Shown here: one piece after another, positions 1-64,000 of the stretch | How positions within the stretch are numbered: position 1 is the stretch's first letter | Layout of the letters: each line of letters opens with the position of its first letter | DNA from: Fibrobacter sp. UWR3 | Lineage (GTDB): Bacteria; Fibrobacterota; Fibrobacteria; Fibrobacterales; Fibrobacteraceae | Reading direction: 5' to 3' | NCBI RefSeq assembly: GCF_900143055.1 | Contig: NZ_FRCW01000010.1 | Span: 1 to 64,000, forward strand | Length of the DNA: 64,000 bases | The notes under the pieces: model-generated | Database searches by the model: none | What the model was told of the DNA's origin: nothing | The model's input: only the letters and a program-made list of their open reading frames with translations | Made by a program: the position numbers and the translations under genes

Positions 1-209
1 CAAGTAGATAAAGGCTTGCGGACGATTTCAGGTACCCAAATGTCATATAATCAAAAAGTACCTGTTTTTCAGGTACCTTTTTGTCATATAGACCCAACAG
101 AGATAACGAAGATGCAACTGTTACCAAAGAAAGCGTAATCTATGTCTGTGCGTACAAGGATGAATCATCCATGTATCAGTGGATTAAACAGGAACTTGAG
201 CAAGAGTAA
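1..209 (+). pseudogene. 3' end of an unrecognised gene, probably frameshifted by a 41-bp duplication
   Basis: The frame entering from the left edge is open to a stop at 136-138. A second frame, open from base 51, runs to a stop at 207-209 and looks more protein-like (it ends YQWIKQELEQE). The two frames carry parallel peptides, ISGTQMSY in the first and FSGTFLSY in the second, because bases 26-49 are repeated almost exactly at 67-90. The 41-base offset is not a multiple of three, so it moves the reading frame. I infer that the ancestral protein ran from the first frame into the second without the duplication. The family is not recognised. A plus-strand terminator follows directly, which supports a gene end here. 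The alternative is an intact gene ending at 138. Confidence 0.4.
26..90 (+). repeat. Partial 41-bp tandem duplication with a GTACCTG/CAGGTAC hairpin
   Basis: Bases 26-49 and 67-90 are near-identical and differ only in a three-base A/T tract. Between and across them lies a perfect 7-bp inverted repeat (58-64 and 70-76) around five T, flanked by A and T tracts, so it could also act as a bidirectional terminator. Confidence 0.6.
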
Positions 210-230
210 TTGATTCGTACTATAACATGA

Positions 231-260
231 AAACATCCCCGCAAATGCGGGGATGTTTTT
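231..260 (+). terminator. Rho-independent terminator of the truncated gene at the left edge
   Basis: An 11-bp stem (AACATCCCCGC with GCGGGGATGTT) closes an AAAT loop and is followed by a T run. It lies just downstream of the stop at 209. Confidence 0.8.
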
Positions 261-270
261 ATTATAAGAG

Positions 271-291
271 AAAAACCCGGACAAGCCGGGT
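271..291 (-). terminator. Terminator of smc
   Basis: The stem ACCCGG/CCGGGT has a 5-base loop. On the minus strand it is followed by a T run (271-274), ten bases after the smc stop codon. Confidence 0.75.
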
Positions 292-300
292 GAAAAAATA

Positions 301-3300
301 TTATATCGCGAACTTGGTAGCGTCGGCGAGCTGCACGCTGGCGATGCGGGAAATACCCTTGATTTCCTGGGTCACGCCGTAGAGCATGTCGGCTTCGGCC
401 ATGGTACGCTTGTTGTGCGTCACCACGATGAACAAGGTCTGCTTGCTGAATTCGCGGAGCAGCGCCATGAAGCGGCCCACGTTAGCGTCATCAAGCGGAC
501 CGTCGACTTCGTCCAGCACGCAGTACGGAGACGGTTTTTCCATATAGATAGCAAACAGCAGAGCCGTTGCGGTAAGTGCGTGTTCACCACCGGAAAGCGC
601 CTTGATACCGCGCATCTTCTTGCCGGTCGGGCGAACGTTGATTTCGATGTCCGCATCAAGAATATCGAGCGGCTTGCCGTTCTCGTCGAGCTTTTCCACG
701 AGGCTCATCTTGGTTTCACCATTCAGGAACAGCTTGCTGAACACGAACTGGAAATTCTTCTGGATGCGCTCGAACGTCTCGAGGTAACGCTTGCGGGCAA
801 TATCGTCAAGCTTGGTGATGGTGCGGTCAAGCGATGCGCGGGCGCGGTCCAGGTCGTCGAACTGCTTCTCGACTTCTTCCAGGCGCTTTTTCTCGTCCTC
901 GTAATCTTCCATCACGTTCACGTTGATGGGGCCAAGTTCCTTGATTTTCACGCGCAATTCACGGATTTCGCGGTCCGCTTCGGGCTGGGAGTATTCCACA
1001 CGTTCAATATCGCCGGGTTCTTCCAGGTTCACTTCCCAGTCGGTAAGGATGCGTTCCTTGAGCCTGTCGACATTCGCCTGCAGGGCCTCGCGACGACGCA
1101 CGATATCGTTCAGGTCGTGCATCTTCTCGATCATGTCGTCACGGAGGCTGTTGACCTCCTTCTGCCATTCATCGATATCGCCCGAAACAAGCTCGTACTT
1201 TTCGCGGGCAAGGTCTCGCCTGCTCTCGATTTCACGCAGGGCGGAATCCTTCGCCTGAACCTGGTCGGCAATCCCTTCGGAATCGCTACGGAGCTTGTCC
1301 ATCGCTTCCGCATTCTTCGCGATTTCGTCCTTGCGGTTGACAATCGTATTCCCGAGGAAGTCCATCTGGTCGGCAATGTCCTTGAGGCGGCTCGTGTTCT
1401 GCGCGAGTTTCGCATTCTTGTCGAGGACGCTCCTTTCAAGTTCGCGAACTTCCTCGTCCTTGTCGCGGAACAACTGTTCCTGCTCGCCGAGTTCATCGTT
1501 CACGCGGTCGTACTCGCCTTCGGCACGTTCCGCAGCCTGCGCGGCCTCGGCAAGTTCCGCATCGGAATTCTTGCGCTGTGCGGCTTCTTCAATACGGGCA
1601 CGGGCGCTGTTGCAGTTGGCATCGAGCGTCGCCATGCGGGATTCGCAAGAGGCAACCGTATTCTTCTGGATTGCAATGGCGGCATCGCCCCCGTGGAGCG
1701 AGTTCTGCTTCTCGCGGATGTCATCCACCAGCGATTCGAGCATCTGGGTTTCCTCGGCGAGGGTATCCTGTACCCGCTCCTCGTCAGAAAGTTTCTGCGA
1801 GAGTTCGCCCTGCACGCCGGCAAGCGCCTGCTGGGCACTTTCAATCTCGTTCTTGCGGCTCAATGTACCCGCGGTCGGCGTTCCCGTAGAAACGAGCCCC
1901 GCCGTGCGAACTGTCGCATCCGGGGACACAAAACAGAGGTCATCGTTACCGTAACGTTCGGCAAGTTCCAGCGCCGCATCGAGCGATTCCACCAGGATGT
2001 AGCGCGAAAGAATCCCGCGGAGCCATGCCAACGTGGGTTCATCCGCCGTCACGAAATTCGCCATCGGGCCAATCACGCCGTTACCCTCGATGTTGCCCGC
2101 AAAGGCAGGGCGCGGCTTAGCCGTGAGCGCCATCAGAGCCTGGCCCACGTTCTCGTTCTTGAGGGAGGCGACAATCTCGCCCAGGCTACCCGCATTGTCG
2201 ACAATCACGGAATCTAGGATATCGCCCAGCGCGGTTTCTACCAGGTGGGCATATTCAGGTGCGGCGCTAATGCGTTCGGAAAGCAGGCCCTGCGTGAGGT
2301 TCGCCTTGTTTTCGGCAAGCCAGCGGCTCGCATCGGAGCCCTCGCTAGCAACGCTCTCGAGCACGTCGATACGGGACTGCAGGCGAGCCTCCTCGTTCCT
2401 CAGTTCCGCAATGCGGGCAGTAAGTTCGGACTGTTCCGACCGAAGCGATTCAATGCGTTCCTCGCGAACGGATTTCTGCTCCTCGAAATTTTCAATTTCG
2501 GTGCGGGCCGTATCCATGCCCTGCTGGATATCTTCCACGGCTCGCAGGGCATCATCGCGCTGCGTACGGAGTGTTTCCAGTTCGCTATTCCAGCCGTCAA
2601 GGTTCGACTGGAGCATATCCGTTTCTGCATCGGCACGTTCAAAGCGGGAACGGAGCGCGTTCAGCGCATTCGCAGCCTGCAGACGCTCGTTCGAGAGTTC
2701 CCTCGACCGGGTGCGCAGGTCATCGAGCTTGTCGCGCATTACCTGCAGGGTTTCGCGTTCGCGTTCCAGGATGGCACTCATCTCGTCCATCTCGGAATCG
2801 TTACCGAGCGCCTCGTTTTCCTTCTCGAGGCGTTCCTTCTCGGCAGTAAGCTCGCCCACCTTCTGCTCGCTGCGTTCAATCTCGTCCTGGGCCTTCGCGC
2901 TTGCGGCCTCGGTCGCAGAAATAGAATCCTTCAGGCGAACGATGTCGTTGTTCAGGTTGTTGAGTTCGATGGTCGCCGCCTGGACTTCGCGTTCCAGTTC
3001 ACGATAGGCGTTTTCGTCCTCGCTGATATCGAGCTTCTTTTCCTCAATCTTGGTCTGCAGTTCGGTCGCACGCGTCTTTGCGGTCTCGACCTCGTGCTCC
3101 ATGCGGCGGGACGACGTATCGAGCGTATTGAGCCCTTCCTTGTGGTCCTCGAACTTGTCGATACTCACGGAAAGGTCCAGTTCGCGCAGGCGCTTCGTCA
3201 GTTTCTTGTATTCATCGACCTTCTCCGCCTGGGTCTCGTACTGGCGTACGGAACGGCGGGTCGCACGCAGGTTGTCCTCCACGCGGGCCATGTCCATCTG

Positions 3301-3855
3301 CACGCGTTCCATCTGGCGTACGGCTTCCTTGCGCTGCTGGCGGTACTTGCTCACGCCGGCAGCCTCTTCAAACAATACACGGCGGTCATCCGCCTTGTCG
3401 CTCAACACCGCCTTGATCATGTCGGCGTTCATCTGCGAATACGTACTGGAACCCAGGCCCGAGTCAAAGAGCAGGGCATGCACGTCGCGCAACCTGCATT
3501 CCTGGTTATTTATCAGATATTCGCCCGAGCCGTCGCGATGGACGCGACGGGTAACAATCACTTCAGAGTATTCAGAGGCAAGCGTGCCATCGCTGTTATC
3601 GATAACGATGGAAACCTCGGCAAGGCTCATGGCGGCACGTTCCTCGGTACCGCTGAAAATCACGTCCTGCATCTTGCTCATGCGCAGGAGGGCGGCCTTC
3701 TGCTCGCCAAGCACCCAGCGGATAGCGTCGGTAATGTTCGACTTTCCGCACCCGTTCGGGCCCACCACGGCGGTAAGACCCTTCGTGGGGAAATTGATTT
3801 CTGTCCTTTGCGCAAAGGACTTGAATCCGAAAATCTTTAACTTTGTAATCTGCAC
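301..3855 (-). CDS. smc: Chromosome segregation ATPase SMC
   Basis: This is the SMC subunit of the bacterial condensin, which works with ScpA and ScpB to compact and separate chromosomes. The 1184-residue length is normal for the family. The N-terminal head carries Walker A GPNGCGKSN at residues 32-40. The signature EEAAGVSKY follows, then a long coiled coil, a globular hinge at about 510-670, a second coiled coil, and the C-terminal head with LSGGE and the Walker B motif YCVLDEVD. The start is GTG at 3853-3855; MQITKLKIFGFKSF matches the usual SMC N-terminus. A terminator follows at 271-291. The neighbouring envelope genes do not suggest a functional link. Identification is secure. Confidence 0.98.
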   Translation of the reverse strand: MQITKLKIFGFKSFAQRTEINFPTKGLTAVVGPNGCGKSNITDAIRWVLGEQKAALLRMSKMQDVIFSGTEERAAMSLAEVSIVIDNSDGTLASEYSEVIVTRRVHRDGSGEYLINNQECRLRDVHALLFDSGLGSSTYSQMNADMIKAVLSDKADDRRVLFEEAAGVSKYRQQRKEAVRQMERVQMDMARVEDNLRATRRSVRQYETQAEKVDEYKKLTKRLRELDLSVSIDKFEDHKEGLNTLDTSSRRMEHEVETAKTRATELQTKIEEKKLDISEDENAYRELEREVQAATIELNNLNNDIVRLKDSISATEAASAKAQDEIERSEQKVGELTAEKERLEKENEALGNDSEMDEMSAILERERETLQVMRDKLDDLRTRSRELSNERLQAANALNALRSRFERADAETDMLQSNLDGWNSELETLRTQRDDALRAVEDIQQGMDTARTEIENFEEQKSVREERIESLRSEQSELTARIAELRNEEARLQSRIDVLESVASEGSDASRWLAENKANLTQGLLSERISAAPEYAHLVETALGDILDSVIVDNAGSLGEIVASLKNENVGQALMALTAKPRPAFAGNIEGNGVIGPMANFVTADEPTLAWLRGILSRYILVESLDAALELAERYGNDDLCFVSPDATVRTAGLVSTGTPTAGTLSRKNEIESAQQALAGVQGELSQKLSDEERVQDTLAEETQMLESLVDDIREKQNSLHGGDAAIAIQKNTVASCESRMATLDANCNSARARIEEAAQRKNSDAELAEAAQAAERAEGEYDRVNDELGEQEQLFRDKDEEVRELERSVLDKNAKLAQNTSRLKDIADQMDFLGNTIVNRKDEIAKNAEAMDKLRSDSEGIADQVQAKDSALREIESRRDLAREKYELVSGDIDEWQKEVNSLRDDMIEKMHDLNDIVRRREALQANVDRLKERILTDWEVNLEEPGDIERVEYSQPEADREIRELRVKIKELGPINVNVMEDYEDEKKRLEEVEKQFDDLDRARASLDRTITKLDDIARKRYLETFERIQKNFQFVFSKLFLNGETKMSLVEKLDENGKPLDILDADIEINVRPTGKKMRGIKALSGGEHALTATALLFAIYMEKPSPYCVLDEVDGPLDDANVGRFMALLREFSKQTLFIVVTHNKRTMAEADMLYGVTQEIKGISRIASVQLADATKFAI

Positions 3856-3881
3856 TGAATATTAATGTAGTAAAAAAGTAT

Positions 3882-4334
3882 CTACTTGAACTCGTAACGC
3901 AGTCCGTGACCTTCCTTGCTATCGGTGATGACCACGTACTCGCTACCGCCCTCAAATTCCACATCGCGGGCAATCAAGGCTTCGGAACGGAGCACCGGGC
4001 AAACGCAAGATGCATACATCCCGTCCGGGACGTTATCGCATGCACAGCCAATCGTCGTCTTTTCGACAATCCTGAACCGGACATTGAACGTTCCGACCCA
4101 GTCCTCCTCGTAGACGCGGCTCTTTTCACCCGGGCGTATCGTATCCTGGATCCACGGCACATACTCGGAACCGTCCTCCGAAACGATATCGATACCGACA
4201 ATCGTCTTGCTCGACTTGTTCTCTACCTGGAGGCGCGTCGAAGAATCGATAGCCCAGTGGCTGAGACAACCCGTAAACACAGCACAGCAGGCAAGCAAGG
4301 CACATAGTACAGACAAACTCTTAAAAGCCTTCAT
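3882..4334 (-). CDS. Small lipoprotein of unknown function
   Basis: The 150-residue product begins with a lipoprotein signal peptide ending in the lipobox VFTGC, with the lipidated cysteine at residue 23. It should be exported and anchored in an envelope membrane. The mature part is about 127 residues, contains a short CACD segment, and looks like a single beta-rich domain. I do not recognise a family. Its ATG overlaps the stop of the upstream gene by one base (TAATG), so the two are translationally coupled and probably act together. Confidence 0.8.
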   Translation of the reverse strand: MKAFKSLSVLCALLACCAVFTGCLSHWAIDSSTRLQVENKSSKTIVGIDIVSEDGSEYVPWIQDTIRPGEKSRVYEEDWVGTFNVRFRIVEKTTIGCACDNVPDGMYASCVCPVLRSEALIARDVEFEGGSEYVVITDSKEGHGLRYEFK

Positions 4335-5563
4335 TACTTGCCTCCTTCGCTGCCCGATTTCTCGTAGCGGATACCCTTCGCGGTTATCGTCTTCGAAGCG
4401 TTCGCCCCCTGGGAATTCTGCGAGTCAAGCGGAATCAGTTCGGATTTCTTTTCCGGCGTATTCTTCCTCTTGATTTCCTGTGTCTGGAGCGGAGTGGACT
4501 TGCGACCGTTCTTGGCAAACAAGGCATCGCCAAAGGAGCCCATGTTGAACTGGAATTCCACAAACCAGGTTCCCTTCGCATGGAACAGGTGGTCGTACTC
4601 GTAGGCGGAATTGTAGCCCACGCGCACAAGCGGCATCTCGAAAGCCCAGCCGAACATCAGGTCGTCCCAGTTGTCTGCCACGGCACGGCGGCGCAGGCAG
4701 GTAAACTCGACAGAAAATAGGCGCGAGGGTTCCGGGTAGAACTTCAGCGCGGCAGAATGGAAGCCGTCATTCGGGAAATCGAACGAGACTTCCGCATAGA
4801 GCATCTGGTTGAACAGGTTCTGTTCCCAATTCACGCGGACAAAGTCCTCATCGTCGCCATCCAGTTCACGCTTGTAGATGGTGGCATCGATGTTGGGCAT
4901 GTACGTCCAGAGCCCGGAGGATGCCCCGCCGAACACTTCGCGGTCCTCGAGATCGAGCGAAAGCCTGAGCATGCGGAAATGCGTACGGTGGAACTGCGTC
5001 TGGGCGCTGATGCGGCCAAAGCGCAGGTTCGCCCAGGTGTACAGGAGCGAATCGTTCTCTGCGGGGAACACGTCGCCCACGAATTCAACGTTCTGGTGCT
5101 GCATACCGGCAGCAATCGAGTAGTCTACCGTCGTGTTGGTGTAGCCAAGGCCCCACGTAGTCACGGAACGGACAAGCCCGAAATCCGTGTACTTCGGAAA
5201 GAACAGGAAGTCCTCGCCGTCCCAGCCGGAGCGTTCGAAGAACAGGAGCGCAGACAGGTAGTTATTCTGCGAAACCTGGTGCGACGCCATCAGGGATAAA
5301 TGATGGCGTATGGCAAAGCCCTCGTGCTCGCCAAACTTGCTCTTCAGCGGAATCTGGGTCGGGAGCGGAGCGTAGTTCATGCCGATATCGACAAACGACA
5401 TCTTTCCGTACAGGAGCAGGTCGCCAATGTCGCGCAACTGCTCATCGCGGGTCCAGTAGCCACCCGAAGCAACCGCTTCCACGTCAACGGCATCGGCCAG
5501 GGCCGACGTGAGCATAAGCGGAATCGCAACCAGGGCAATCTTTATGGAACGGAATAGGCTCAT
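4334..5563 (-). CDS. Exported envelope protein of unknown function
   Basis: A 409-residue protein with a clear N-terminal signal peptide (hydrophobic stretch at about 8-22, ending near SALADA). The mature part is rich in aromatic residues and alternating patterns typical of beta strands, for example VRVNWEQNLFNQMLYAEV and GTWFVEFQFNMGSF. An outer-membrane barrel or surface protein is therefore plausible, but no family is recognised. A charged, Lys-rich tail of about 60 residues follows the last apparent strand. It is coupled to the lipoprotein gene by a TAATG overlap. Upstream is a short AT-rich spacer before proB. Confidence 0.8.
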   Translation of the reverse strand: MSLFRSIKIALVAIPLMLTSALADAVDVEAVASGGYWTRDEQLRDIGDLLLYGKMSFVDIGMNYAPLPTQIPLKSKFGEHEGFAIRHHLSLMASHQVSQNNYLSALLFFERSGWDGEDFLFFPKYTDFGLVRSVTTWGLGYTNTTVDYSIAAGMQHQNVEFVGDVFPAENDSLLYTWANLRFGRISAQTQFHRTHFRMLRLSLDLEDREVFGGASSGLWTYMPNIDATIYKRELDGDDEDFVRVNWEQNLFNQMLYAEVSFDFPNDGFHSAALKFYPEPSRLFSVEFTCLRRRAVADNWDDLMFGWAFEMPLVRVGYNSAYEYDHLFHAKGTWFVEFQFNMGSFGDALFAKNGRKSTPLQTQEIKRKNTPEKKSELIPLDSQNSQGANASKTITAKGIRYEKSGSEGGK

Positions 5564-5587
5564 GGTTTTAAATATATAAAAGACAAT

Positions 5588-6745
5588 TTAAAAAACAACC
5601 AGGTCGTTCTTGTGGATAAGTTCATCGGGCACGTTTTCGCCGAGAATCTCGTGAACCTGCGCCGTTTTCTTGCGCAGCACAAGCTTCAGGGTTTCGCTGT
5701 CGAAACCCGCCACCCCGCGGGCCACCGGATTCTTCTGCTCGTCGAGCACTTCGATGAGGTCGCCCTTGTCGAAATGCTTGTGCACGGCGATTACCCCAAC
5801 GGGCAACAGGCTCGAGTGCTTTTTCCGGAGGGCGTTCGCGCCCCCCTCATCCACGACGACGCTCCCGCGCGGCGTGGTAATGAAGCTCAGCCAGCGCTGG
5901 CGACTGTTCAACTTCTTCTTGGAGCCCGCAAACAGCGTGCCGTTCGCGTTCTCGAAAATCACCTGGTGCGGCAAGACCTTCATGCCGTTTGCGAGGAAGG
6001 CGTTCGCCCCGCTCTTCGTAACGTTCCGGATGGCCTCCAGCTTGCTGCGCATCCCGCCGGTACTTACCGCAGAACCCGCCTCGCCGGGCTTCCCCGCAAG
6101 CGCGAGCACCGCGGGCGTAATCTCGGGCACAAAGCGCAACAGGCGAGCATTGGGATTCTTCTTCGGGTTGTCATCGAACAGGCCGTCCTCATCCGTGAAA
6201 ATCAACAGCAGGTCGGCATCCAGGAAGAGCGCCACGTCGCTCGAAAGCTTATCGTTGTCGCCCACCTTGATTTCTGCAACCGCAAGCGAGTCGTTCTCGT
6301 TGATGATGGGGACAATCTTACGCGCGAGCATCGCCTTGATGGTGTTCTGCAGGTTCTTGTAGCGGGCGCGGTCACGGAAGTCGTCTGCCGAAAGGAGAAT
6401 CTGGCCCACCGAGAGCTGCACCCAGCGGAACATCTCGCGGTAGGTGTACATGAGGTCGATCTGGCCCACGGCAGCGCAGGCCTGCTTCTCGGCAATCACG
6501 GTAGGCTTCTGCTTGTAGCCGAGTTCCGCCATGCCCGTACCCACGGCACCGCTTGTCACAATCACGACTTCCTTCCCCGCTTCCATGAGGCGGGCAACGG
6601 AGTCGGCGAGTTTCTGGATATAGCGGGTACGCACGCCGCCCTTGTCGGAATCCACCAAAATACGCGAGCCAATCTTCACCACAATGCGGCGCGCTTCGTC
6701 TAGGATGTTCTTACGTAATTCACTCATATTTTTTTTCATCAGCAT
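5588..6745 (-). CDS. proB: Glutamate 5-kinase
   Basis: It phosphorylates L-glutamate to glutamyl 5-phosphate, the first step of proline synthesis, in the cytoplasm. The amino-acid kinase domain opens with RRIVVKIGSRILV and carries VVIVTSGAVGTGM, NENDSLAV and the GGMRSKLEA segment. A C-terminal PUA domain follows from about residue 290, as in E. coli ProB. No proA lies beside it. Three ATGs are possible starts (6745, 6739, 6727) and none has a clear ribosome binding site. A palindromic repeat begins one base upstream of the first, so 5' signals are displaced. The conserved region starts near residue 8, so 6727 is a real alternative. Confidence 0.95.
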   Translation of the reverse strand: MLMKKNMSELRKNILDEARRIVVKIGSRILVDSDKGGVRTRYIQKLADSVARLMEAGKEVVIVTSGAVGTGMAELGYKQKPTVIAEKQACAAVGQIDLMYTYREMFRWVQLSVGQILLSADDFRDRARYKNLQNTIKAMLARKIVPIINENDSLAVAEIKVGDNDKLSSDVALFLDADLLLIFTDEDGLFDDNPKKNPNARLLRFVPEITPAVLALAGKPGEAGSAVSTGGMRSKLEAIRNVTKSGANAFLANGMKVLPHQVIFENANGTLFAGSKKKLNSRQRWLSFITTPRGSVVVDEGGANALRKKHSSLLPVGVIAVHKHFDKGDLIEVLDEQKNPVARGVAGFDSETLKLVLRKKTAQVHEILGENVPDELIHKNDLVVF

Positions 6746-6844
6746 GTGTCATTCTGAGCGAAGAACCGAAGGTTCGTAGTCGAAGAATCTACAAGCAAGG
6801 AGATCCTTCGACTTCGGGCTACGCCCTCCGCTCAGGATGACATT
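6746..6844. repeat. Palindromic dispersed repeat (GTCATyCTGAGCG family)
   Basis: The block opens with TGTCATTCTGAGCGAAG and closes with the inverse, CTCAGGATGACA, with internal TCGAAGAATC and GATCCTTCGA arms. Related blocks lie at 13192, 34617, 42687 and, inside genes, at 28534 and 60163. It fills almost all the space between proB and rapA. Confidence 0.8.
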
Positions 6845-6884
6845 TTAATTCATTTCAAAACCACAACGTTCACCTTTACTATCT

Positions 6885-9839
6885 CTACCTGCAAACAAGC
6901 AACCTGATTGCATCCAGGCGGAGCTGCGGGTTCGCGACAATCTTCTTGCGCTCGGCAACGTTCTTGCGGAGCTGTGCCAGTTCCGCATTGTTACCCGCCT
7001 TCCCACGCATGGTGAGCAGGTGGTTCATGCGCTGGTATTCCTGCTCGGAACGCGCCTCCACCGCAGCGGCGGCCTTGTCGGCGTATTCCTTCGCGACACC
7101 CGACACATTGCGCTTCGCAATGGCAAGTCCTTCCTTCGCGAAATAGCGCAAGGTGGCGTCGACAGCCTTGTTGCCCTGCGGCACGTTCACGTCGCGGAGT
7201 TCCGCCTTCTCGACAGCCTTCAGGTGTTCGGAGAGGTCGTGTCCCGAGGCATCCACGAGCGTGCACACGTAGCGCGGGCCAACGATATCGGACACGCCCC
7301 ATTCCTCGGGCACGGGCAGTTCCACCACGAAGTTGTACTGCATAACAAGCCCGCGGAGTCCGGAACCGTTCCAGATACTGCAGGCGACGGTCCCGTGGTT
7401 CACGCCCGTCTCGAAATCTATGGTTCCCTGTGCCAGCGGGTGCTCGAGGCTCAAGAAGTCCACCTCGTCATGGAGCATCGCCACCCCACGTTCGAACGTC
7501 GCCGTGAGGCAAATATTGTCTGTTCCCTGCTCGTCTTCCTCGCTCTGGGCGGCAATCATCCCGCGGGTCGGCATTCCGGCAACGGAACCTTCCTCGATCT
7601 GCGGGCCCTGCGTAATCACGCAGCAACCCTCGATGGCACTGTTGTCCACGTCGAGCCCGCGGGCGTGCAGCGATTCGAGAAGCAAATCCTTCAGTTCATG
7701 CTGGGCATCGATACGCAGGATTTCGTCGGTAATCTCCTTCGCCTTCTCGGGGTTGCGGGAGTTGTATTCGAGCAGGCGGTCGCGCCCCTTCTCGATATTC
7801 TTGCGCATCGCCTCGCAGTCCTTTTTCACCTGCGGGATAACGTTCTTCACAAAATCGTCCAGGCAGCCGCGCGGGTTCGCAAGCGCCTCGATTAGGCTAT
7901 CCGTATACTTGAGAAAGAGTTCACCACCGCTCATGAGGGGCGCGCCAAAAGCGTTCAGGCCATCGTTGTACCAGCGGAACATCACTTCCTGGCCCGAGCC
8001 CTTCACGTAGGGAACATGCACGATGATATCCTGCGTCTGGCCAATGCGGTCCAGTCGCCCGATGCGCTGTTCCACGAGGGCCGCATCGAGCGGCAGGTCG
8101 AACAGGATAAGGTGGTGCGAGAACTGGAAGTTACGGCCCTCGGACCCGATTTCGGATGCGATAAGCAGGTTCGCGCCGTTCTCCTTGCTGAAGTTCGCGG
8201 CGGCCTTGTCGCGCGCCATGATGGTCATGTCCTCGTGGAACATCGAGAACGCCCCCTCGCCCAGGTAATCCGTGAGGATTGTCTCGAGTGCGAGCACGAC
8301 CTCGATGGATTCGCAAATGAGGAGAATCTTGTCGTTCTTGTGTTTCTTGAGGAACTCCTTGAGCCAAACAATACGCTCGTCGAGTTCCCAGCCGTCGGAA
8401 TAGCGGGTGCAAAGCAGGCCATTTTCCTGAATGTCGGTCGAGGCGTCCAAATCCTTCTCGGCGGCAAGTTCCACCATCTCGCGGTAACGCGGGTTCGGTT
8501 CCAGGCAAATCTCGTCGAGCTTGCGCTTGGGGAACCCGCCCACGCCCTTGCGGGTATTGCGGAACACCACGGAGCCCGTACCCATCGCATCCACGATGCG
8601 GCGCATCCATTCGCCTGCGGTCATGGCCTTCGAGTTTTCCTGCTCGAGCCACGGGCGAATCTTCGAATTCTTGGGAACGCATTCGTACAGGTCGTCCCAG
8701 CTCATGTGGTGGTTCGGGTCGGTCGGCAGTTTCGCAAGGTCGTTCACCAGCTTGCGGTATTCCTCCTGGTCCTTGATGAACGCGCCGTAGTCGGCAAAGC
8801 GGGCCGGGTCAAGCATCTTGAGGCGGTTGAACTGGCTTTCGGGGTGCAGCTGCAAGGGAGTACCCGTCAACAGGAGAACGCCCTTCGAGCGGGCAAGTAC
8901 CGCATTTGCGAGCATGTACTCGTGGCTCGTGAAGCCGTCCTCGCACACCAGGTGGTGAGCCTCGTCGATAATCGTCATGTCCCACTGCGTCTTGAGCAGG
9001 TCCTCGATAAGCGCAGGCTGGCTCATCAGGAAGTCAATCGCCACGATGATGTTGTTGCTCTGCAGGAAGGGGTTCGGCTTCGGTGCGCCCTTCTCGACGC
9101 CAATAAACAATCCGCGGATATAGCCCTCGTCCACCAGCGTAAAGAGCTGGTTGAACCTGCGCTTCATCTCGATCATCCACTGGTGCTTGAGCGTCTCGGG
9201 AACAATGATGAGCGTACGGTTCACGCGGCCACGCGCATTCAGGGCATGCCAAATCATGCCCGCCTCGATAGTCTTTCCGAGGCCCACCTCGTCACTCAGC
9301 ATGAGGCGCGGGAGCGTAGAGGAGCTGCAGGCGCGGTAGCAAAGGTAGTACTGGTGCGGAATCATGTCGAGCCGCGGGCCAATCATGCCGCGAACCGGCG
9401 AAGATTTCCACATGCACGAAAGTTCCATCGCACGGCGGCGACGTTCAAAGGCCTTCGAGGAAACATCTTCCGAAAGAATGTCGGACTTGGACCCCGCACC
9501 GATTCTCGTGAGCGAACGGAAAAGGTCGCTCGGGCGCGCCATCTGCTTCGCCGTAAGGTCGGCTTCCTTGATTTCGCGACCACCACGGCCTACGTAAACG
9601 ACAAGGTCGCCATCCTCGCGGACGCTCTCGACAGAGAACGAAAGCCCCTTCTCGTTTTTCGCCGTTTCACCCGGCTGCAAAATGAAGCGCTCCACGGGAG
9701 CATTGTCAACACGATAAAGACGAACCTGACCCACTAACGGGAACATAAACTTGACGGTACGGCCTTGAACCTCGGAGACGACCCCAAGACCCAATTCCGG
9801 TTCCGACTGGCTAACGTAACGTTGCCCCGGCTTAAACAT
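6885..9839 (-). CDS. rapA: RapA-type SNF2-family RNA polymerase-associated ATPase
   Basis: A large SWI2/SNF2 ATPase. RapA rescues stalled RNA polymerase by driving it backward on DNA. The N-terminal 110 residues form beta-rich Tudor-like domains (FKPGQRYVSQSEPELGLG). The helicase core has Walker A SDEVGLGKTIEAG near residue 185, IIDEAHH, LLTGTPLQLHPESQ and motif VI QRIGRLDRIGQ. The C-terminal third matches the RapA architecture. Two ATGs lie six bases apart. I chose the second because GGAGG (9847-9851) is seven bases from it and only one base from the first. A distinct RapA-like HepA helicase is the main alternative. Confidence 0.9.
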   Translation of the reverse strand: MFKPGQRYVSQSEPELGLGVVSEVQGRTVKFMFPLVGQVRLYRVDNAPVERFILQPGETAKNEKGLSFSVESVREDGDLVVYVGRGGREIKEADLTAKQMARPSDLFRSLTRIGAGSKSDILSEDVSSKAFERRRRAMELSCMWKSSPVRGMIGPRLDMIPHQYYLCYRACSSSTLPRLMLSDEVGLGKTIEAGMIWHALNARGRVNRTLIIVPETLKHQWMIEMKRRFNQLFTLVDEGYIRGLFIGVEKGAPKPNPFLQSNNIIVAIDFLMSQPALIEDLLKTQWDMTIIDEAHHLVCEDGFTSHEYMLANAVLARSKGVLLLTGTPLQLHPESQFNRLKMLDPARFADYGAFIKDQEEYRKLVNDLAKLPTDPNHHMSWDDLYECVPKNSKIRPWLEQENSKAMTAGEWMRRIVDAMGTGSVVFRNTRKGVGGFPKRKLDEICLEPNPRYREMVELAAEKDLDASTDIQENGLLCTRYSDGWELDERIVWLKEFLKKHKNDKILLICESIEVVLALETILTDYLGEGAFSMFHEDMTIMARDKAAANFSKENGANLLIASEIGSEGRNFQFSHHLILFDLPLDAALVEQRIGRLDRIGQTQDIIVHVPYVKGSGQEVMFRWYNDGLNAFGAPLMSGGELFLKYTDSLIEALANPRGCLDDFVKNVIPQVKKDCEAMRKNIEKGRDRLLEYNSRNPEKAKEITDEILRIDAQHELKDLLLESLHARGLDVDNSAIEGCCVITQGPQIEEGSVAGMPTRGMIAAQSEEDEQGTDNICLTATFERGVAMLHDEVDFLSLEHPLAQGTIDFETGVNHGTVACSIWNGSGLRGLVMQYNFVVELPVPEEWGVSDIVGPRYVCTLVDASGHDLSEHLKAVEKAELRDVNVPQGNKAVDATLRYFAKEGLAIAKRNVSGVAKEYADKAAAAVEARSEQEYQRMNHLLTMRGKAGNNAELAQLRKNVAERKKIVANPQLRLDAIRLLVCR

Positions 9840-9904
9840 TTTCATGCCTCCAAATTTAGTAAATAATGCGTTTTCTGACTAAAATTTTCTATCTTTTACC
9901 GCGT

Positions 9905-10720
9905 ATGAAGTGGTATTTTATTGACGAAAGCATTACCGATGGCGAACGCCGGCAAGGCCCTTATTCTATCGATGAAATCCACGAATTTGTAAACCAGGGA
10001 AAAATAAGCGACAACACGCTCGTGTGGCACAGCGGCGAGAGCGACTGGAAAACATGGAAAGAGGCCGCGCAGGCACTTAAAGAAGACCTGCCGCCCGTCC
10101 CGCCCACAGACGAGGAAATGCTCAAGGACACTATCGAGGCTCTCGAGCAGATTGTCAAGGAAAGCAAGTTCAGGTCGCGCAAGTTCGCCGGGTTCTTCGT
10201 GCGGGCATTCGCATGCGTTGTCGACAACCTCATTCTCGGCTTCTTCGGCGGCATTACGCTGCTCGTACTTTCGGGCGCGGGGGTTCTCGACTTTGAGACC
10301 GTCCAGCAAGCGACAAGCGCCTACATAAACGACCCGATATCTGCCGAAAGCACGAACAAACTATTGAGCACGCCGGGCATAAGCACGTTTATTACCATCT
10401 GGAGCGTGGCGCAGGCCATATACTTCATCGCGTTCCAGGCCATATTCTCGGCCACCCCCGGGAAGATGCTCGCCCGTATCCACATCGAAACCACAGACGG
10501 CGAACGCCTCACCTGGATTACCTCGGCTGCCCGCTACCTGGGCAGCATCCTCACGCAATTTACACTCGCCATATACGGCCTCGGCTACCTGATTGTATGC
10601 ATTGACCCGAAGCGCAGGGCGCTCCACGACTGGATAGCAAGGACATACGTCGTTCACAACACGCCCAAGGGCAAGGACGACAACGCCAAGGAAAGCGAAG
10701 GCGACAAGGAGATTCAGTAA
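9905..10720 (+). CDS. GYF-domain and RDD-family membrane protein
   Basis: The N-terminal part, WYFIDESITDGERRQGPYS through SDWKTW, is a GYF_2-type adaptor domain that usually binds proline-rich peptides. A linker leads to an RDD-family domain with about three membrane segments and the motif GKMLARIHIETTDGERL, common in bacterial membrane proteins of unclear role. The start is taken at ATG 9905, where the GYF domain begins; an in-frame ATG at 9866 would add 13 residues. Neither has a clear ribosome binding site. The stop overlaps the murA start (TAATG), so the two are coupled. Function is unknown; a role near peptidoglycan synthesis is only suggested by the coupling. Confidence 0.85.
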   Translation: MKWYFIDESITDGERRQGPYSIDEIHEFVNQGKISDNTLVWHSGESDWKTWKEAAQALKEDLPPVPPTDEEMLKDTIEALEQIVKESKFRSRKFAGFFVRAFACVVDNLILGFFGGITLLVLSGAGVLDFETVQQATSAYINDPISAESTNKLLSTPGISTFITIWSVAQAIYFIAFQAIFSATPGKMLARIHIETTDGERLTWITSAARYLGSILTQFTLAIYGLGYLIVCIDPKRRALHDWIARTYVVHNTPKGKDDNAKESEGDKEIQ

Positions 10721-12003
10721 TGTACCGTTTTGAAGTCCACCAGGTAAAGAAACCCCTCGAAGGCGAAGTCCAGATTTCGGGAGCGAAGAACGCAGTGCTC
10801 GCCGTGATGGCGGCGGCCCTCCTTGCCGAGGGTGTTTCCGAAATCACGAACGTGCCCCACCTGAAGGACATGAAGACGATGAGCGACGTGCTGCGCATTA
10901 TCGGCTGCCGCATCAGCGGCGAAGCGCACCAGCTCAAGATAGACACCCGCGGAGCCGACCACCTGGAGGCTCCCTACGAGCTGGTGAAGACCATGCGCGC
11001 AAGCTTCTACGTGCTGGGCCCGCTGGTAGCACGTTTCGGGCGTTGCCGCGTGTCGCTCCCCGGCGGATGCGCCTGGGGACCGCGCCCGGTCGACCTTCAC
11101 CTGAAGGGGCTCGAGGCGCTCGGTGCAAAGATTACCCTTACCCGCGGCTACGTGGAGGCCACCTGCGAAGGCAGGCTCCCGGGCGGCACGTTCAACTTCC
11201 CGATATCCAGCGTGGGGGCAACGGTGAACGTGCTCATGGCGGCAACGCTTGCGAAGGGCACGAGCGTGCTGCAGAATGCGGCACTCGAACCCGAAATCGA
11301 CAACCTCGTGGATTACCTCGTCTCGATGGGTGCAAAAATCCAGGGACGCGGAACCCGCACGCTTACCGTGCAGGGCGTAGAAAGCCTCCGCCCCGGCAAG
11401 GGCTACACCATTCCTGACCGTATCGAGGCGGGCACGTACCTCTGCGGCGCGGCAATTACCCGCGGCTGCGTGAAGGTCACGAAGATTATTCCCGAACACA
11501 TCGCCTCTACCCTCGACGCCTTCCGCGAAATGGGCTGCAAGGTAGATGTCGGGAACGACTGGGCGCAGGTCGATGCCCGCGGGCTCGAACTCAAGCCCAT
11601 CAGCATTTCGACCCTCCCCTTCCCCGGATTCCCGACCGACATGCAGGCCCCCCTCATGGCGACGCTTGTCTCGGTGCCGGGCAACAGCCTCATCCAGGAC
11701 ACCGTCTATAACGACCGCTTCAAGCATGTCGCCGAATTGCAGCGCATGGGGGCGAACATCCAGGTGAACGGCAATACCGCGACAATCAAGGGCGGCACGA
11801 AGCTCGAAGGCACCGAAATCATGGGCAGCGACCTGCGTGCAACCGCCGCTCTCGTGCTTGCGGCCCTCGTGGCCGAGGGCGAAAGCACCGTGAGCCGCGT
11901 GTACCACCTGGACCGCGGTTACGAGGACTTCGAAAACAAGATGGCCAAGATCGGCGGTGTCGTCATTCGCCACAGCGATGACGAAGACGACGACGCATTC
12001 TAA
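10720..12003 (+). CDS. murA: UDP-N-acetylglucosamine 1-carboxyvinyltransferase
   Basis: MurA transfers enolpyruvate from phosphoenolpyruvate to UDP-GlcNAc, the first committed step of peptidoglycan synthesis, in the cytoplasm. The 427-residue length is typical. GAKNAVL holds the conserved Lys23. The active-site loop VSLPGGCAWGPRP carries Cys117, the residue attacked by fosfomycin in sensitive enzymes. The C-terminus ends in an Asp/Glu-rich tail (SDDEDDDAF). Its ATG overlaps the preceding gene's stop by one base, so translation is coupled. The only hairpin downstream has its T tract on the opposite strand. Confidence 0.97.
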   Translation: MYRFEVHQVKKPLEGEVQISGAKNAVLAVMAAALLAEGVSEITNVPHLKDMKTMSDVLRIIGCRISGEAHQLKIDTRGADHLEAPYELVKTMRASFYVLGPLVARFGRCRVSLPGGCAWGPRPVDLHLKGLEALGAKITLTRGYVEATCEGRLPGGTFNFPISSVGATVNVLMAATLAKGTSVLQNAALEPEIDNLVDYLVSMGAKIQGRGTRTLTVQGVESLRPGKGYTIPDRIEAGTYLCGAAITRGCVKVTKIIPEHIASTLDAFREMGCKVDVGNDWAQVDARGLELKPISISTLPFPGFPTDMQAPLMATLVSVPGNSLIQDTVYNDRFKHVAELQRMGANIQVNGNTATIKGGTKLEGTEIMGSDLRATAALVLAALVAEGESTVSRVYHLDRGYEDFENKMAKIGGVVIRHSDDEDDDAF

Positions 12004-12020
12004 TTTTTTTTCGGCAATAT

Positions 12021-12048
12021 GAAAAAAGCCCGCGCAGAGCGCGGGCTT
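12021..12048 (-). terminator. Terminator of the tol-pal operon
   Basis: A perfect 10-bp stem (AAGCCCGCGC with GCGCGGGCTT) has an AGA loop. On the minus strand it is followed by a T run; on the plus strand it has only two T. It therefore mainly ends the minus-strand operon but may also shield murA. Confidence 0.85.
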
Positions 12049-12076
12049 CAACAACTACCAAAGAGTGTGCTTTTAA

Positions 12077-13153
12077 CTAGTCCTTCTTGACAGAAGGAAT
12101 CTTCTTCTTTTTCGCGGGTTTCTTCTCGGCGGGAGCAGCTTCCTTTGCGGGCTTTTCCGCCTTCTCGGCAGCCGGAGTTTCGGCCTTCTCCGCAGGCTTC
12201 GCTTCTGCAGCTGGGGCCTGTGCGGCGGGTGCTACGGGCGCTTCAGCAGCGGGTGCGACCGGCGCGGTTTCAGTTGCCGGCGCTGCTGTCGAATCCGAAA
12301 CCGGTTGCGGTTCCACGGTGTTCCCTTCCAGCAGTTCCTGCAGGATTTCTGCCGCCTGTTCAAATTCGCCAGACGTTGCGCAAGTCTTGCTCGAGAGAAT
12401 CTTCTGCAGGTACTGCTTCTGCATATCGACATTCCCTTCGGTAGCATATATCGCCGAGAGCTTGAACATCGTCGTGCAAAGTTTCTGCCCTTCGGGGAAG
12501 CTCTGCGCAAGCGCCTCGAACACCTTCTTGGCCTTTTCCACCTGGTTCACGTCCATAAGGCAAAGCCCCATCCAGTAGAGGGAATTCTCGCCGAGTTCCC
12601 CATCCTTCATTTGTTCGTAAACCTGCTTGAAGCCGGTGTAGGCAAGCTTGTATTCGCCGCGGTGGTAGTCCGAACGGGCCGTATTGAACATTGCCTCCGC
12701 TTCCACGAGGCGTTCGGCCTCGCGTTCCACGCTGTCCATCGAGATCTGCTGCTGCGGGGCACCGCTCACCACGACCTTCTTCGCCAAGATTTTGTCACTC
12801 TTGCCGAGCAGCATATCAAGGCGGTAGATGATTTCTTCCTGGCGCGAATCGTTCCTTTCGGATTCATCGCTAACCCGGCGCGAAAGCATGGTCAGTTCAG
12901 CCATCATGCGCTTCTGCAGCAAGGCAGAGGCTTCCTGCTGGGCAAGGAGTTCCGCCTTCAGGGAGTCAACGCGCTTGCGGAGGTTCTTGTTATCGGCCCT
13001 AAGCTTATGCATGGCGGAATCGAGATTGCTGAGGACAGCAACCTGCACGTCTGTACCGACATTGCGCATTTCCTCGGTACGGAGCACCGTCATCTGGGAG
13101 CACCCGACTAGGGCGAATGCAATCGAGACAATACCTAAAGCAATTTTTTTCAT
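12077..13153 (-). CDS. cpoB: CpoB/YbgF-like lipoprotein of the Tol-Pal system
   Basis: The lipobox ALVGC places the lipidated cysteine at residue 18. A coiled coil follows at about 45-110, as in the trimerising region of CpoB. TPR-like helical repeats then cover about 150-260 (FNTARSDYHRGEYKLAYTGF, SLYWMGLCLMDVNQVEKAKK). The last 90 residues are a low-complexity Ala/Pro/Glu/Lys tail, which is not usual. CpoB coordinates Tol activity with peptidoglycan synthesis during division. Position as last gene after tolQ-tolR-tonB-tolB-pal supports the assignment. A lipid anchor instead of a soluble periplasmic form differs from E. coli. Confidence 0.8.
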   Translation of the reverse strand: MKKIALGIVSIAFALVGCSQMTVLRTEEMRNVGTDVQVAVLSNLDSAMHKLRADNKNLRKRVDSLKAELLAQQEASALLQKRMMAELTMLSRRVSDESERNDSRQEEIIYRLDMLLGKSDKILAKKVVVSGAPQQQISMDSVEREAERLVEAEAMFNTARSDYHRGEYKLAYTGFKQVYEQMKDGELGENSLYWMGLCLMDVNQVEKAKKVFEALAQSFPEGQKLCTTMFKLSAIYATEGNVDMQKQYLQKILSSKTCATSGEFEQAAEILQELLEGNTVEPQPVSDSTAAPATETAPVAPAAEAPVAPAAQAPAAEAKPAEKAETPAAEKAEKPAKEAAPAEKKPAKKKKIPSVKKD

Positions 13154-13191
13154 TTTCTACGCTAGTTATTAGTTTAATTCAATTCGAGTCT

Positions 13192-13236
13192 AGATCCTTC
13201 GCCACGATGCCTCGCGGCATCTTGCTCAGGATGACG
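13192..13236. repeat. Palindromic dispersed repeat between pal and cpoB
   Basis: GATCCTTCGCC and GCTCAGGATGACG are the ends of the same repeat family as at 6746, with an internal GATGCCTCGCGGCATC hairpin. It sits inside the operon, in the 91-bp pal-cpoB spacer. Confidence 0.7.
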
Positions 13237-13244
13237 CATAAAAA

Positions 13245-13844
13245 TTACTGCTGGATGTTCACGCGGAAGTTGGCACGGCGGTTCTGGGAGTAAGCCTCTT
13301 CGGTTTCACCCTGAGCCTTCGGGGCTTCCTTACCGTAACTCACGGATTCCATACGCTTGCCGTCAATACCGTAGGCGTTCAGGAATTCCTTCACCTTCAT
13401 GGCGCGCTTTGCACCGAGGGTAAAGTTGTAGTCTTCGGTACCGCGGGCGTCGGTGTGGCCCTCGATGGTAAGCGTGAAGCGGGTTTCCTTCAGGAGGAGT
13501 TCACCCACCTGTGCGAGCAGTTCCTTCGCCTTTTCGGTCAGTTCCGAACGGTCGAAATCGAAGTACACGTCTTCGCTCATAATCTGGTTGATGAGCGATT
13601 CGAGGCGGGCGCGTTCCGCTTCAAGGCGTTCGGCCTCGAGGCGCGCGCGTTCGGCGGCGAGGGAATCCTCGTTCACCGCGGGTGCGGGCGCAGCAGCGGG
13701 CTGAGCAGCCGGAGCGGGTGCAGGTGCGGCAGCCGGGGCCGGGGCCGGCGCGGGCTGCGTCTGCGGGGGTTCGTTCTTCGCGCAGCCTACAATGGCGAGG
13801 CATGCGGCAAAAGTAAAAATGGAAAGTTTAGCGATGTTCTTCAT
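13245..13844 (-). CDS. pal: Peptidoglycan-associated lipoprotein Pal
   Basis: Pal anchors the outer membrane to peptidoglycan and is handled by TolB. The signal peptide ends in AIVGC with the lipidated cysteine at residue 21. An Ala/Pro-rich linker spans about 28-60, followed by a short charged helix (ERARLEAERLEAERARLE). The OmpA-like domain runs from about residue 92, with VYFDFDRSEL, IEGHTDARGTEDYN and a final NRRANFRV, where the conserved Asp and Arg contact diaminopimelate. The start overlaps the tolB stop by four bases (ATGA). Confidence 0.96.
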   Translation of the reverse strand: MKNIAKLSIFTFAACLAIVGCAKNEPPQTQPAPAPAPAAAPAPAPAAQPAAAPAPAVNEDSLAAERARLEAERLEAERARLESLINQIMSEDVYFDFDRSELTEKAKELLAQVGELLLKETRFTLTIEGHTDARGTEDYNFTLGAKRAMKVKEFLNAYGIDGKRMESVSYGKEAPKAQGETEEAYSQNRRANFRVNIQQ

Positions 13845-15139
13845 TTAGCACCTTCTTTGGTTTTTTGTTGTTCAATATCTTCGTAGAACCAGGACCACGT
13901 AGGCGATGTGTTCTCGCCGCCCTGGGTAATGCGGGTCACGTTCGCGCCGTCAAACCGCATGATGTAAATCTGGTAAGTCCCGCTACGGTTGCTCGAAAAA
14001 GCAATCAACTTGCCATCGGGCGACCAGGTCGGATGTTCGTTGTTGCCCGCGTTGTTCGTGAGCTGCACGATGTCGCTGCCGTCGAGCGCGCAGGTATAGA
14101 TGTTCATCTTGCCGTTGTCCATCGAGGTATAGACAATGCGATCGCCGTTCGGGGACCAGCTCGCACGCTCGTTGTAACGACCCATGAATGTCACGCGGCG
14201 CAGGTCAGAGCCGTCCTTCCCCATCACAAAAATCTGCGGGCCACCGCCACGGTCACTCGTGAACAGCACCTCGGTCGCATACGGGCTCCATGCCGGGCTC
14301 GTCTGGTTGCTCTTCAGGTAGGCGAACTTGCGCGCCTTGCCCGTCTCCATGTTGCCGAGGAACAGGTCTGTCTTCCCGTCGACCGTCGAAGAGAAAAGGA
14401 GTTCGCCCGTACGCGGGTTTACCGCGGGGCTGTACGTCTGGTCGAACTGCGGGAAAATCACGCGTTCCGGCCCGCCGAAGTTCTTGGCATAAAGGTGCGG
14501 GCGGTTCGTCTTGAAGTTCACGTACACAAGCCCCGCATTCCCGCGCGTCCACACGGGCATCATGCTTATCGTAGAATCGCGGGTCACCTGGCTACGGTGA
14601 AAACCGTCGTAGTCAGATACCACCACCTGCTTCACGCCCTCGATTTTCGAGACATACGCAAGCTTGGTGCTCGCCACGCCGCGCTCGCCGGTAATGCGTT
14701 TCGTCACCTTGTCAAAGAACGCGTGTATCGCGCGGCGCAAGTCCTTCTGCTTCAGGGTGTACGATTCACCGAGCAGCAGGTCCTTCGACTTCGAAACATA
14801 CAGGAAGCATTCCACCTTCAGGGCGCCGTCCTTTTGGGGCGATACCTTCCCCGTCACGTAGTATTCCGCATGGCTACGGCTGAAAAGCGCAAGGTTGAAC
14901 TTGTCGGAGGCAACCACGTCGAACCGGCCCGAAAGGTTCGCGTCGCGGGTAACAATCTGGTGCGGGCGTTCCTCCATCCATTCGATACCAGGCTTCTCCT
15001 CGAACGGGACGACGCCAAGCGGAATGGTCTTGAACACGGAAATACCCACGTCGACAGCAATCGTATCGATAGAGGCAAACGCATTCGGTACGGCAAGCAT
15101 CAACAGGGCAAGAAACGCGATAATCTTCTTCATAAACAT
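13841..15139 (-). CDS. tolB: Periplasmic Tol protein TolB
   Basis: TolB is the periplasmic beta-propeller that binds Pal and is controlled by TolA. A signal peptide (LLMLAVPNAFA) is followed by an N-terminal alpha/beta domain and then WD40-like PD40 repeats: SPAWSPYATEVLFTSDR, RASWSPNGDRIVYTS, HPTWSPDGKLIAFSSNR, TSPTWSW. The 432-residue length is normal. ATG 15139 and ATG 15133 are both possible; an AGG sits just upstream. It overlaps pal by four bases and follows the TonB-like gene by five, so the operon is tightly coupled. Confidence 0.95.
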   Translation of the reverse strand: MFMKKIIAFLALLMLAVPNAFASIDTIAVDVGISVFKTIPLGVVPFEEKPGIEWMEERPHQIVTRDANLSGRFDVVASDKFNLALFSRSHAEYYVTGKVSPQKDGALKVECFLYVSKSKDLLLGESYTLKQKDLRRAIHAFFDKVTKRITGERGVASTKLAYVSKIEGVKQVVVSDYDGFHRSQVTRDSTISMMPVWTRGNAGLVYVNFKTNRPHLYAKNFGGPERVIFPQFDQTYSPAVNPRTGELLFSSTVDGKTDLFLGNMETGKARKFAYLKSNQTSPAWSPYATEVLFTSDRGGGPQIFVMGKDGSDLRRVTFMGRYNERASWSPNGDRIVYTSMDNGKMNIYTCALDGSDIVQLTNNAGNNEHPTWSPDGKLIAFSSNRSGTYQIYIMRFDGANVTRITQGGENTSPTWSWFYEDIEQQKTKEGAK

Positions 15140-15144
15140 TCAAC

Positions 15145-15879
15145 CTAGTTCGGAGTAAAGTTAAAATGCAGCACGAGGCTCGGGGCGCGGTAGTTCGGCG
15201 GCAGTTCGGGCACCTTCGAAATCTGCACCGCGCGCACGGAAAGGTGGTCCCACGCCTTGTTGCCCGACGACTTCTTGAGAATCACTGCGGTAATACCGCC
15301 GAAGCGGTCCACCTGGAACTGCACGGTTGTCTTCGCATCGCGGCCCACCTTCAAGTCCTTGGGCGGCTTAAAGTTGCTCATGATAATCTTCTTAAGCTGT
15401 TCGAGATAGACCTGCATCAGCGGATCCATGTCCACGGAACCCACCGGATTCAGACTCGGGGCCTCCACTGCAACGGGCAGGTCGAGATCGTCGACCGGGA
15501 AATCCTCCTGCGGTTCCGGTTCGGGCTCCGGTTCTGGTTCCGGCGGAACCTCTTCGTGCACCTCCTCGGGCTTCTGCTCCGGCTCGGGCTTAATCTCCGG
15601 CGGCAATTCCTTGTTCACCTTGGGCTTGGGCGGCTCCTTGGGCTTAGGCGGCTCGGGGGGCCTCGGCTGTACCGGCTTCGGGGGCGGAGGTGGCTGGGCC
15701 ACCTGCACCATCTCGAACACGGGAATTTTCTCGGGTTCAGGCTTCAGGTTCACGTAATGCAGCCCGATAAAGAACGCCACGACGGCAAAATGGAAGACAA
15801 CCGCCACGACGATTATCTTCACGAGCGTGGAATCCACGTCCGAGCTGAAGTACTTTATCCTTTCTTCTTCCTTGCTCAT
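15145..15879 (-). CDS. TonB/TolA-like energy-transducing protein
   Basis: A 244-residue bitopic protein. A single membrane segment at about 22-42 (IIVVAVVFHFAVVAFFIGL) is followed by a periplasm-spanning Pro/Glu/Lys region at about 52-130 with PPPPPKP and repeated EPEP units. The C-terminal TonB_C-type domain at about 160-244 includes TTVQFQVDRFGGITAVILKK. TonB or TolA couples the proton motive force to outer-membrane events through an ExbB/ExbD or TolQ/TolR motor. The setting (motor genes upstream, tolB and pal downstream) argues for the TolA role although the sequence looks TonB-like. It overlaps the TolR/ExbD gene by four bases. Confidence 0.9.
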   Translation of the reverse strand: MSKEEERIKYFSSDVDSTLVKIIVVAVVFHFAVVAFFIGLHYVNLKPEPEKIPVFEMVQVAQPPPPPKPVQPRPPEPPKPKEPPKPKVNKELPPEIKPEPEQKPEEVHEEVPPEPEPEPEPEPQEDFPVDDLDLPVAVEAPSLNPVGSVDMDPLMQVYLEQLKKIIMSNFKPPKDLKVGRDAKTTVQFQVDRFGGITAVILKKSSGNKAWDHLSVRAVQISKVPELPPNYRAPSLVLHFNFTPN

Positions 15880-16283
15880 TTACCCGGTTTTTCTTTAGGA
15901 TTCATCGTAAGGAACCCGAGTTTTGTCACGCCCAATTTTTGCACCTGCGTAACGACCTTCATCACGAGCCCGTAATGGACGTTCTCGTCGGAATTGATGA
16001 CGACCGCCATCTCGCCGTTCCAGAGGGACTTGAACACGTTGTTGAAACTGCTGAAATCCACCTGCATGTCGGCGATGTAGATTTCCTCGTCCTTGGTAAT
16101 GGACACCTTCAAAAGCTTTTCCTGCTCCATCGTCGGGGCTTCGGCCTTCGGGAGGTCGACCTTCACGCCCTGGCTCATGAGCGGCGCAGAAATGATGAAC
16201 ACGATAAGAATCGAGAACACGATGTCGATCATGTTCGTGAGGTTCATCTCCTGCTTGAGTTCTTTTCCGCGGCTACGCTTCAC
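15876..16283 (-). CDS. tolR: ExbD/TolR-family motor protein
   Basis: A 135-residue bitopic protein. The short N-terminus is followed by one membrane helix (DIVFSILIVFIISAPLM) preceded by the conserved Asp of the family (NMIDIVF), which is needed for proton-driven motion. The remainder is a small periplasmic domain. With TolQ it forms the motor that energises the TonB/TolA-like protein. Four-base overlap with the next gene and a nine-base gap after tolQ show one operon. ExbD is an equally good family name; I use tolR because of tolB and pal. Confidence 0.93.
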   Translation of the reverse strand: MKRSRGKELKQEMNLTNMIDIVFSILIVFIISAPLMSQGVKVDLPKAEAPTMEQEKLLKVSITKDEEIYIADMQVDFSSFNNVFKSLWNGEMAVVINSDENVHYGLVMKVVTQVQKLGVTKLGFLTMNPKEKPGK

Positions 16284-16292
16284 CTAGGCCTC

Positions 16293-16985
16293 CTAGCCGG
16301 CAACTTCTTCGAGGGCAAGCAGGTCGCCGCGCTTGAAGAGGCTCAATACCTGCGAACCGAAGTTGAAGTAAGAGATTTCGTTCTGGCCGTTGCAGCTGGT
16401 AAAGTAGTTGTAGCCCGCAGAGGCGGGGATAGCGACCACGAGGCCGCCCACCGTGGTAATCAAGGCCATGGCGATACCCGGAGCGACAACGGAGAGGTCG
16501 GCGGAACCGTGCTGGCCAATCTGGAAGAACGCAATCATGATACCCCACACCGTACCCAAAAGGCCGAAGAACGGGGCCAGGTTCGAACTTGTGGCAAGGA
16601 AGCTCAGGTAGCGGTCTTCGGTAAGGCGCAGGCCCTCGATGGAGCGCTGGATGGTGTCTTCCAGGAGCGATGCGCGGTGCTGGATGGAGTCGTAACTCAC
16701 GAAGTTACTGAACTTGGAGGCTTCCTTCAGCACTTCGGCCGTAAGGCGGCGGAGCGCACTGTCCTCGGCTGTCTCGCAGAGGCCCTGCAGTTGCACGAAC
16801 TGCGTGACCGTGCTGAACTTGCGGAAAAACTCGGCGTTCGCGTGCTTGCTCCTGCGGTAGGTGAAGAACTTCACAATGATGATTCCCCAGGAACCGAGCG
16901 ACATGACGGCCAAGATACCGAGCACGACAAGCGTCGCGATATCGGACTGCAGCACCATTTGCACAAGAGGGATGGAATTGTTCAA
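16293..16985 (-). CDS. tolQ: MotA/TolQ/ExbB proton channel protein
   Basis: The stator pore of the Tol motor, with three membrane segments: one near the N-terminus and two near the C-terminus. FFGLLGTVWGIMIAF and IAMALITTVGGLVVAIPASAGYNYF are the family signatures, and the Thr/Pro residues line the channel. The start is assigned as TTG at 16983-16985, because a strong GAGGAGG (16991-16997) lies five bases upstream. An earlier in-frame start would place this site inside the gene. It is the first gene of the tol-pal operon. Confidence 0.93.
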   Translation of the reverse strand: MNNSIPLVQMVLQSDIATLVVLGILAVMSLGSWGIIIVKFFTYRRSKHANAEFFRKFSTVTQFVQLQGLCETAEDSALRRLTAEVLKEASKFSNFVSYDSIQHRASLLEDTIQRSIEGLRLTEDRYLSFLATSSNLAPFFGLLGTVWGIMIAFFQIGQHGSADLSVVAPGIAMALITTVGGLVVAIPASAGYNYFTSCNGQNEISYFNFGSQVLSLFKRGDLLALEEVAG

Positions 16986-17164
16986 AAGAACCTCCTCAGA
17001 AAAAATTCCGGGCGAAAACATACGCCCCGTGCACAATGTAGCAAAAATATATGATTCAGACCAAGCAAAAGAAACTTTATTCGGGAAAAAAAGCGAACTT
17101 CAGAATCATACAGACCTAACACACAAAAAAGCAGCTTTTAGTCTGTAAAAAATGAAAATAGGCC

Positions 17165-17998
17165 CTACACAAGGCCTTCAAGTTCCTTGACGTGAAAGCT
17201 CCTGCGATGCACCGGAGTAAACCCGAATTTACGAATGGCGGAGAGATGCACCGGCGAGGGGTAGCCCGCGTTCTTCTCGAATCCGTAAGCCGGATACTTT
17301 TCTGCTAGTTTGTCCATATAGCGGTCTCGGAAGACCTTCGCAAGGATGGAGGCCGCAGAGATGCTCGCGATGCGCCCGTCGCCCTTCACGACAGGCATCT
17401 GCATCTCGGCAGGAACACCGCGAATCTTGAGGTTGCCATCGACCGCGATGAAAACCTGCGGCACCCGCTTGTCACCCTGGAGGGAGTCCGCAGGACGACC
17501 GATAGGGTCCTCCTCCGCAAAACTCCCCTTCACCTCCACGGGAATCTCGGGTGCGGGAGCGTCGAGCCCCTGCATTCCCAAAGCCTGCAGCGCTCGCCGC
17601 ATCGCCAAGAAGTCCGCCTCGAGAATGTTTATCTCGTCGATTTCCTTCTCGCTCGCACTCGCAATCGCATAGCAGGCACACGCGTCCTTCACCGCATCGA
17701 ACATGGCCTCGCGCTTCTTGCGGGAAAGCTTCTTCGAGTCGTTCAGTTCGGGCATGATGTCGGGTGCCTTCAGCACGGCGGCGCAAGCCACCACGGGGCC
17801 GGCAAGCGGGCCGCGGCCGACCTCGTCGATGCCGACCAAGATTACGTTCTTCTTCGCGCCTACATCCGCAAGCGAAAACAGGTCGAGAGTATCCACACCA
17901 CCGACAGATGCAGGGTCGGCGACAAACTTCCGCAAAAGGGTCTCCCCTTCTACCGGAGTTTCGACATTTTCCAGGAATGCGGGCAGTTTAAATTTCAT
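17165..17998 (-). CDS. rnhB: Ribonuclease HII
   Basis: Removes ribonucleotides misincorporated in DNA and degrades RNA in RNA:DNA hybrids. Catalytic motif GIDEVGRGPLAGPVV lies near residue 57, with later conserved segments ISAASILAKVFRD and YPAYGFEKNAGYPSPVH. At 277 residues it is longer than usual. About 50 extra residues precede the core, and an insert of about 45 residues (centred on EEDPIGRPADS) falls before the conserved VFIAVDGN strand. The insert is Pro/Glu-rich and looks like a surface loop. Confidence 0.95.
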   Translation of the reverse strand: MKFKLPAFLENVETPVEGETLLRKFVADPASVGGVDTLDLFSLADVGAKKNVILVGIDEVGRGPLAGPVVACAAVLKAPDIMPELNDSKKLSRKKREAMFDAVKDACACYAIASASEKEIDEINILEADFLAMRRALQALGMQGLDAPAPEIPVEVKGSFAEEDPIGRPADSLQGDKRVPQVFIAVDGNLKIRGVPAEMQMPVVKGDGRIASISAASILAKVFRDRYMDKLAEKYPAYGFEKNAGYPSPVHLSAIRKFGFTPVHRRSFHVKELEGLV

Positions 17999-18000
17999 AG

Positions 18001-18140
18001 ATTAGTTGTTAGTTATTAGTCATTAGTTGTTAGTTATTGGTTGTTAGTTAAAATTATCGCGCCTTTGGCGCCTAATAAATGCTAATGACTACTGACTAAT
18101 AACCATTGACCAAAAAATTGACCCATGACTAATGACCCAT
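18001..18140. repeat. Degenerate inverted repeat built of TTAGTTATTAGT-like words
   Basis: The left arm (18001-18050) is made of repeated TTAGT/TTATT words. The right arm (about 18078-18140) carries the complementary words (CTAATGACTACTGACTAATAA). Between them is a small GCGCC-TTT-GGCGC hairpin. The element fills the rnhB-purN spacer, and its end forms the purN stop codon and last codons. A shorter patch of similar style lies at about 30405-30430. Confidence 0.6.
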
Positions 18141-18719
18141 TTCATTATAGTAGTCTCTTATCGTCTTCCAGTACAGGTTATGTTCCTGCTCGAGCACGCG
18201 GGCGGCGAGCACCTCCGGCGTATCGCCTTCCAGCACGGGCACCTTCACCTGCGCAAGAATCTTTCCCTGGTCAATTTCCTCGCTCACCAGATGCACCGTC
18301 GGGCCCGATTCCTTCTCGTGCGCGGCAATCACGGCCTCGTGCACGTGAATACCCCAGAAGCCCTTCCCGCCATACTTGGGCAAGAGCGACGGGTGAATAT
18401 TCAATATGCGATTTTCCATGCGCCGCACGATGCAAACCGGCAGGGCCTTCATGTAACCCGCCAGAATAAGCAAATCCACATCGTACTTGTCAAGAACCTC
18501 AAGCAGCGCGGCCTCGTACGCCGCCTGCTCCGGATGCGTCTTTCCCGAAATGTGGTAAACCGGGATGCCGTATTCCTTCGCATGCTCCACGGCACCGCAC
18601 GTTCCGTTGTTCGTAATTAAAAACTTGCACTGCGCCTCGAGGTCTCCCTCGCCAATGCGCTCAATAATAGCCTTAAAGTTGCTCCCGCCACCGGAAGCCA
18701 TCACGCCAATTTTAAACAT
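18129..18719 (-). CDS. purN: Phosphoribosylglycinamide formyltransferase
   Basis: Formylates GAR with 10-formyl-tetrahydrofolate, the third step of purine synthesis. The N-terminal motif IGVMASGGGSNFKAI binds phosphate. The formyl-transfer motif ILNIHPSLLPKYGG holds the catalytic His, and SEEIDQG holds the catalytic Asp. The 196-residue length is typical. purC and purF are also in the window but not adjacent. The last residues and stop are embedded in the right arm of the inverted repeat at 18001-18140. Confidence 0.97.
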   Translation of the reverse strand: MFKIGVMASGGGSNFKAIIERIGEGDLEAQCKFLITNNGTCGAVEHAKEYGIPVYHISGKTHPEQAAYEAALLEVLDKYDVDLLILAGYMKALPVCIVRRMENRILNIHPSLLPKYGGKGFWGIHVHEAVIAAHEKESGPTVHLVSEEIDQGKILAQVKVPVLEGDTPEVLAARVLEQEHNLYWKTIRDYYNEMGH

Positions 18720-18744
18720 GGCGCCAAATATAGAAAAGAGCCGC

Positions 18745-18945
18745 TTACTTGTGGTCGATTCCAGGGGGCGTGCGCAGGTAATAGATAACGCAGGGCACCA
18801 CGACGCAGAGTACGGTAACCGCGACCGTCAGGTACACGAACCATTCCTGGACCGTCACCGCAGGCGGCAGGAAAAACGTCTTGACAATCGCGAAGACAGC
18901 AATGAGGAAAACGCCAGGCAGCAGGTAAGACATCAACTTGTTCAT
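18745..18945 (-). CDS. Small two-helix membrane protein
   Basis: A 66-residue product with two clear membrane segments (YLLPGVFLIAVFAIVKTFFL and YLTVAVTVLCVVVPCVIYYL) joined by a short polar turn, ending in a charged tail. It lies 25 bases upstream of purN on the same strand and is probably co-transcribed. No family recognised. The even hydrophobic pattern and the conserved spacing in front of purN make it more likely a gene than chance, but support is limited. Confidence 0.6.
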   Translation of the reverse strand: MNKLMSYLLPGVFLIAVFAIVKTFFLPPAVTVQEWFVYLTVAVTVLCVVVPCVIYYLRTPPGIDHK

Positions 18946-19063
18946 GGTTTAAAAGATAATACTTTTTCAAACTGAGTTCCGTTTTGTAAACACTTTTTTG
19001 TTTTTTAGCAGGCGCAACCGCCTTATAATTTGTAACTTTTACCCCGGAAATAAACCTTAATTC

Positions 19064-22000
19064 ATGGAAATAACTATGAGCATTAAAGATTACCTCGCCG
19101 GCGCCAAACAGGCCGGTTCCGTCCAGAAGCTGATGACCCCGGGCCTCGCCGTGGAATTTATCCAGCCCTGGTACACCCCGCTTTCTACGACCCCCTCTAC
19201 CACGGGTATTGCTGTCGGCGGTATCGGCTCGACATTCACCGCAACGCCTGCGGGCACCACCCCCGTGATGAACGTGATGCCTGGCGTGCAGGTCCGCACC
19301 GAAAAGCCTTCTGACCTCCGCTTCAACAACTTCTTCTTCAAGGAAGCGGTCTTAAGCGCAAAGGCTCCCCTTGTAATTGGCAACTTCGCCGCATTCGGCA
19401 TCTACAACAACAACTTCCCGCTCCTCGATGCAAACGGTGCGCGCGTTTTCGGCGATGCCGACATGAAGGACCAGAAGAAGGCAGAAGCCAAGCTCAACAA
19501 GGTACTTGCCGACAAGGCTCTTTTTGCAACGAACAAGGCCGCCTTTGAACGCTGGCACATCCAGTTCAGCGACCGCACCCAAGCTTTGATCGCTGCAGGC
19601 AAGGACACCGCCGCTATCAACCGCGCCGTTCTCATTGACTTCTTTGACGGCATGATTGGCGAAAAGGCAGCCCGCGAAGGCGCCCTCACCGCCGCCTGGG
19701 CAGACGACTCCGAGTTCCTCGGCCAGCCGGGCTACGACGCCGCCAAGATGAAGTACACCGCTCTCTATCCGGTGAGCGAAACCGTTTACGAAGGCAAGGG
19801 TGTCGCTATCACCAAGACCCAGTCCAGCTACGTGACTCCGGGTGACGAACGCCTCTCCAGCCTCCCGGTGAACGCCACCGTGTTCACTCTCGAAAATAAC
19901 ACCAAGGAAACCCGCGAAGTGACGATTGTCCAGATTCAGGACAGCATCACGGGTTACATGGCCAAGAAGGACCGCCAGGGCGTTCAGGACTCCAGTTTTG
20001 TGCTGGTGCCGTCCGCTCGTTTCCCGAAGGGAGTGCAGTTCGACAAGGAACTCAAGGATGGCCGTTCCGTTCGCGGTATCGAATTTTACAACGAAAAGGC
20101 TCTCGCCGAAAGCGACTTCAACGGTTGCATGGGTGTGTCCGTCGCCTGGAACAAGAAGGACAACCTGAACGTTTCCGTGAAGCCCATGTTCTACCAGGAC
20201 GATGCCGCCTCTGTGCTGAAGGGCGCTCTCCAGAGCGGTCGCGTTGCAGGCTCTTGGGTCAAGAACGTTTACAGCGGTCGTGAAACGATTGCAGGCGCCG
20301 TCGCCGTGACTGCCGTTTTGAAGCCGAAGCAGAAGGTCAGCTTCCAGTTCAACCTGGTGCTGGATTTCCCCGAAATCAAGCTGAACAAGCTTACCTCCGC
20401 CAAGAAGTACACCGCTTTCTTCCCCGAAGCTTATGGCCGCGTGGGTGCCATCCTAGAAGAAGCCCTCGCCGCCGACAAGAACTTTGACGCTCGCCTCAAG
20501 GCATTCGAGGCACTCGTGCCGAAGAAGGCCGTGGCCAAGCTCTACAAGACTGCCGCCAAGCAGGCCGAATTCAAGAGCCTCGCCCTCAACACGCTCAGCT
20601 TCCTCGCCGAAGCCACCGTGTGGGACAAGGACGACCGTTTCTTGGTTCGCGAATGCGCCGACTATCCGTTCTTCAACTCCCTGGACGTTTACTTCTACGG
20701 AAGTTTCAGCCTGATGGCCCTGATGCCGCGCCTCGACGGCGTAGTGATGAAGCGTTTCGGTGATGCGATTCTCGCCGTAAACAACAACCGCCGCCGCCAC
20801 CACGAATACGTGAACCTCCCCTACGCGGACCTCCCGGACCCGAAACTCGAAGGCCCGCGCGCTGTTCGCGGCGCCGTGATTCACGACCTCGGAAGTCCCT
20901 TCGATGCAGAACCCGATGCCTACGACTGGCACAACGTGAAGGAATGGAAGGATCTCGCTCCGAAGTATGTGCTGATGGTTCTCCGTCATTACGTGAAGAC
21001 GCAGGACAAGCAGAACTTGCAGGACTGCAAGGAAGCCGTCTACGCCGCCATGGAATACCTCGAGAAGATGGTGAACGAAGGCGAAAACTTCCCGCTCACC
21101 CACGGTACCGACGACACCTTCGACAACCTCTCCAGCCACGGCATTTCCGTGTACTGCGGCAGCCTCTGGATTGCAGGCCTCCGCGCAGCCGCCAAGATTG
21201 CCGAAATTCTCGGCGACAAGGCACAGGCCGACACCTGGAACGCCAAGGCCGACGCCGCCAACAAGGAATTCGACGAGGCCCTGTGGGACGAAACTGAAGG
21301 CTACTACCACTTCTTCGTGACCCCGATGGAAGCGAAGGACGTTGTGGCTGATAAGCTCCCGCAGCTCGCCGACGCCATCAAGGATACTCTCGTTATCGAC
21401 GGCAACGACTTGAAAGCCGCCCTCAAGACCATCAACGAATGGCTCAACTCCGGCGAAATCCCCAGCGACGTGGAACTTTCCAAGAACGAACTCCGCGGTC
21501 TCAAGAAGGCATGGCTCACCGCCCAGTGCAAGGACGCATTCACTGCCAGCTGGAACGCAAAGATTGCAAACGACTGCGATGACGTATTCGCCGACACGAT
21601 GCTCGCCGACACGTATCTCCGTCTGCTCGGCCTCAAGCCCATCAGCGACGAGAAGAAGGCGAAGGCGAACCTGCTCCGCGTCTACAACACGAACTACAAG
21701 GCAAACAGCCCGCTCATCGGCGCCGCGAACCTTGTGCGTAAGGACGGCTCTCCGCTGGACGAATTCAACTTCCAGGCTCACGACGTGTGGATCGGCATCC
21801 AGTACAGCATCATGTGCGCCATGATGCACCACGGCCTCGAAAAGCAGGCTGCTGACATGGGCGATTCCATGATTCGCAACCTCTACGAAGAAGCACGCAT
21901 CCCGTTCGCTGCACCGGAAGGATTCAACGGTTCCTGCCGCCTGCACCCGGAAGCGCTCGTGAAGGCATTCGGCCTTAGCGCCACCGCCGCCGAGAAGATG

Positions 22001-22222
22001 CATAAGGAGCTCCTGAAGAAGGGCGCCCTGCTTGCCGACAGCCGCATCAGCCCGAAGCTCCCGCGCAACCTGCCCGCCTTTACGAAGGCTTTCGGCAGCA
22101 TTGCGAAGGCCAATAAGGTTGAAGCAAGCGCGCTGTTCATGCTGCTCCACAGCACGGCACTCAAGTACACCGCCGGCAAGTACTTCCGCCCCGGCATGGT
22201 GTTCGCGCTGCTTTATAAGTAA
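19064..22222 (+). CDS. GH116-like glycoside hydrolase (beta-glucosidase type)
   Basis: A 1052-residue protein without a signal peptide, so probably cytoplasmic. The N-terminal beta-rich half includes a GIAVGGIGSTF segment. The C-terminal alpha/alpha barrel resembles GH116 (DUF608), with LTHGTDDTFDNLSSHGISVY near residue 680, CGSLWIAGLRAAAKIAE, and NFQAHDVWIGIQYSIMCAMM. GH116 enzymes mostly cleave beta-glucosides or beta-xylosides; the substrate here cannot be read from sequence. I could not confirm the catalytic acids. A TATAAT box lies at 19024-19029, but its -35 is poor. A second in-frame ATG at 19076 is possible. A decayed paralogue lies at 23201. Confidence 0.8.
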   Translation: MEITMSIKDYLAGAKQAGSVQKLMTPGLAVEFIQPWYTPLSTTPSTTGIAVGGIGSTFTATPAGTTPVMNVMPGVQVRTEKPSDLRFNNFFFKEAVLSAKAPLVIGNFAAFGIYNNNFPLLDANGARVFGDADMKDQKKAEAKLNKVLADKALFATNKAAFERWHIQFSDRTQALIAAGKDTAAINRAVLIDFFDGMIGEKAAREGALTAAWADDSEFLGQPGYDAAKMKYTALYPVSETVYEGKGVAITKTQSSYVTPGDERLSSLPVNATVFTLENNTKETREVTIVQIQDSITGYMAKKDRQGVQDSSFVLVPSARFPKGVQFDKELKDGRSVRGIEFYNEKALAESDFNGCMGVSVAWNKKDNLNVSVKPMFYQDDAASVLKGALQSGRVAGSWVKNVYSGRETIAGAVAVTAVLKPKQKVSFQFNLVLDFPEIKLNKLTSAKKYTAFFPEAYGRVGAILEEALAADKNFDARLKAFEALVPKKAVAKLYKTAAKQAEFKSLALNTLSFLAEATVWDKDDRFLVRECADYPFFNSLDVYFYGSFSLMALMPRLDGVVMKRFGDAILAVNNNRRRHHEYVNLPYADLPDPKLEGPRAVRGAVIHDLGSPFDAEPDAYDWHNVKEWKDLAPKYVLMVLRHYVKTQDKQNLQDCKEAVYAAMEYLEKMVNEGENFPLTHGTDDTFDNLSSHGISVYCGSLWIAGLRAAAKIAEILGDKAQADTWNAKADAANKEFDEALWDETEGYYHFFVTPMEAKDVVADKLPQLADAIKDTLVIDGNDLKAALKTINEWLNSGEIPSDVELSKNELRGLKKAWLTAQCKDAFTASWNAKIANDCDDVFADTMLADTYLRLLGLKPISDEKKAKANLLRVYNTNYKANSPLIGAANLVRKDGSPLDEFNFQAHDVWIGIQYSIMCAMMHHGLEKQAADMGDSMIRNLYEEARIPFAAPEGFNGSCRLHPEALVKAFGLSATAAEKMHKELLKKGALLADSRISPKLPRNLPAFTKAFGSIAKANKVEASALFMLLHSTALKYTAGKYFRPGMVFALLYK

Positions 22223-22229
22223 TCCCGTC

Positions 22230-22279
22230 TGTCATCCCCGCCCCGTAACAAGTACGGGGTAAACTCCGGCGGGGATCTC
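22230..22279. repeat. Palindromic repeat of the GTCATCCCCGC family
   Basis: Ends TGTCATCCCCGCC and GGCGGGGATCTCC are inverse copies around a CCCCGTAACAAGTACGGGG hairpin. This second repeat family also occurs at 59388, 59867, 60912 and 60999. Confidence 0.75.
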
Positions 22280-22295
22280 CTTCATTTATTGCAAA

Positions 22296-22323
22296 AGGCC
22301 AGTCCACCGGACAGGTCTTTTTT
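22296..22323 (+). terminator. Terminator of the GH116-like gene
   Basis: A 10-bp imperfect stem (AGGCCAGTCC with GGACAGGTCT, one mismatch and one wobble) has an ACC loop and is followed by six T. Confidence 0.75.
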
Positions 22324-22369
22324 GCATTCTATAAATACAAAGAAAGCGTTTCTTAAGATTTTTATTTTT

Positions 22370-23161
22370 TTAAAACGGATAAAAAATCACACCCAAACCA
22401 GCACCGAGGTGTTGTTCATCTTCTACAACCGAGAGGATTGCTCCTCCCACAATTTCATAGGTGTCATCGAACCGATAACCAAGTGTGAAATAGTGCGTAT
22501 CAATCGAAGGTATATCCTTGATAATTGCAGCATCCCCAAGGTCTGGAGTGTATGAACTGAAGGTATAGTTGATAAATATATCTCCAAAGAAAACACCTAC
22601 ATATAGACCGCCAAATGAACTTGTCAAAGTATAGTTTTGACCAGAGGAAATATCGGGGGGAGCGTTATTGTCTTCTGAGCAATAGGTATGGTCACAAAGT
22701 TCCCTATAAGAAAGGCGGGTATACTGGTGGAAGAGCCCCGTAAAAACGCCCATTTCAAAATATTGTGTATTTACCCCTAACGAAATATGGTAATGCAAGT
22801 CATCGCTGACGGCTGCTCCGAACCCCAAAAAAAACAAATCCCACTTATAGAACACATCATAGCCTCCCTCAAAGCTAAATCCTCCAAAATCGTATATACC
22901 TCTCGTTATTACTTCTTTTGACTCATCCAAAGATTCAATCCTTTCAGTAACATCTACATGAATGGACTCTTCTGGGTCAATACCGATTCTTCCATGGAAA
23001 CGTTGAATCGACGAATGCTTATCTAGATTTCTGTTTACACCGTAAACTTCAGGCGCCTCGGAAGTTTCCAAACGAAAAGCACCTACGTTCTTATAGCAAC
23101 CGGTCACGAGCATTCCCGTAACAACCAGGGCAAAGGTATAGACTAGGTTCGTCAGCCTCAT
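22370..23161 (-). CDS. Outer-membrane beta-barrel-like lipoprotein
   Basis: A 263-residue product with lipobox MLVTGC (Cys22). The mature part alternates Gly/aromatic strands (GGFSFEGGYDVFYKWDLFFL, GGLYVGVFFGDIFINYTF) and ends in FYPF, the terminal aromatic typical of barrel proteins. An open frame extends far upstream, but I start at ATG 23161 because the signal peptide begins there; upstream codons only mirror the GH116 remnant on the other strand. It is AT-rich and lies between the intact and broken GH116 genes, so it is probably a later arrival. No family recognised. Confidence 0.75.
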   Translation of the reverse strand: MRLTNLVYTFALVVTGMLVTGCYKNVGAFRLETSEAPEVYGVNRNLDKHSSIQRFHGRIGIDPEESIHVDVTERIESLDESKEVITRGIYDFGGFSFEGGYDVFYKWDLFFLGFGAAVSDDLHYHISLGVNTQYFEMGVFTGLFHQYTRLSYRELCDHTYCSEDNNAPPDISSGQNYTLTSSFGGLYVGVFFGDIFINYTFSSYTPDLGDAAIIKDIPSIDTHYFTLGYRFDDTYEIVGGAILSVVEDEQHLGAGLGVIFYPF

Positions 23162-23194
23162 TATACTAAATCTAACTTTTTTGAAAGAATAGAA

Positions 23195-23512
23195 AAATAT
23201 TTGCACAATTCTGACAAGGCCATCGCCGAAAATGATTTCTTCAAGAATAACAAGGCCGCCTTCGACCGCTGGAACATCGAATGGAGCGACCGCACTGCAG
23301 CCCTCCTGAAGAAGGGCGCCCTGCTTGCAGACTCCCGCATCAGCCCGAAGCTCCCGCGCAACCTGCCCGCCTTTACGAAGGCATTCGGTAGCATCGCGAA
23401 GGCCAATAAGGTTGAAGCAAGCGCGCTGTTCATGCTGCTCCACAGCACGGCCCTGAAGTACACCGCCGGCAAGTACTTCCGCCCCGGCATGGTGTTCGCT
23501 CTGCTTTACTAA
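23195..23512 (+). pseudogene. Remnant of a second GH116-like gene with a large internal deletion
   Basis: The first 35 codons resemble residues about 147-172 of the intact GH116-like protein (NNKAAFDRWNIEWSDRT against TNKAAFERWHIQFSDRT). They then jump in frame to its last 70 residues, which are almost identical (KKGALLADSRISPKLP to RPGMVFALLY). About 810 codons between are missing, as is the true N-terminus. The first part differs clearly while the C-terminus is nearly identical, so the source was a diverged paralogue, not a fresh copy. A TTG at 23201 could start a 103-residue product, but a function is unlikely. Confidence 0.8.
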
Positions 23513-23516
23513 TGAG

Positions 23517-23606
23517 ACCGCTCGCGCTAAACACGGGGACAACGTCTCCGGTTTGCGCTCGCTCTCGCAACCGCCCTCGGTTAACACCCGAGGGCTTTGT
23601 TGCTCA
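23517..23606 (+). repeat. Structured dispersed repeat, copy A
   Basis: It aligns along its length with 31366-31458: GACCGnTCGCGCTA, a CTCCGGT-TGCGCTC core, CTCTCGCrACCG, then a hairpin and GCTCAC. The hairpin (GCCCTCGG with CCGAGGGC) keeps pairing while three of its pairs differ from the other copy. Both copies begin within a few bases of a stop codon. Confidence 0.75.
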
Positions 23607-23690
23607 CCGTCATGCAGCGGCTCAGTGAGTTAAGCGCGCCATTATTGCGTCACTAACAAGCTACGTTTTTGCGGATATCCATAAACTTTA

Positions 23691-23720
23691 AGAGAACTGC
23701 TCATGCAGTTCTCTTTTTTT
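23691..23720 (+). terminator. Strong plus-strand terminator
   Basis: A perfect 10-bp stem (AGAGAACTGC with GCAGTTCTCT) has a TCAT loop and is followed by seven T. It presumably ended the now broken GH116 transcript and faces the 3' end of the SUMF1-like gene. Confidence 0.85.
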
Positions 23721-23741
23721 ACAATACCGCAAAAGCATGCT

Positions 23742-24884
23742 TTATTCTAACACGCGAACCATGCGCAAGCCTTGAAAACCGGGCGTTTTAAAGGTAGCAT
23801 TGTTTACAATTGTATTGCGACGAAGACACTTGTATTTAAGTAATTCACGACATGCTTTACCGGGATTCTTGAAACCTGATATACTGCAGGGGTTCACCGC
23901 CAAATAGCCACCATCATCATAAAGCGCAAAATACGTTTCATAAGCATTTCCATAAGTGTCAAACAACCCATATTGATTTGGGGCATAGCGTCTTACCGGA
24001 TAAAGTCCTGATTTATTTTCTGCACAGTGAATGTCCGCATATTTTTTTAACGAATCTTCGACGAACTCGTTCCCCCAAGAAAAAACTTTTGATTGTCCTG
24101 CATTCTGAAGAATATACCATTCATCATAGTAAGGAAGCCTATAACCATTGGCGAATTTGTTGTAGGAGCATTGAGTCGGTTTAGAACAGTTCAAAACATT
24201 TTCTAATCCGTCTTTTTTTGAACGAAATTCTAAATAATACCTATAATATTGAGAAGGATAATCTAGAACCATCAAGGAATCTGATGATGGATAGTAATCC
24301 TCATTGAAAACCAAAACAGAATGCTTTTTGTTAACCTTTTCACCCTCACGCAACCAAAGCGCATCTCGAACACGCAATTCCGTTTTGTCGACAATCAAAT
24401 CGTATTCCATTCGGACGGCGTAGGAAGTATCTTTTACATACCTATCGTCAATGCGTCCAATTCCCTTGTAAACAATAAAATCTTTCCCTTTGAGATCTAT
24501 GATTGTTTGATTTACCAGAATCCAACTTGAATCAGCATCTTTCAGGTCATTTCTATTTCTAGCAAATAAGACCAAAATACTTCTAGTATAAGGCGAGCCG
24601 TCTACATAAACACAATTTAAGGAATCAACATGGGAAGTTCCATTTACAATCCAGGTTCCATTTCCCGTATTAAAATCCTTTTCAGGACAAAGTTTCACAC
24701 CCTGATTCCAATCCACTTCATACCATTTCTTACGGCCAACAGTTTTTCTCGGATTCACTGTTTTATAAGATTGCCTCACCGCAATGTTTTTCTCTTTTTG
24801 AGCAACATAATAATTTTTTAAACCGTTTTCTTCCCCAAATGAACAAGAAAGGCAAATCAGCAATAAAGAAATTATTTTTTTCAT
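23742..24884 (-). CDS. Secreted SUMF1/formylglycine-generating-enzyme-like protein
   Basis: A 380-residue product with signal peptide MKKIISLLLICLSCSFG. The C-terminal part has the order of motifs of SUMF1-type domains: NGYRLPYYDEWYILQNAG, FSWGN, YPVRRYAPNQYGLFDTYGNAYE and a final GFQGLRMVR. Such domains occur in Fibrobacter paralogous surface proteins as well as in true sulfatase-modifying enzymes. The N-terminal 230 residues are not recognised. I cannot tell whether the enzyme activity is retained. It starts at ATG 24884; the in-frame codon at 24896 is TTG. It lies 13 bases after the ATPase gene, with equally AT-rich DNA. Confidence 0.75.
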   Translation of the reverse strand: MKKIISLLLICLSCSFGEENGLKNYYVAQKEKNIAVRQSYKTVNPRKTVGRKKWYEVDWNQGVKLCPEKDFNTGNGTWIVNGTSHVDSLNCVYVDGSPYTRSILVLFARNRNDLKDADSSWILVNQTIIDLKGKDFIVYKGIGRIDDRYVKDTSYAVRMEYDLIVDKTELRVRDALWLREGEKVNKKHSVLVFNEDYYPSSDSLMVLDYPSQYYRYYLEFRSKKDGLENVLNCSKPTQCSYNKFANGYRLPYYDEWYILQNAGQSKVFSWGNEFVEDSLKKYADIHCAENKSGLYPVRRYAPNQYGLFDTYGNAYETYFALYDDGGYLAVNPCSISGFKNPGKACRELLKYKCLRRNTIVNNATFKTPGFQGLRMVRVLE

Positions 24885-24897
24885 AAAGAACAACAAT

Positions 24898-26265
24898 TTA
24901 AGGTTGCGTCAGTAAAAATCCCATATACAGGGGGAGCGTCAGCACAGATCCATTCCGCCCAATATTGTATTCGCCAAGTTTTATCGCCTGCTCTACATGA
25001 TATTTTTCCGTATTCTTGAGAACTGTCTTTAGCGACTTTGCGTTACCGGTTTGAGCCTTGCATTCAACAGGAGTACATTTGCCCTTGTAACGCATGACAA
25101 AATCGAGTTCAACCCCACTATCCTTGTGATAGTAGTATAGCTTTCGACCCATTTTACCGAGTAAATCAGCAACAAGGTTCTCGAAAATCGCTCCCTTGTA
25201 GCCAAGAAGGTCCCCACTTAGGATGTTAGACTGGGTCCCGTCTTCGAGCATCGAAATGAGCAACCCGATATCGGACATATAGACTTTAAACTCGCTCTGA
25301 ATCTTGTTGCCATCCAGAGGCAGTTCCGTTTTCTCGATGTTATAGCATCGGCGAACGATTCCCGCATCCTCAATCCATTGCAGGCTCCCGGCATAATCTC
25401 GTCCACGACCTCCTTTTCGCACGATATTGTACGAGAACTTCTTGTATTCACGAGCAAGTTGTGCCGAGATGGATTCAAAGCATTCGCGGATGTGCGCCTT
25501 GTCAGCAGGCGCAGCATACTTCACCATGTCGGCTTTATATTCATCTACAATCCGCTTTTGGACCGTCAGCACTTTTCCCACGTGCCCCGTCTCTATAAAA
25601 GTTGTTACGACTTCAGGCATGCCGCCAACAACTACATACTGGTGGAGCAACTCGCGAAAACGATCATGCAGTGCAGGATCAACGGGAGTCTCTTTTTGCA
25701 TGCATTCGTTTAGATAATCGAAATGCATCAGCTTGATTCCGTTTGCCCAGAGCCACTCCTCAAAATCCATGGGGTACATTTCGACGATATGTTCAAAGCC
25801 AACTGGGATGGAAGCTTCTGGTTCATCTTTCTGTTCTTTTGTCTTGTACCCATGAACGCCAAGAAGCGAACCGGTACACATGACTTCAAATCGTCCATCA
25901 AGGAAAAAGTATTTGAGAGAACTACGGGCTAGGGGACAGTCCTGTATTTCATCGAAAACAAAACACGTTTCGTGAGGTTCGATTTCTGCTGTGGGAATCG
26001 CCGCAGAAATTCGCATGATAATTGACGAGACGGAAATGTCGGGAACAAAGAATTTTTTGTAATCGGGATGCATGCGAAAATCCAGATATACAACATGCTT
26101 AAAATGCCGCGTGGCGAAATCCATCACGCTGCTTGTCTTGCCACACTGACGGATGCCTTTCACAACTATCGGCTTATGATGGGGCTCGCCAATCCAATCT
26201 TCCAGAATTTTATCTATTTTTCTTTTAAACACGATTTCATACCCACTTTTTACACAAATATACAT
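24898..26265 (-). CDS. AAA-family ATPase with C-terminal DUF4143 domain
   Basis: The N-terminal AAA_14 ATPase has Walker A KGIRQCGKTSSV near residue 38 and Walker B CFVFDEIQD. The C-terminal DUF4143 domain contains a PD-(D/E)XK nuclease-like pattern: GAIFENLVADLL, then DSGVELDFVMRYKGKCTPVECKAQ with Glu, Asp and Glu-x-Lys in the expected order. This large family is common in gut bacteria and often transferred; its role is not established. An internal GTG (26232) could be the start, since the conserved region begins at FKRKIDKIL. A decayed relative lies at 45573-46214. Confidence 0.88.
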   Translation of the reverse strand: MYICVKSGYEIVFKRKIDKILEDWIGEPHHKPIVVKGIRQCGKTSSVMDFATRHFKHVVYLDFRMHPDYKKFFVPDISVSSIIMRISAAIPTAEIEPHETCFVFDEIQDCPLARSSLKYFFLDGRFEVMCTGSLLGVHGYKTKEQKDEPEASIPVGFEHIVEMYPMDFEEWLWANGIKLMHFDYLNECMQKETPVDPALHDRFRELLHQYVVVGGMPEVVTTFIETGHVGKVLTVQKRIVDEYKADMVKYAAPADKAHIRECFESISAQLAREYKKFSYNIVRKGGRGRDYAGSLQWIEDAGIVRRCYNIEKTELPLDGNKIQSEFKVYMSDIGLLISMLEDGTQSNILSGDLLGYKGAIFENLVADLLGKMGRKLYYYHKDSGVELDFVMRYKGKCTPVECKAQTGNAKSLKTVLKNTEKYHVEQAIKLGEYNIGRNGSVLTLPLYMGFLLTQP

Positions 26266-26350
26266 ATTTTCCAGCCGACTTTAGCAATAAAGCCTCACAT
26301 TTTCCTTAAATCTTAATCATCCTACGCAAAATTTGCGTTAAAAACCTGGC

Positions 26351-26387
26351 AGCAAAAAAGAGGTGTCCCGAGCGGGGCACCTCTTTT
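26351..26387 (-). terminator. Terminator of the three-repeat lipoprotein gene
   Basis: A 14-bp stem (AAAAGAGGTGTCCC with GGGGCACCTCTTTT, one G-T pair) has a GAGC loop. A T run follows on the minus strand, and the stem is symmetric enough to work in both directions. Confidence 0.85.
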
Positions 26388-26412
26388 ATGTCATTCCAAG
26401 GAGATTTCTAGG

Positions 26413-27984
26413 CTAATTGGTCTCCTCCATCACGAGCCTTTGCTTCACAATTTGCATCACGTTGCTCGGATTGGTGTTCCAGCCGTAGTCGAACACGAGG
26501 AGCGTCGCATTCCTAAAGGCCTCCTCCGCTTCGATGTAGAAGTCGAGTTGCGTCGAGCAGATGCAATTGGCCTGCGGTGCGGACTCGTCAATGACCGGCC
26601 TAACATAGAGGGTGTCACCCCCAACGGAAACATCGATATTTTTGAACTGCACGCCGCAAGGCATCTGAACTGTCTCGATAACAATCTCCGCCTTGTTTCC
26701 CAATTCATACATGTTGGCTACCGGAGGCAGAGCCATGTCGCCGGCGCGGCCCCCATCATTTGAACCGCCGTCCACCAGCGGGTCATCCCCGTTGTTCGAG
26801 TTGCGGCACTGGGCCGTCGCATCCTCGACAATCTGGCGCGGGCGATCCTTTGCCGCATCAATAACTTGCACCGGACCGTTGTTGTCAAAGGCGGTATAAC
26901 CGAAACCGGCATATTGCGCGTCAAACAGGAATTCCACTCGAGCATTGCACCCGCACGTGTAATCCTCGCCCTTAGTGCGGTCAACGTTCACGTAGAGAGT
27001 GTCATCAACAAGGTTCGCACCGTAACGAGAAATGGCAAACTTGGCTTCTTTCACTGCAGCGTTAACAACAGCGCTGTCGCCGCTGCAAGGCAAATCCAAG
27101 CGCGCATTGATGATGGTGAGTTTCGCGAGCCCGTCAAGCCTAGCGATGGAACTCATGTAGGGGTAAGGTTCCGCCTCGCACTGGGCCGAGTTCCCATCAA
27201 AATCATGGTTCGGCAAGCATTCAAGCGATACATTGCTTAACGGCACCGAGACACTCCCGCTAAAGGCCGACGAGGAACTCGCGACCGACGAAGAAGAGGC
27301 TACATAGGATTCCTTGTCGATAGTCGAGCGAATGACCCCTTCCACGACTATAAAGGTGGCGTTCGTAAAGGCAGGCTCATCCTTCATCACGAAATGGAAT
27401 TCAGCCACGCACTTGGAGTCATCCTCTGCCTTGGCCTCGTCCACAATCTGCTTCACGTAGAGCGTATCACCCACCGCCATGACATCGATGCTGTCGAGAA
27501 GCGCCGGATTCACAATCATCCCGGCAAACCCGCTAATCTGGTAAACCGGCATCATCACATGATCCACGGCAACAATCACCTTGTCGGAACCATCTTCCTG
27601 CCCCATGAGGGCGTGCGGCGGGAGAGCGAGGCCATCACCACCCGGAATATCGATATTGGAACGCCCTTTGGATTCCATGCACTTGCCAAAAACCTTCACC
27701 TTCTGCACAGGGTTACCCGCAATGGACGAAGACGAATTTTCCGTTCCGCTCGAGGATTCCGGATTCAGGGAACCCGAGGATGCAGGCTGCGAACCGGACG
27801 ATTCCACGCCCGCGCTCGATGTCGGGTCCTCGCCCGAAGAAAATGCGCCCGACGACGAGCTTTCATCGCCGCCGGTAACAGGCGCTGTCGACGACGAGTC
27901 ATCGCCGCAAGCCGCAAGGGTAAACGAGAGCGCCATCGCTGCCGCAGCAGAGGCGACCGTCGCGAAAATCGAATTCTTTTTCAT
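26413..27984 (-). CDS. Lipoprotein with serine-rich linker and three repeated beta domains
   Basis: A 523-residue product. Signal peptide ends TLAACG with lipidated Cys26. A Ser/Gly-rich linker (about 27-90; GDDSSSTAPVTGG, ESSSGTENSSSS) is typical of Fibrobacter surface lipoproteins. Three domains of about 110-140 residues follow. Each has a DTLYV strand (VGDTLYVKQIVDEA, VDDTLYVNVDRT, GGDTLYVRPVIDES) and a later paired-strand segment with Cys before FxF or LxF. I read this as internal triplication; the family is not recognised. Start ATG 27984 has AAGGAGG five bases upstream and a clear promoter at 28019-28047. Confidence 0.85.
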   Translation of the reverse strand: MKKNSIFATVASAAAAMALSFTLAACGDDSSSTAPVTGGDESSSSGAFSSGEDPTSSAGVESSGSQPASSGSLNPESSSGTENSSSSIAGNPVQKVKVFGKCMESKGRSNIDIPGGDGLALPPHALMGQEDGSDKVIVAVDHVMMPVYQISGFAGMIVNPALLDSIDVMAVGDTLYVKQIVDEAKAEDDSKCVAEFHFVMKDEPAFTNATFIVVEGVIRSTIDKESYVASSSSVASSSSAFSGSVSVPLSNVSLECLPNHDFDGNSAQCEAEPYPYMSSIARLDGLAKLTIINARLDLPCSGDSAVVNAAVKEAKFAISRYGANLVDDTLYVNVDRTKGEDYTCGCNARVEFLFDAQYAGFGYTAFDNNGPVQVIDAAKDRPRQIVEDATAQCRNSNNGDDPLVDGGSNDGGRAGDMALPPVANMYELGNKAEIVIETVQMPCGVQFKNIDVSVGGDTLYVRPVIDESAPQANCICSTQLDFYIEAEEAFRNATLLVFDYGWNTNPSNVMQIVKQRLVMEETN

Positions 27985-28018
27985 GGATTCCTCCTTTTCA
28001 ATTATTCTTACGCTCCTA

Positions 28019-28047
28019 AATATAAATCTAAAACCTTCAAAAGTCAA
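28019..28047 (-). promoter_or_regulatory. Sigma-70-type promoter of the three-repeat lipoprotein gene
   Basis: On the minus strand TTGACT (28042-28047) is separated by exactly 17 bases from TATATT (28019-28024). The ATG is 34 bases beyond the -10 box, with AAGGAGG between. Confidence 0.7.
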
Positions 28048-28164
28048 TAGTTTTATGCAACAAAAATTAAATTTTTTGGATATTTTTTAACGTTTTCAAT
28101 AAAATTTATCAAAAACAACATCTATATGCAACACATTGTTCTATATACGAAAGGCCGGGAGCAC

Positions 28165-28194
28165 AAAAGCCCAGCCAGCCTGAACAGGCGGGGC
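28165..28194 (-). terminator. Probable terminator of the M6-like protease gene
   Basis: A GC-rich hairpin (GCCC-GCCTG paired with CAGGC-GGGC, with bulges) is followed by a short T run on the minus strand. Confidence 0.5.
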
Positions 28195-28220
28195 ACAAAC
28201 CTCCCCTTTATAGATACCGT

Positions 28221-30317
28221 TTATTTAAGGCGAATTGCACGGACCGCCGAAACGCCCGCACCCGACACGCGCACAATCCGCGCGCCATGCCCGAAGTGGG
28301 CCAAGTCAAACTCCGCAGATTCGCCCGCAAGGCGGTCCTGGAGAAGCAAGTTCCCCTGCAGGTCAAACACCTGGAGCAACTTCTCGCCCGCTACAAGCGC
28401 ATCGACATGCAGGCGCGAACCCTCAACCCGCAGGCGGAACGTTCCCGCACCGAGCACAGGCGATGCAACCGTCGTCGCAGAACTCGATTCGATAAGCCCG
28501 CTACTGCTGGACACACTTGTCTCGCTGCTGCTCGACCCTTCGACTTCGCTCAGGGTGACATTCTGCGGTGTGACGCTAGAAGAGGAATTCGCGGAACTGC
28601 TGGATTCCGCACTGCTGCTGGATTCCGCGCCGTAAGTGCAGTTGTCTACCCGCACGCCGCTCCGCGTCGCGAAGCAGACCACAGTATCTTTCTCGGTAAT
28701 AGAGAACAGCCCGAAAGACACGGGGTTCTTCCACGTGGGGAACCGTTCCAGCCTGGTCACGTTCTGCGAGCCCGGGAACGGGTCGTCGACAAAGTTCTTC
28801 GCCCTGAATCCGCCGCTGTAGTCCGGCACCTTGATATTGCCCGCCTCGACCACGTCAACACGCTGGTGAGCGGGATTGTCGTTCAGGGTATTGTTGAACC
28901 ACGAGTCATAATCGTAGTCGATATGCCACACGAGCAGGCCGTGATTCGGGAGCTTTGCATCCCAGCCGGTAAGCTGACGGTTCTCCAGCACGAACCATTC
29001 GTCCTCAGTCGAGGGAACCGGAACCTTGTAGGCAACGTTGCTCGTATTCAGGGGCGGAATCGCCGTTATATCCACCGACGGGTCCAACTCCACATAGTCC
29101 ATCCAACCCATGAAATTGCGTTCAAACGCGCTATACCCGGGCGGAGAAACGCTGTTGTTCGCATACATCCCCGTAGCCATCACGTCCCAGTAATACACTC
29201 CCGGCGACTGGTAGAGCGAATCGGTATAGTCGCTCGAATTGTGGCACCCGTGCACGCAGTAGTGGTCCTTGAGCCCCATGGAATGGCTGAACTCGTGCAG
29301 AAAAGACGGGAACAGGTCAGACTTCTGGCTTATAACCAGGTAACGGTTGAACTTTTTCCCGTAGCCCGCATCCTGAACGCCGACATCGCCGTTGTTTCTG
29401 TACTTCAGCTGGTAATGGAACCCGCCAAACGATACGTTATTGGAATAGAAAGTCGGCCCGGCATGAATCACGCCAAGCATGTCCACCTCGCCGTCGTTAT
29501 CGGCATCGTACTGGCGGGCATCGAACGACGGATACTTCTGCTTGATGGCATCTATCGTGAGCTTTACAAAGAACGCTTCCTTCTTGATATAGTCGGCAAG
29601 GTTCGCGTTCACCCTCACGAAATAGAGGTCGAAGCCGGGCGTGAATACTCCCATCGACTGGTCGTGAAAATAGTCCCGCACCGAGCCCACATAGCCGCCC
29701 TTGGTGTCGCCTTCCCTGTTGAACCTGTTGTACATGGATGTCGAATCGAGGTTCGTCTCGCTCCCGAATTCCACGAAGGCAACGGGAAAGCGGTTTTCGC
29801 CCTTCACGAACCCGTTCGGCGAGACCATCTTGAGCAGGGCGCGCTTGCCCGCATCCGAGGAATTCCTCGCCCGGGTCGGGACCCACGGGGCGCGCTCCGC
29901 CTTTGCGGTATCCTGCGGCATAACCCTCGCCGGGTGGAGCCTGCGGTAGGCCTCCATCTGCTTTTCGCGGTTCACGGCGGGCCGGAACTGCCTCGCCCTC
30001 GATGCACCTGGACGCGACCCTTCGAGCGCCGAACCGCCTGCATCGCGGGCAACGGAGCCACGTGCATCGGCATCGCGGGCCTTTACCTTCGTGGGGAGGC
30101 CGTCCTGGTCGGCATAGTAGTACAGGTTGTCTTTCCCCTGAACGAGCAGGTCGCCCGATTCCGTGGTAACGTAGAAGAAGCGCTCGTCGCCCACGACAAC
30201 AACCGTAAGCGAATCTCCCCCGTTGTCGATTTTCCTGGGAGCGGGGTTGAACGGGGCAGCAAGAGATGCCCCCGCAACAAACATCACCGTGACTAAAGCC
30301 GCACCAAGTTTTTTCAT
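28221..30317 (-). CDS. Secreted M6-family metalloprotease with serine-rich linker and C-terminal sorting-like domain
   Basis: A 697-residue protein. Signal peptide (LVTVMFVAGASLAAP) precedes a propeptide-like region of about 150 residues rich in Arg. The peptidase domain carries the zinc motif HEFSHSMGLKDHY at about residue 341 and resembles immune-inhibitor-A type M6 enzymes. After about residue 575 comes a serine-rich linker, then an approximately 70-residue C-terminal domain (LQVFDLQGNLLLQDRLAG to AVRAIRLK) like the sorting or attachment domains of Fibrobacter secreted enzymes. The start is at ATG 30317 where the signal peptide begins, with AGGAG upstream. A palindromic repeat lies in frame in the linker. 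Confidence 0.85.
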   Translation of the reverse strand: MKKLGAALVTVMFVAGASLAAPFNPAPRKIDNGGDSLTVVVVGDERFFYVTTESGDLLVQGKDNLYYYADQDGLPTKVKARDADARGSVARDAGGSALEGSRPGASRARQFRPAVNREKQMEAYRRLHPARVMPQDTAKAERAPWVPTRARNSSDAGKRALLKMVSPNGFVKGENRFPVAFVEFGSETNLDSTSMYNRFNREGDTKGGYVGSVRDYFHDQSMGVFTPGFDLYFVRVNANLADYIKKEAFFVKLTIDAIKQKYPSFDARQYDADNDGEVDMLGVIHAGPTFYSNNVSFGGFHYQLKYRNNGDVGVQDAGYGKKFNRYLVISQKSDLFPSFLHEFSHSMGLKDHYCVHGCHNSSDYTDSLYQSPGVYYWDVMATGMYANNSVSPPGYSAFERNFMGWMDYVELDPSVDITAIPPLNTSNVAYKVPVPSTEDEWFVLENRQLTGWDAKLPNHGLLVWHIDYDYDSWFNNTLNDNPAHQRVDVVEAGNIKVPDYSGGFRAKNFVDDPFPGSQNVTRLERFPTWKNPVSFGLFSITEKDTVVCFATRSGVRVDNCTYGAESSSSAESSSSANSSSSVTPQNVTLSEVEGSSSSETSVSSSSGLIESSSATTVASPVLGAGTFRLRVEGSRLHVDALVAGEKLLQVFDLQGNLLLQDRLAGESAEFDLAHFGHGARIVRVSGAGVSAVRAIRLK
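28534..28564. repeat. Palindromic repeat inside the protease gene
   Basis: GACCCTTCGACTTCGCTCAG followed by GGTGACATTCT is a short member of the 6746 family. On the minus strand it encodes NVTLSEVEGS in frame within the serine linker. Confidence 0.75.
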
Positions 30318-30460
30318 AATCCCATATCTCCTAATCCAAAAATACACTTTTCCGGCCTGAACGCAAGTAAAAAACATTATTATCACATGGAATCCTATTT
30401 AACAATTAGCCAGTAACTAGTAACTTGCAACTCAAAACATGCCCGAATGGCGCAAATTTT

Positions 30461-30468
30461 GCTAAATT
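30461..30468 (+). promoter_or_regulatory. Possible extended -10 promoter of purC
   Basis: TTGCTAAATT includes TGC before TAAATT (30463-30468); the same TTTGCTAAATT word precedes aqpZ at 44637-44647. No -35 box is seen. The ATG of purC is only ten bases after the box, so the transcript would have almost no leader. Confidence 0.35.
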
Positions 30469-30478
30469 TACGGCCACT

Positions 30479-31363
30479 ATGAGTCTTAAATTTGATACCC
30501 CCATTACCGAAGTTCCGCTGTTCCACCAGGGTAAAGTACGCGACATGTACGACCTGGGCGACAGCTTCCTGATGGTCGCCAGCGACCGTCTTTCCGCTTT
30601 TGACGTGGTGCTCCCCACCCCGATCCCTGGTAAGGGCAAAATCCTCAACCAGCTTTCGCTGTTCTGGTTCAAGCACCTCGGCATGAAGAACCACCTCATC
30701 ACTGCCGACGTGAACGAATACCCCGAAGTGCTCAAGAAGCACGCCGACTACCTGCGCGGCCGTTCCATGATCGTGAAGAAGGCCAAGCGCCACTCCGTGG
30801 AATGCATCGTGCGCGGCTACATCGTGGGTTCCGGCTGGAAGGACTACCAGAAGACGGGCCGCATCTGCGGTCACGTGCTCCCCTCCAACCTGCAGCTCTG
30901 CCAGAAACTCGAGACTCCGCTCTACACGCCGAGCACCAAGCCCGACGTTGGCCACGACGAGAACATCAGCTTTGAACAGACCTTCGACATCGTGGGCGAA
31001 AAGGTCGCCACCGAACTCAAGAGCATGTCGTTGGACATCTACACGAAGGCCCGCGACTACGCTGCAAGCAAGGGAATCATCCTCGCCGACACCAAGTTCG
31101 AATTCGGTGAAATCGACGGCGAAACCGTGCTCATCGACGAAGTGCTCACGCCGGACTCCAGCCGCTACTGGCCGGCCGACAAGTACCAGGTGGGCAAGAA
31201 CCAGGAAAGCTTCGACAAGCAATACGTCCGCGACTGGCTCGAAACGCTCGACTGGGGCAAGACCTACCCGGGTCCGGAAATCCCGGCCGAAGTCGTGAAG
31301 AACACACTCGCGAAGTACGAAGAAATCTTCGTGCGCCTCACCGGCAAGAAGCCGGAACTGTAA
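30479..31363 (+). CDS. purC: Phosphoribosylaminoimidazole-succinocarboxamide synthase
   Basis: SAICAR synthetase joins CAIR and aspartate with ATP in purine synthesis. The 294-residue length fits the longer SAICAR synthetase form. Conserved segments are HQGKVRDMYDLGDSFLMVAS, SDRLSAFDVVLP, ECIVRGYIVGSGW, ADTKFEFGEIDG and DEVLTPDSSRYWP. The open frame extends 18 codons upstream, but the family N-terminus begins at this ATG (FDTPITEVPLFHQGK). No ribosome binding site is visible. A structured repeat and a terminator follow. Confidence 0.97.
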   Translation: MSLKFDTPITEVPLFHQGKVRDMYDLGDSFLMVASDRLSAFDVVLPTPIPGKGKILNQLSLFWFKHLGMKNHLITADVNEYPEVLKKHADYLRGRSMIVKKAKRHSVECIVRGYIVGSGWKDYQKTGRICGHVLPSNLQLCQKLETPLYTPSTKPDVGHDENISFEQTFDIVGEKVATELKSMSLDIYTKARDYAASKGIILADTKFEFGEIDGETVLIDEVLTPDSSRYWPADKYQVGKNQESFDKQYVRDWLETLDWGKTYPGPEIPAEVVKNTLAKYEEIFVRLTGKKPEL

Positions 31364-31365
31364 AG

Positions 31366-31458
31366 CGACCGTTCGCGCTAGACTCGGGGAATTATTCTCC
31401 GGTCTGCGCTCACTCTCGCGACCGCGCCTAGTTAATACCAGGCGCTTGTCGCTCACAG
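31366..31458 (+). repeat. Structured dispersed repeat, copy B
   Basis: Homologous to 23517-23606 over its whole length. Its hairpin GCGCCTAG with CCAGGCGC keeps base pairing by compensatory changes at three positions relative to copy A. It begins three bases after the purC stop codon. The words AGCGACCGCTGTTCGCGC at about 31459-31477 look like the start of a further, truncated copy. Confidence 0.75.
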
Positions 31459-31490
31459 AGCGACCGCTGTTCGCGCAAAACGTATTTCCA

Positions 31491-31522
31491 GGCCGTCGGC
31501 TCCAGGGCCTGCGGCCTTTTTT
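31491..31522 (+). terminator. Probable terminator downstream of purC
   Basis: AGGCCG (31491-31496) pairs with CGGCCT (31512-31517), with inner pairing in the loop, followed by six T. It separates purC from the CobW-type gene. Confidence 0.6.
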
Positions 31523-31554
31523 AAAGAAAAAACTTTCATCCGAAGGATATGAAA

Positions 31555-32931
31555 ATGAAATCTGTACCTATTACGCTGCTCACCGGTTACCTCGGAGCCG
31601 GAAAGACGACCCTCCTGAACTTTGTCCTCAACAACCAGCAGGGTTACCACGTCGCCGTCATCGTGAACGACATCGGCGAAGTGAACATCGACCAGACGCT
31701 CATCGAGAAGGGCGGGAACATCACGAAGGAAGATTCCGGAAAGGTGGTGCCGCTCAGCAACGGCTGCATCTGCTGCAGCCTCAAGACCGACCTGCTGGAA
31801 CAGATTGCCGAACTCCTCGAGATGAACAAGTTCGACTACATCCTCATCGAAGCAAGCGGCATCTGCGAGCCCGTGCCTATCGCGCAGACCATCTGCATGG
31901 CGGGCAGCCAGCTGCAGAGCCGCGACGGTCGCCCCCTCGCCTGCCACCTCGACAACATCGTGTCCGTGGTAGACGTAGCTCGCCTCGCCGACGAGTTCGC
32001 CGGTGGCCAGAAGCTGCTTTCGAACGACCTCGAAGAAGAAGACATCGCGAACCTCCTTATCCAGCAGATTGAGTTCTGCAACACCATCATCATGAACAAG
32101 GTCGATTCCATCAGCAAGAACGACCTCGAACACGTGAAGGCAGTTGTCCGCGCGCTCCAGCCCGAAGCCAAGATGATCGAGACGAACTACGGCAAGGTCG
32201 AGATGAAGGACATCCTCGATACCAAGCAGTTCGACTTTGAGAAGGTCGGGAATTCCGCCGCCTGGGCCAAGGAACTCATGAAAGAGACGAAGCCCGAAGA
32301 CGACGATGATGACCACGACGAACACGAGCATCATCACCACGACCATGATGACGATGACCATGACGAGCACGAACATCACCATCATCACGACCATGATGAT
32401 GACCACCACGACCATGATGACGATGACCATGACGAGCACGAACATCACCATCATCACGACCATGATGATGACCACGACGAGCATGATGACCATAGCCACT
32501 GCGACCACGAGCACGGCGTGTGCCATTGCGGCCACCACCACGACAAGGACCATCCGCACGGCGACGAGTACGGCATCAGCACGTTCGTGTACGAACGCCG
32601 CCGTCCGCTTGTCCGCGACAAGTTCGAGACGTTCCTCGACAACTACCCCACGAGCATCATCCGCACCAAGGGCCTCGTGTGGTTCGAGGACGAACGCAAC
32701 AACAGCTACCTGTTCGAACAGGCCGGCAAGCAGGCTTCCGCACAGAATTTCGGTCCCTGGTTCGCCAGCGAGAGCGAAGAAGAGCAGAAGCGCCTGCTGC
32801 GCGAGAACCCGGACCTCGTGAAGGTGTGGGACGAAAAGTACGGTGACCGCATCATCCGCCTTGTCTTCATTGGCCAGCACATGGACAAGAAGAAGATTAT
32901 CGCCGCGATGGACAACTGCCTCGGAGAGTAA
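31555..32931 (+). CDS. CobW/COG0523-family GTPase (metallochaperone type) with a long His/Asp tract
   Basis: A 458-residue G3E GTPase. Walker A GYLGAGKTT at residues 11-19 and the metal-binding motif NGCICC near residue 67 define the family, which delivers zinc, cobalt or other metals to target proteins. Residues about 249-336 are almost all His, Asp and Glu, with a 69-bp DNA repeat, and the stretch ends in CDHEHGVCHCGHHHD. A CobW_C domain follows. The tract would bind many metal ions. Start: GAAGGA (31542-31547) is correctly spaced for ATG 31555 and too close to ATG 31549. The gene sits 71 bases before purF. The metal is not predictable. Confidence 0.92.
   Translation: MKSVPITLLTGYLGAGKTTLLNFVLNNQQGYHVAVIVNDIGEVNIDQTLIEKGGNITKEDSGKVVPLSNGCICCSLKTDLLEQIAELLEMNKFDYILIEASGICEPVPIAQTICMAGSQLQSRDGRPLACHLDNIVSVVDVARLADEFAGGQKLLSNDLEEEDIANLLIQQIEFCNTIIMNKVDSISKNDLEHVKAVVRALQPEAKMIETNYGKVEMKDILDTKQFDFEKVGNSAAWAKELMKETKPEDDDDDHDEHEHHHHDHDDDDHDEHEHHHHHDHDDDHHDHDDDDHDEHEHHHHHDHDDDHDEHDDHSHCDHEHGVCHCGHHHDKDHPHGDEYGISTFVYERRRPLVRDKFETFLDNYPTSIIRTKGLVWFEDERNNSYLFEQAGKQASAQNFGPWFASESEEEQKRLLRENPDLVKVWDEKYGDRIIRLVFIGQHMDKKKIIAAMDNCLGE
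32341..32478 (+). repeat. 69-bp tandem repeat coding the His/Asp tract
   Basis: The block beginning at 32341 recurs at 32410 with near identity. Each unit encodes 23 residues (HDEHEHHHHHDHDDD core). The period is a multiple of three, so copy number can change without frameshift. Confidence 0.8.
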
Positions 32932-33002
32932 AAGGACAGTTCGGCCATCATTTTTTTATTTTTGTCTTCGTAAAATTCAGGCCTTTTCTCAAGGAGATCT
33001 AT

Positions 33003-34478
33003 ATGGGCGGCTTTTGTGGTGTTGTTTCTAAGGAAGATTGCGTAAGCGACCTCTTTTTCGGGACAGACTACCATTCACATCTAGGTACACACCGCGGCGG
33101 CATGGCTGTCTTGAACGGCAGTGGCAAGTTCCACCGTTCCATCCACAACATCCAGAACACGCCGTTCCGTAGCAAGTTCGAGCACGACCTCGCTGCGTTC
33201 TCCGGCAAGGTGGGCATCGGCGTCATTTCTGACACCGACCCGCAGCCGCTCGTCATGACCTCCAAGCTCGGGACATTCGCGATTGTCACCGTGGGCCTCC
33301 TCACCAACATCGAGGAACTGAAGGACGAACTCTTCAAGAACAACTGCATGCAGCTCCAGTACTCCACGACGAGCGGCATGGTTGGCCCGACCGAAGTCGT
33401 ATCCGCGCTCATCGCGACCCGCGACTCGATTGTCGACGGCCTCAAGTACGTCCACGAGAAGGTGAAGGGCAGCTGCTCTATCTTGCTCATGGACAGCGAC
33501 GGCAGGTTCTTCGCGAGCCGCGACCGCTGGGGACGCACGCCCATCGTTCTCGGTAAAAAAGAAGGCTCGATGATTGCCGTGCAAGAAAGCTGCGCGCTCC
33601 ACAACCTCGGGTACGAACATGTTCGCGACATCGGCCCGGGAGAAATCGTGGAGCTCACGCCCGATGGCGACAAGACGCTCGTCGCCCCCGGGAAGAAGAT
33701 GGCAATCTGCTCGTTCCTCTGGGTCTACTACGGCTACCCCGCATCCAGTTACGAAGGCCGCAATGTGGAAATGACACGCTACCGCTGTGGTTCCGCGCTC
33801 GCAAAGCGCACGCCCACCGAAGCCGATGCCGCCTGCGGTATTCCGGATTCCGGCACGTCGCACGCCCTCGGTTACGCGCACGAGGCCGGCATCAAGTTCG
33901 CGCGCCCCTTCGTGAAGTACACGCCCACCTGGGCCCGCTCCTTCATGCCGCAAGACCAGAAGCAGCGCGAACGCGTCGCCTCCATGAAGCTCATTCCCAT
34001 CCCGGGCCTCATCAAGGACCGCCGTCTCGTATTCTGCGACGACTCCATCGTGCGCGGCACGCAGCTCGGCAAGCAGGCCTTGAAGCTTTATTCACTTGGT
34101 TGTAAAGAGACGCACATGCGTATCGCGTGCCCGCCGCTCGTTTACCCCTGCAAGTTCATCAACTTCTCGCGCTCCAAGAACGAGTACGACCTGATTACGC
34201 GCCGCTACATCCGTGACCAGGAAGGCGAAAATGCAGAAATCGAGAAGTACACCGATCCGGATGGCCAGCCCTACAAGGACATGGTCGAATACATCCGCAA
34301 GAAGCTGAACCTCACGACGCTTGCCTTCCAGCGCATCGACGACGTGATTCACGCCATCGGGCTCCCCGAAGACCAGCTCTGCACCTACTGCTGGAGCGGC
34401 AAGGACTACGAAGAAACTGGCGACTGCTATCACTGCCCCTGCGAGGAATGCGCCAGCAAGCGCGAAAAGAAAGACTAG
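33003..34478 (+). CDS. purF: Amidophosphoribosyltransferase
   Basis: Makes phosphoribosylamine from PRPP and glutamine, the first step of purine synthesis. The class II glutaminase starts MGGFCGVVS, so Cys5 is the expected nucleophile after removal of a four-residue propeptide. The PRPP-binding motif VFCDDSIVRGTQ is at about 342-353. The C-terminus has LCTYCWSGKD, then an extra CYHCPCEEC cluster, seven cysteines within about 30 residues, which suggests metal or iron-sulfur binding. A perfect AAGGAGAT precedes the ATG. At 491 residues it is normal in length. A strong terminator follows. Confidence 0.93.
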   Translation: MGGFCGVVSKEDCVSDLFFGTDYHSHLGTHRGGMAVLNGSGKFHRSIHNIQNTPFRSKFEHDLAAFSGKVGIGVISDTDPQPLVMTSKLGTFAIVTVGLLTNIEELKDELFKNNCMQLQYSTTSGMVGPTEVVSALIATRDSIVDGLKYVHEKVKGSCSILLMDSDGRFFASRDRWGRTPIVLGKKEGSMIAVQESCALHNLGYEHVRDIGPGEIVELTPDGDKTLVAPGKKMAICSFLWVYYGYPASSYEGRNVEMTRYRCGSALAKRTPTEADAACGIPDSGTSHALGYAHEAGIKFARPFVKYTPTWARSFMPQDQKQRERVASMKLIPIPGLIKDRRLVFCDDSIVRGTQLGKQALKLYSLGCKETHMRIACPPLVYPCKFINFSRSKNEYDLITRRYIRDQEGENAEIEKYTDPDGQPYKDMVEYIRKKLNLTTLAFQRIDDVIHAIGLPEDQLCTYCWSGKDYEETGDCYHCPCEECASKREKKD

Positions 34479-34498
34479 TAACAGGTCACAAAGCATTT

Positions 34499-34530
34499 AA
34501 AAGCACCCTGTCGTTGACAGGGTGCTTTTT
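34499..34530 (+). terminator. Terminator of purF
   Basis: A 14-bp perfect stem (AAAAGCACCCTGTC with GACAGGGTGCTTTT) has a GTT loop and a terminal T run. Confidence 0.9.
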
Positions 34531-34576
34531 GTAATGCATCAAAAAAAGTGTCCTTTAGACCAGCCTTGTTAAATTT

Positions 34577-34606
34577 ACCAAAAAAGGACCGCCGAGCAGT
34601 CCTTTT
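34577..34606 (-). terminator. Terminator of the V-ATPase operon
   Basis: AAAAGGAC pairs with GTCCTTTT around a 9-base loop; on the minus strand a T run follows. It lies about 90 bases beyond the last K gene, behind a palindromic repeat. Confidence 0.65.
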
Positions 34607-34616
34607 ATTATAGGAG

Positions 34617-34687
34617 TTCCTTCGACTTCGTTTCCTTCGGCGGTTCGACAGGCTCACCGACCTTAGGAAACTTCGCTCAGGATGACA
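34617..34687. repeat. Palindromic dispersed repeat downstream of the V-ATPase operon
   Basis: TTCCTTCGACTTCG and CTTCGCTCAGGATGACA are the ends of the 6746 family, around a GGTTCGACAGGCTCACCGACC segment that resembles a third repeat word. Confidence 0.75.
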
Positions 34688-34694
34688 CTTTGTC

Positions 34695-35150
34695 CTACGA
34701 CACGAGCATCATGGAGAACACCATGACGAACAGCGCGACGGTTTCACCGACGCCCAAGACCATCAGGTAGTTCACCAGGCCCTTGCCGGTTTCGCCGAGG
34801 GCGTTGCAGGCGTCCGCAGCGGACTTGCCCACGTACCAGGCAGAGGCCATCATGCCGATGCCACCGAAGATGCCCACACCGAGATACGCCGCCCAGTTGG
34901 CCGGAGCCGCCTGGGACTTGTTCAGGATGTACATCATCAGCAACATGCCGTAGATTGTCTGCGCAATCGGCGCACCCACGAAGATGAGCAGCGTAAACAG
35001 CGCGTTCTTACCCTTGAGATACGCCTTCTTCCAGGCCCCGATGGCCGCCATGCCGGCAGTCCCGCAGCCCAGCGCAGAACCCACCGCGGCAAGGCCCAGG
35101 GCCGCCACCGCGCCGAGTTTCGCGAGCGTTAAAAGTTGAGCTTGATCCAT
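34695..35150 (-). CDS. atpK: V-type ATP synthase subunit K, second copy
   Basis: A 151-residue proteolipid of the rotor ring with four membrane helices formed by two similar hairpins. The outer hairpin ends carry GAPIAQTIYGMLL and LMVLGVGETVALFVMVF. The Glu in GETVALF is the likely ion carrier, and the Gln in AQTIYG is at a family ligand position. It is about 70 per cent identical by eye to the K gene just upstream, differing mostly in the loop after helix two (NKSQAAPANW). Last gene of the operon. Two different K genes suggest a mixed ring or alternative rings. Confidence 0.93.
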   Translation of the reverse strand: MDQAQLLTLAKLGAVAALGLAAVGSALGCGTAGMAAIGAWKKAYLKGKNALFTLLIFVGAPIAQTIYGMLLMMYILNKSQAAPANWAAYLGVGIFGGIGMMASAWYVGKSAADACNALGETGKGLVNYLMVLGVGETVALFVMVFSMMLVS

Positions 35151-35168
35151 ACGTGTTACCTCGCTGGA

Positions 35169-35624
35169 TTAAAGCACCATCATGGAGAACACGAGAACGA
35201 ACAGGGCCACGGTTTCCACGATACCCAAGACCATCAGGTAGTTCACCATGCCCTTGCCGGTTTCACCGAGGGCGTCACAGGCCACGGCCGCGGACTTGCC
35301 CTGGTACCAGGCAGAAGCCATCATGCCGAGACCACCGAAGATACCGGCACCGAGGCAGCCGCCCCAGTTGGTAAAGCCGGATTCGGCAGCCTTGCTCAGG
35401 ATGAAGTTCATGAGCAACATGCCGTAAATCGTCTGGGAAATCGGGGCACCCACGAACACCAGCAAGGTGAAGAGTGCCGACTTGCCCTGGGCATAAGCCT
35501 TCTTCCACATGGTGATGGCGGACATACCAGCCGTTCCGCAACCAAGGGCGGAGCCCATTGCCGCAATGCCGAGAGCGGCTGCAGCACCCATTTTAGCGAG
35601 AGTAACCATTGTATTCGGTTCCAT
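35169..35624 (-). CDS. atpK: V-type ATP synthase subunit K, first copy
   Basis: A 151-residue four-helix proteolipid, paralogue of the gene that follows it by 18 bases. Motifs: GAAAALGIAAMGSALGCGTAG in the first hairpin, GAPISQTIYGMLLMNF, GAGIFGGLGMMASAWYQGKS, and LMVLGIVETVALFVLVF with the putative ion-binding Glu. Ring subunits carry ions past subunit I while coupled to rotation of D. Whether the ring moves sodium or protons cannot be decided here. Confidence 0.94.
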   Translation of the reverse strand: MEPNTMVTLAKMGAAAALGIAAMGSALGCGTAGMSAITMWKKAYAQGKSALFTLLVFVGAPISQTIYGMLLMNFILSKAAESGFTNWGGCLGAGIFGGLGMMASAWYQGKSAAVACDALGETGKGMVNYLMVLGIVETVALFVLVFSMMVL

Positions 35625-35663
35625 TGTTTTTTCCTCATTAAGTAGCGGGAATCATCCCTTGGT

Positions 35664-37592
35664 TTAATTTTTCTGCTTGGCGAAGGGGGCGAAAGCGAAT
35701 CCGCTCCATTCCTGGCCAAGTCCATTTGAAAATTCGAGTGTATTCAGACGTACGGCGTGGACGGCGACGCCCATGACCGCAAGCGCGATGTTCAGGCCAT
35801 GCACAAAGAGCAGCAGGAAGGCCGCACCGGCGATACCGACAGCAGAGCCGAACAGCGGCGAGAGCATGTCGTTGAACGCCTCGGCGATGGCCGCACCGGA
35901 CATGCCCACAGCAAACAGACGGATATAACTGATCACGTCGGTAAAGCTGTTCACCACGTCGAGCACGAGCATCGGGATGCTGATGAAGTCCTGCTTGAGC
36001 CTCTTGGGCGGCACGGTAAAGAGCACCAGGAGTACCGCTTCCACGATGAACATCGGGATGACGAACTTCGGCATGTCGATACCGAGCACCATCTGGCAGG
36101 CCAGGAAGAACATCACCCAGCAGCCGATAAGCCAGCCCACCTGCGCCATGAACGTGGAGTCCTTGCGCTTGATGCGCACGCAGACGTTCCACACGTGAGC
36201 GATACTCAGGTGGACCACGGCGATGCAGAAGCAGAACAGCTGGATATGCTGCATCTGGGAGGCTCCCGCCGTCTTCGGCACGAAGCTTTCGGGCAGCAGC
36301 GTAATCGACTGGGCGAAGGCCTTGTAGGCTTCGAACTTCGCAGGGTCAGTCGGGGCGCTCGTGCGGATCCAGAGCATCGCATTCTTCAGCGGTTCAGGCA
36401 ACCAGCCGTAGTTGGTGATGTCCAGGTAATACGTCCACCCCGCAAGCGCTGGGCTAAGTCCCAAGAAGCTTGCGTTGATGAGACCCCACACGATGGTGGC
36501 GATGCTCATGAGGTAGATAAAGTGGAAACCAGCAGGGTTCGCTTTCGGCATCTTTTTGCGGGCAAAAAGCGCCAAACCGAGGAAGAGCAACCCGTAAGCG
36601 GTATCCCCCACGATCATCGCAAAGAAGATGCTGAAGAAGCAAAGGAACACGGCCGACACGTCCACTTCCTTGTACCCCGGCGAAATGCCGATGATATCGT
36701 ACAGGAACTGCATGGGGCGGCTGAGCTTGCTGTAGGTAAGCAGCGTCGGGATATCGTCGCCGTCGGCTGGGTCGTCCACCAGGAGGCCCCAGCCGTGCTC
36801 GCGAGCGGCCTTCTCGAGTTCGCCCACGCGCGGTGCAGGGCAGAAGCCCTGCACGGCGGCGACGTTCTTGTCGCCCACCATCGAGGCTTCGGCTTCGACC
36901 ATGCGGTAGTCGTCACCCACTTCGAGGAGTTTGTCCTCGATAGATTCGCGGACGCCCGAAAGTTCACCCAGGCGTTTCTCGACGCGGGCAAGCGTTTCCT
37001 TGGCTTTCGCTTCCATTTCGCGGTATTCGGCAAGCGACTTCTGCGGCATCGTGAGTTCCGTGAAGTTGCCCTTCACAGCCACAGGGGCTTCTCCCCTGCT
37101 CACGACAGCCACATACTTGCCGTTTTCATCCTGGCCGAATTCCTCGATAGAACCTTCGCCCTCGAGTTCGAACGGGACTTTACCGTCATGGAGCTGGTAC
37201 AGTTTGACATAGATACCCTTCGCCTGCAGGGCTGCTGCCGTTGCGGGGTCCAGGTTCTTGAACATGGAAAGTTTGGTGAGTTCCTCTTCAGCCTGTTCCT
37301 TGTCGATTTCCGCCTGCTTGCTTTCGGCAACCAGTTGCTGGATTTCATCGATAAGGCTTGCGGCCGGAGCGGCATCCTTCACGGGAGTCACACCCTTCGG
37401 GGCCTTCTCGGGCACCACTTCCAAGGCCTTCTGCACGCGGTTCATTTCGCCGCGGGCATGGTTCAGCTTGGCGCCTGCTGCCGCCTGCAAAGGCGTGAGG
37501 TGCAAAATTTCAAGCGTACGGAGCGCCTGAAGCGTCTCTTCAACCGCACCTGCAACCGTCAGCACCGTCACTTTCTTCATAGGAGTAATCAT
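35664..37592 (-). CDS. atpI: V-type ATP synthase subunit I
   Basis: The 642-residue membrane stator subunit (a-subunit homologue). The N-terminal 330 residues are soluble and helical, with coiled coil (AEYREMEAKAKETLARVEKR). The C-terminal half has about seven or eight membrane segments, including FVIPMFIVEAVLLVLFTV and VINSFTDVISYIRLFAVG-like stretches (DVVNSFTDVISYIRLFAVG), where the conserved Arg faces the K ring. Its ATG overlaps the stop of subunit D (ATGA) and has GGAGG seven bases upstream, which fixes the start at 37592. Confidence 0.94.
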   Translation of the reverse strand: MITPMKKVTVLTVAGAVEETLQALRTLEILHLTPLQAAAGAKLNHARGEMNRVQKALEVVPEKAPKGVTPVKDAAPAASLIDEIQQLVAESKQAEIDKEQAEEELTKLSMFKNLDPATAAALQAKGIYVKLYQLHDGKVPFELEGEGSIEEFGQDENGKYVAVVSRGEAPVAVKGNFTELTMPQKSLAEYREMEAKAKETLARVEKRLGELSGVRESIEDKLLEVGDDYRMVEAEASMVGDKNVAAVQGFCPAPRVGELEKAAREHGWGLLVDDPADGDDIPTLLTYSKLSRPMQFLYDIIGISPGYKEVDVSAVFLCFFSIFFAMIVGDTAYGLLFLGLALFARKKMPKANPAGFHFIYLMSIATIVWGLINASFLGLSPALAGWTYYLDITNYGWLPEPLKNAMLWIRTSAPTDPAKFEAYKAFAQSITLLPESFVPKTAGASQMQHIQLFCFCIAVVHLSIAHVWNVCVRIKRKDSTFMAQVGWLIGCWVMFFLACQMVLGIDMPKFVIPMFIVEAVLLVLFTVPPKRLKQDFISIPMLVLDVVNSFTDVISYIRLFAVGMSGAAIAEAFNDMLSPLFGSAVGIAGAAFLLLFVHGLNIALAVMGVAVHAVRLNTLEFSNGLGQEWSGFAFAPFAKQKN

Positions 37593-38221
37593 GCGGCGGC
37601 CTCCTTCGCGAGTGCATCCTGGGCAGCGGTACGGGCGGTGGCCTTACCCTTCGCAAGCTTGCTGCGGGCAACGCCACTGGTCTGCTGGTCGCCCAGGAAG
37701 ATGTTGATGACGCGGATATTTTCCTTCGCTTCGGGAATCTTCACCTTTTCGAACAGGTTCACGCGCTGGCTCGTGGTACGCAGTTCCTTCGAGAGGAGCT
37801 CGTATTGACTCTCGAGCACGCGGCGTTCCAGACGCAGCGAAATCAGGCCCTGGAGGCTTCTGATACCGTCGTCCAGCCACACGGGCGTGGTAAAGAAATC
37901 CGGAATCGAGATATTAAAATCTACCCCGTCGTATGTCGGAATCTTCACGCCGGCGATGTTACCTTCGCCCTGGCGCACTTCCTTCACCGACAGGTACTTT
38001 GACCATTCGATGGGTTCGGCAAACAGCGAAATCCAGGAAGCCATGCTCTTGCGGAGCTTGTCCTCCTCTTCTCGCTTAGCCATCACCCTCTCCTGGAGCG
38101 TGCGCATTTCCATCTGCAGCTGCTGCTTTTTCAACAGCAATGTGGGCAGATAGCGCTGGAAGCGCTTCAACGCGTCGCGTTCCGCCTTGAGGGCGTTCTT
38201 TGTTAACTTGACCTTCGCCAT
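37589..38221 (-). CDS. atpD: V-type ATP synthase subunit D
   Basis: The 210-residue central rotor stalk. It is almost wholly helical, with the N-terminal LTKNALKAERDALKRFQRYL and a C-terminal NLFEKVKIPEAKENIRVIN that matches the family end motif. It turns inside the A3B3 head and drives or is driven by the K ring. It is coupled to subunit I by a four-base overlap and follows subunit B by one base. The tail is Ala/Lys-rich (AQDALAKEAAA). Confidence 0.95.
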   Translation of the reverse strand: MAKVKLTKNALKAERDALKRFQRYLPTLLLKKQQLQMEMRTLQERVMAKREEEDKLRKSMASWISLFAEPIEWSKYLSVKEVRQGEGNIAGVKIPTYDGVDFNISIPDFFTTPVWLDDGIRSLQGLISLRLERRVLESQYELLSKELRTTSQRVNLFEKVKIPEAKENIRVINIFLGDQQTSGVARSKLAKGKATARTAAQDALAKEAAA

Positions 38222-38222
38222 A

Positions 38223-39524
38223 TTACCCCTTCTTGGGCCAATATTCGTTGATCATCTTGGTCGGAATACCCGTTTCTTCGGGTGCGAAACAGTCAGCAAG
38301 GATTTCCCAGCCAAGGTCCAAAGCCTTTTCAAGAGGAATGTTCACGGAGAGGTCCATCATTTCCTTCTCGAAACGGGCACCGTATTTCAGCAGCTTCTGG
38401 TCCCAGTTACTCATGTTGAAGCCCATGGACTGCTTTTCCAAAGTTTCCTTGTAGCTTGCGTACAGCTGGATCATGGTGTTCATGATGGTACGGTGGTCGC
38501 TACGGGTCTTGCCGTTCACCTGCTGTTTCAAACGAGACAGAGAACCGAACGGTTCGATACGGCCCTTGCGCAGGTAGAACTGACCTTCGGTAATGTAACC
38601 TGTGTTATCCGGAACCGGGTGGGTCACGTCGTCGCCAGGCATGGTCGTCACAGCCAAAATGGTGATGGAGCCCGAACCTTCGAAGTCCACAGCCTTTTCA
38701 TAACGGCTAGCAAGCTGAGAGTAAAGGTCGCCAGGATAACCACGGTTCGACGGAATCTGTTCCATCGTAATGGCGATTTCCTTCATGGCGTCGGCAAAGT
38801 TCGTCATGTCGGTGAGGAGCACGAGCACGTTCTTGCCTTCGGTGGCGAACTTTTCAGCCACGGCAAGCGATGCATCCGGCACGAGCAAGCATTCCACGAT
38901 CGGGTCAGAGGCGGTGTGCATGAACATCACCGTACGGCTCAAGGCACCGTTCTTTTCGAGGAAGTCCTTCAAGTACAGATAGTCATCGTGCTTCAGGCCC
39001 ATGCCGCCAAGGACAATCACGTCCACTTCGGCCTGCAATGCAATACGGGCAAGGAGTTCGTTGTACGGTTCACCGGCAATGGAGAAAATCGGGAGCTTCT
39101 GCGAAACCACGAGCGTGTTGAACACGTCGATCATCGGGATACCCGTACGCACCATCGTCTTCGGGATGATACGCTTGGCGGGGTTCACGGAAGGGCCGCC
39201 GATAGTAATGCGTTCGCCGTCCACTTCGGGGCCGTTGTCGCGGGGCTTGCCGGCACCGTTAAACACGCGGCCAAGCAAGGCTTCGCTGTACGGAACCTTC
39301 ATCGGTTCGCCAAGGAAGCGCACTTCGGAGTCGGTCGAAATACCACGGGCACCTGCGAACACCTGCAAGTCCACCATGTCGCCGTCAATACGGATCACGC
39401 GGGCAAGGGATGTTCCGAACGAGCTTGTCACCTGGGCAAGTTCCTGGTTTGCTACACCTTCGGCGCGGAGCGTAATCACGGAACCGGCGATGCGTTCAAT
39501 ACGATGGTATGCCACATTATGCAT
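38223..39524 (-). CDS. atpB: V-type ATP synthase subunit B
   Basis: The 433-residue non-catalytic head subunit. Conserved segments: [46 protein letters not shown] split across the nucleotide region, [15 protein letters not shown], and the [20 protein letters not shown] block. It lacks a canonical P-loop ([11 protein letters not shown] in place of GxxGxGKT), as expected for B. The start overlaps the end of subunit A by eight bases. Confidence 0.96.
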
Positions 39525-41274
39525 TAGCGGAAACCTCCTTCACGGAAGCGAAAATACTTTGTTCAAGGTCCTTGAATTCCTGGGAATCGAACTTGACGCG
39601 GTTCCAGTCCTTCGTCGACTGAGTGAGCTTAAGGAAGAACGTACGGGCGACGTCCTTCTCGCTGAACTTCATCGGGGTCTTGAGGATGGTGTAAACCTTG
39701 TCGAACACGTACTTCTGGCGTTCGGCGGAGCAGGCGGCGTCGATTTCGTTATAGGCGTCCTGCTGCAGGTAAACGGCGTCCAGGTATTCGGACTTCAGGT
39801 AAATCACGAAGTCGTCGATAGAGGTACCTTCTTCGCCCACCACCTTCATCATGTTGTTCACGTCCACGCCGTTTGCGAGGATGTGACGGGCTTCGGCCAC
39901 CTTCTTGCTGTCGATGATGCCTTCGTACTTGGACCAGGAATCCAGCGGGTGGATTGCCGGGAAGCGGCGCTGGTCGGAACGTTCACGGGAAAGGCCGAGG
40001 AACGCGCCCACCACCTTCAGGGTGGCCTGGGTCACCGGTTCTTCGAAGTTACCACCTGCAGGCGACACGGAACCGCAAATCGTCACGGAACCGGTAGAGC
40101 CGTCCTTCAGGCGAACCACGCCACCGCGTTCATAGAAGGCGGCAATCACGGATTCGAGGTAGGCCGGGAAGGCTTCTTCGCCCGGAATTTCTTCCAAACG
40201 GCCGCTCATTTCACGCAGGGCCTGTGCCCAACGGGAAGTCGAGTCAGCCAAGAGGAGCACGTTCAGGCCCATCTGGCGGTAGTATTCGGCGAGAGTCACG
40301 CCCGTATACACGGAAGCTTCACGGGCAGCCACCGGCATCGAAGACGTGTTACAAATAATCAGCGTACGTTCCATGAGGGACTTGCCGGTACGCGGGTCAA
40401 TCAGTTCAGGGAATTCGCGGAGGGTTTCCACCACTTCACCTGCACGTTCACCGCAAGCGGCCAAAATCACGATATCCACGTCAGCGTAGCGGCTCATGAG
40501 CTGCTGGAGCACCGTCTTGCCGGCACCGAAGGGGCCCGGCGTACAGAACGTACCGCCCTGCATCACGGGGAAGAACGTATCGATAATGCGCTGCTGCATG
40601 GTGAGGGGCTTGCTCGGGCGCAGGCGTTCTTCGTAGGCCTTGATCGGCATCTTCACCGGCCAGGTCTGCACCATGGTCACGTCCTGGGTTTCGCCCTTGT
40701 CATTCTTGAGCTTGGCGACAACAGTTTCTACAGTGAATTCGCCCGCGGCAGAGACCGATTCCACAGTCCACTTGCCGAGCAGGCGGAACGGCACCATGAT
40801 GCGGTGCGTGAACACACCTTCGGGCACGGTGCCGAGCGTATCGCCCGCGACCACCACATCGCCCGCCTTCGCGACCGGGGTAAACGCCCACTTCTTGTCG
40901 CGCGGGAGCGCCTTCAAATACTTACCGCGCTGCAGGAAGAAGCCACATTCTTCGGCAAGCTTCGGGAGCGGGTTCTGCAGACCGTCAAAGACCTGGGTCA
41001 AGAGGCCGGGGCCAAGTTCTACGGACAAAAGTTCGCCGGTGAATTCCACCTCGTCACCCGTCTTTAAACCCGTGGTGTCTTCGAACACCTGGAGTTCGGC
41101 GTAGTCACCGCGGATACGGATGACTTCGCTCTTGAGGGGGATGACTTCGGACTTGCCGTCCTTGTTTTTCTGAGTAAGCTTGGCATACGCCACTTCGTTC
41201 TGGGACACGGCGCTTTCGAACTTGACGCGAATCAGGTTACCGTTGACGCCGATGATTTTTCCGATACTAGCCAT
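39517..41274 (-). CDS. atpA: V-type ATP synthase catalytic subunit A
   Basis: The 585-residue catalytic head subunit. P-loop [12 protein letters not shown], the family insertion between about residues 110 and 200, [13 protein letters not shown], and [32 protein letters not shown] are all present. It hydrolyses or makes ATP at the A-B interface. Start ATG 41274 is supported by GGAGG ten bases upstream; the earlier in-frame ATG (41295) would put this site inside the gene. Confidence 0.97.
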
Positions 41275-41291
41275 TGAAAATGGACCTCCGG

Positions 41292-41852
41292 TCATTCCTG
41301 TGCCGCCGCAGGGGCGTATGCAGGATCGTTTGCATTAATAACATTCAACACGGCAGCGTCGCCCGCTTGTTCGGAGAGGCGCGCCCAACGTTCACAAATC
41401 TTCAGTTTGATCGCATAAGCGTAAACATGCTTGACGGTACCCTCGCCCACTCCCGCGAGCGAGTCCACAAGCCAGAAACGGGCCTTGTCGATATCCTGCT
41501 CTTTTTCCATAGGATTCGACTTGGCAAACGCATCTTGAATCATCTTGGCAAAGGCGACATCGTAACCCGGGAAGGACTTTTCCGTAAAACGGATATCGGG
41601 CCCCCATGCGCTTGCACGGAGCCTACCCGAAACGTTCTTCATCTGGATTTCGTGGGCCTTGTAGGCGCGCACGAACTCGTCGTCGCACTCTTCGCATTCA
41701 CCGTCATCCAAAAGCGCGTCCAGAGCCGCAAGTTCCGGCTCGGACAGCACGCCGATGCAGCGGTGGCGAAAATCTTCCATACTGAGCGGGGCCGGATCGC
41801 CAAACTCAATCATCGGAAGAGATGCCATCAAGTAAGAAGGACTGCTCATCAA
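41292..41852 (-). CDS. DUF2764-family V-ATPase accessory protein
   Basis: A 186-residue soluble helical protein between subunits E and A. In Chlamydia- and Bacteroidetes-type V-ATPase operons a DUF2764 protein holds this same position. The N-terminal MSSPSYLMASLPMIEFG and later PGYDVAFAKMIQDAF resemble that family. Since no subunit C gene is in the operon, it may act as the stalk socket that C forms elsewhere; this is inference from position and size. Ten-base gap from E and close spacing to A show one transcript. Confidence 0.8.
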   Translation of the reverse strand: MMSSPSYLMASLPMIEFGDPAPLSMEDFRHRCIGVLSEPELAALDALLDDGECEECDDEFVRAYKAHEIQMKNVSGRLRASAWGPDIRFTEKSFPGYDVAFAKMIQDAFAKSNPMEKEQDIDKARFWLVDSLAGVGEGTVKHVYAYAIKLKICERWARLSEQAGDAAVLNVINANDPAYAPAAAQE

Positions 41853-41861
41853 GTACCCGCG

Positions 41862-42464
41862 TTACTTCGCCTGTGCGGCAGCGTTTACCACTCTGGCAAG
41901 TTGCGGACGGAGCAGGGCCGAAAGAGCGTCGGCCATTGCAGCTTCTGTAAATTCGTGGGTGACCTTGCCGCCATCGAGCTTGATGCGGAAGCCGAACTTG
42001 ACACCCTTGTCGCTTTCGACCTTCACGCCGGCGGAAAGTTGCTTCTTGAACTCGCCCATCACAAAGGAGCTGAGCTTGCGGGCATCGGCATCGGAGAAAT
42101 CCACCTCGATGTCGGAGGTATAGGACTTGGCGACTGCCAAGAGCATGCTCTTGACAGTGGATTCGTCCAGGGACTTCTCCACCTCGAGGTTCAACAGGTC
42201 CATAATCATCTTTTCGAGATTCTTGCCTACCGAAAGCAAAAGGTCGCGGGCGGACTGTTCAAGAGTGCGTTCGCTACGTTCCGTGAACGCTTCGGCGTCC
42301 TTGTCGGCCTTTTCCAGACGGGCGGACGCTTCGGCCTCGGCAGCCTTCACGATATCGGCCGCCTTTTCCTTGGCCTTGGCAATGATAGCCGCCGCCTCGT
42401 TTTCTGCTTTATCGACAGCATCTTTCTGGATGCGTTCCATAAGGTATTGCAAGTCTTCTGCCAT
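41862..42464 (-). CDS. atpE: V-type ATP synthase subunit E
   Basis: The peripheral stalk subunit, 200 residues from ATG 42464. The N-terminal 115 residues are a long Ala/Glu/Lys helix (DKAENEAAAIIAKAKEKAAD) and the C-terminal part is a small mixed domain. GGAG lies six bases before this ATG; an in-frame TTG at 42476 would overlap that site. It is the first gene of the operon. No gene for subunit G, the usual partner of E, is seen. Confidence 0.92.
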   Translation of the reverse strand: MAEDLQYLMERIQKDAVDKAENEAAAIIAKAKEKAADIVKAAEAEASARLEKADKDAEAFTERSERTLEQSARDLLLSVGKNLEKMIMDLLNLEVEKSLDESTVKSMLLAVAKSYTSDIEVDFSDADARKLSSFVMGEFKKQLSAGVKVESDKGVKFGFRIKLDGGKVTHEFTEAAMADALSALLRPQLARVVNAAAQAK

Positions 42465-42803
42465 ATATATCTCCAATTACGCTCCGGATTGGGAATGCAC
42501 GACAAAAAACGGCCCTGCTAGCCCTAATCCAGAAAATTTCGTTAGTAATATACAAGTAATTTTCCGCAAAAGTTCACGAAAAAATGAAAAATTTTGAAAA
42601 AAAAGACGAAAAAACGAATTTTGGCGACGAAAAGCCACAGAATGTGTAAAAATTAACTTTACAAACCAAAAAGGTGAAAAAAAAGGCGTCATCCTGAGCG
42701 GTAGGGATGGTGTCATTCTGAGCGAAGCGCAGCGGAGTCGAAGAATCTAGGTTTGAATGTTTCTATATTTTGCGCCGAAAAAAACTATCCAAAGGATACT
42801 AAC
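42465..42803. other. Intergenic region between the V-ATPase operon and aspS
   Basis: About 340 bases without a gene. It is AT-rich near 42535-42680, where divergent promoters are expected; a TATATT on the minus strand at about 42547 and another on the plus strand at about 42763 are possible -10 boxes, both with poor -35 boxes. A palindromic repeat occupies 42687-42749. Confidence 0.5.
42687..42749. repeat. Two palindromic repeat arms in tandem upstream of aspS
   Basis: CGTCATCCTGAGCGG and TGTCATTCTGAGCGAAG follow each other in the same direction, then GGAGTCGAAGAATCT closes the second. Same family as 6746. Confidence 0.75.
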
Positions 42804-44588
42804 ATGAAACGTACTCATAACTGCGGCCAGCTGCGCAAGGCAGATGTTGGCCAGACCGTAACACTCGCCGGTTGGGTGGACCGCCGCCGCGACCATGGTG
42901 GTGTGATTTTTGTGGACCTCCGCGACAAGTATGGCAAGACCCAGATCGTCTTCAACCCGGACTACAACGCCGACGTGATGAAGACCGCCGAACAGCTCCG
43001 CAACGAATACGTGATTACGGTGACCGGCAAGGTCTACGCCCGCGAAGAAGGCAACGCCAACGAAAAGCTCGCCACGGGCGAAATCGAAGTCAAGATTGAC
43101 TCCATCGAAATCCTGAACGCGGCCCTCACCTCCCCGCTCGCCATCAACGACCCCAACGAAGAGTGCAAGGAAAACGACGACCTGCGCCTGCAGTACCGCT
43201 ACCTGGACCTCCGCCGTCCGTGGATCCAAAAGAAACTCCTCCTCAAGAGCCGCTTCCTCAAGGCCGTGTACGACTTCTTCTACGCCAACGGTTTCGAGAA
43301 CATCGAGACTCCGTGCCTTTGCAAGTCCACTCCGGAAGGCGCCCGCGACTACCTGGTGCCGAGCCGCGTGAACCCGGGCAAGTTCTACGCCCTGCCGCAG
43401 TCTCCGCAGCAGTACAAGCAGCTTTTGATGATTGCCGGCATGGACCGCTACTTCCAGATTGCCAAGTGCTTCCGCGACGAAGACCTCCGCGCCGACCGTC
43501 AGCCGGAATTTACGCAGATTGACGTCGAAATGTCCTTCGTGGACCAGGACGACGTGATGGAAATGTTCGACAAGTTCGTGACCGAAGTTCTCGGTAAGGT
43601 TTGGAACTTCGAACCGCCGCGTCACATCCGCCGCATGAAGTGGCACGAAGCCATGCTCAAGTACGGTTCCGACAAGCCGGACCTCCGCTTCGACCTCGAA
43701 ATCCACGACGTGTCTGAAATCGGCGCCAAGAGCAACTTTGGCGTGTTCAAGAACTGCGTTGCCGCCGGTGGCAAGATCCGCGGTATCGCCGCGAAGGGCT
43801 GCGTGGACTTCACCCGCAAGCAGATTGACGAACTCACCGCCTACGTGGGCAAGTACGGTTCCAAGGGCCTCGTGTGGATGCGCGTCAAGGAAAACGACGA
43901 AGTGGAAACCCAGGTCGGCAAGTTCTTTACGGTGGAACAGCTCAATGAACTGCGCGACGCCGTCGGTGCCAAGTGCGGCGACATGATGTTCTTCATCGCA
44001 GGCCCGGAAAAGGTTGCTGCAACCGCTATGGGCCAGCTCCGCCTGGAAGTCGCCCGCATCAAGGGTCTCCGTGACCCGAAGAAGCGTGAATTTGTTTGGA
44101 TTACCGAATTCCCGATGTTCGAATACAGCGACACCGAAGGCCGCTACATGGCCATGCACCACCCGTTCACCAACCCGCTTCCGGAACACCTCGACATGAT
44201 GCTCGGTGGCAACCTCAAGGATTGCAACGCCGAAGCCTACGACCTCGTTCTGAACGGCGTGGAAATTGGTGGCGGTTCTATCCGTATTCACAACCCGGAA
44301 GTCCAGGAAAAGGTGTTCCGCCTGCTGGGCCTCTCCGAAGAACAGGTGAAGGAAAAATTCGGCTTCTTCGTCGACGCCTTCAAGTACGGCGCTCCTCCGC
44401 ACGGTGGTCTCGCCTTCGGTCTCGACCGCGTTGTCGCTACCATGGAAGGTGAAGAATCTATCCGTGACTACATCGCGTTCCCGAAGAACACCAGTGCTTC
44501 TAGCCCGATGGACCAGTGCCCGAGCGAAGTCGACCTCCAGCAGCTGCAGGACATCCACATCTCCGTGCAGATGCCAAAAGTCAAGTAA
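42804..44588 (+). CDS. aspS: Aspartate-tRNA ligase
   Basis: Class II synthetase that charges tRNA-Asp. The 594-residue protein starts with the OB-fold anticodon domain (VTLAGWVDRRRDHGGVIFVDLRD), followed by motif 1, motif 2 (FRDEDLRADRQPEFTQID) and the bacterial insertion domain at about 285-410. Motif 3 is GGLAFGLDRVVATM. Start at ATG 42804, with AGGA upstream; the open frame extends further but without homology. Whether it is discriminating or also charges tRNA-Asn cannot be settled here. A terminator follows. Confidence 0.97.
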   Translation: MKRTHNCGQLRKADVGQTVTLAGWVDRRRDHGGVIFVDLRDKYGKTQIVFNPDYNADVMKTAEQLRNEYVITVTGKVYAREEGNANEKLATGEIEVKIDSIEILNAALTSPLAINDPNEECKENDDLRLQYRYLDLRRPWIQKKLLLKSRFLKAVYDFFYANGFENIETPCLCKSTPEGARDYLVPSRVNPGKFYALPQSPQQYKQLLMIAGMDRYFQIAKCFRDEDLRADRQPEFTQIDVEMSFVDQDDVMEMFDKFVTEVLGKVWNFEPPRHIRRMKWHEAMLKYGSDKPDLRFDLEIHDVSEIGAKSNFGVFKNCVAAGGKIRGIAAKGCVDFTRKQIDELTAYVGKYGSKGLVWMRVKENDEVETQVGKFFTVEQLNELRDAVGAKCGDMMFFIAGPEKVAATAMGQLRLEVARIKGLRDPKKREFVWITEFPMFEYSDTEGRYMAMHHPFTNPLPEHLDMMLGGNLKDCNAEAYDLVLNGVEIGGGSIRIHNPEVQEKVFRLLGLSEEQVKEKFGFFVDAFKYGAPPHGGLAFGLDRVVATMEGEESIRDYIAFPKNTSASSPMDQCPSEVDLQQLQDIHISVQMPKVK

Positions 44589-44611
44589 GGCGAGCATCTA
44601 CCCTTTCAAAG

Positions 44612-44639
44612 TAGTCCGGTTCAACCGGACTATTTTTTT
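44612..44639 (+). terminator. Terminator of aspS
   Basis: The 8-bp stem TAGTCCGG with CCGGACTA has a 5-base loop and is followed by seven T. Confidence 0.85.
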
Positions 44640-44683
44640 GCTAAATTACAGCGCGAATTCAACCCTAACCTATGGAGATGTTT

Positions 44684-45415
44684 ATGAAACTCACTACCCG
44701 TGCCATTGCCGAAGCTATCGGCACATTCTGGCTTGTGTTTGGCGGCTGCGGTGCCGCCGTGCTTGCTTGCGGCGTTCCGACCACCGGTATCGGCTACGTG
44801 GGCGTGTCGCTCGCATTCGGCCTCACCGTGCTCACCATGGCATACGCCATCGGCCACATTTCGGGCTGCCACCTGAACCCGGCCGTCACGCTCGGTCAGG
44901 TTGCCGGCGGCCGCTTCCCCGCTAAGGAAGCTCCGGCCTACATCGTGGCCCAGGTCATTGGCGGCATTATCGCTGCGGCAGTGCTCTACTGCATCGCCCA
45001 GCCCGACCTCACCAACGCAGGCATCGGCGCATTCGCCACCAACGGCTGGTCCGACGCTCTCAACAACGGCCTGAACGCCTTTGGCGGCAAGACCTCCGGC
45101 ATGCTCTCCGCATTCCTCATTGAAACCGTGCTCACGGCTATCTTCCTGTTCGTGATTATGGGCGCTACCGACGGTCGCGCACCTGCAGGCTTTGCCCCGA
45201 TTGCTATCGGCCTCTGCCTCACGCTCATCCACCTCATCTCTATCCCGGTGACCAACACGTCTGTGAACCCGGCCCGCTCTACCGCTATGGCCGTGTTCGT
45301 TGGCGGGGCCGCCATCAAGCAGCTCTGGCTCTTCTGGGTCGCCCCGATTCTCGGTGGCGTCATCGGCGGCGTTGCATACAAGTTCCTTGCCGAATGCAAG
45401 TGCGAGAAGAAGTAA
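44684..45415 (+). CDS. aqpZ: Aquaporin Z-like water channel
   Basis: A 243-residue MIP-family protein with six membrane segments and two half-helices. The NPA boxes are [12 protein letters not shown] (NPA at 65-67) and [11 protein letters not shown], with the selectivity Arg directly after the second. The pattern is of the water-specific AqpZ group. Start ATG 44684 has GGAG six bases upstream; the ATG at 44672 contains that site. A TGCTAAATT extended -10-like word is at 44639-44647. A repeat and terminator follow. Confidence 0.95.
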
Positions 45416-45426
45416 TAACGCTCGCC

Positions 45427-45513
45427 TAGATTGCCACGTCGCAACGCTCCTCGCAATGACGTAGCATGTCATGCTCGCGAAGGCAATCGTCATGCTCGCG
45501 AAGGCGAGCATCT
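45427..45513. repeat. Mixed palindromic repeat downstream of aqpZ
   Basis: AGATTGCCACGTCGC with CGCAATGACG forms one inverted unit, and GTCATGCTCGCGAAGGC occurs twice (45468 and 45489) closing against GGCGAGCATC. The words differ from the other two repeat families. Confidence 0.65.
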
Positions 45514-45526
45514 TTCTAAAAAAAGC

Positions 45527-45566
45527 GCGGCCCCATCTGGCGACAATTGGGCCGCCATTTTTTTTT
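45527..45566 (+). terminator. Terminator of aqpZ, possibly bidirectional
   Basis: GCGGCCC pairs with GGGCCGC across a 15-base loop, with a T run on the plus strand and a run of A on the other side. Confidence 0.7.
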
Positions 45567-45572
45567 GCATAA

Positions 45573-46214
45573 TTATTCGAGACAGAATTTCCAAATTGGA
45601 ATCACATTAATGCCATCTTCTAAAACAGTTTCCGAATTCCATGTAACAATGCAACAATTTTTCACTTTAATTTCTTCTTTCGCCAAACGAATCGCGTTTA
45701 TCTCTCTTTTGAACGTGTCCAATTGCTCCATATCCCAAGCAACTTGAACGAGTCGTCTAGACTTCGTATCGAGATTCGTAACAAGGAAATCGACTTCGCC
45801 TCCATTGCGATTGATATAATATTCAATTTTATTATTCCCCCGCCGGAAGTGCAGAAAAACCAGGTTCTCCAGAAGCCACCCTTTTTCAGCATCATTCTTT
45901 GGAGTCATTGCACGAACAACCCCGGTATCAACCATATAATATTTATCAGGATTTGTTCTACGCACCGAAACGGAATCAGTCCTTAAAGATACTGGATAAA
46001 TCAAGTACGCGTCGGCCAAATAACGGAGATAATTGGAAATATATTCTCGATTGTCCGAAATCCCCATCGCCTTCAATGTACCAGAGATAGCACGAGTCGA
46101 AATTTTTCGCGCGTAATTATGGACAACATAATCTAAAGTATACCGTAGCGCAGGTACACTTGAAACTTCAATATATATAAAATTGGCATAAAAATCAAGC
46201 CAATTTCACAAGAA
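45573..46214 (-). pseudogene. 5'-truncated AAA/DUF4143 ATPase gene
   Basis: The minus-strand frame is open from 46214 and shows only the C-terminal part of the DUF4143 family: VPALRYTLDYVVHNYARKIS, then YISNYLRYLADAYLIYPVSL, WLLENLVFLHFRRG and the nuclease-like GGEVDFLVTN with a later VQVAWD. The whole N-terminal ATPase domain is missing, and the frame begins without a start signal beside the terminator hairpin of the next gene. The first ATG (46076) would give 167 residues starting mid-domain. It is AT-rich. A full-length relative lies at 24898-26265, but the two are not close copies. Confidence 0.75.
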
Positions 46215-46220
46215 ATTGGC
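46190..46220 (-). terminator. Terminator of the nucleotidyltransferase gene
   Basis: GCCAATTTC pairs with GAAATTGGC around a 4-base loop, followed on the minus strand by TTGATTTTTA. Confidence 0.7.
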
Positions 46221-46237
46221 ATATTTTTTTGTCCATA

Positions 46238-47407
46238 TTATTTATGACGCTTTTTATACAGGCGGAAGGCCAGGATGCGCTGTGGCGTCAGGAACACGAA
46301 CGAAGCCCAGTAGCGCAGCAGGAACCACGAGACTTCCGGGAAATCGAACGGGAGGAATGTGACCAGACGGAGGCGGTTTTTGAGCCACCAGCGCCAAACA
46401 GAGCCGCGGCGACGATCCGCAAATTTCCCGAAGTTGCCGTCGCGCATGATTTCGCGAAGGAGAATGCGCCCGCGGCGGGCATCAGGCGGGCAAAGCAGGT
46501 ATTGCGATTCCAGACCGAGGTATTCCGAAAGCGCCCACATGAGGGCACCCGCAATGCGGTTCAGGCCAAGCGACTCTAGGCGGGCAGCAACATCCGCGCG
46601 TTCACCATCAGAACTGGCCCGGAGTAACACGCAGTAATCCATCACCTGGCGCAGGCCCACCCCGAGCCCCAACAGGTGCTTGTATATGTGCGAGAGCTGC
46701 ATGACCAGCGCGAATTTGTTCGAAGGAACGTAGAAACTCGGCGCATCTTTAGTGTCGCCCGCAGGAACAAGATGCGAGGCAGGCAGTTCCGCGTTCAAGA
46801 AACGCTGCAAGCGGCTGTTTGCAAAAGGACTGCAGCGGTCAACCCCGAACCCGAAATGAACCTCTACCTCTTCCCCCAAAACCTTCTTGGAAAACAGAAC
46901 GTCGTGGTTAGAGATTCGAGCCCTTTCCAACAAATTCAACTTCTGAAGAACGCTTAAAACGTGGTCGCGACCTTCCCCCACCCAGATGTCGATATCCCCC
47001 GTCTGGCGTATAAACTTGTCCGGATAAAGCAGGGAATTCGCCTGCCCCTTGAGAATAAGCGTCTGGCAACCCTCTGCCGCAAACTTCTGCGTCAGTTCAC
47101 CCGAGCACGCATAATGCCGCTCGTTTAACGACCGGATACCCTCCGCCTGGTAGAACCACTTGAGGTAAAGCTGGTGCGGCACCCCAAGCATTTCGGGCTT
47201 CCCCGACGAAAGCGAATTGATAGCACTGAACGCGACCCCAAGAACGGACTGCCTGCCGCATTGCCTGTAGAGCCACTCCCAGTCCTCAGCAGAAACATCG
47301 CCCGCCCCAAAAACAGGAAACTCCCGCGAAGCCCCTAAGGCATATCGCAGGAGTGCAAAAAGGAGGTCAACACGCCTCGCAACAACTTTATACGTGACGG
47401 TTTGCAC
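46238..47407 (-). CDS. Nucleotidyltransferase-fold protein (PF14907-like)
   Basis: A 389-residue soluble protein. The central segment LILKGQANSLLYPDKFIRQT followed by GDIDIWVGEG (about 133-142) is the G-x-DxD core of the nucleotidyltransferase fold found in the 'uncharacterised nucleotidyltransferase' family. A later Asp-bearing strand is EVEVHFGFGVD. Such proteins occur in polysaccharide and peptide-modification loci; substrate unknown. The start is GTG 47407, which lies 20 bases inside the end of the small peptide gene, so translation is probably coupled. The C-terminus is very basic and aromatic (FRLYKKRHK). Confidence 0.8.
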   Translation of the reverse strand: MQTVTYKVVARRVDLLFALLRYALGASREFPVFGAGDVSAEDWEWLYRQCGRQSVLGVAFSAINSLSSGKPEMLGVPHQLYLKWFYQAEGIRSLNERHYACSGELTQKFAAEGCQTLILKGQANSLLYPDKFIRQTGDIDIWVGEGRDHVLSVLQKLNLLERARISNHDVLFSKKVLGEEVEVHFGFGVDRCSPFANSRLQRFLNAELPASHLVPAGDTKDAPSFYVPSNKFALVMQLSHIYKHLLGLGVGLRQVMDYCVLLRASSDGERADVAARLESLGLNRIAGALMWALSEYLGLESQYLLCPPDARRGRILLREIMRDGNFGKFADRRRGSVWRWWLKNRLRLVTFLPFDFPEVSWFLLRYWASFVFLTPQRILAFRLYKKRHK

Positions 47408-47555
47408 CTTCGTTCAAGTTGAAACCGAGTTCGTCATCGTATTCGTCTGCATCGGGGCCATCGCCGGAGCCGGCAAGCAGATACATTTCACCGCGCATAT
47501 CAATGAAACTGAGCTTCGGAGCAACGTATTCTTTCTTTTCAAACTTCAAATTCAT
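47388..47555 (-). CDS. 55-residue acidic peptide, candidate precursor or regulator
   Basis: ATG at 47553-47555 follows AGGGG at a suitable distance, nine bases after the previous gene. The peptide begins MNLKFEKKEYVAPKLSFIDM, continues through RGEMYLLAGSGDGP and ends in an Asp/Glu-rich tail. It resembles in layout the many short Bacteroidetes peptides of the type K-x-Y-x-x-P-x-L...M...LLAxSG, whose function is not settled. A Gly-Ser-Gly stretch followed by an acidic tail would also fit a leader-core precursor. Its 3' end overlaps the nucleotidyltransferase gene by 20 bases. No homologous search was possible. Confidence 0.6.
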   Translation of the reverse strand: MNLKFEKKEYVAPKLSFIDMRGEMYLLAGSGDGPDADEYDDELGFNLNEGANRHV

Positions 47556-47564
47556 ATCAACCCC

Positions 47565-48500
47565 TTACTTAATTACAACCTTCTTGCCGTTATTGAAGTA
47601 CGTACCCTTGATGGTCGGCTTCTTGTCGAGCTTGCGGCCCTTCATGTCGTACCAGCCGGTCGCCGTTGAGAACTCACCCGTGCGTGGGTTCAGCATGTAA
47701 ATTGCAGTTGTCCCTTCTTCGTCATGAAAAACCACCTCGATGGACGAAGGTAAGTCTTCTTCAATAGCAGCGATTGTTGCGTTGGCACCAGCCTTGGTCA
47801 ACGCATTGCTTTTGTTATAAACCAAGTAGCCACGGAACGGACGAATGTAAGCGCCTTCCTTGACTTTCACGAACTGGCCCTGCTGAATTTGCTTGCCGTC
47901 AACTTCCTTTGCCTTCGCAGCAAAGCCGTAAACACGACCAATGTCAGGGTCGCCCTCTTCCCAAGTTTTATAGGAATACATGCCCCGGAATTCCCAATTG
48001 TCAAACTTAAACTTGGTATCGGCACCTACGGTTTTCTTCATCGTGGTCTTGCCCGCACACCAAGCAGGGAAAATAACCTGATTTTTGTTAGGGCGGACAA
48101 AATAAGGCCTGTTTGCGGAAAATTCACCATTACTGCCCATTTGCTTCGCGTCAATTTGCCAGGTTTCTGAAGTTCCGTTAATCGCGATTCCAGTCATTTC
48201 GTAAATCTGGCCAAATTCAGAAAGACAGCCACTTGGGAAATCAAACGGCAGCATCAAGGTGCCAGGCTTGCCCCACTCACCAGAATAGTCGCGATCGTAG
48301 TAGATGGAGTCCACCTCGACATCTTCCGAAATTTCAACCGTTTCTGTCGAAGTACCGCTAATGAGAGCGGTCTTCTTACCATTAAGCATCTTGACGGTAA
48401 TAGCACCGTATTCGCCAAGTATGGAGCCCTCTTCTTGGGCAAAAGCACCCATGAAGGCGACAGATAGCGTCAAAACGGCCATTTTTTTGAAAATTTTCAT
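47565..48500 (-). CDS. Secreted protein with C-terminal sorting-like tail
   Basis: A 311-residue product with signal peptide VLTLSVAFMGAFAQEE. The mature part is beta-rich and aromatic with a central FPSGCLSEFGQIYEM segment. The C-terminus GWYDMKGRKLDKKPTIKGTY with final NGKKVVIK closely resembles the tails of Prevotella and Fibrobacter surface proteins (x-DMxGRKL...KGxYxxNGKKxxxK). It lies between wzc and the peptide gene on one strand with short gaps, so it may be a structural part of the capsule or a co-expressed surface protein. Function unknown. Confidence 0.8.
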   Translation of the reverse strand: MKIFKKMAVLTLSVAFMGAFAQEEGSILGEYGAITVKMLNGKKTALISGTSTETVEISEDVEVDSIYYDRDYSGEWGKPGTLMLPFDFPSGCLSEFGQIYEMTGIAINGTSETWQIDAKQMGSNGEFSANRPYFVRPNKNQVIFPAWCAGKTTMKKTVGADTKFKFDNWEFRGMYSYKTWEEGDPDIGRVYGFAAKAKEVDGKQIQQGQFVKVKEGAYIRPFRGYLVYNKSNALTKAGANATIAAIEEDLPSSIEVVFHDEEGTTAIYMLNPRTGEFSTATGWYDMKGRKLDKKPTIKGTYFNNGKKVVIK

Positions 48501-48563
48501 ATTAAACCTATAGATTTTAGGCCAAATATAGAAAAAAGTAAGAATAATGTAAAGTGTTGATTA

Positions 48564-50699
48564 TCACGACTTTTTGCCATAATAGCCCTTGTCATAGTAG
48601 CCGTAGCCATAATGGCCCGGTTCACGCTCGCAATGATTCATCACGATGGCAGCAGGCTTGTCAGAATAACGCTTGACTCGTTCAACGGTTTCCTTGATTT
48701 CTTCCATGCTGTGGCGACCATAGTGGAGCACAAACAAAGAGTAATCGACCAGCGGGCAAATGAGTTCGGCGTCGGTCACCAAGTTCAGCGGCGGAGTATC
48801 TACAATTACCATGTCAAACTTTTCGCGAGCCTCCTTGAGAAGTTTGTCCATGGCGTCACCACGTAACAACTCGCAGGCAGCAAGTTTCGTCTTGCCGGCA
48901 TTCATTACGCACAAATTATCAACATGTTTTTGTGAAACAGCTGTGTCAAGAGTCGCAATTCCCGCCAAAACATCAGCAAGTCCAAACTTTGAGCGTCCGT
49001 GAATTACACCTCGGCGCATATCTGCATCTATTAACAGTACCTTCTTGCCACTCGCCGCAATCGTCGCCGCCAGGTTCAGCGAAACAAAGCTTTTGCCCAC
49101 ACCAGGAATCAAGCCCATCACCAGAACAACGCTATGCTCAGGATTCGGCATCAAGAACATCAAGGCTGTCTGCAGCGAGCGGAAAGATTCACTTACTTTA
49201 TCTTCAGCATTTTGGAGCACGAACGGAGCCCCGTGGTGTAAATGCTTATGGCCACGCAGCAACTTATGCGTTGACTGAGGAATCTTTGCAAACACGCTGA
49301 GACCTGTTTCGCGCTCGATTTCGGAAGCACTCTTGGCGCCATTCCTAAGAATATACATCAAGAACACGAATAAAACTCCGAATATGAATCCAAACACAAC
49401 AGAAGCCATCAAAATACGGGATTTATTCGGCTTTGTTTGACTTTGCTCTACCTGCGCAAAATCCACTATGCGCACATTACCCACCTCGCCCGCACGCACC
49501 ACGCGCAACTGCTGGATATTGTTGAGCATGTTGGTATAGACTTCATTGTTGACAGCAACTTCCTCTTGCAGCCGCTTCACCTCTTGCTGTGTCAGCGGCA
49601 TTTTCTCAGCATTTTTCTTAAGCGCAGCCAATTCTGCACGCAACTTATTCTGCTGCTTAACAATCGTCTGCACATTCGGGTGTTCCGCCTTGAACAAACG
49701 AAGGGCAGACTGACGTTCCTGCTCTAACTGCATAATTTGACGCTGCAGTTGCCCTTCCTTGTCCAAATGAGCCTTGGTTTCACCACTTATGTCAACGGAT
49801 CCTACCTTATAGCGGTAATCGGCCAAAATCTTCTCGGCGCTATCAAGTTTCGCCTTGACCCCCGGCAACTGGCCTTCAAGGAACTCCAAAGTCTTTTCGG
49901 CTTCGGCACTGCGCATTTCCACATTCTGCCGTAAGTATGTTTTCGCAATTGTATTCAAGATTGAGGCCGCACGATCTGGATGGCGATGACTGTAGCGGAC
50001 AGAAATGATGCCAGTCTGTTTTCCCTTTTCCATGACATTCAATCCAGCTGCCAAAGCACGTTCGGCCTTCAAAGGAGTTCCGCGCACCAAGGCAAACTTC
50101 TGCCCCTTGCGAGCATCCATAAAATTCACACGAATAGCAAGAGTGTCACCCGCATATTCCTTAAAAGCAACCTCTCCAACAACGCCATCTAAGACATTTT
50201 TTTCGTCCGAAGAAACCACGGAATAGGCGCTATCGCTTTTGGCAACAGCCATCCACTTTTTCGCACGAACTTTTTCGGGGATTCGCAAGGAATCGACATC
50301 CATGCGGCCTTCCTTATGTGTAAGTCTGTCCCAAAAACCGATTGGAACCGTCCATACATAAAGATGCTCTTTCGCAACGACATCACTTAAAACCATTCGG
50401 CTCTTGATAAGCTCAATTTCTGCATCAGCAGGGCTTGCCAAATCTAGGACAGCCCCCATTTCGCCAAGAGCCTTTGTAGATTTACTGCTGGTTCCCTTGA
50501 CATTCACCTGCAACAGGACATCGCTCGTAAACAGCGGACGAACCCACATGGCATAAGTGGCGCCAAGCATTGCAGCAACAATGACAAACAGCGCAACCAG
50601 GAACTTTTTTTTCCAAAGAAGCAGGGCAAATTCAACTATGGTTAATGAATTTCCTAATGACGATATTTTTTTCGTATTCTCATTCATATTTTGAAACAT
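48564..50699 (-). CDS. wzc: Wzc-like polysaccharide co-polymerase and tyrosine autokinase
   Basis: A 711-residue inner-membrane protein that sets chain length and export of capsule or exopolysaccharide. First membrane helix at about 30-50, a periplasmic Wzz/GNVR region with coiled coil, and a second helix near 450. The cytoplasmic BY-kinase has Walker A MGLIPGVGKSFVSLNLA (about 528), Walker A' LLIDADMRRGV and Walker B VIVDTPPLN. The tail GHYGYGYYDKGYYGKKS carries six Tyr for autophosphorylation. No separate phosphatase gene is seen. ATG 50687 is an alternative start. Promoter proposed at 50760-50787. Confidence 0.93.
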   Translation of the reverse strand: MFQNMNENTKKISSLGNSLTIVEFALLLWKKKFLVALFVIVAAMLGATYAMWVRPLFTSDVLLQVNVKGTSSKSTKALGEMGAVLDLASPADAEIELIKSRMVLSDVVAKEHLYVWTVPIGFWDRLTHKEGRMDVDSLRIPEKVRAKKWMAVAKSDSAYSVVSSDEKNVLDGVVGEVAFKEYAGDTLAIRVNFMDARKGQKFALVRGTPLKAERALAAGLNVMEKGKQTGIISVRYSHRHPDRAASILNTIAKTYLRQNVEMRSAEAEKTLEFLEGQLPGVKAKLDSAEKILADYRYKVGSVDISGETKAHLDKEGQLQRQIMQLEQERQSALRLFKAEHPNVQTIVKQQNKLRAELAALKKNAEKMPLTQQEVKRLQEEVAVNNEVYTNMLNNIQQLRVVRAGEVGNVRIVDFAQVEQSQTKPNKSRILMASVVFGFIFGVLFVFLMYILRNGAKSASEIERETGLSVFAKIPQSTHKLLRGHKHLHHGAPFVLQNAEDKVSESFRSLQTALMFLMPNPEHSVVLVMGLIPGVGKSFVSLNLAATIAASGKKVLLIDADMRRGVIHGRSKFGLADVLAGIATLDTAVSQKHVDNLCVMNAGKTKLAACELLRGDAMDKLLKEAREKFDMVIVDTPPLNLVTDAELICPLVDYSLFVLHYGRHSMEEIKETVERVKRYSDKPAAIVMNHCEREPGHYGYGYYDKGYYGKKS

Positions 50700-50759
50700 T
50701 TTGTTAAAAGATTAACATAATCAAATTCGTTGGGCCGTCTAAATATGGCTTTTTCTCAC

Positions 50760-50787
50760 ATTATATTAAACAAACCCGTTTTCACAA
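50760..50787 (-). promoter_or_regulatory. Possible promoter of the wzc operon
   Basis: Minus-strand TTGTGA (50782-50787), 16-base spacer, TATAAT (50760-50765), about 60 bases before the wzc start. Confidence 0.45.
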
Positions 50788-51158
50788 AAAAATAACAAGC
50801 TCATGAGGTTTAGCACCCGATTCACATTCAAGCAACACAACTTCCCCATCAACAATACATTGACATCCTTTAACATTCATCATACAAGCATTAAGTCATT
50901 CGTGACACTCTAACAGATTTTACGATTTCGCATCAAAAATATTAACGTGCTTCATCCGGTTTCACCAATGAATCTAACAGGAATTCTGCTTTTTTTCTGA
51001 TTTTTTTGAAAATCTATCGAAATACTTACGTTAGACATATTACACCTCATCCTAAATATAACAACACTGTAACAGAAAAGCAACAACCTTCACATATTCA
51101 AAGGACTCTTAGACAACAAAAACATCCAACTCAGAAATTTCTATAGAAACCAGTGCTT
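50788..51158. other. AT-rich spacer between flippase and wzc genes
   Basis: About 370 bases with no convincing gene. On the minus strand a 28-codon frame (50952-51038, starting MSNVSISIDF) has a GAGGTG-like site upstream and could be a leader peptide. A 33-codon frame at 50782-50883 overlaps the proposed promoter. No hairpin terminator was seen after the flippase gene. Confidence 0.4.
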
Positions 51159-52679
51159 TCAAGAAATCTTTTTTAGAATTTTGATTATGGGTGTTTTCAC
51201 CAAATTTCGTTCGAAGGGATTCATAGATAGCAGGAAAAATAGAGGTATATACACAACCAAATAAACTCCAACACAAACCACCCATTTCTGCCATGAATCA
51301 ATTACAAATCCTTGCAATATTAGGTAACAAACAAATGTCATTATGATAGGCATTATAGACATCTTAAAAATGTTCATCCAAAACATAAAAACATCTATTT
51401 TTTGTCTAATTTTGTAATAGACATTCATCACAATCACTTGAGCTACAACAAGCCCAATTGCAATGCCAATTGCACAACCAATTCCACCATAATGTTTTGC
51501 AAGGGGGATTTGAATACCCAAGCTTCCTAATGCAGCCAACAAGCTAAGAATACTTCGAAATTTCACTTGATTTCTAGCTTGAAGTATCACCAATCCGATA
51601 TTTTGGATTAAATCAACCGTAAATGGAATGAAGAAAATCATCGATATAACGTAAGCATCCTCATAACCGGAGCCGGCCCACAAAACAATAAAAGATTTTC
51701 CAAATAAGAAAAAACCAGATAAAATCAAAGCAATAACACAATATTGTACCCTTCCCGTTTTTAAAAACAAATCTGATACAACTTTTTCATCAGCATTTTT
51801 AACGATCATCGCTGTAACTTTAGGCAAAAAAACATTGCTTATTGCGAGAGAAAAGCCCATGTACATACGCTGAAGTTGTATTGCAACAGCAAATACAGCA
51901 ACAGCCGCCGTCCCCACATAAGCACCCAACACAAATTGGCCAGTACTCCAATAAACCTTATCCATCACAACACTCATGAATATCCACATAGAAAAAACTG
52001 AAATCTCTTTAAGAAAGCCCCATTGAATCCGTCCAAACTTCAAACGAATTTTCAGAAAGCGTCTACAATAAAGGTAATTGCAACCCAAAGAGAGTAAATT
52101 AAAGATTGTTGTTACAACAACCATTGCAACGGCTTTGTATCCCAAAACAAGCAAAACAACCATTGTTATCGTATTTAAAAATATACGGATAATTGCGACA
52201 ATTTTCTGAAAAACAAACTGTTCATACGCAACAATAATAGAACCAAACAAGCTCAACGGGAATGTGATTGCCAAATTAGCAACCATTAACGCAAGAACCA
52301 GTTTCGTTCTTCGAAGTTCGTCCACACTCATTGCAGCATCAAAAACTCTTTCAGCATTACAACACAGAATTCCACCCACAATCAACGTCACTACGCCAAC
52401 AACACAATAAAGCAAAAAAAACATTCCAAACATTTTGTACTGTTCATTAAGCTTTCCTTCTGCACGATATTTTGCCGTATAGCGCACAATAGCATTACCA
52501 AATCCAAAATCAAGGATCGTCAAATACGCAACCACCGATGCCGCTATTGAATACAACCCATACTCAGATTTTCCCATCATGCGAAGCATAAACGGAGTAT
52601 AAATAAGGCCAACTAGGTTCTGAAGTCCCAGAACCAAATACGAAAGCGCGGCTCCAATTTTCAGTTGAGATTTAAGCAT
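51159..52679 (-). CDS. wzx: Wzx-like polysaccharide flippase
   Basis: A 506-residue membrane protein with about 12-14 helices of the MOP/polysaccharide-transport superfamily. The N-terminal GAALSYLVLGLQNLVGLIYT and MLRMMGKSEYGLYSIAASVV are typical. It moves the lipid-linked repeat unit across the inner membrane. DNA is strongly AT-rich. It is the last gene of the run that begins beyond the right edge. Substrate cannot be read from sequence. Confidence 0.92.
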   Translation of the reverse strand: MLKSQLKIGAALSYLVLGLQNLVGLIYTPFMLRMMGKSEYGLYSIAASVVAYLTILDFGFGNAIVRYTAKYRAEGKLNEQYKMFGMFFLLYCVVGVVTLIVGGILCCNAERVFDAAMSVDELRRTKLVLALMVANLAITFPLSLFGSIIVAYEQFVFQKIVAIIRIFLNTITMVVLLVLGYKAVAMVVVTTIFNLLSLGCNYLYCRRFLKIRLKFGRIQWGFLKEISVFSMWIFMSVVMDKVYWSTGQFVLGAYVGTAAVAVFAVAIQLQRMYMGFSLAISNVFLPKVTAMIVKNADEKVVSDLFLKTGRVQYCVIALILSGFFLFGKSFIVLWAGSGYEDAYVISMIFFIPFTVDLIQNIGLVILQARNQVKFRSILSLLAALGSLGIQIPLAKHYGGIGCAIGIAIGLVVAQVIVMNVYYKIRQKIDVFMFWMNIFKMSIMPIIMTFVCYLILQGFVIDSWQKWVVCVGVYLVVYIPLFFLLSMNPFERNLVKTPIIKILKKIS

Positions 52680-52717
52680 ATCTTTACTACATGGATTTTC
52701 AGAGACTATCTAAATTT

Positions 52718-53683
52718 TTACAGACATTTCCTTATTTTTTTCTCAACAGAAAACTTTAATTTCCAGATGCTAAGCAAAATTCTCGAAACACGCCATGATT
52801 TTCCTAAAGAAAATCGAATAAGTGAATCTAATTTTTTGAAACCTCCAAAGCCATTTTCAAACAACACATTCGTTTCTGGAAGCAAGCCAACAAACTCATC
52901 TTTTTTCATATCTCTCAACAAAAAAGCTGTTCGTTTCGCCTCTATTTTACGTTTTAACAAAAGCGATATGTCAAAACCATCTTTTGATTCAAAATAGTCA
53001 ATAAAAAAAAGCATCGAATTGAGTTTTTTTCTTGACACAACCTTAACAAGACTATTATCATTCGAATAGCAAATATAATGATAAAAAGCCTTTGGTACAT
53101 ACGAAATGCGTATAGGATTAAATGTCAAACAAACACAAACAAACAAATCTTCCCACACAACCAAATTCGTCGGAAACAAAAGATTATTTGAAACAAAACA
53201 CTCTCTCTTAATCAATTTATTACAGCATGAGCCATGTAAATCAAAGAAAAATTCGCGCATAACATCTCTATGATTTAACGACTTTGGTTTTTGTGGCTTG
53301 CAAATTAATTTGCTCTGATAATGAAAAATAAAATCACAAATAACCATATCAGAAGAATTCAAAACAGCACTAGCATACATTTCTTCAAGCATATTTGGTT
53401 CGACCCAATCATCAGGATCAATATGAATAACATATTCTCCAGACGCATTTTCCATACCACATTGTCTCGCTGAGCTCACGCCTCCATTTTTTTTATGCAC
53501 AACAACAACATTTGAGTGCTTATGCGCATAGTTATCACAAATCAAACCCGAAGAGTCAACAGACCCATCATCAACAAGTATTACCTCATAATCTTTAAAA
53601 GTTTGATTATCTAAGCTATCCAAACATTTGCACAAGCTTTTTTCAGCACAATAAACTGCAACAATAACAGATATCTTAGGCAT
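52718..53683 (-). CDS. Family 2 glycosyltransferase
   Basis: A 321-residue GT-A enzyme. N-terminal PKISVIVAVYCAEKSLCKCL, then EVILVDDGSVDSSG and the metal-binding HIDPDDWVEPNMLEEM at about 92-104. The C-terminal third is helical and basic and probably lies on the membrane. It adds one sugar of the repeat unit. Sugar and linkage unknown. AT-rich like its neighbours. Confidence 0.92.
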   Translation of the reverse strand: MPKISVIVAVYCAEKSLCKCLDSLDNQTFKDYEVILVDDGSVDSSGLICDNYAHKHSNVVVVHKKNGGVSSARQCGMENASGEYVIHIDPDDWVEPNMLEEMYASAVLNSSDMVICDFIFHYQSKLICKPQKPKSLNHRDVMREFFFDLHGSCCNKLIKRECFVSNNLLFPTNLVVWEDLFVCVCLTFNPIRISYVPKAFYHYICYSNDNSLVKVVSRKKLNSMLFFIDYFESKDGFDISLLLKRKIEAKRTAFLLRDMKKDEFVGLLPETNVLFENGFGGFKKLDSLIRFSLGKSWRVSRILLSIWKLKFSVEKKIRKCL

Positions 53684-53705
53684 GAGCCATTCCTTTCTTC
53701 AATTA

Positions 53706-54947
53706 TCAAGTATTGTCAACCATTGATTGTCTTTCAGACAAACCAAATACATCTTCCTGTGGATATGCTATACCCATAAAGTATCCCAAACCAACAGCAA
53801 AAAAACCAGAAGAGATTATCATTTCCGCAGTAACAGGCAAATAATACATCGAAAATAGAGATTTACCTATTCCTATAAGAAGTAGAACTCCCAACGCAGT
53901 ATAGGCATCTTTATTTTTTTTTGATTTCATCCAAGACATAAAGAAACCAATCCAATAAACAAGATAGAGAAGAACGCCAACAACACCCTGTTCCAAAAGA
54001 ATACCCAACCAATCGTTATGAGCAAAAGATACATTTACTGATAAGGTTTGGTTTGCACCCATTCCTAAAAAAAACTCCCTTAGATTCGTATGATTTAAAT
54101 AATAATCAAGAATGACCTTACCATAAGAATCTCTTCCACTAGAATCTCCTGCTAAAGTTTGTTCGACTCGTAAAGCAAAGTAAGGACTATTTTCTATTTG
54201 ACTTAGAATAAAATCATATATACCTACAGACGCAATAAACAGCAAGAAAACAACTAATAATTTCTTTTTTATTGAAGAGCCCTGCAACAAGTTCCATACA
54301 AAAAACAACGAGCATAACGCACACAATAATATAGGTCCTCGTTTTACACCTAGAACGCAAAAAGTAAATATTGCACAGACTCCGGAAAACTGCAACAAGA
54401 CACTTTTCTTTAAAAGTACAACAAATGGAAACAGGCTCAAAAAGGAATACACACATGTTACAGTAAATTCATCATCATCCAAGCCAAGTTTCGAAGCCTC
54501 AATTATCTTTTCATTTGAAAAAACTTGAAACGCAAAAACACTCGAGACAAAAGCAATCAAAAAAAACAGTTTCATTTCACCATTTTGAAGGATTCCTCTA
54601 CTGGAAAATGTGTAAACAACAATTGAAGAAAGCATAGATGTTAACAGCCATAAAACATAGTCATAACTATTAACAAAACGTCCTCCTCCTTGCCAATATA
54701 TATTTTCTCCAAGAATGGCAATATAAGCGCCATAGATAAAAAGGAAAAATACAAATACAAAAAGCACTTTAAAGTATGCGGGCAAATTGAATTTTAAAAC
54801 AGCATATACGGAAAAAAGCAAAGATGTTAAGGAAAAAATGAATAACAAAGCATAATATACTTTCGTTGAAAAATATACATATGGAAGAAAAGCCATTACT
54901 ATCCACGAAAACAGATAAACATATGCAAAAAATTTAATTAATGACAT
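53706..54947 (-). CDS. wzy: Wzy-like O-antigen/capsule polymerase or ligase
   Basis: A 413-residue protein with about 10-12 membrane helices and a larger loop at about 270-320 (EFFLGMGANQTLSVNVSFAH), where NxxFAHNDWLGILLEQGVVG resembles the O-antigen ligase/polymerase family signature (HNxxLxxLxExG). In this locus it should join repeat units at the periplasmic face. Polymerase and ligase cannot be told apart by sequence; the company of wzx and wzc favours Wzy. Confidence 0.82.
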   Translation of the reverse strand: MSLIKFFAYVYLFSWIVMAFLPYVYFSTKVYYALLFIFSLTSLLFSVYAVLKFNLPAYFKVLFVFVFFLFIYGAYIAILGENIYWQGGGRFVNSYDYVLWLLTSMLSSIVVYTFSSRGILQNGEMKLFFLIAFVSSVFAFQVFSNEKIIEASKLGLDDDEFTVTCVYSFLSLFPFVVLLKKSVLLQFSGVCAIFTFCVLGVKRGPILLCALCSLFFVWNLLQGSSIKKKLLVVFLLFIASVGIYDFILSQIENSPYFALRVEQTLAGDSSGRDSYGKVILDYYLNHTNLREFFLGMGANQTLSVNVSFAHNDWLGILLEQGVVGVLLYLVYWIGFFMSWMKSKKNKDAYTALGVLLLIGIGKSLFSMYYLPVTAEMIISSGFFAVGLGYFMGIAYPQEDVFGLSERQSMVDNT

Positions 54948-54960
54948 AATTACTCACATT

Positions 54961-55911
54961 TCATCTACAACATTTATCAAGCACCGTTTTCGCCATTTCA
55001 TTTATAAAACAATACAATCTTGGACTAATGAAAAACACAAAGCTTTTCATTTTTGTTTTCAGAAGTTTTGAATTCCTCAGCAAAAAAAATTTTCCACTAA
55101 AAGGAAAAGATTTTTTATATAAATTTCCCAACTGATATATAGACAAATACTTTTGAACCAAGCTATCCCGCAGAAATCTTTGCAAAGTAAAATCACTTAT
55201 TCTTTTATAAAGGATTTCTAATTCCAAACATGTCTCATAAAAATCCATTAAATTTTGACTTTTATCTTTTTTTGTCATAATTGATTCTGGACGAATTTCG
55301 TATCCATAATGCATAATACCTGAATAAACAACACTTTTAGCAGCAAGAATTGCTCTTGGAGTAAATTGTTCATCCTCGTGAAGAATTCCTTTCTTAAACA
55401 TCAATTTATTTGCGTCAAGAAATGATTTTTTGTAGATATATAGCCAAGCCGCCATAGGCATTTTCTTTTTTTTCAACGATCTTTTTAGAAATTCTTTGCC
55501 ATTTAATAAAATCCCTTTCAAGGATGGATCGTGAACCCAAAAATTTTTAGTATTAACAGATGCATCCATCACAATAACATCTACGGATTCACAAATACAA
55601 CAATCTAGCTCCAAGCAAACATTATTTAATATAAAATCATCAGAATCTAAAAAAATAATATATTCACCAGACGCATTTTGCATACCTACATTTCTTGCAT
55701 CTGAAAGACCTCCATTTGGTTTGTGAATAACCTTTACACGATTATCTTTGCTTCTTATTAAATCACATAATTCCTGTGAACCATCAGAACTACCATCATC
55801 AACAAGAATCATCTCAAAATCTTTATAATCTTGTTCTAAAACAGAATTTACGCATCGATACAAATACTGTTTGACATTATAAACAGGAACAACAAAAGAA
55901 TATTTAATCAT
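54961..55911 (-). CDS. Family 2 glycosyltransferase
   Basis: A 316-residue GT-A enzyme: IKYSFVVPVYNVKQYLYRCV, EMILVDDGSSDGSQELCD, then IIFLDSDDFILNNV as metal-binding motif. The C-terminal part is helical and Lys-rich. It overlaps the preceding glycosyltransferase by four bases (ATGA). AT-rich. It shares the N-terminal plan with the gene at 52718 but differs clearly after residue 120, so it probably handles another sugar. Confidence 0.92.
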   Translation of the reverse strand: MIKYSFVVPVYNVKQYLYRCVNSVLEQDYKDFEMILVDDGSSDGSQELCDLIRSKDNRVKVIHKPNGGLSDARNVGMQNASGEYIIFLDSDDFILNNVCLELDCCICESVDVIVMDASVNTKNFWVHDPSLKGILLNGKEFLKRSLKKKKMPMAAWLYIYKKSFLDANKLMFKKGILHEDEQFTPRAILAAKSVVYSGIMHYGYEIRPESIMTKKDKSQNLMDFYETCLELEILYKRISDFTLQRFLRDSLVQKYLSIYQLGNLYKKSFPFSGKFFLLRNSKLLKTKMKSFVFFISPRLYCFINEMAKTVLDKCCR

Positions 55912-56672
55912 TCTTCCTCACAAGACAACATTTTTCTCAACACGATTAAAGGATTTTGTTTATAAAGTCTACGATGTCTTATTGCATCTTGTAAACAAAG
56001 TAGTTTCCACCATCTCGGAGAAATCATCTTATAGAGCGCACCCTGATCACGAAAATATTTCTCATCATAGCCAGTTTTCCAAGTTGATTGACGTTCTTCC
56101 GTAAGTTCTGCTATGTAGTCAGGAACGGCGTACATTTTCAAGCCTTTTCGAAGACAATCCGTCAAAAAGATATTATCTTCTCCATGACTATGCTCTGTTC
56201 CACCTCCAAAACATTGATTAAAGTAAATGCCCTTTTCTCGAACAGATTTTAATCGAACCGCAACACGAGCCGTTCCAAAACGCAAATAGTTCAAGAAACC
56301 GACTTTATAAGCCTTTTTGATTACATATCGCGTAATTTTAGGTTCTATCAAATTAAAGGCTATAACATCGGCGTCAGGATAAAGTTCAAAAGCTTTATTC
56401 ACTTTTTCTACATAGTCATCAACATAGACCATATCATCATCAGCAAAAAGGCAGATGTCTCCCGTCGCACGCATAAGTGCATTATTGCGATTTAAGCCAA
56501 CACCTCTTTCTGCAAAATTTAAGTAACGTATTTTATGTTCATTCCATTCAAAGTCTTCTACCGAATTAAAATCGCATTGATTTGCAACAATAGCATCAGT
56601 TTTCAGATGCATTTTTTCCAAAAGACTATGATCATTTTGACGCATTGCAGCAACCAAAACCTGAACAACCAT
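55908..56672 (-). CDS. Glycosyltransferase, family 2-like
   Basis: A 254-residue enzyme with a shortened N-terminus (MVVQVLVAAMRQNDHSLL). RGVGLNRNNALMRATGDICL and FADDDMVYVDDYVEKV give the GT-A acceptor and metal-binding pattern (DDD). GGTEHSHGEDNIFLTDCLRK is a conserved segment in enzymes from O-antigen loci. It sits four bases after the upstream acyltransferase and overlaps the next glycosyltransferase. Confidence 0.88.
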   Translation of the reverse strand: MVVQVLVAAMRQNDHSLLEKMHLKTDAIVANQCDFNSVEDFEWNEHKIRYLNFAERGVGLNRNNALMRATGDICLFADDDMVYVDDYVEKVNKAFELYPDADVIAFNLIEPKITRYVIKKAYKVGFLNYLRFGTARVAVRLKSVREKGIYFNQCFGGGTEHSHGEDNIFLTDCLRKGLKMYAVPDYIAELTEERQSTWKTGYDEKYFRDQGALYKMISPRWWKLLCLQDAIRHRRLYKQNPLIVLRKMLSCEEE

Positions 56673-56675
56673 ATA

Positions 56676-57206
56676 CTACCCTTTATAAAATTCTTTATCA
56701 ATAATTTTTTTTACAACGCAAGGATTGCCTGCAGCAAGTACTCCACTCGGAATAGTTTTCGAAACAACAGCTCCCGCTCCTATAATAGAATGATCACCAA
56801 TAGACGCTCCTGGCATAATTAAAACTTGTGTTCCTATCCAAGTGTACGCGCCTACAATTACTTTTTTTTGAGCCGTATTACCATCAAAACAATGTTTTAC
56901 ATCATCGTAAAAATGATTTCGAGTATATATTTTCACATTAGGTCCCATCATATTATGACCTTTAATATGAACCGAGGAATCTATAAAACAATTAACCCCA
57001 ACAGCAGAAAAGTCCTCTAAAATAGCGCCCTCATTAAAAGAAGCCCCCTTTTCAATCAAGCACCCTTTGCCAACTTTTGCACAAATTTGTCGGGCAAAAT
57101 GAACCCTTAAGGCATTTCCAATTTTTCCGAACGGGTGGCGACGACATGGCAACAGATTTCCAATAGTAGCCAAAAGCATTTTATTAAAATTAACTCGAAA
57201 GCCCAT
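56676..57206 (-). CDS. Hexapeptide-repeat acyltransferase
   Basis: A 176-residue left-handed beta-helix enzyme. Repeats run from about residue 45 to 165 and end with IGTQVLIMPGASIGDHSIIG then AGAVVSKTIPSGVLAAGNPC, as in maltose O-acetyltransferase-like proteins. KIYTRNHFYDD holds the likely catalytic His. It should O- or N-acetylate a sugar of the repeat unit. It follows a second member of the same fold after one base, but the two are not close copies. Confidence 0.88.
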   Translation of the reverse strand: MGFRVNFNKMLLATIGNLLPCRRHPFGKIGNALRVHFARQICAKVGKGCLIEKGASFNEGAILEDFSAVGVNCFIDSSVHIKGHNMMGPNVKIYTRNHFYDDVKHCFDGNTAQKKVIVGAYTWIGTQVLIMPGASIGDHSIIGAGAVVSKTIPSGVLAAGNPCVVKKIIDKEFYKG

Positions 57207-57207
57207 A

Positions 57208-57702
57208 TCATCTCATTACTTTACAAGGTACACCAACAGCAGTTGCTCCTGCCGGAATATTTTTATTAACCAAAGTACAAGCACCGATAACAGCATCCTC
57301 TCCAATAGTTAAACCATTGCCTTCTGGAGTTTTACTAATAACACTTGAACGCATCCCTATATATACGCCATCTTCAATGGTAATCGGCAAATGTACTTGA
57401 TTCCGCCCGTGGCAAGCAAAGAACACACCATAAGAAATGATGCAATTATTGCCAATTTTCAGCATATCGTAGCACATATCATCCAAGTAGCAGCGCATTC
57501 CTATAAAACAATGCTTACCAATCTTAAAGCCACAGATTCGATACAACAAAATTCGGACCCAATTGAGAGGACAATATGGAGCCAAGACCTGTGCAATAAA
57601 TTTTCTAATAGGTTTCACCATAATTGTAAGTATAGAATAGTTGAAATAATATGGAGCCGGCCTACCCTTAATTTTCTCATAAAGCCATTTAAATATAAAC
57701 AT
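57208..57702 (-). CDS. Hexapeptide-repeat acyltransferase
   Basis: A 164-residue beta-helix acyltransferase. CGFKIGKHCFIGMRCYLDDM, VFFACHGRNQVHLPI and IGMRSSVISKTPEGNGLTIG are hexapeptide coils, ending IPAGATAVGVPCKVMR. The start is ATG 57702, which overlaps by one base (TGATG) the stop codon of the glycosyltransferase fragment lying upstream; this is a relic of coupling to a glycosyltransferase gene. A GTG at 57705 is an alternative. Acetyl transfer to sugar is likely. Confidence 0.88.
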   Translation of the reverse strand: MFIFKWLYEKIKGRPAPYYFNYSILTIMVKPIRKFIAQVLAPYCPLNWVRILLYRICGFKIGKHCFIGMRCYLDDMCYDMLKIGNNCIISYGVFFACHGRNQVHLPITIEDGVYIGMRSSVISKTPEGNGLTIGEDAVIGACTLVNKNIPAGATAVGVPCKVMR

Positions 57703-57779
57703 CACCCCCTCCCCACGTACTTAATTTTCTTCCATACGCCAAAGAACAGGTTTCGACCGGTATTAAACAGAGATAGGAA
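57702..57779 (-). pseudogene. Duplicated 3' end of the glycosyltransferase gene
   Basis: Minus-strand codons read SLFNTGRNLFFGVWKKIKYV-GRG-stop, the same as the end of the intact gene at 59225 except Met to Ile. DNA identity over 57709-57775 against 59232-59298 is about 90 per cent by eye. The stop overlaps the acyltransferase ATG. The copy marks one edge of the AlbA_2 gene insertion. Confidence 0.85.
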
Positions 57780-57786
57780 CTGAATA

Positions 57787-59145
57787 TTATTCTGCATAAT
57801 ACCCACCGGTTTTTCGACTTCCCCGATGCTCCACTTCGCCTTCTTTAGCAAGAATACTCAAATTTTTCCGAACATAACTATCAGAAAAACCTGTTGCATT
57901 CATCATGTCTCCTATACTGCAACCAGGATTTTGCTTAACGAATGACAACAGACGGGCTCTGGCAGGAGATTGTTTCTCAGGTTTATCCGCCACTTTATCC
58001 GCCACTTTATCCGCTACTTTATCCGCTACTTTTTTTGAGGATACAGTCACTTTGAGACCTCCTCCTAAAATTTCGAACTTCGGCTCCTGCAAGCCTGCAT
58101 CACGGAACAACTGAATAACGCGAGTAACGCCCGAGCCATATTTTTCAATTTCTCCAAGCAAGTGAAAATGATTAGCTATAGCCTTATTACGGAGTGTTGA
58201 AAGATAACGGTTGTGCACTAAATCGTCAACGCTTATATCTCCAGGAAGTATTCCAGGATTAAAGAACTCAATATAATCCGAAAACACCTTCACACAAGAT
58301 TCAGACGGAGAACGATAATCCCTATGGACTATCATATTCAAGATTATTTCACGCAGAGCGTCTAACGGATAGTCCCAAACCAAGTCGTTTTCAGGTTTAC
58401 CTGTTATTACGACAGCACAATTGATATGTTTTTTTACAAATTCAAAAATATGATCTACCTGACTCACCAGGTCGCCATGGGCCTCATCCCTATCCTTGAT
58501 TATCGTCGGTGTCTGGAAGAAACCCATCTGTACTGCGGTATTTATATGCCAGTCCTTGGCAAAGAGCATTTCCGCAGCAAACGTCAGTTTTCCATCACGC
58601 AACAGGCGATTTTTCCGCAAAAAATCAACCGGATCCATGGGCAAATGGTAGCCACGGCGGTTTATGCGTTCAATGCTTTGCTTGACCTTCCTTAACGATA
58701 TGTCGTCCATTCTCCCAGATTCATCAAGGACATAATCCCAGCTAGAGTTCTGCGTTTGCAAGGTACAGTCGCCAATTTCAGACGGAGACATCAGATGGTT
58801 GCTATTCTCATGACGCATAAAGCAACGCCCCTGAACAGACACGGGCTTAATTGCGCTTTCACGAACAATTAAGGCGACCAACTTTTTGCCCTTATACTCA
58901 ATCAGCTCAACATCAGGTATTTGCTCGGGCTCGGTCTTACTTTTTATTTCATTCAGCCAGTTCTGCACACTTTCTTCGCCAATTTGCACACCATGTACTT
59001 TCGTTAGCGATTTTAACCCGACAAATATGGTGCCGCCTTTTTTATTCGCAAAGGCACAGACAGATTCTATCGTCTCTTGATTAAAGGACGATTTGAACTC
59101 AACCTTACTGTTTTCGCCCTTGGAAATCATTTTTTCAAGCAGCAT
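57787..59145 (-). CDS. AlbA_2 (Schlafen-type) putative DNA-binding/ATPase protein
   Basis: A 452-residue protein unrelated to polysaccharide synthesis. The N-terminal AlbA_2 domain is KGENSKVEFKSSFNQETIES with GGTIFVGL and HGVQIG. The middle is the RecG-like/HATPase_c_4 region (LDALREIILNMIVHRDYRSP, FNPGILPGDISVDDL, RYLSTLRNKAIA, EKYGSGVTRVI). A VADK x4 tract at about 372-388 links to a C-terminal winged helix. Members are widespread and some serve in phage defence or gene control; the role is not fixed. It lies between two copies of a glycosyltransferase 3' end, so it is a probable cassette insertion. Confidence 0.88.
   Translation of the reverse strand: MLLEKMISKGENSKVEFKSSFNQETIESVCAFANKKGGTIFVGLKSLTKVHGVQIGEESVQNWLNEIKSKTEPEQIPDVELIEYKGKKLVALIVRESAIKPVSVQGRCFMRHENSNHLMSPSEIGDCTLQTQNSSWDYVLDESGRMDDISLRKVKQSIERINRRGYHLPMDPVDFLRKNRLLRDGKLTFAAEMLFAKDWHINTAVQMGFFQTPTIIKDRDEAHGDLVSQVDHIFEFVKKHINCAVVITGKPENDLVWDYPLDALREIILNMIVHRDYRSPSESCVKVFSDYIEFFNPGILPGDISVDDLVHNRYLSTLRNKAIANHFHLLGEIEKYGSGVTRVIQLFRDAGLQEPKFEILGGGLKVTVSSKKVADKVADKVADKVADKPEKQSPARARLLSFVKQNPGCSIGDMMNATGFSDSYVRKNLSILAKEGEVEHRGSRKTGGYYAE
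57982..58029. repeat. Four 12-bp units coding VADK
   Basis: TTTATCCGCCAC twice, then TTTATCCGCTAC twice. Twelve bases equal four codons, so slippage would change linker length without frameshift. Confidence 0.9.
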
Positions 59146-59224
59146 CAGCGTTACACCCTATCTAAAAAAACTTGTTTTTAGGTACAATTCTAAACATAAT
59201 AAAAAACATTTTGAAATGCAATAA

Positions 59225-60145
59225 TCATCCTCTCCCCACGTACTTCATCTTCTTCCATACGCCAAAGAAGAGGTTTCGGCCGGTATTAAACAGGGATGCG
59301 ACCGGGTTCATTCCTTCGGCTTCGCGGTAGAGTTTGTAATGCCACTTGATCAAAGAAAGATGGCGAGATTGCCCCAATGGGAGATCCCCGCCTGCGCGGG
59401 GATGACAGGAGTGTGTTATCGAGCCGGTGCGTTTGCGGTAGCGGGCCAGGTTTTCGTCCAGGAGGTAGCAGTCGGCCTTGCGACAGATTTTCAGCCACAT
59501 GGCGTAATCGTTGTTCTTCTGGATTTCAGCAATCTGGATGTCGCCCACCACCTCACGGTCGTATATTACGGTAAGGCATCCGGGCCAGCAGTAGTTATAC
59601 ATTCCCGTCTTGGTAATGCGTTTCGGGCCACCGACAATCGTTCCCGTGGGCCTGCCATTCTCATCCATTTCCTCGTAGCGCGTATAACTGAAGGCATAGC
59701 CGTTCTTTTCCATGAAGGCTATCTGCTTTTCCAACTTGTCGGCTGCCCACAGGTCATCGCTGTCGAGGAAGGCTATCCACTTGCCTTTTGCCTCGCGGAG
59801 GGCGCGGTTGCGGCTGTAGGCGGCACCGCGATTGCGGTCGTTTTTTAGGTAACGGATTTTCGAAGAGAGATCCCCGCCTTCGCGGGGATGACAATTAAAT
59901 TCGCGGGGATGACTATTAAATTCGCGGGGATGACAAGTAAATTCGCGGGGATGACAACCGTTCGAGTTCACTTCGGCAAGCTCAGTGAACTTGCCTACGA
60001 CGTCATCGGTGCTGTCGGTGCTGGCGTCGTCAACGATAATCAATTCCCAGTCGGTGTATGTCTGCGCAATCACGGAGCGTATGGACTCCGCGATATACGG
60101 GGCCGTGTTGTAGCTGGGCATGATAATCGACACCAAGGAAGACAT
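59225..60145 (-). CDS. Family 2 glycosyltransferase carrying in-frame repeat insertions
   Basis: A 306-residue GT-A enzyme. SLVSIIMPSYNTAPYIAESI, WELIIVDDASTDSTDDVVGK, GAAYSRNRALREAKGKWIAF and LDSDDLWAADKLEKQI are canonical. Between the DDAS motif and the GAAYSRN segment sit about 40 extra residues, including CHPREFN-type units repeated four times and HPREGGD. A second insert near the C-terminus reads CHPRAGGDLP. Both are translations of palindromic repeats. The core motifs are intact, so the enzyme may still work. It ends where a duplicated copy of its own 3' end flanks the AlbA_2 gene. Confidence 0.9.
   Translation of the reverse strand: MSSLVSIIMPSYNTAPYIAESIRSVIAQTYTDWELIIVDDASTDSTDDVVGKFTELAEVNSNGCHPREFTCHPREFNSHPREFNCHPREGGDLSSKIRYLKNDRNRGAAYSRNRALREAKGKWIAFLDSDDLWAADKLEKQIAFMEKNGYAFSYTRYEEMDENGRPTGTIVGGPKRITKTGMYNYCWPGCLTVIYDREVVGDIQIAEIQKNNDYAMWLKICRKADCYLLDENLARYRKRTGSITHSCHPRAGGDLPLGQSRHLSLIKWHYKLYREAEGMNPVASLFNTGRNLFFGVWKKMKYVGRG
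59383..59410. repeat. GTCATCCCCGC-family palindrome in the glycosyltransferase gene
   Basis: GATCCCCGCCTGCGCGGGGA followed by TGAC; on the minus strand it codes CHPRAGGDL in frame. Confidence 0.85.
59867..59991. repeat. Palindrome plus 21-bp repeats in the glycosyltransferase gene
   Basis: A GATCCCCGCCTTCGCGGGGA palindrome is followed by CGCGGGGATGAC units at 59881, 59902, 59923 and 59944, exactly 21 bases apart. A third palindrome, GTTCACTTCGG to CTCAGTGAAC, lies at 59967-59991. All are read through in frame. Confidence 0.9.
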
Positions 60146-60150
60146 TCTAT

Positions 60151-60894
60151 TCAGCCTCCCCTGGATCCTTCGACTTCGTGGATTCTATCGCCTTCGGCTC
60201 CAGAATGACATTCAGACATTGCAATCAGCCTTTTCGCTTCTTCTTGCCCGCGGTCGTATTCCTCGCGGGTGATGCGGCCGCTTGCCAGCAAGTAGTCGCC
60301 GAGGTCGGTCGCGGTGTCGGAGCCTTCTTCGGTGATGTCGGAACGCTTGATAAAGGCCTTGTTCAGCGTAGTGAGTATTATCTTCACGTCACCCAGGAAG
60401 GTGATTTTCTTGATGTACTCGAGGTCGTACTCGATTTTCTTTTCCCAAGTCACGGCGTTCCTGCCGTTGATTTGGGCAAGCCCGCTCAGGCCCTGCCGTA
60501 CAGTGTGGCGCTTGCGCTGTTCGGGGGTCATAAAGACCATGTCGCGCACGAGCTGCGGCCTCGGGCCGATTACCGCCATGTCGCCTTTTAAAATGTTGAA
60601 TAGTTCGGGGAGTTCGTCGAGGCTGGTACTGCGCAGGAACTTGCCGTACGCGGTAAGGCGCACGTCATCGGGGAGCAGTTTTCCAGAAGCGTCGCGCGCA
60701 TTAGTCATGGTGCGGAACTTGACGAGCCTAAAGATTTTTTCGTCTTTACCGGGGCGAGGCTGCGTAAAGAACGGATTCCCCTTCATCTTGAACGCGCCAA
60801 CGACCGTGAGCATCACAAGCAGCGGGCTCAGGCAGCAGATTGCCGCCAGGGCACAGAAGAAGTCCAGAATTCTTTTCAAGTTGTTTGCATACAT
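60151..60894 (-). CDS. Initiating sugar-phosphate transferase (PglC/WcaJ type)
   Basis: A 247-residue polyprenol-phosphate hexose-1-phosphate transferase. N-terminal re-entrant membrane helix (FCALAAICCLSPLLVMLTVV), then FFTQPRPGKDEKIFRLVKFR with the catalytic Asp-Glu dyad region LRSTSLDELPELFNILKGDM and VIGPRPQLVRD. It loads the first sugar on undecaprenyl phosphate. A tail domain (about 190-235) follows the core. The last 20 residues, SECHSGAEGDRIHEVEGSRG, are the translation of a palindromic repeat, so the natural C-terminus has been replaced or extended. With the two upstream genes it suggests a bacillosamine-type sugar. Confidence 0.92.
   Translation of the reverse strand: MYANNLKRILDFFCALAAICCLSPLLVMLTVVGAFKMKGNPFFTQPRPGKDEKIFRLVKFRTMTNARDASGKLLPDDVRLTAYGKFLRSTSLDELPELFNILKGDMAVIGPRPQLVRDMVFMTPEQRKRHTVRQGLSGLAQINGRNAVTWEKKIEYDLEYIKKITFLGDVKIILTTLNKAFIKRSDITEEGSDTATDLGDYLLASGRITREEYDRGQEEAKRLIAMSECHSGAEGDRIHEVEGSRGG
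60163..60213. repeat. Palindromic repeat forming the end of the sugar transferase gene
   Basis: GGATCCTTCGACTTCGTGG and CCAGAATGACATTC are arms of the 6746 family. It is translated as the last residues of the transferase. Confidence 0.8.
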
Positions 60895-60911
60895 ATTAAA
60901 TTTCTAGTCTG

Positions 60912-61108
60912 GATCCTCGCCTTCGCGAGGATGACACATCGGGCGTTTAAGGAAGCGGGGGTACATTTTAATTCAATATAATAAAGTTTTTTCATTTAGA
61001 TCCTCGCCTTCGCGAGGATGACACATCGGGCGTTTAAGGAAGCGGGGGTACATTTTAATTCAATATAATAAAGTTTTTTGATAGATCCCCGCCTGCGCGG
61101 GGATGACA
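60912..61108. repeat. 87-bp tandem duplication with three palindromic units
   Basis: The block from 60912 is repeated from 60999 with near identity to about 61080. Each copy starts with GATCCTCGCCTTCGCGAGGA then TGAC, and a third palindrome (GATCCCCGCCTGCGCGGGGA) begins at 61084. The 231-base spacer between the transferase and aminotransferase genes contains little else. Confidence 0.9.
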
Positions 61109-61125
61109 GCATAGGTCAACCAACG

Positions 61126-62355
61126 CTACCCCTCAAAGCATTCCCTTATGGCAGCGATGATGGCATCTTGCTGGTCGGGGGTCATCTTGTTGTCGCTGGG
61201 GAGGCAGAGCCCGCGGGCGAAAATGTCGGCGCCCACGGAGGTGTCCGCGCCTTCCTTCCCCGAAAAAGCCCTGTCGCCTTCCTTCCCCGCAGCGGTCACG
61301 AAGGCGTGTCCCCGGTAAACCGGTTGCATGTGCATGGGTTTCCAGATGGGGCGACCCTCGGCGTTCATGTCGGCGAGGCTTTCCAGGATTTTCGCGGGCG
61401 TCGCCTTGCCTCTACCCTCGCCCACCGCACATCCATCGATAATCATGCAGCTGAGCCAGAAGTTCGGCACGGAATTCGCCGCATCGTAGGGATTCATCTG
61501 CACGGGCCACCCGGCAAGACCCGCCTTGTAGCGCTCGTAAATGGCACGCTTCTGCGCGATATGTTCCTCGAGGTGCGGCAGCTGCCCGCGCACCACGCCC
61601 GCAATCACGTTGCTCATGCGGTAGTTGTACCCGATTTCCTCGTGCTGGTACCACGGCGCGGGTTCACGGCTCTGCGTGCTCCACTTGCGCACACGGTCCG
61701 CATCTTCCTTGCTGTCGGTAAGGTACATGCCGCCGCTGGAACCGGTGATAATCTTGTTCCCGTTAAAGCTGATGGCGTTGAAGTCGCCAAAACTTCCGGT
61801 CTGCACTCCCTTGTAGCTAGCCCCGAAGCTTTCGGCGGCATCTTCGACCAGGAGGGCATTGTGGCGGGAGCATATTTCGCGAATCTCATCGACCTTCGCG
61901 GGCGTTCCATACAAGTGAACAAGCACAACGAGCCGCACGTCAGGGTAAATTTTGAAAGCCTTCTCAAGCGCCACGGGGTCCATGTTCCAGGTATCGCGTT
62001 CGCTGTCGATAAACACAGCCTCGCCGTTCTCGTAGGCCACCGGGTTGAGTGTCGCGGCAAACGTCATGTCGCTGCAGAATACCTTCTGCCCACGCAGCGC
62101 ACCCTCGCCCGCCCTGGGCACCCCGAACAGACGGACACCCGCAAGGCGCGTGCCCAGATGCAGCGCGGCAGTCCCCGCAGAAAGCGCCACGGCATACTTC
62201 ACGCCCACTTTCTCGGCCACCAGGCGCTCCACCTCGTCGATATTCTTCCCGACGGTGCTCATCCAGTTGGTCTCGTAGGCCTCCTGCATGTAACGGAGTT
62301 CGTCACCATGCATGGTGGGGCTCGCAAGCCAGACTCTCTTTTCAAAGCGCTTCAT
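61126..62355 (-). CDS. DegT/DnrJ/EryC1-family sugar aminotransferase
   Basis: A 409-residue PLP enzyme. VKYAVALSAGTAALHLGTRL, LVEDAAESFGASYKGVQTGS and SFNGNKIITGSSGGMYLT (Lys forming the PLP aldimine) mark the family. EEIGYNYRMSNVIAGVVRGQ is the conserved dimer segment. It probably aminates the 4-keto sugar made by the dehydratase encoded upstream, as PglE does. Start ATG 62355 has AAGGA seven bases upstream; the in-frame codon at 62361 is TTG. Six bases separate the two genes' nearest ends after the dehydratase stop. Confidence 0.93.
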   Translation of the reverse strand: MKRFEKRVWLASPTMHGDELRYMQEAYETNWMSTVGKNIDEVERLVAEKVGVKYAVALSAGTAALHLGTRLAGVRLFGVPRAGEGALRGQKVFCSDMTFAATLNPVAYENGEAVFIDSERDTWNMDPVALEKAFKIYPDVRLVVLVHLYGTPAKVDEIREICSRHNALLVEDAAESFGASYKGVQTGSFGDFNAISFNGNKIITGSSGGMYLTDSKEDADRVRKWSTQSREPAPWYQHEEIGYNYRMSNVIAGVVRGQLPHLEEHIAQKRAIYERYKAGLAGWPVQMNPYDAANSVPNFWLSCMIIDGCAVGEGRGKATPAKILESLADMNAEGRPIWKPMHMQPVYRGHAFVTAAGKEGDRAFSGKEGADTSVGADIFARGLCLPSDNKMTPDQQDAIIAAIRECFEG

Positions 62356-62366
62356 GGGCAATTCCT

Positions 62367-64000
62367 TTACGCGGTCTCCTGTACCGCCTTCATCGATGCG
62401 GTCGCCTTCTTGTTGTATTCCTCGGGTTTCACGAACGTCGGTACAATCTCGTGGAGCGCCTGCACGGTTCCAAGTTCATCGTTCTCGAACGCGGCATCCC
62501 TCAGCTTGCGCAGTTGCTGGATAAACTTGCTACTGTCTATCTCAATCTGCTTCCCGATAAAGATAAGTTTATTGTTGGTCTTCTGCAGGCCTTCCTCGTT
62601 CATCAGGAGTTCTTCCTTGAGCTTTTCGCCAGGCCTGAGTCCCGTAAACTTTATCGGCACATCCTTGTAAGGCTCCTTGCCGTACATGCGGATAAGGTTT
62701 TCGGCAAGCGTCAGTATCTTCACGGGTTCACCCATGTCGAGCACAAAGATTTCGCCGCCGTGCGCAATGCTTGCCGCCTCGAGCACCAGGCTCACCGCCT
62801 CGGGAATGGTCATAAAGTAGCGGATAATGTCGGGGTGCGTCACGGTCACGGGCTTGCCCTGCTCAATTTGACGTTTGAACAGCGGGATAACGCTCCCGTT
62901 GCTGCCGAGCACGTTGCCGAACCGGGTACATACAAATTCAGTATTGCTCATCTTGTGCTGGGCAAGGTACTGCACAATCATCTCGCAGCAGCGCTTGCTT
63001 GCACCCATCACGTTCGTGGGGTTCACCGCCTTGTCGGTGCTAATCATCACGAACTTCTTTACCTTGTTGAACAGCGAGAGGAACGCCACGTTGAACGTCC
63101 CCGCTACGTTGTTCTTAATCGCCTCCATGGGGCTATTTTCCATCAGGGGCACGTGTTTGTGGGCTGCCGCGTGGAACACAACGTCGGGCGTGTACTTCTT
63201 GAAAATCTGGTTCATGCGGTTGTAGTCGCGCACGCTCGCAATAAGCGTCACCAGGTCAAGCGCACTCCCGTATTCCATGAGGAGTTCCTGCTGGATTTCG
63301 TAGGCGTTGTTCTCGTAGATATCCACAAGCACAATCCGCTTCGGGTCGTATTTTGCAATCTGGCGCACGAGTTCGCTCCCGATGGAGCCGCCTCCGCCCG
63401 TAACCATGCAGACCTTGCCCTCGATAAAGCCGCGCACATCCTTGTTGTCGAAGGTAACGGGGTCGCGCCCCAGGAGGTCCTCGAACTTGATATCTCGAAT
63501 CTGCTCCACAAAGCTGGTTGATCCGTCACCAACGCTGGAAGAATCGAGCAGGCTGCCGATAAACGGCAAAACCTTCACGGGGAGCCCGGTCTTGCTGCAT
63601 ATCGAAAGAATCGCCTTGCGGTCCTTGGGCGGGCAACTCGGGATGGCAAAGATAATTTGTTCTACATTCTCGGCCTTCGCTACCTTCACGATATCGCGAG
63701 TACCGCCTGTTACAAGCACCCCGCAGACGGTAGAGCCAATCTTGTTGCGGTCATCGTCGATTAGGCATACGGGTTCAATCTTGGGCGCCCCCGCCACAGC
63801 GGGCAGCCTGTTTATCTCCGTAATGAGGAGTTTCCCCGCCTCGCCCGCACCGATAATCATGGTGCGCTTGCGTTCGGCATCCTTGCGGCCGACTTCTGCA
63901 ATGGTCAGGAACGCATCGCGGAACGCAAAACGGAACAGGCAAATCCCTATCGCAGTAAGCAGGCACGAAAGCGCAGAAAAACGCAGGTACGAAACATCGG
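62367..64000 (-). CDS. PglF/WbpM-like nucleotide-sugar 4,6-dehydratase, 5' end beyond the window
   Basis: At least 544 residues are visible; the frame stays open to the right edge. The first visible part (SYLRFSALSCLLTAIGICLF) is the last of the N-terminal membrane helices, followed by a first Rossmann domain IIGAGEAGKLLITEI. The catalytic Rossmann domain begins MVTGGGGSIGSELVRQ. MISTDKAVNPTNVMGASKR has Met where classic SDR enzymes have Tyr, as in WbpM and PglF. These enzymes convert UDP-GlcNAc to a 4-keto-6-deoxy sugar. The next gene is the matching aminotransferase. Confidence 0.93.
   Translation of the reverse strand, partial: DVSYLRFSALSCLLTAIGICLFRFAFRDAFLTIAEVGRKDAERKRTMIIGAGEAGKLLITEINRLPAVAGAPKIEPVCLIDDDRNKIGSTVCGVLVTGGTRDIVKVAKAENVEQIIFAIPSCPPKDRKAILSICSKTGLPVKVLPFIGSLLDSSSVGDGSTSFVEQIRDIKFEDLLGRDPVTFDNKDVRGFIEGKVCMVTGGGGSIGSELVRQIAKYDPKRIVLVDIYENNAYEIQQELLMEYGSALDLVTLIASVRDYNRMNQIFKKYTPDVVFHAAAHKHVPLMENSPMEAIKNNVAGTFNVAFLSLFNKVKKFVMISTDKAVNPTNVMGASKRCCEMIVQYLAQHKMSNTEFVCTRFGNVLGSNGSVIPLFKRQIEQGKPVTVTHPDIIRYFMTIPEAVSLVLEAASIAHGGEIFVLDMGEPVKILTLAENLIRMYGKEPYKDVPIKFTGLRPGEKLKEELLMNEEGLQKTNNKLIFIGKQIEIDSSKFIQQLRKLRDAAFENDELGTVQALHEIVPTFVKPEEYNKKATASMKAVQETA

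Follow-up and report, generated by a model that had tools for sequence, protein, structure and literature searches.

The locus and its three-gene unit

We analysed a stretch of 64,000 nt from Fibrobacter sp. UWR3 (contig NZ_FRCW01000010.1, positions 1-64,000; hereafter the window). It carries a polysaccharide locus with genes for Wzc, a flippase, GT2 proteins, Wzy_C and a sugar transferase, which bears out the capsule setting named in the original prediction. Within this locus lie the genes for an exported protein, a short acidic peptide and a nucleotidyltransferase (Table 1). The peptide gene starts with ATG, is preceded by AGGGG about 6-11 bases upstream, and begins 9 bases after the stop codon of the signal-peptide-bearing 311-aa protein. 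The nucleotidyltransferase frame opens at GTG 47407, and it therefore overlaps the peptide gene by 20 bases; no later start codon was seen between this GTG and the PF14907 domain, and the same 20-base overlap is present in two other genomes (G082 and G068). The layout first proposed, namely a 55-codon gene with a ribosome site, placed 9 bases behind a secreted-protein gene and running 20 bases into a nucleotidyltransferase gene, was confirmed. A promoter-like site precedes the exported-protein gene and a hairpin follows the nucleotidyltransferase gene, so that the three genes may form an operon of their own behind Wzc. Note that both kinds of feature come from consensus matching only, with 8 sigma-70-like sites observed against 5.5 expected in the region, and 11 terminator-like hairpins against 6.1 expected.

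Table 1. Features of the three-gene unit and its immediate surroundings in the window
Feature	Position	Strand	Remarks
Terminator-like hairpin	46199..46220	-	Directly 3' of the nucleotidyltransferase gene; consensus matching only
PF14907 (NTP_transf_5) nucleotidyltransferase, 389 aa	46238..47407	-	GTG start within the peptide gene; E = 7.6e-34
55-aa acidic peptide gene EYDDELGFNLNEGANRHV	47388..47555	-	Leader KKEYVAPKL (YxxPxL); LLAGSG with conserved Ser; acidic tail
Exported protein, 311 aa	47565..48500	-	Signal peptide; C-terminal tail WYDMKGRKLDKKPTIKGTYFNNGKKVVIK (short type-IX-CTD-like)
C-terminal tail of the 311-aa exported protein	47568..47681	-	Motifs W[FY]D[LM]xGR / KGTYY / GKKVxxK; E 2.4e-21
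Sigma-70-like site TTTACA-17-TATATT	48525..48553	-	Immediately 5' of the exported-protein gene; weak evidence
Wzc-type tyrosine autokinase	48564..50699	-	Kept upstream neighbour at orthologous loci; context only

The order Wzc, secreted protein, peptide and nucleotidyltransferase is kept in five other species (G082, G034, G079, G071 and G068), and this recurrence places the arrangement beyond chance. About 1.4 kb separates Wzc from the secreted-protein gene in G079 and G071, and in G080, a sixth genome, the gene order differs. When the peptide frames of 6 species were compared, dN/dS was 0.08-0.22 in 9 of the 15 species pairs, dS being saturated in the other 6. Both ends of the peptide are kept among orthologues (KKxYxAP...LLxxSG and, in part, EYDDEFGFNLNxG), and at orthologous loci, where the flanking genes stay, the peptide frame has stayed as well. 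That the 55-aa frame is a real gene under purifying selection is thus well supported. Searches of Pfam and NCBIfam with the window's peptide gave no match at E <= 1.

A peptide family and its RRE-kinase-peptidase-exporter module

We built a family profile from 41 peptides chosen by their Y..P motif, and the family was found by profile search in at least 58 of the 61 genomes of the genus, with at least 13 members in the richest genome; one Bacteroidota genome gave at least 31 matches. The family motif reads K-K-x-Y-x-x-P-x-[M/L/I]...L-L-x-x-S. Specifically, among 105 unique peptides from the fetched loci, for which Y..P served as selection criterion, Lys stands at position -3 from the Tyr in 94% and at -2 in 89%, M, L or I at +5 in 99%, Leu at +16 in 88% and Ser at +20 in 82%. 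The leader accordingly has the lasso-type YxxPxL form, its Y..P part having entered through selection. When the Y..P filter was left out, 1 of 207 matching ORFs lacked Y..P, and that ORF was a start-truncated frame. Conservation of a Gly-Ser-Gly site had been suggested for the peptide; it held for the Ser, while the flanking Gly residues were conserved in part only (+19 in 36% and +21 in 28% of the 105 peptides).

The window's own genome has three family peptides, namely the window's and two others before a second PF14907 gene. Peptides are often paired, the first ending mostly in P or D and the last, beside the nucleotidyltransferase, mostly in A or V (32 of 45 last peptides have an A/V C-terminus vs 4 of 37 first peptides). 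At ten loci (L181, L182, L190, L192, L195, L197, L201, L204, L208 and L214) each operon holds two or three dissimilar peptides, the first frequently with DVIIxxP or D at its end and the last with an FGLAPxxxDHLA-like motif there, a two-peptide-like design. When three plasmid-collection records were searched for the peptide, one weak match was found, in Prevotella oral taxon 299 (NC_022111). There (L175, ~1480-1677) the order is reversed: the KKQQYLAPTIAVF...LLAAS peptide precedes a surface-protein gene, whose product looks fimbrillin-like.

A PqqD protein (PF05402), placed by this match with RRE/B1 proteins, is present as one strong copy in 56 of the 61 genomes, and peptide, PqqD/RRE and PF14907 are all present in 54 of the 61 among the matches listed. 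None of the three was found in G001 and G014; weak peptide matches were scored absent in G001 (best E 0.096) and G063 (0.78). Peptide and PqqD co-occur with a Fisher p of 0.0026 over the 61 genomes, by a test that ignores kinship. PqqD was present with no peptide match by profile search in G032 and G062, and peptides were present with no PqqD found in G018 (90% complete) and G064 (71% complete). The G032 proteins (L126/L067) belong to a different, shorter HprK-like and PqqD type, possibly an acquired variant, that stands there with no Fibrobacter-type peptide.

In many genomes these genes form an operon of peptide(s), nucleotidyltransferase, HprK-like kinase, S24/S26 peptidase, PqqD and ABC exporter. 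The order from nucleotidyltransferase to ABC exporter was seen in 18 of 20 regions, a count that is not a rate because the regions were picked for PqqD-PF14907 proximity. A scan of public genomes with an HprK-like profile returned 48 loci, 37 from Fibrobacter(ales) and 11 from Bacteroidota; HprK, S24, PqqD and ABC genes followed in this order in 23 of the former and 7 of the latter, and PF14907 adjoined the kinase gene in 30 of the 37 Fibrobacter(ales) loci. A short precursor with a conserved leader is thus found beside RRE and tailoring enzymes, as in RRE-dependent RiPP systems. In the window's own genome, the module stands alone on contig C8 (~149-152 kb), so that it would act on the window's peptide in trans.

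The predicted PqqD structure (mean pLDDT 83.7) runs strand-strand-strand-helix-helix-helix, the order expected of an RRE. Its best PDB matches were TbiB1 with the TbiA leader (5v1u and 5v1v, E from 6.0e-5) and leader-bound TfuB1 (6jx3). By sequence, the protein resembles solved lasso RREs weakly (6jx3, E 0.017). In the HprK-like proteins, H133, G148, G151, G153, K154, S155, D173 and D174 are invariant; the H, GxxGxGKS and DD residues agree by eye with those listed for the peptide kinase BsfK (PMC10368454). The Pfam HPr kinase model reached the HprK-like protein at E 0.014 only, which is below the model's cut-off. Altogether, the genomic link between the peptide family and the RRE-kinase-peptidase-exporter module is well supported.

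The window's nucleotidyltransferase belongs to PF14907 by family match and intact catalytic motif, and it keeps all residues that are invariant in 62 relatives (LKGxAN, GDID, ExH, QxxH and DY). Its model (mean pLDDT 92.5) resembled MenT1, MenT3 and ANT(2'')-Ia in Foldseek, and FKRP more weakly; a sequence search for solved relatives gave none that was useful. Among the matches listed, a PF14907 gene lies within 600 bp downstream of 54 of 150 peptides and upstream of 0 of 150, which shows that the peptide/nucleotidyltransferase pair recurs in other genomes well beyond chance; seen from the enzyme, 64 of 106 PF14907 genes lack a listed peptide in the 1.5 kb before them. Given this linkage and the presence of PF14907 in the RRE/kinase/peptidase/exporter operons, it is well supported that the peptide is a substrate of a modification system. 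The original prediction had proposed the nucleotidyltransferase itself as the modifier; this enzyme is neither the only nor a constant partner, because most listed peptides have none beside them. The other role proposed at first, regulation of the enzyme by the peptide, gained no support.

The exported tail protein as the constant neighbour

The constant neighbour of the peptide is the upstream exported tail protein, not the nucleotidyltransferase. A same-strand ORF of at least 150 aa lies within 450 bp upstream of 97 of 101 peptides, and in 72 of the 101 the upstream protein ends in the strict tail W[FY]D[LM]xGR...KGTYYxNGKKVxxK, with several others showing a looser form. A tail-profile search gave 33 matches in 11 Fibrobacter genomes, of which 3 had no locus and 30 were inspected; 27 of these 30 tail genes are followed by a peptide. 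Of the three exceptions, one is a tail in G029, and the other two are the single weak matches of G001 and G014, genomes that lack both PqqD and PF14907. The same search found no tail match in G069, where peptide, PqqD and PF14907 are present. The window's own genome has two tail proteins, each followed by a peptide. In Bacteroidota, among the matches listed, 58 of 91 peptides lie within 250 bp after a tail and 0 in the reverse order, and 58 of 148 tails have such a peptide. The link between peptide and tail protein, which the first reading of the window had missed, is the tightest one at the locus, and its gene order in two phyla supports the idea that the two may work together.

As for the nature of the tail, its C-terminal motifs agree by eye with motifs B, D and E as described for short type IX C-terminal signals (PMC11969387), and type IX secretion has been suggested for F. 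succinogenes S85 (PMC6851124). The TIGR04183 model of the type IX tail matched neither the window's exported protein (E <= 1) nor the other tail proteins (E <= 0.1). Three large tail proteins (L034:6553-9657, L148:102-3185 and L186:465-3959) contain Listeria-Bacteroides repeats, and two of the three also GLUG motifs, as in adhesin-like surface proteins. In the papers searched, we found no description of the peptide/tail-protein pairing, none on PF14907 and, judged by title, none treating the set of precursor peptide, PqqD, HPr kinase and S24 peptidase. Papers that combine PqqD, HPr kinase and nucleotidyltransferase concerned lasso peptides or Paenibacillus, and those found on short type IX signals did not include PqqD.

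Proposed pathway, alternatives and related systems

We consider it likely that the 55-aa ORF is the precursor of an RRE-guided, modified and exported peptide, RiPP-like and not lasso, that shares one operon with a surface-exported partner; this tiny acidic protein is probably modified and exported by dedicated machinery. Partner protein, peptide and nucleotidyltransferase, whose genes stand in this order, would be translated from one short mRNA. The K-K-x-Y-x-x-P-x-L leader would then bind the genome's one PqqD/RRE protein, whose gene stands on contig C8 beside those for the kinase, peptidase and exporter, a step to which motif, fold and co-occurrence point; in lasso peptides, it is through YxxPxL that the leader is bound by the RRE (B1) protein (PMC10368454). 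The HprK-like kinase, with its conserved residues, could phosphorylate the conserved Ser of the LLxGS motif, at +20 from the Tyr, in the manner of BsfK; the target of that kinase is core Ser3, and BsfB1 strongly stimulates it (PMC10368454). At the phospho-Ser, the PF14907 enzyme might add a nucleotide or sugar moiety, by analogy with the lasso nucleotidyltransferase PsmN, which is needed for hexose addition at the phosphorylated Ser of pseudomycoidin (PMC9266682, PMC8498205). The S24/S26-type peptidase would trim the leader and the ABC exporter would move the product out; outside, the peptide would act with the partner encoded beside it, which ends in a tail reminiscent of short type IX signals. 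As to chemistry, phospho-/nucleotidyl- or glyco-modification of the peptide is the best reading, the Ser presumably being modified by the kinase and then by the nucleotidyltransferase.

Several observations count against this explanation. The C-terminus of the peptide (EYDDEFGFNLNxG) is partly conserved among orthologues, unlike hypervariable RiPP cores; the PqqD resembles lasso RREs weakly in sequence, so that its fit to the leader consists of motif and fold; PqqD occurs without peptide (G032/G062) and peptides without PqqD (G018/G064); and for 64 of the 106 listed PF14907 genes, the 1.5 kb upstream contains no listed peptide. The partner protein's TIGR04183 mismatch, and the finding that only 58 of 148 listed Bacteroidota tails come with a peptide, weigh on the same side.

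The peptide could instead be an ordinary RiPP-type modified signal or antimicrobial, placed behind surface-protein genes through co-regulated operons only. An RRE, a kinase, a peptidase and an ABC exporter are what one expects of a RiPP system, and the dissimilar peptide pairs recall two-peptide systems, but the pairing with one C-terminal tail is near-exclusive in Fibrobacter (27 of 30) and has the same order in another phylum, and orthologues keep their C-termini instead of diversifying them; we regard this alternative as unlikely. A bolder form of the preferred explanation makes the modified peptide indispensable for the maturation or anchoring of short-CTD surface cargo. The ABC transporter would export the peptide separately, and the tail of the protein from the preceding gene would hold it or be joined to it, with phospho-sugar-decorated peptides tailoring the surface in Fibrobacterota and Bacteroidota; this we put forward as speculation that is quite unlikely to hold. 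That the peptide is an unmodified small partner (a chaperone, adaptor or regulator) of the nucleotidyltransferase or the exported protein would suit the conservation of both its ends within orthologues and its overlap or tight spacing with both neighbours. Such a role does not account for the Y-x-x-P-x-[ML] leader, nor for the co-occurrence of the peptide with PqqD, kinase and exporter; most peptides have no adjoining nucleotidyltransferase, and we give it a slim chance. A toxin-antitoxin-like pair of a MenT/AbiEii-type nucleotidyltransferase toxin and a peptide antidote, raised by the fold match to MenT1, MenT3 and ANT(2'')-Ia, was rejected as very improbable on gene context, given that the enzyme is a PF14907 member with relatives in kinase-PqqD-peptidase-exporter operons and that the peptide family mostly occurs without it.

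Fibrobacter and Prevotella-like genomes are rich in short K-x-Y-x-x-P peptides, of which the window's member found no match among named families. These peptides are now tied to one machinery (RRE, kinase, peptidase, exporter and sometimes nucleotidyltransferase) and one class of surface protein, and a formerly unexplained gene family is thereby open to direct tests. RRE-guided modification would give this large family of small peptides a testable role, and, if the pairing is functional, peptide modification would be tied to surface protein display in major fibre-degrading gut bacteria.

Among known systems, the lasso pathways of paeninodin, pseudomycoidin (PsmK/PsmN) and BsfA/BsfK/BsfB1 share a YxxPxL-type leader, a separate PqqD-type RRE, an HprK-like kinase, a nucleotidyltransferase and an ABC exporter with the Fibrobacter system. 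Counted from the same Tyr, the conserved Ser of the Fibrobacter family would be residue 4 of a lasso core, next after the Ser3 given for BsfA. A lasso peptide was nevertheless rejected as the product, because the lasso-specific B2 cysteine protease (PF13471) was found in 0 of the 61 genus genomes. No Asn-synthetase-like macrolactam cyclase was noticed in the inspected Fibrobacter and Bacteroidota operons. The Fibrobacter system has an S24/S26-type peptidase instead of B2, and many peptide copies, encoded behind genes for surface proteins, for a single machinery in trans.

The SynChlorMet cassette, whose kinase-like protein ScmC provided a model match for the HprK-like protein (TIGR04249, E 5.9e-5), likewise combines HprK-like, PqqD and S24-like peptidase genes. 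Genus Fibrobacter differs from such HprK-PqqD-radical SAM-S24 clusters in having the PF14907 nucleotidyltransferase instead, and no radical SAM enzyme was noticed in the genus Fibrobacter operons inspected. Other Fibrobacterota families (L156-L171, e.g. L163, L165 and L168) have a cluster of HprK-like, PqqD, radical-SAM-like (CNxxCxYCY) and S24-like genes, the radical SAM name being our reading of the CxxxCxxC motif; no Fibrobacter-type peptide was noticed at these clusters.

The Butyrivibrio fibrisolvens plasmid pNP243 (NZ_CP146964) shares the PF14907 enzyme, ABC genes, HprK-like, PqqD and S24/S26 peptidase, together with a 57-aa peptide beginning MKKAYVKPELK; that peptide is Cys-rich, no tail protein was noted there, and the host is a Firmicutes. 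The plasmid stretch (L174, 108-8751) also carries GT2 and two-component genes. Finally, the short type IX C-terminal signals of Prevotella intermedia (PMC11969387) share with the tail a C-terminal position, Y/D..G..[RK], GxY and a closing basic motif. Signal peptides are common to that cargo and to the tail proteins, the count for the latter being crude, with many frames truncated. The window's system differs in that its protein has no TIGR04183 match and in its companion peptides, which the available text of that paper does not mention.

What the first reader, a model, noticed from the sequence alone, without database searches (positions are those of the whole stretch)
59225..60145. Glycosyltransferase gene with several palindromic repeats translated in frame
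Seen: two GTCATCCCCGC-type palindromes (59383, 59867), a run of four units spaced exactly 21 bases (59881-59944), and a GTTCACT...AGTGAAC palindrome (59967). All keep the reading frame and add CHPREFN, HPREGGD and CHPRAGGD peptides. The catalytic motifs remain. Known: Rickettsia palindromic elements add peptides inside genes in a similar way. Inference: this lineage tolerates, and may use, repeat-driven protein expansion; 21 bases being seven codons suggests selection for frame.
Basis: partly seen in the sequence, partly recalled or inferred. Interest (0 to 1): 0.72.

Follow-up and report, generated by a model that had tools for sequence, protein, structure and literature searches.

The report
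Palindromic DNA repeats inside enzyme loops
A sugar-transferring enzyme of the gut bacterium Fibrobacter carries short repetitive DNA palindromes, translated in frame, in two floppy loops; this is a known kind of repeat, but in this genus different repeat families keep occupying the same loops of the same enzymes, which makes it a good natural test of how proteins absorb junk DNA.

Summary
The family-2 glycosyltransferase gene (59225-60145, minus strand) of a Fibrobacter species has two in-frame inserts built of genome-wide palindromic repeats. Orthologues outside Fibrobacter, and some within it, have empty sites with continuous flanks. The enzyme core is under purifying selection (dN/dS about 0.1), and the inserts are the two low-confidence stretches of the AlphaFold model. 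The repeat (Y-GTC-ATCCCCGC-GNAG-GCGGGGAT-CTY) has the anatomy of CGTC-1 REPs, the class that includes Neisseria dRS3 and Rickettsia RPE-6. Translated REPs are therefore known; Fibrobacter does not appear in the main survey. The claim that 21-base spacing shows frame selection fails as stated: 21 is equally the commonest spacing outside genes (16/41 array groups, against 5/10 inside). A frame filter does exist: all 10 array groups inside genes have periods divisible by three, against 18/41 outside (p = 0.001). Two features go beyond the published description: tandem arrays of REP half-units, and turnover, in which related species carry different REP families in the same loop, also in the CobA-HemD fusion enzyme. 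Best reading: tolerated insertions filtered for frame; no evidence that the peptides do anything. What moves the repeats is unknown; the genome has no Y1 (RAYT-type) transposase.

The parts
59225..60145 (-). Family-2 (GT-A) glycosyltransferase gene, 306 aa, intact frame, dN/dS about 0.1 against the closest orthologues
59867..59990 (-). Site A insert, roughly residues 52-93: GTTCACT palindrome, three half-REP units at 21-base spacing, then one full REP; reads FTELAEVNSNG-CHPREFT-CHPREFN-SHPREFN-CHPREGGD
   Evidence: pLDDT < 50 at residues 56-90
59966..59990 (-). GTTCACTGAGCTTGCCGAAGTGAAC palindrome, member of a second repeat family (8 copies in the genome)
59902..59955 (-). Three half-REP (head-only) units GTCATCCCCGCG with their 9-base spacers
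59869..59892 (-). Full CGTC-1-type REP GTCATCCCCGCGAAGGCGGGGATC
59383..59406 (-). Site B full REP GTCATCCCCGCGCAGGCGGGGATC, reads SCHPRAGGDL; absent from orthologue L070
   Evidence: pLDDT < 50 at residues 244-259
61084..61107 (-). Further copy of the same REP head (61096-61107) just beyond the aminotransferase gene 61126-62361, not in a confirmed gene
   Evidence: spurious ORF reading MIDPRLRGDD

Best explanation
The inserts are copies of a CGTC-1-type REP (a short repetitive palindrome), plus one member of a second palindrome family, that spread through Fibrobacter genomes, mostly between genes, and sometimes landed inside genes. In this glycosyltransferase they sit in two loops outside the conserved core. 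The DNA repeat is open in five of six reading frames, so an insertion with net length divisible by three only adds a disordered peptide. Selection on the enzyme keeps such cases and removes the others. Separately, the left half of the palindrome with its neighbouring bases tends to duplicate in tandem, usually at about 21 bases, in and outside genes; inside genes only periods divisible by three survive. Shown: insertion, frame, genome-wide family, predicted disorder, purifying selection, frame filter. Inferred: that the peptides are neutral, and that tandem duplication made the arrays. Unknown: what mobilises the repeats.
For: Empty sites with continuous flanks in orthologues (L017, L077, L078, L087, L098, L106 at both sites; L070, L012-L015 at site B). 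95 genomic copies of the head, reversed control 0; 74 full elements with an 8-bp stem and 4-base loop. In-frame copies in other enzymes: CobA-HemD, RibD, UvrB (two), a DEAH helicase (two), a biotin/lipoate ligase family protein, U32 peptidase, sodium:solute symporter, ABC ATPase and oxidoreductase, read as HPREGGD, VIPAKAG, KIPAFAGMT or DPRLRGDD. The AlphaFold model has pLDDT < 50 at 56-90 and 244-259 only, with most blocks of the core at 89 or more. dN/dS 0.07-0.18 across the comparisons. Periods divisible by three: 10/10 groups inside genes, 18/41 outside, p = 0.001. Adjacent spacers in one array are 83% identical, against 39% between arrays.
Against: Recurrent use of exactly the same loops by different REP families is more than a simple 'land anywhere tolerated' model predicts, unless those loops are the only tolerant ones. 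No expression or proteomic data exist. The mobilising enzyme is not identified. The first unit of most arrays is not preceded by the spacer sequence (left flank against first spacer 42% identity), so a simple duplication of left flank plus head does not explain how arrays start.
Confidence: 0.86

Rival explanations
1. The peptides have been put to use: repeats in these loops are selected to diversify enzyme surfaces or specificity, and the 21-base unit is selected because it is seven codons.
For: Same loops carry different repeat peptides in related species; the site B insert is retained between the window and L069, which differ at 38% of synonymous sites in the core.
Against: 21 is about as common outside genes (16/41) as inside (5/10), p = 0.72. 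The same repeat is read in four frames and both orientations in unrelated enzymes, so no peptide is favoured. The loops are predicted disordered.
Confidence: 0.07
2. Intragenic REPs are docking sites: once a REP is in a loop, other REP families that share the GTCAT...ATC ends replace it by recombination or targeted insertion, so the loops behave as exchangeable cassettes. (An addition to the best explanation rather than a full alternative.)
For: Window and L010 share site B flanks (ITH-C ... SRHLSLIKW) but carry different REPs (CGTC-1 against GTCATCCTGAGC); site A shows a nested element (L070) and a chimera (L016); CobA-HemD loops behave the same way.
Against: No donor, breakpoint or enzyme found; repeated independent insertion and deletion in the few tolerant loops would give the same pattern. 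Reading phase differs between some relatives (L012 and L075 against L076), which fits independent insertion better.
Confidence: 0.25
3. Assembly or binning artefact, or a decayed gene in which the frame is accidental.
For: Many of the relatives are metagenome-assembled genomes.
Against: Same inserts in independent genomes (window and L069; L011, L013, L014, L073), intact frames, dN/dS about 0.1, own genome 100% complete in 20 contigs.
Confidence: 0.02

Closest known systems
CGTC-1 REPs (Di Nocera et al. 2013, PMC3733652), including Neisseria dRS3
   Same: Y-GTC tag, 8-bp stem opening with AT, 4-base loop, conserved 3-base tail, mostly outside genes, no dedicated transposase, some copies inside genes
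   Different: Tail is CTY rather than CCA; adjacent copies are head-to-tail (9 of 9), whereas CGTC REPs are reported as mainly head-head dimers with head-tail negligible; tandem head-only arrays; Fibrobacterota is not among the five phyla reported
Rickettsia palindromic elements (RPE-4, RPE-6, RPE-1)
   Same: Palindromes translated in frame inside unrelated genes; RPE-6 is itself classed as CGTC-1; UvrB carries two single copies in both R. conorii (paper) and this Fibrobacter
   Different: Here several REP families occupy the same loop in different species; half-unit arrays
RAYT-mobilised GTAG REPs and REPINs
   Same: Short, high-copy palindromes
   Different: No Y1 transposase (PF01797) in this genome; in the genus, genomes with the transposase do not have more copies (median 1 against 4.5)

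Membership tests
CGTC-1 REP | Unpaired CGTC or TGTC tag at one end | tested here: met
   position -1 is T 66% / C 32%, then GTC 100% in 74 elements
CGTC-1 REP | 8-bp stem beginning with AT and 4-base loop | tested here: met
   ATCCCCGC / GCGGGGAT around GNAG; position 7 C to T 9% mirrored by position 18 G to A 9%
CGTC-1 REP | 3-base unpaired tail, mostly CCA | tested here: inconclusive
   a conserved tail exists (C 100%, T 95%, then mostly C or T) but it is CTY, not CCA
CGTC-1 REP | Head-head dimers predominant (typical, not defining) | tested here: not met
   9 of 9 adjacent full copies within 100 bp are head-to-tail; sample limited to fetched stretches
CGTC-1 REP | No association with a transposase gene | tested here: met
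   no PF01797 in own genome; no positive association in the genus
Rickettsia palindromic elements | In-frame insertion in unrelated protein genes | tested here: met
Rickettsia palindromic elements | Sequence homology to a named RPE family | not tested
   only class membership (RPE-6 = CGTC-1) taken from PMC3733652
RAYT-mobilised REP/REPIN | Cognate Y1 (REP-associated tyrosine) transposase in the genome | tested here: not met

The most novel reading that the evidence does not exclude
In Fibrobacter, enzyme loops are standing docking sites where different REP families replace one another in frame, by an enzyme or recombination route that recognises the shared GTCAT...ATC ends, giving a genus-wide, natural loop-exchange process acting on central metabolic enzymes.
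Probability: 0.22. Interest if true: 0.72.

Novelty: new variant of a known kind. Interest (0 to 1): 0.45.

Why it matters
It places translated REPs in a phylum where the main survey did not report them, and offers a rich comparative set: dozens of species, the same loops, many insert types. That makes it possible to ask which loops tolerate new peptides, how fast frame-breaking arrays are purged, and whether REP families displace one another. It also corrects a tempting inference: a repeat period divisible by three is not in itself evidence of selection for frame, because here the same period dominates outside genes.

Tried and rejected
(1) 21 bases as a sign of frame selection: rejected by arrays outside genes. 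(2) Mobilisation by a RAYT/Y1 transposase: none in this genome and no positive association in the genus. (3) First automatic calls of 'array inside a gene' for L152/L157/L217, L175, L177 and L239 were rejected by reading all frames: these are shadow ORFs, gene ends or gaps between genes. (4) My first in-gene test was circular (it required one open frame through the array), so it was repeated with flanks scored independently of frame. (6) Literature searches for Fibrobacter REPs found no description of them in this library. (7) One script failed on a wrong loop length in its pattern and was corrected.

Full report
What is there. The gene at 59225-60145 (minus strand) is an intact 306-codon family-2 glycosyltransferase (PF00535) beside a sugar-transferase gene and a DegT-family aminotransferase gene, in a Fibrobacter species: the nearest named orthologues are Fibrobacter MAGs and the genome has 3.55 Mb in 20 contigs. 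The motif GTCATCCCCGCG occurs 95 times in the genome, and its reversed control not once. The GTTCACT palindrome is a second, rarer family with 8 copies within three mismatches.

They are insertions. An alignment of 21 sequences and the DNA at both sites show two inserts. Site A lies between the helix after TDxVV and the strand IRYLKN; site B lies between GSI and LIKWHY. Orthologues in Clostridia and other phyla, and some Fibrobacter species, have neither insert and run straight through. The closest empty case at site B is L070 (81% identical): GSISNHSYMSLIKWHY against GSITHSCHPRAGGDLPLGQSRHLSLIKWHY. In the AlphaFold model (43-sequence alignment, mean pLDDT 81) the only segments under 50 are residues 56-90 and 244-259, that is, the inserts. 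The fold matches GT-A enzymes such as SpsA. By topology site A lies in a helix-to-strand loop, which in GT-A folds is at the edge away from the nucleotide site (inference from general knowledge of the fold, not measured). Aligned active-site residues (D39, D40, D128, D130, D131) are invariant. The core is under purifying selection: dN/dS 0.11, 0.13 and 0.08 against L069, L070 and L010.

What the repeat is. In the stretches read, 74 full copies give the consensus Y-GTC-ATCCCCGC-GNAG-GCGGGGAT-CTY, with C-to-T and G-to-A changes at the paired positions 7 and 18 at equal frequency (9% each). This is the anatomy of CGTC-1 REPs as defined by Di Nocera et al. 2013 (PMC3733652): CGTC or TGTC tag, 8-bp stem starting with AT, 4-base loop, 3-base tail. 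That class contains Neisseria dRS3 and Rickettsia conorii RPE-6. The same paper lists intragenic REPs in many genomes, including two in R. conorii uvrB, and considers that insertions in linkers or loops may be neutral. It does not mention Fibrobacter. The repeat is concentrated in the genus Fibrobacter, 0 to 68 perfect copies per genome, and scattered elsewhere in the phylum.

Generality. In this genome and its relatives the repeat also lies in frame in CobA-HemD, RibD, UvrB (two copies), a DEAH-box helicase (two copies), a biotin/lipoate ligase family protein, U32 peptidase, a sodium:solute symporter, an ABC ATPase, an oxidoreductase and others. It is read as HPREGGD, VIPAKAG, KIPAFAGMT or DPRLRGDD depending on orientation and phase. 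Five of the six frames are open; the sixth has a stop when the repeat is followed by its usual flank (direct reading). No single peptide is favoured, which argues against a peptide function.

The 21-base question. A genus-wide search for neighbouring heads found arrays in 23 of 61 genomes. They consist of tandem heads (GTCATCCCCGCG plus a short spacer), mostly ending in a full REP. Spacers are 76% pyrimidine and 5% G. Adjacent spacers within an array are 83% identical, those of different arrays 39%. I scored coding potential on each flank independently of frame, grouped arrays that share flanking sequence and read doubtful cases by hand. Ten groups lie inside genes, most of them supported by Pfam matches, and 41 lie outside or at gene ends. 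Outside, the periods run from 16 to 28 with a mode of 21 (16 of 41). Inside they are 21 (5), 24 (2) and 27 (3). So 21 is not special to genes (p = 0.72), but periods divisible by three are: 10 of 10 against 18 of 41, p = 0.001. The frame is filtered; the 21-base period is a property of the DNA process. That 21 bases is two turns of B-DNA is noted, not tested. A related REP family forms similar arrays with periods of about 16 to 27 bases.

Turnover. At site A different Fibrobacter species carry the CGTC-1 REP, a dRS3-like variant, a GTCATTCCCGGC array read in another phase, GTCATTGCGAG, GTCGTCCTGAGG, a nested composite and a chimera. At site B they carry CGTC-1, GTCATCCTGAGC, GTCATTCTGAGG or nothing. 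Members of one close clade (window, L069, L010, L070) differ from each other at one or both sites, although window and L010 share site B flanks. The CobA-HemD enzyme shows the same in at least two loops, and probably more, across 30 species. Either these loops are the few tolerant places and are hit again and again, or one REP replaces another. I cannot decide between these; the differing phases within the clade of L012, L074, L075 and L076 favour at least some independent insertions.

Mobilisation. No Y1 transposase (PF01797) is present in this genome. In the genus, genomes with a full-length one do not carry more copies (median 1 against 4.5, p = 0.06 in the opposite direction). This agrees with the published statement that CGTC REPs lack a dedicated transposase.

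Limits. Genome-wide statements come from stretches around matches, not a full annotation. Gene calls outside the Pfam-supported cases rest on a hexamer model trained on this genus. Many relatives are MAGs. Translation itself is not shown by any experiment here.

Noticed in passing
window 57688-59297: A Schlafen/AlbA_2 gene (57787-59145, minus) lies between two 87-bp direct copies (86% identical) of the glycosyltransferase 3' end; L069 has the same arrangement, L070 has a single copy and no such insert, which suggests integration of a small element at the gene end that regenerates the C-terminus.
   Followed up: partly
window 60151-60230: The upstream sugar-transferase gene ends in SECHSGAEGDRIHEVEGSRGG, which looks like a translated copy of yet another repeat family (SHSGAEGDRIH also occurs inside CobA-HemD, L171).
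   Followed up: no
L235:1851-4493: UvrB carries two single REPs near its C-terminal linker; R. conorii UvrB is also reported to carry two single REPs (PMC3733652).
   Followed up: no
L184:425-2179: HemD of a related species has five tandem units (VIPATSSVIPAISSVILAISSVIPAISSVIPAKAGIS) where this genome has two.
   Followed up: partly
arrays in L039-L068 and L149-L241: Spacers between REP half-units are strongly pyrimidine-rich on the head strand (76% C+T, 5% G), in and outside genes; no explanation found.
   Followed up: no
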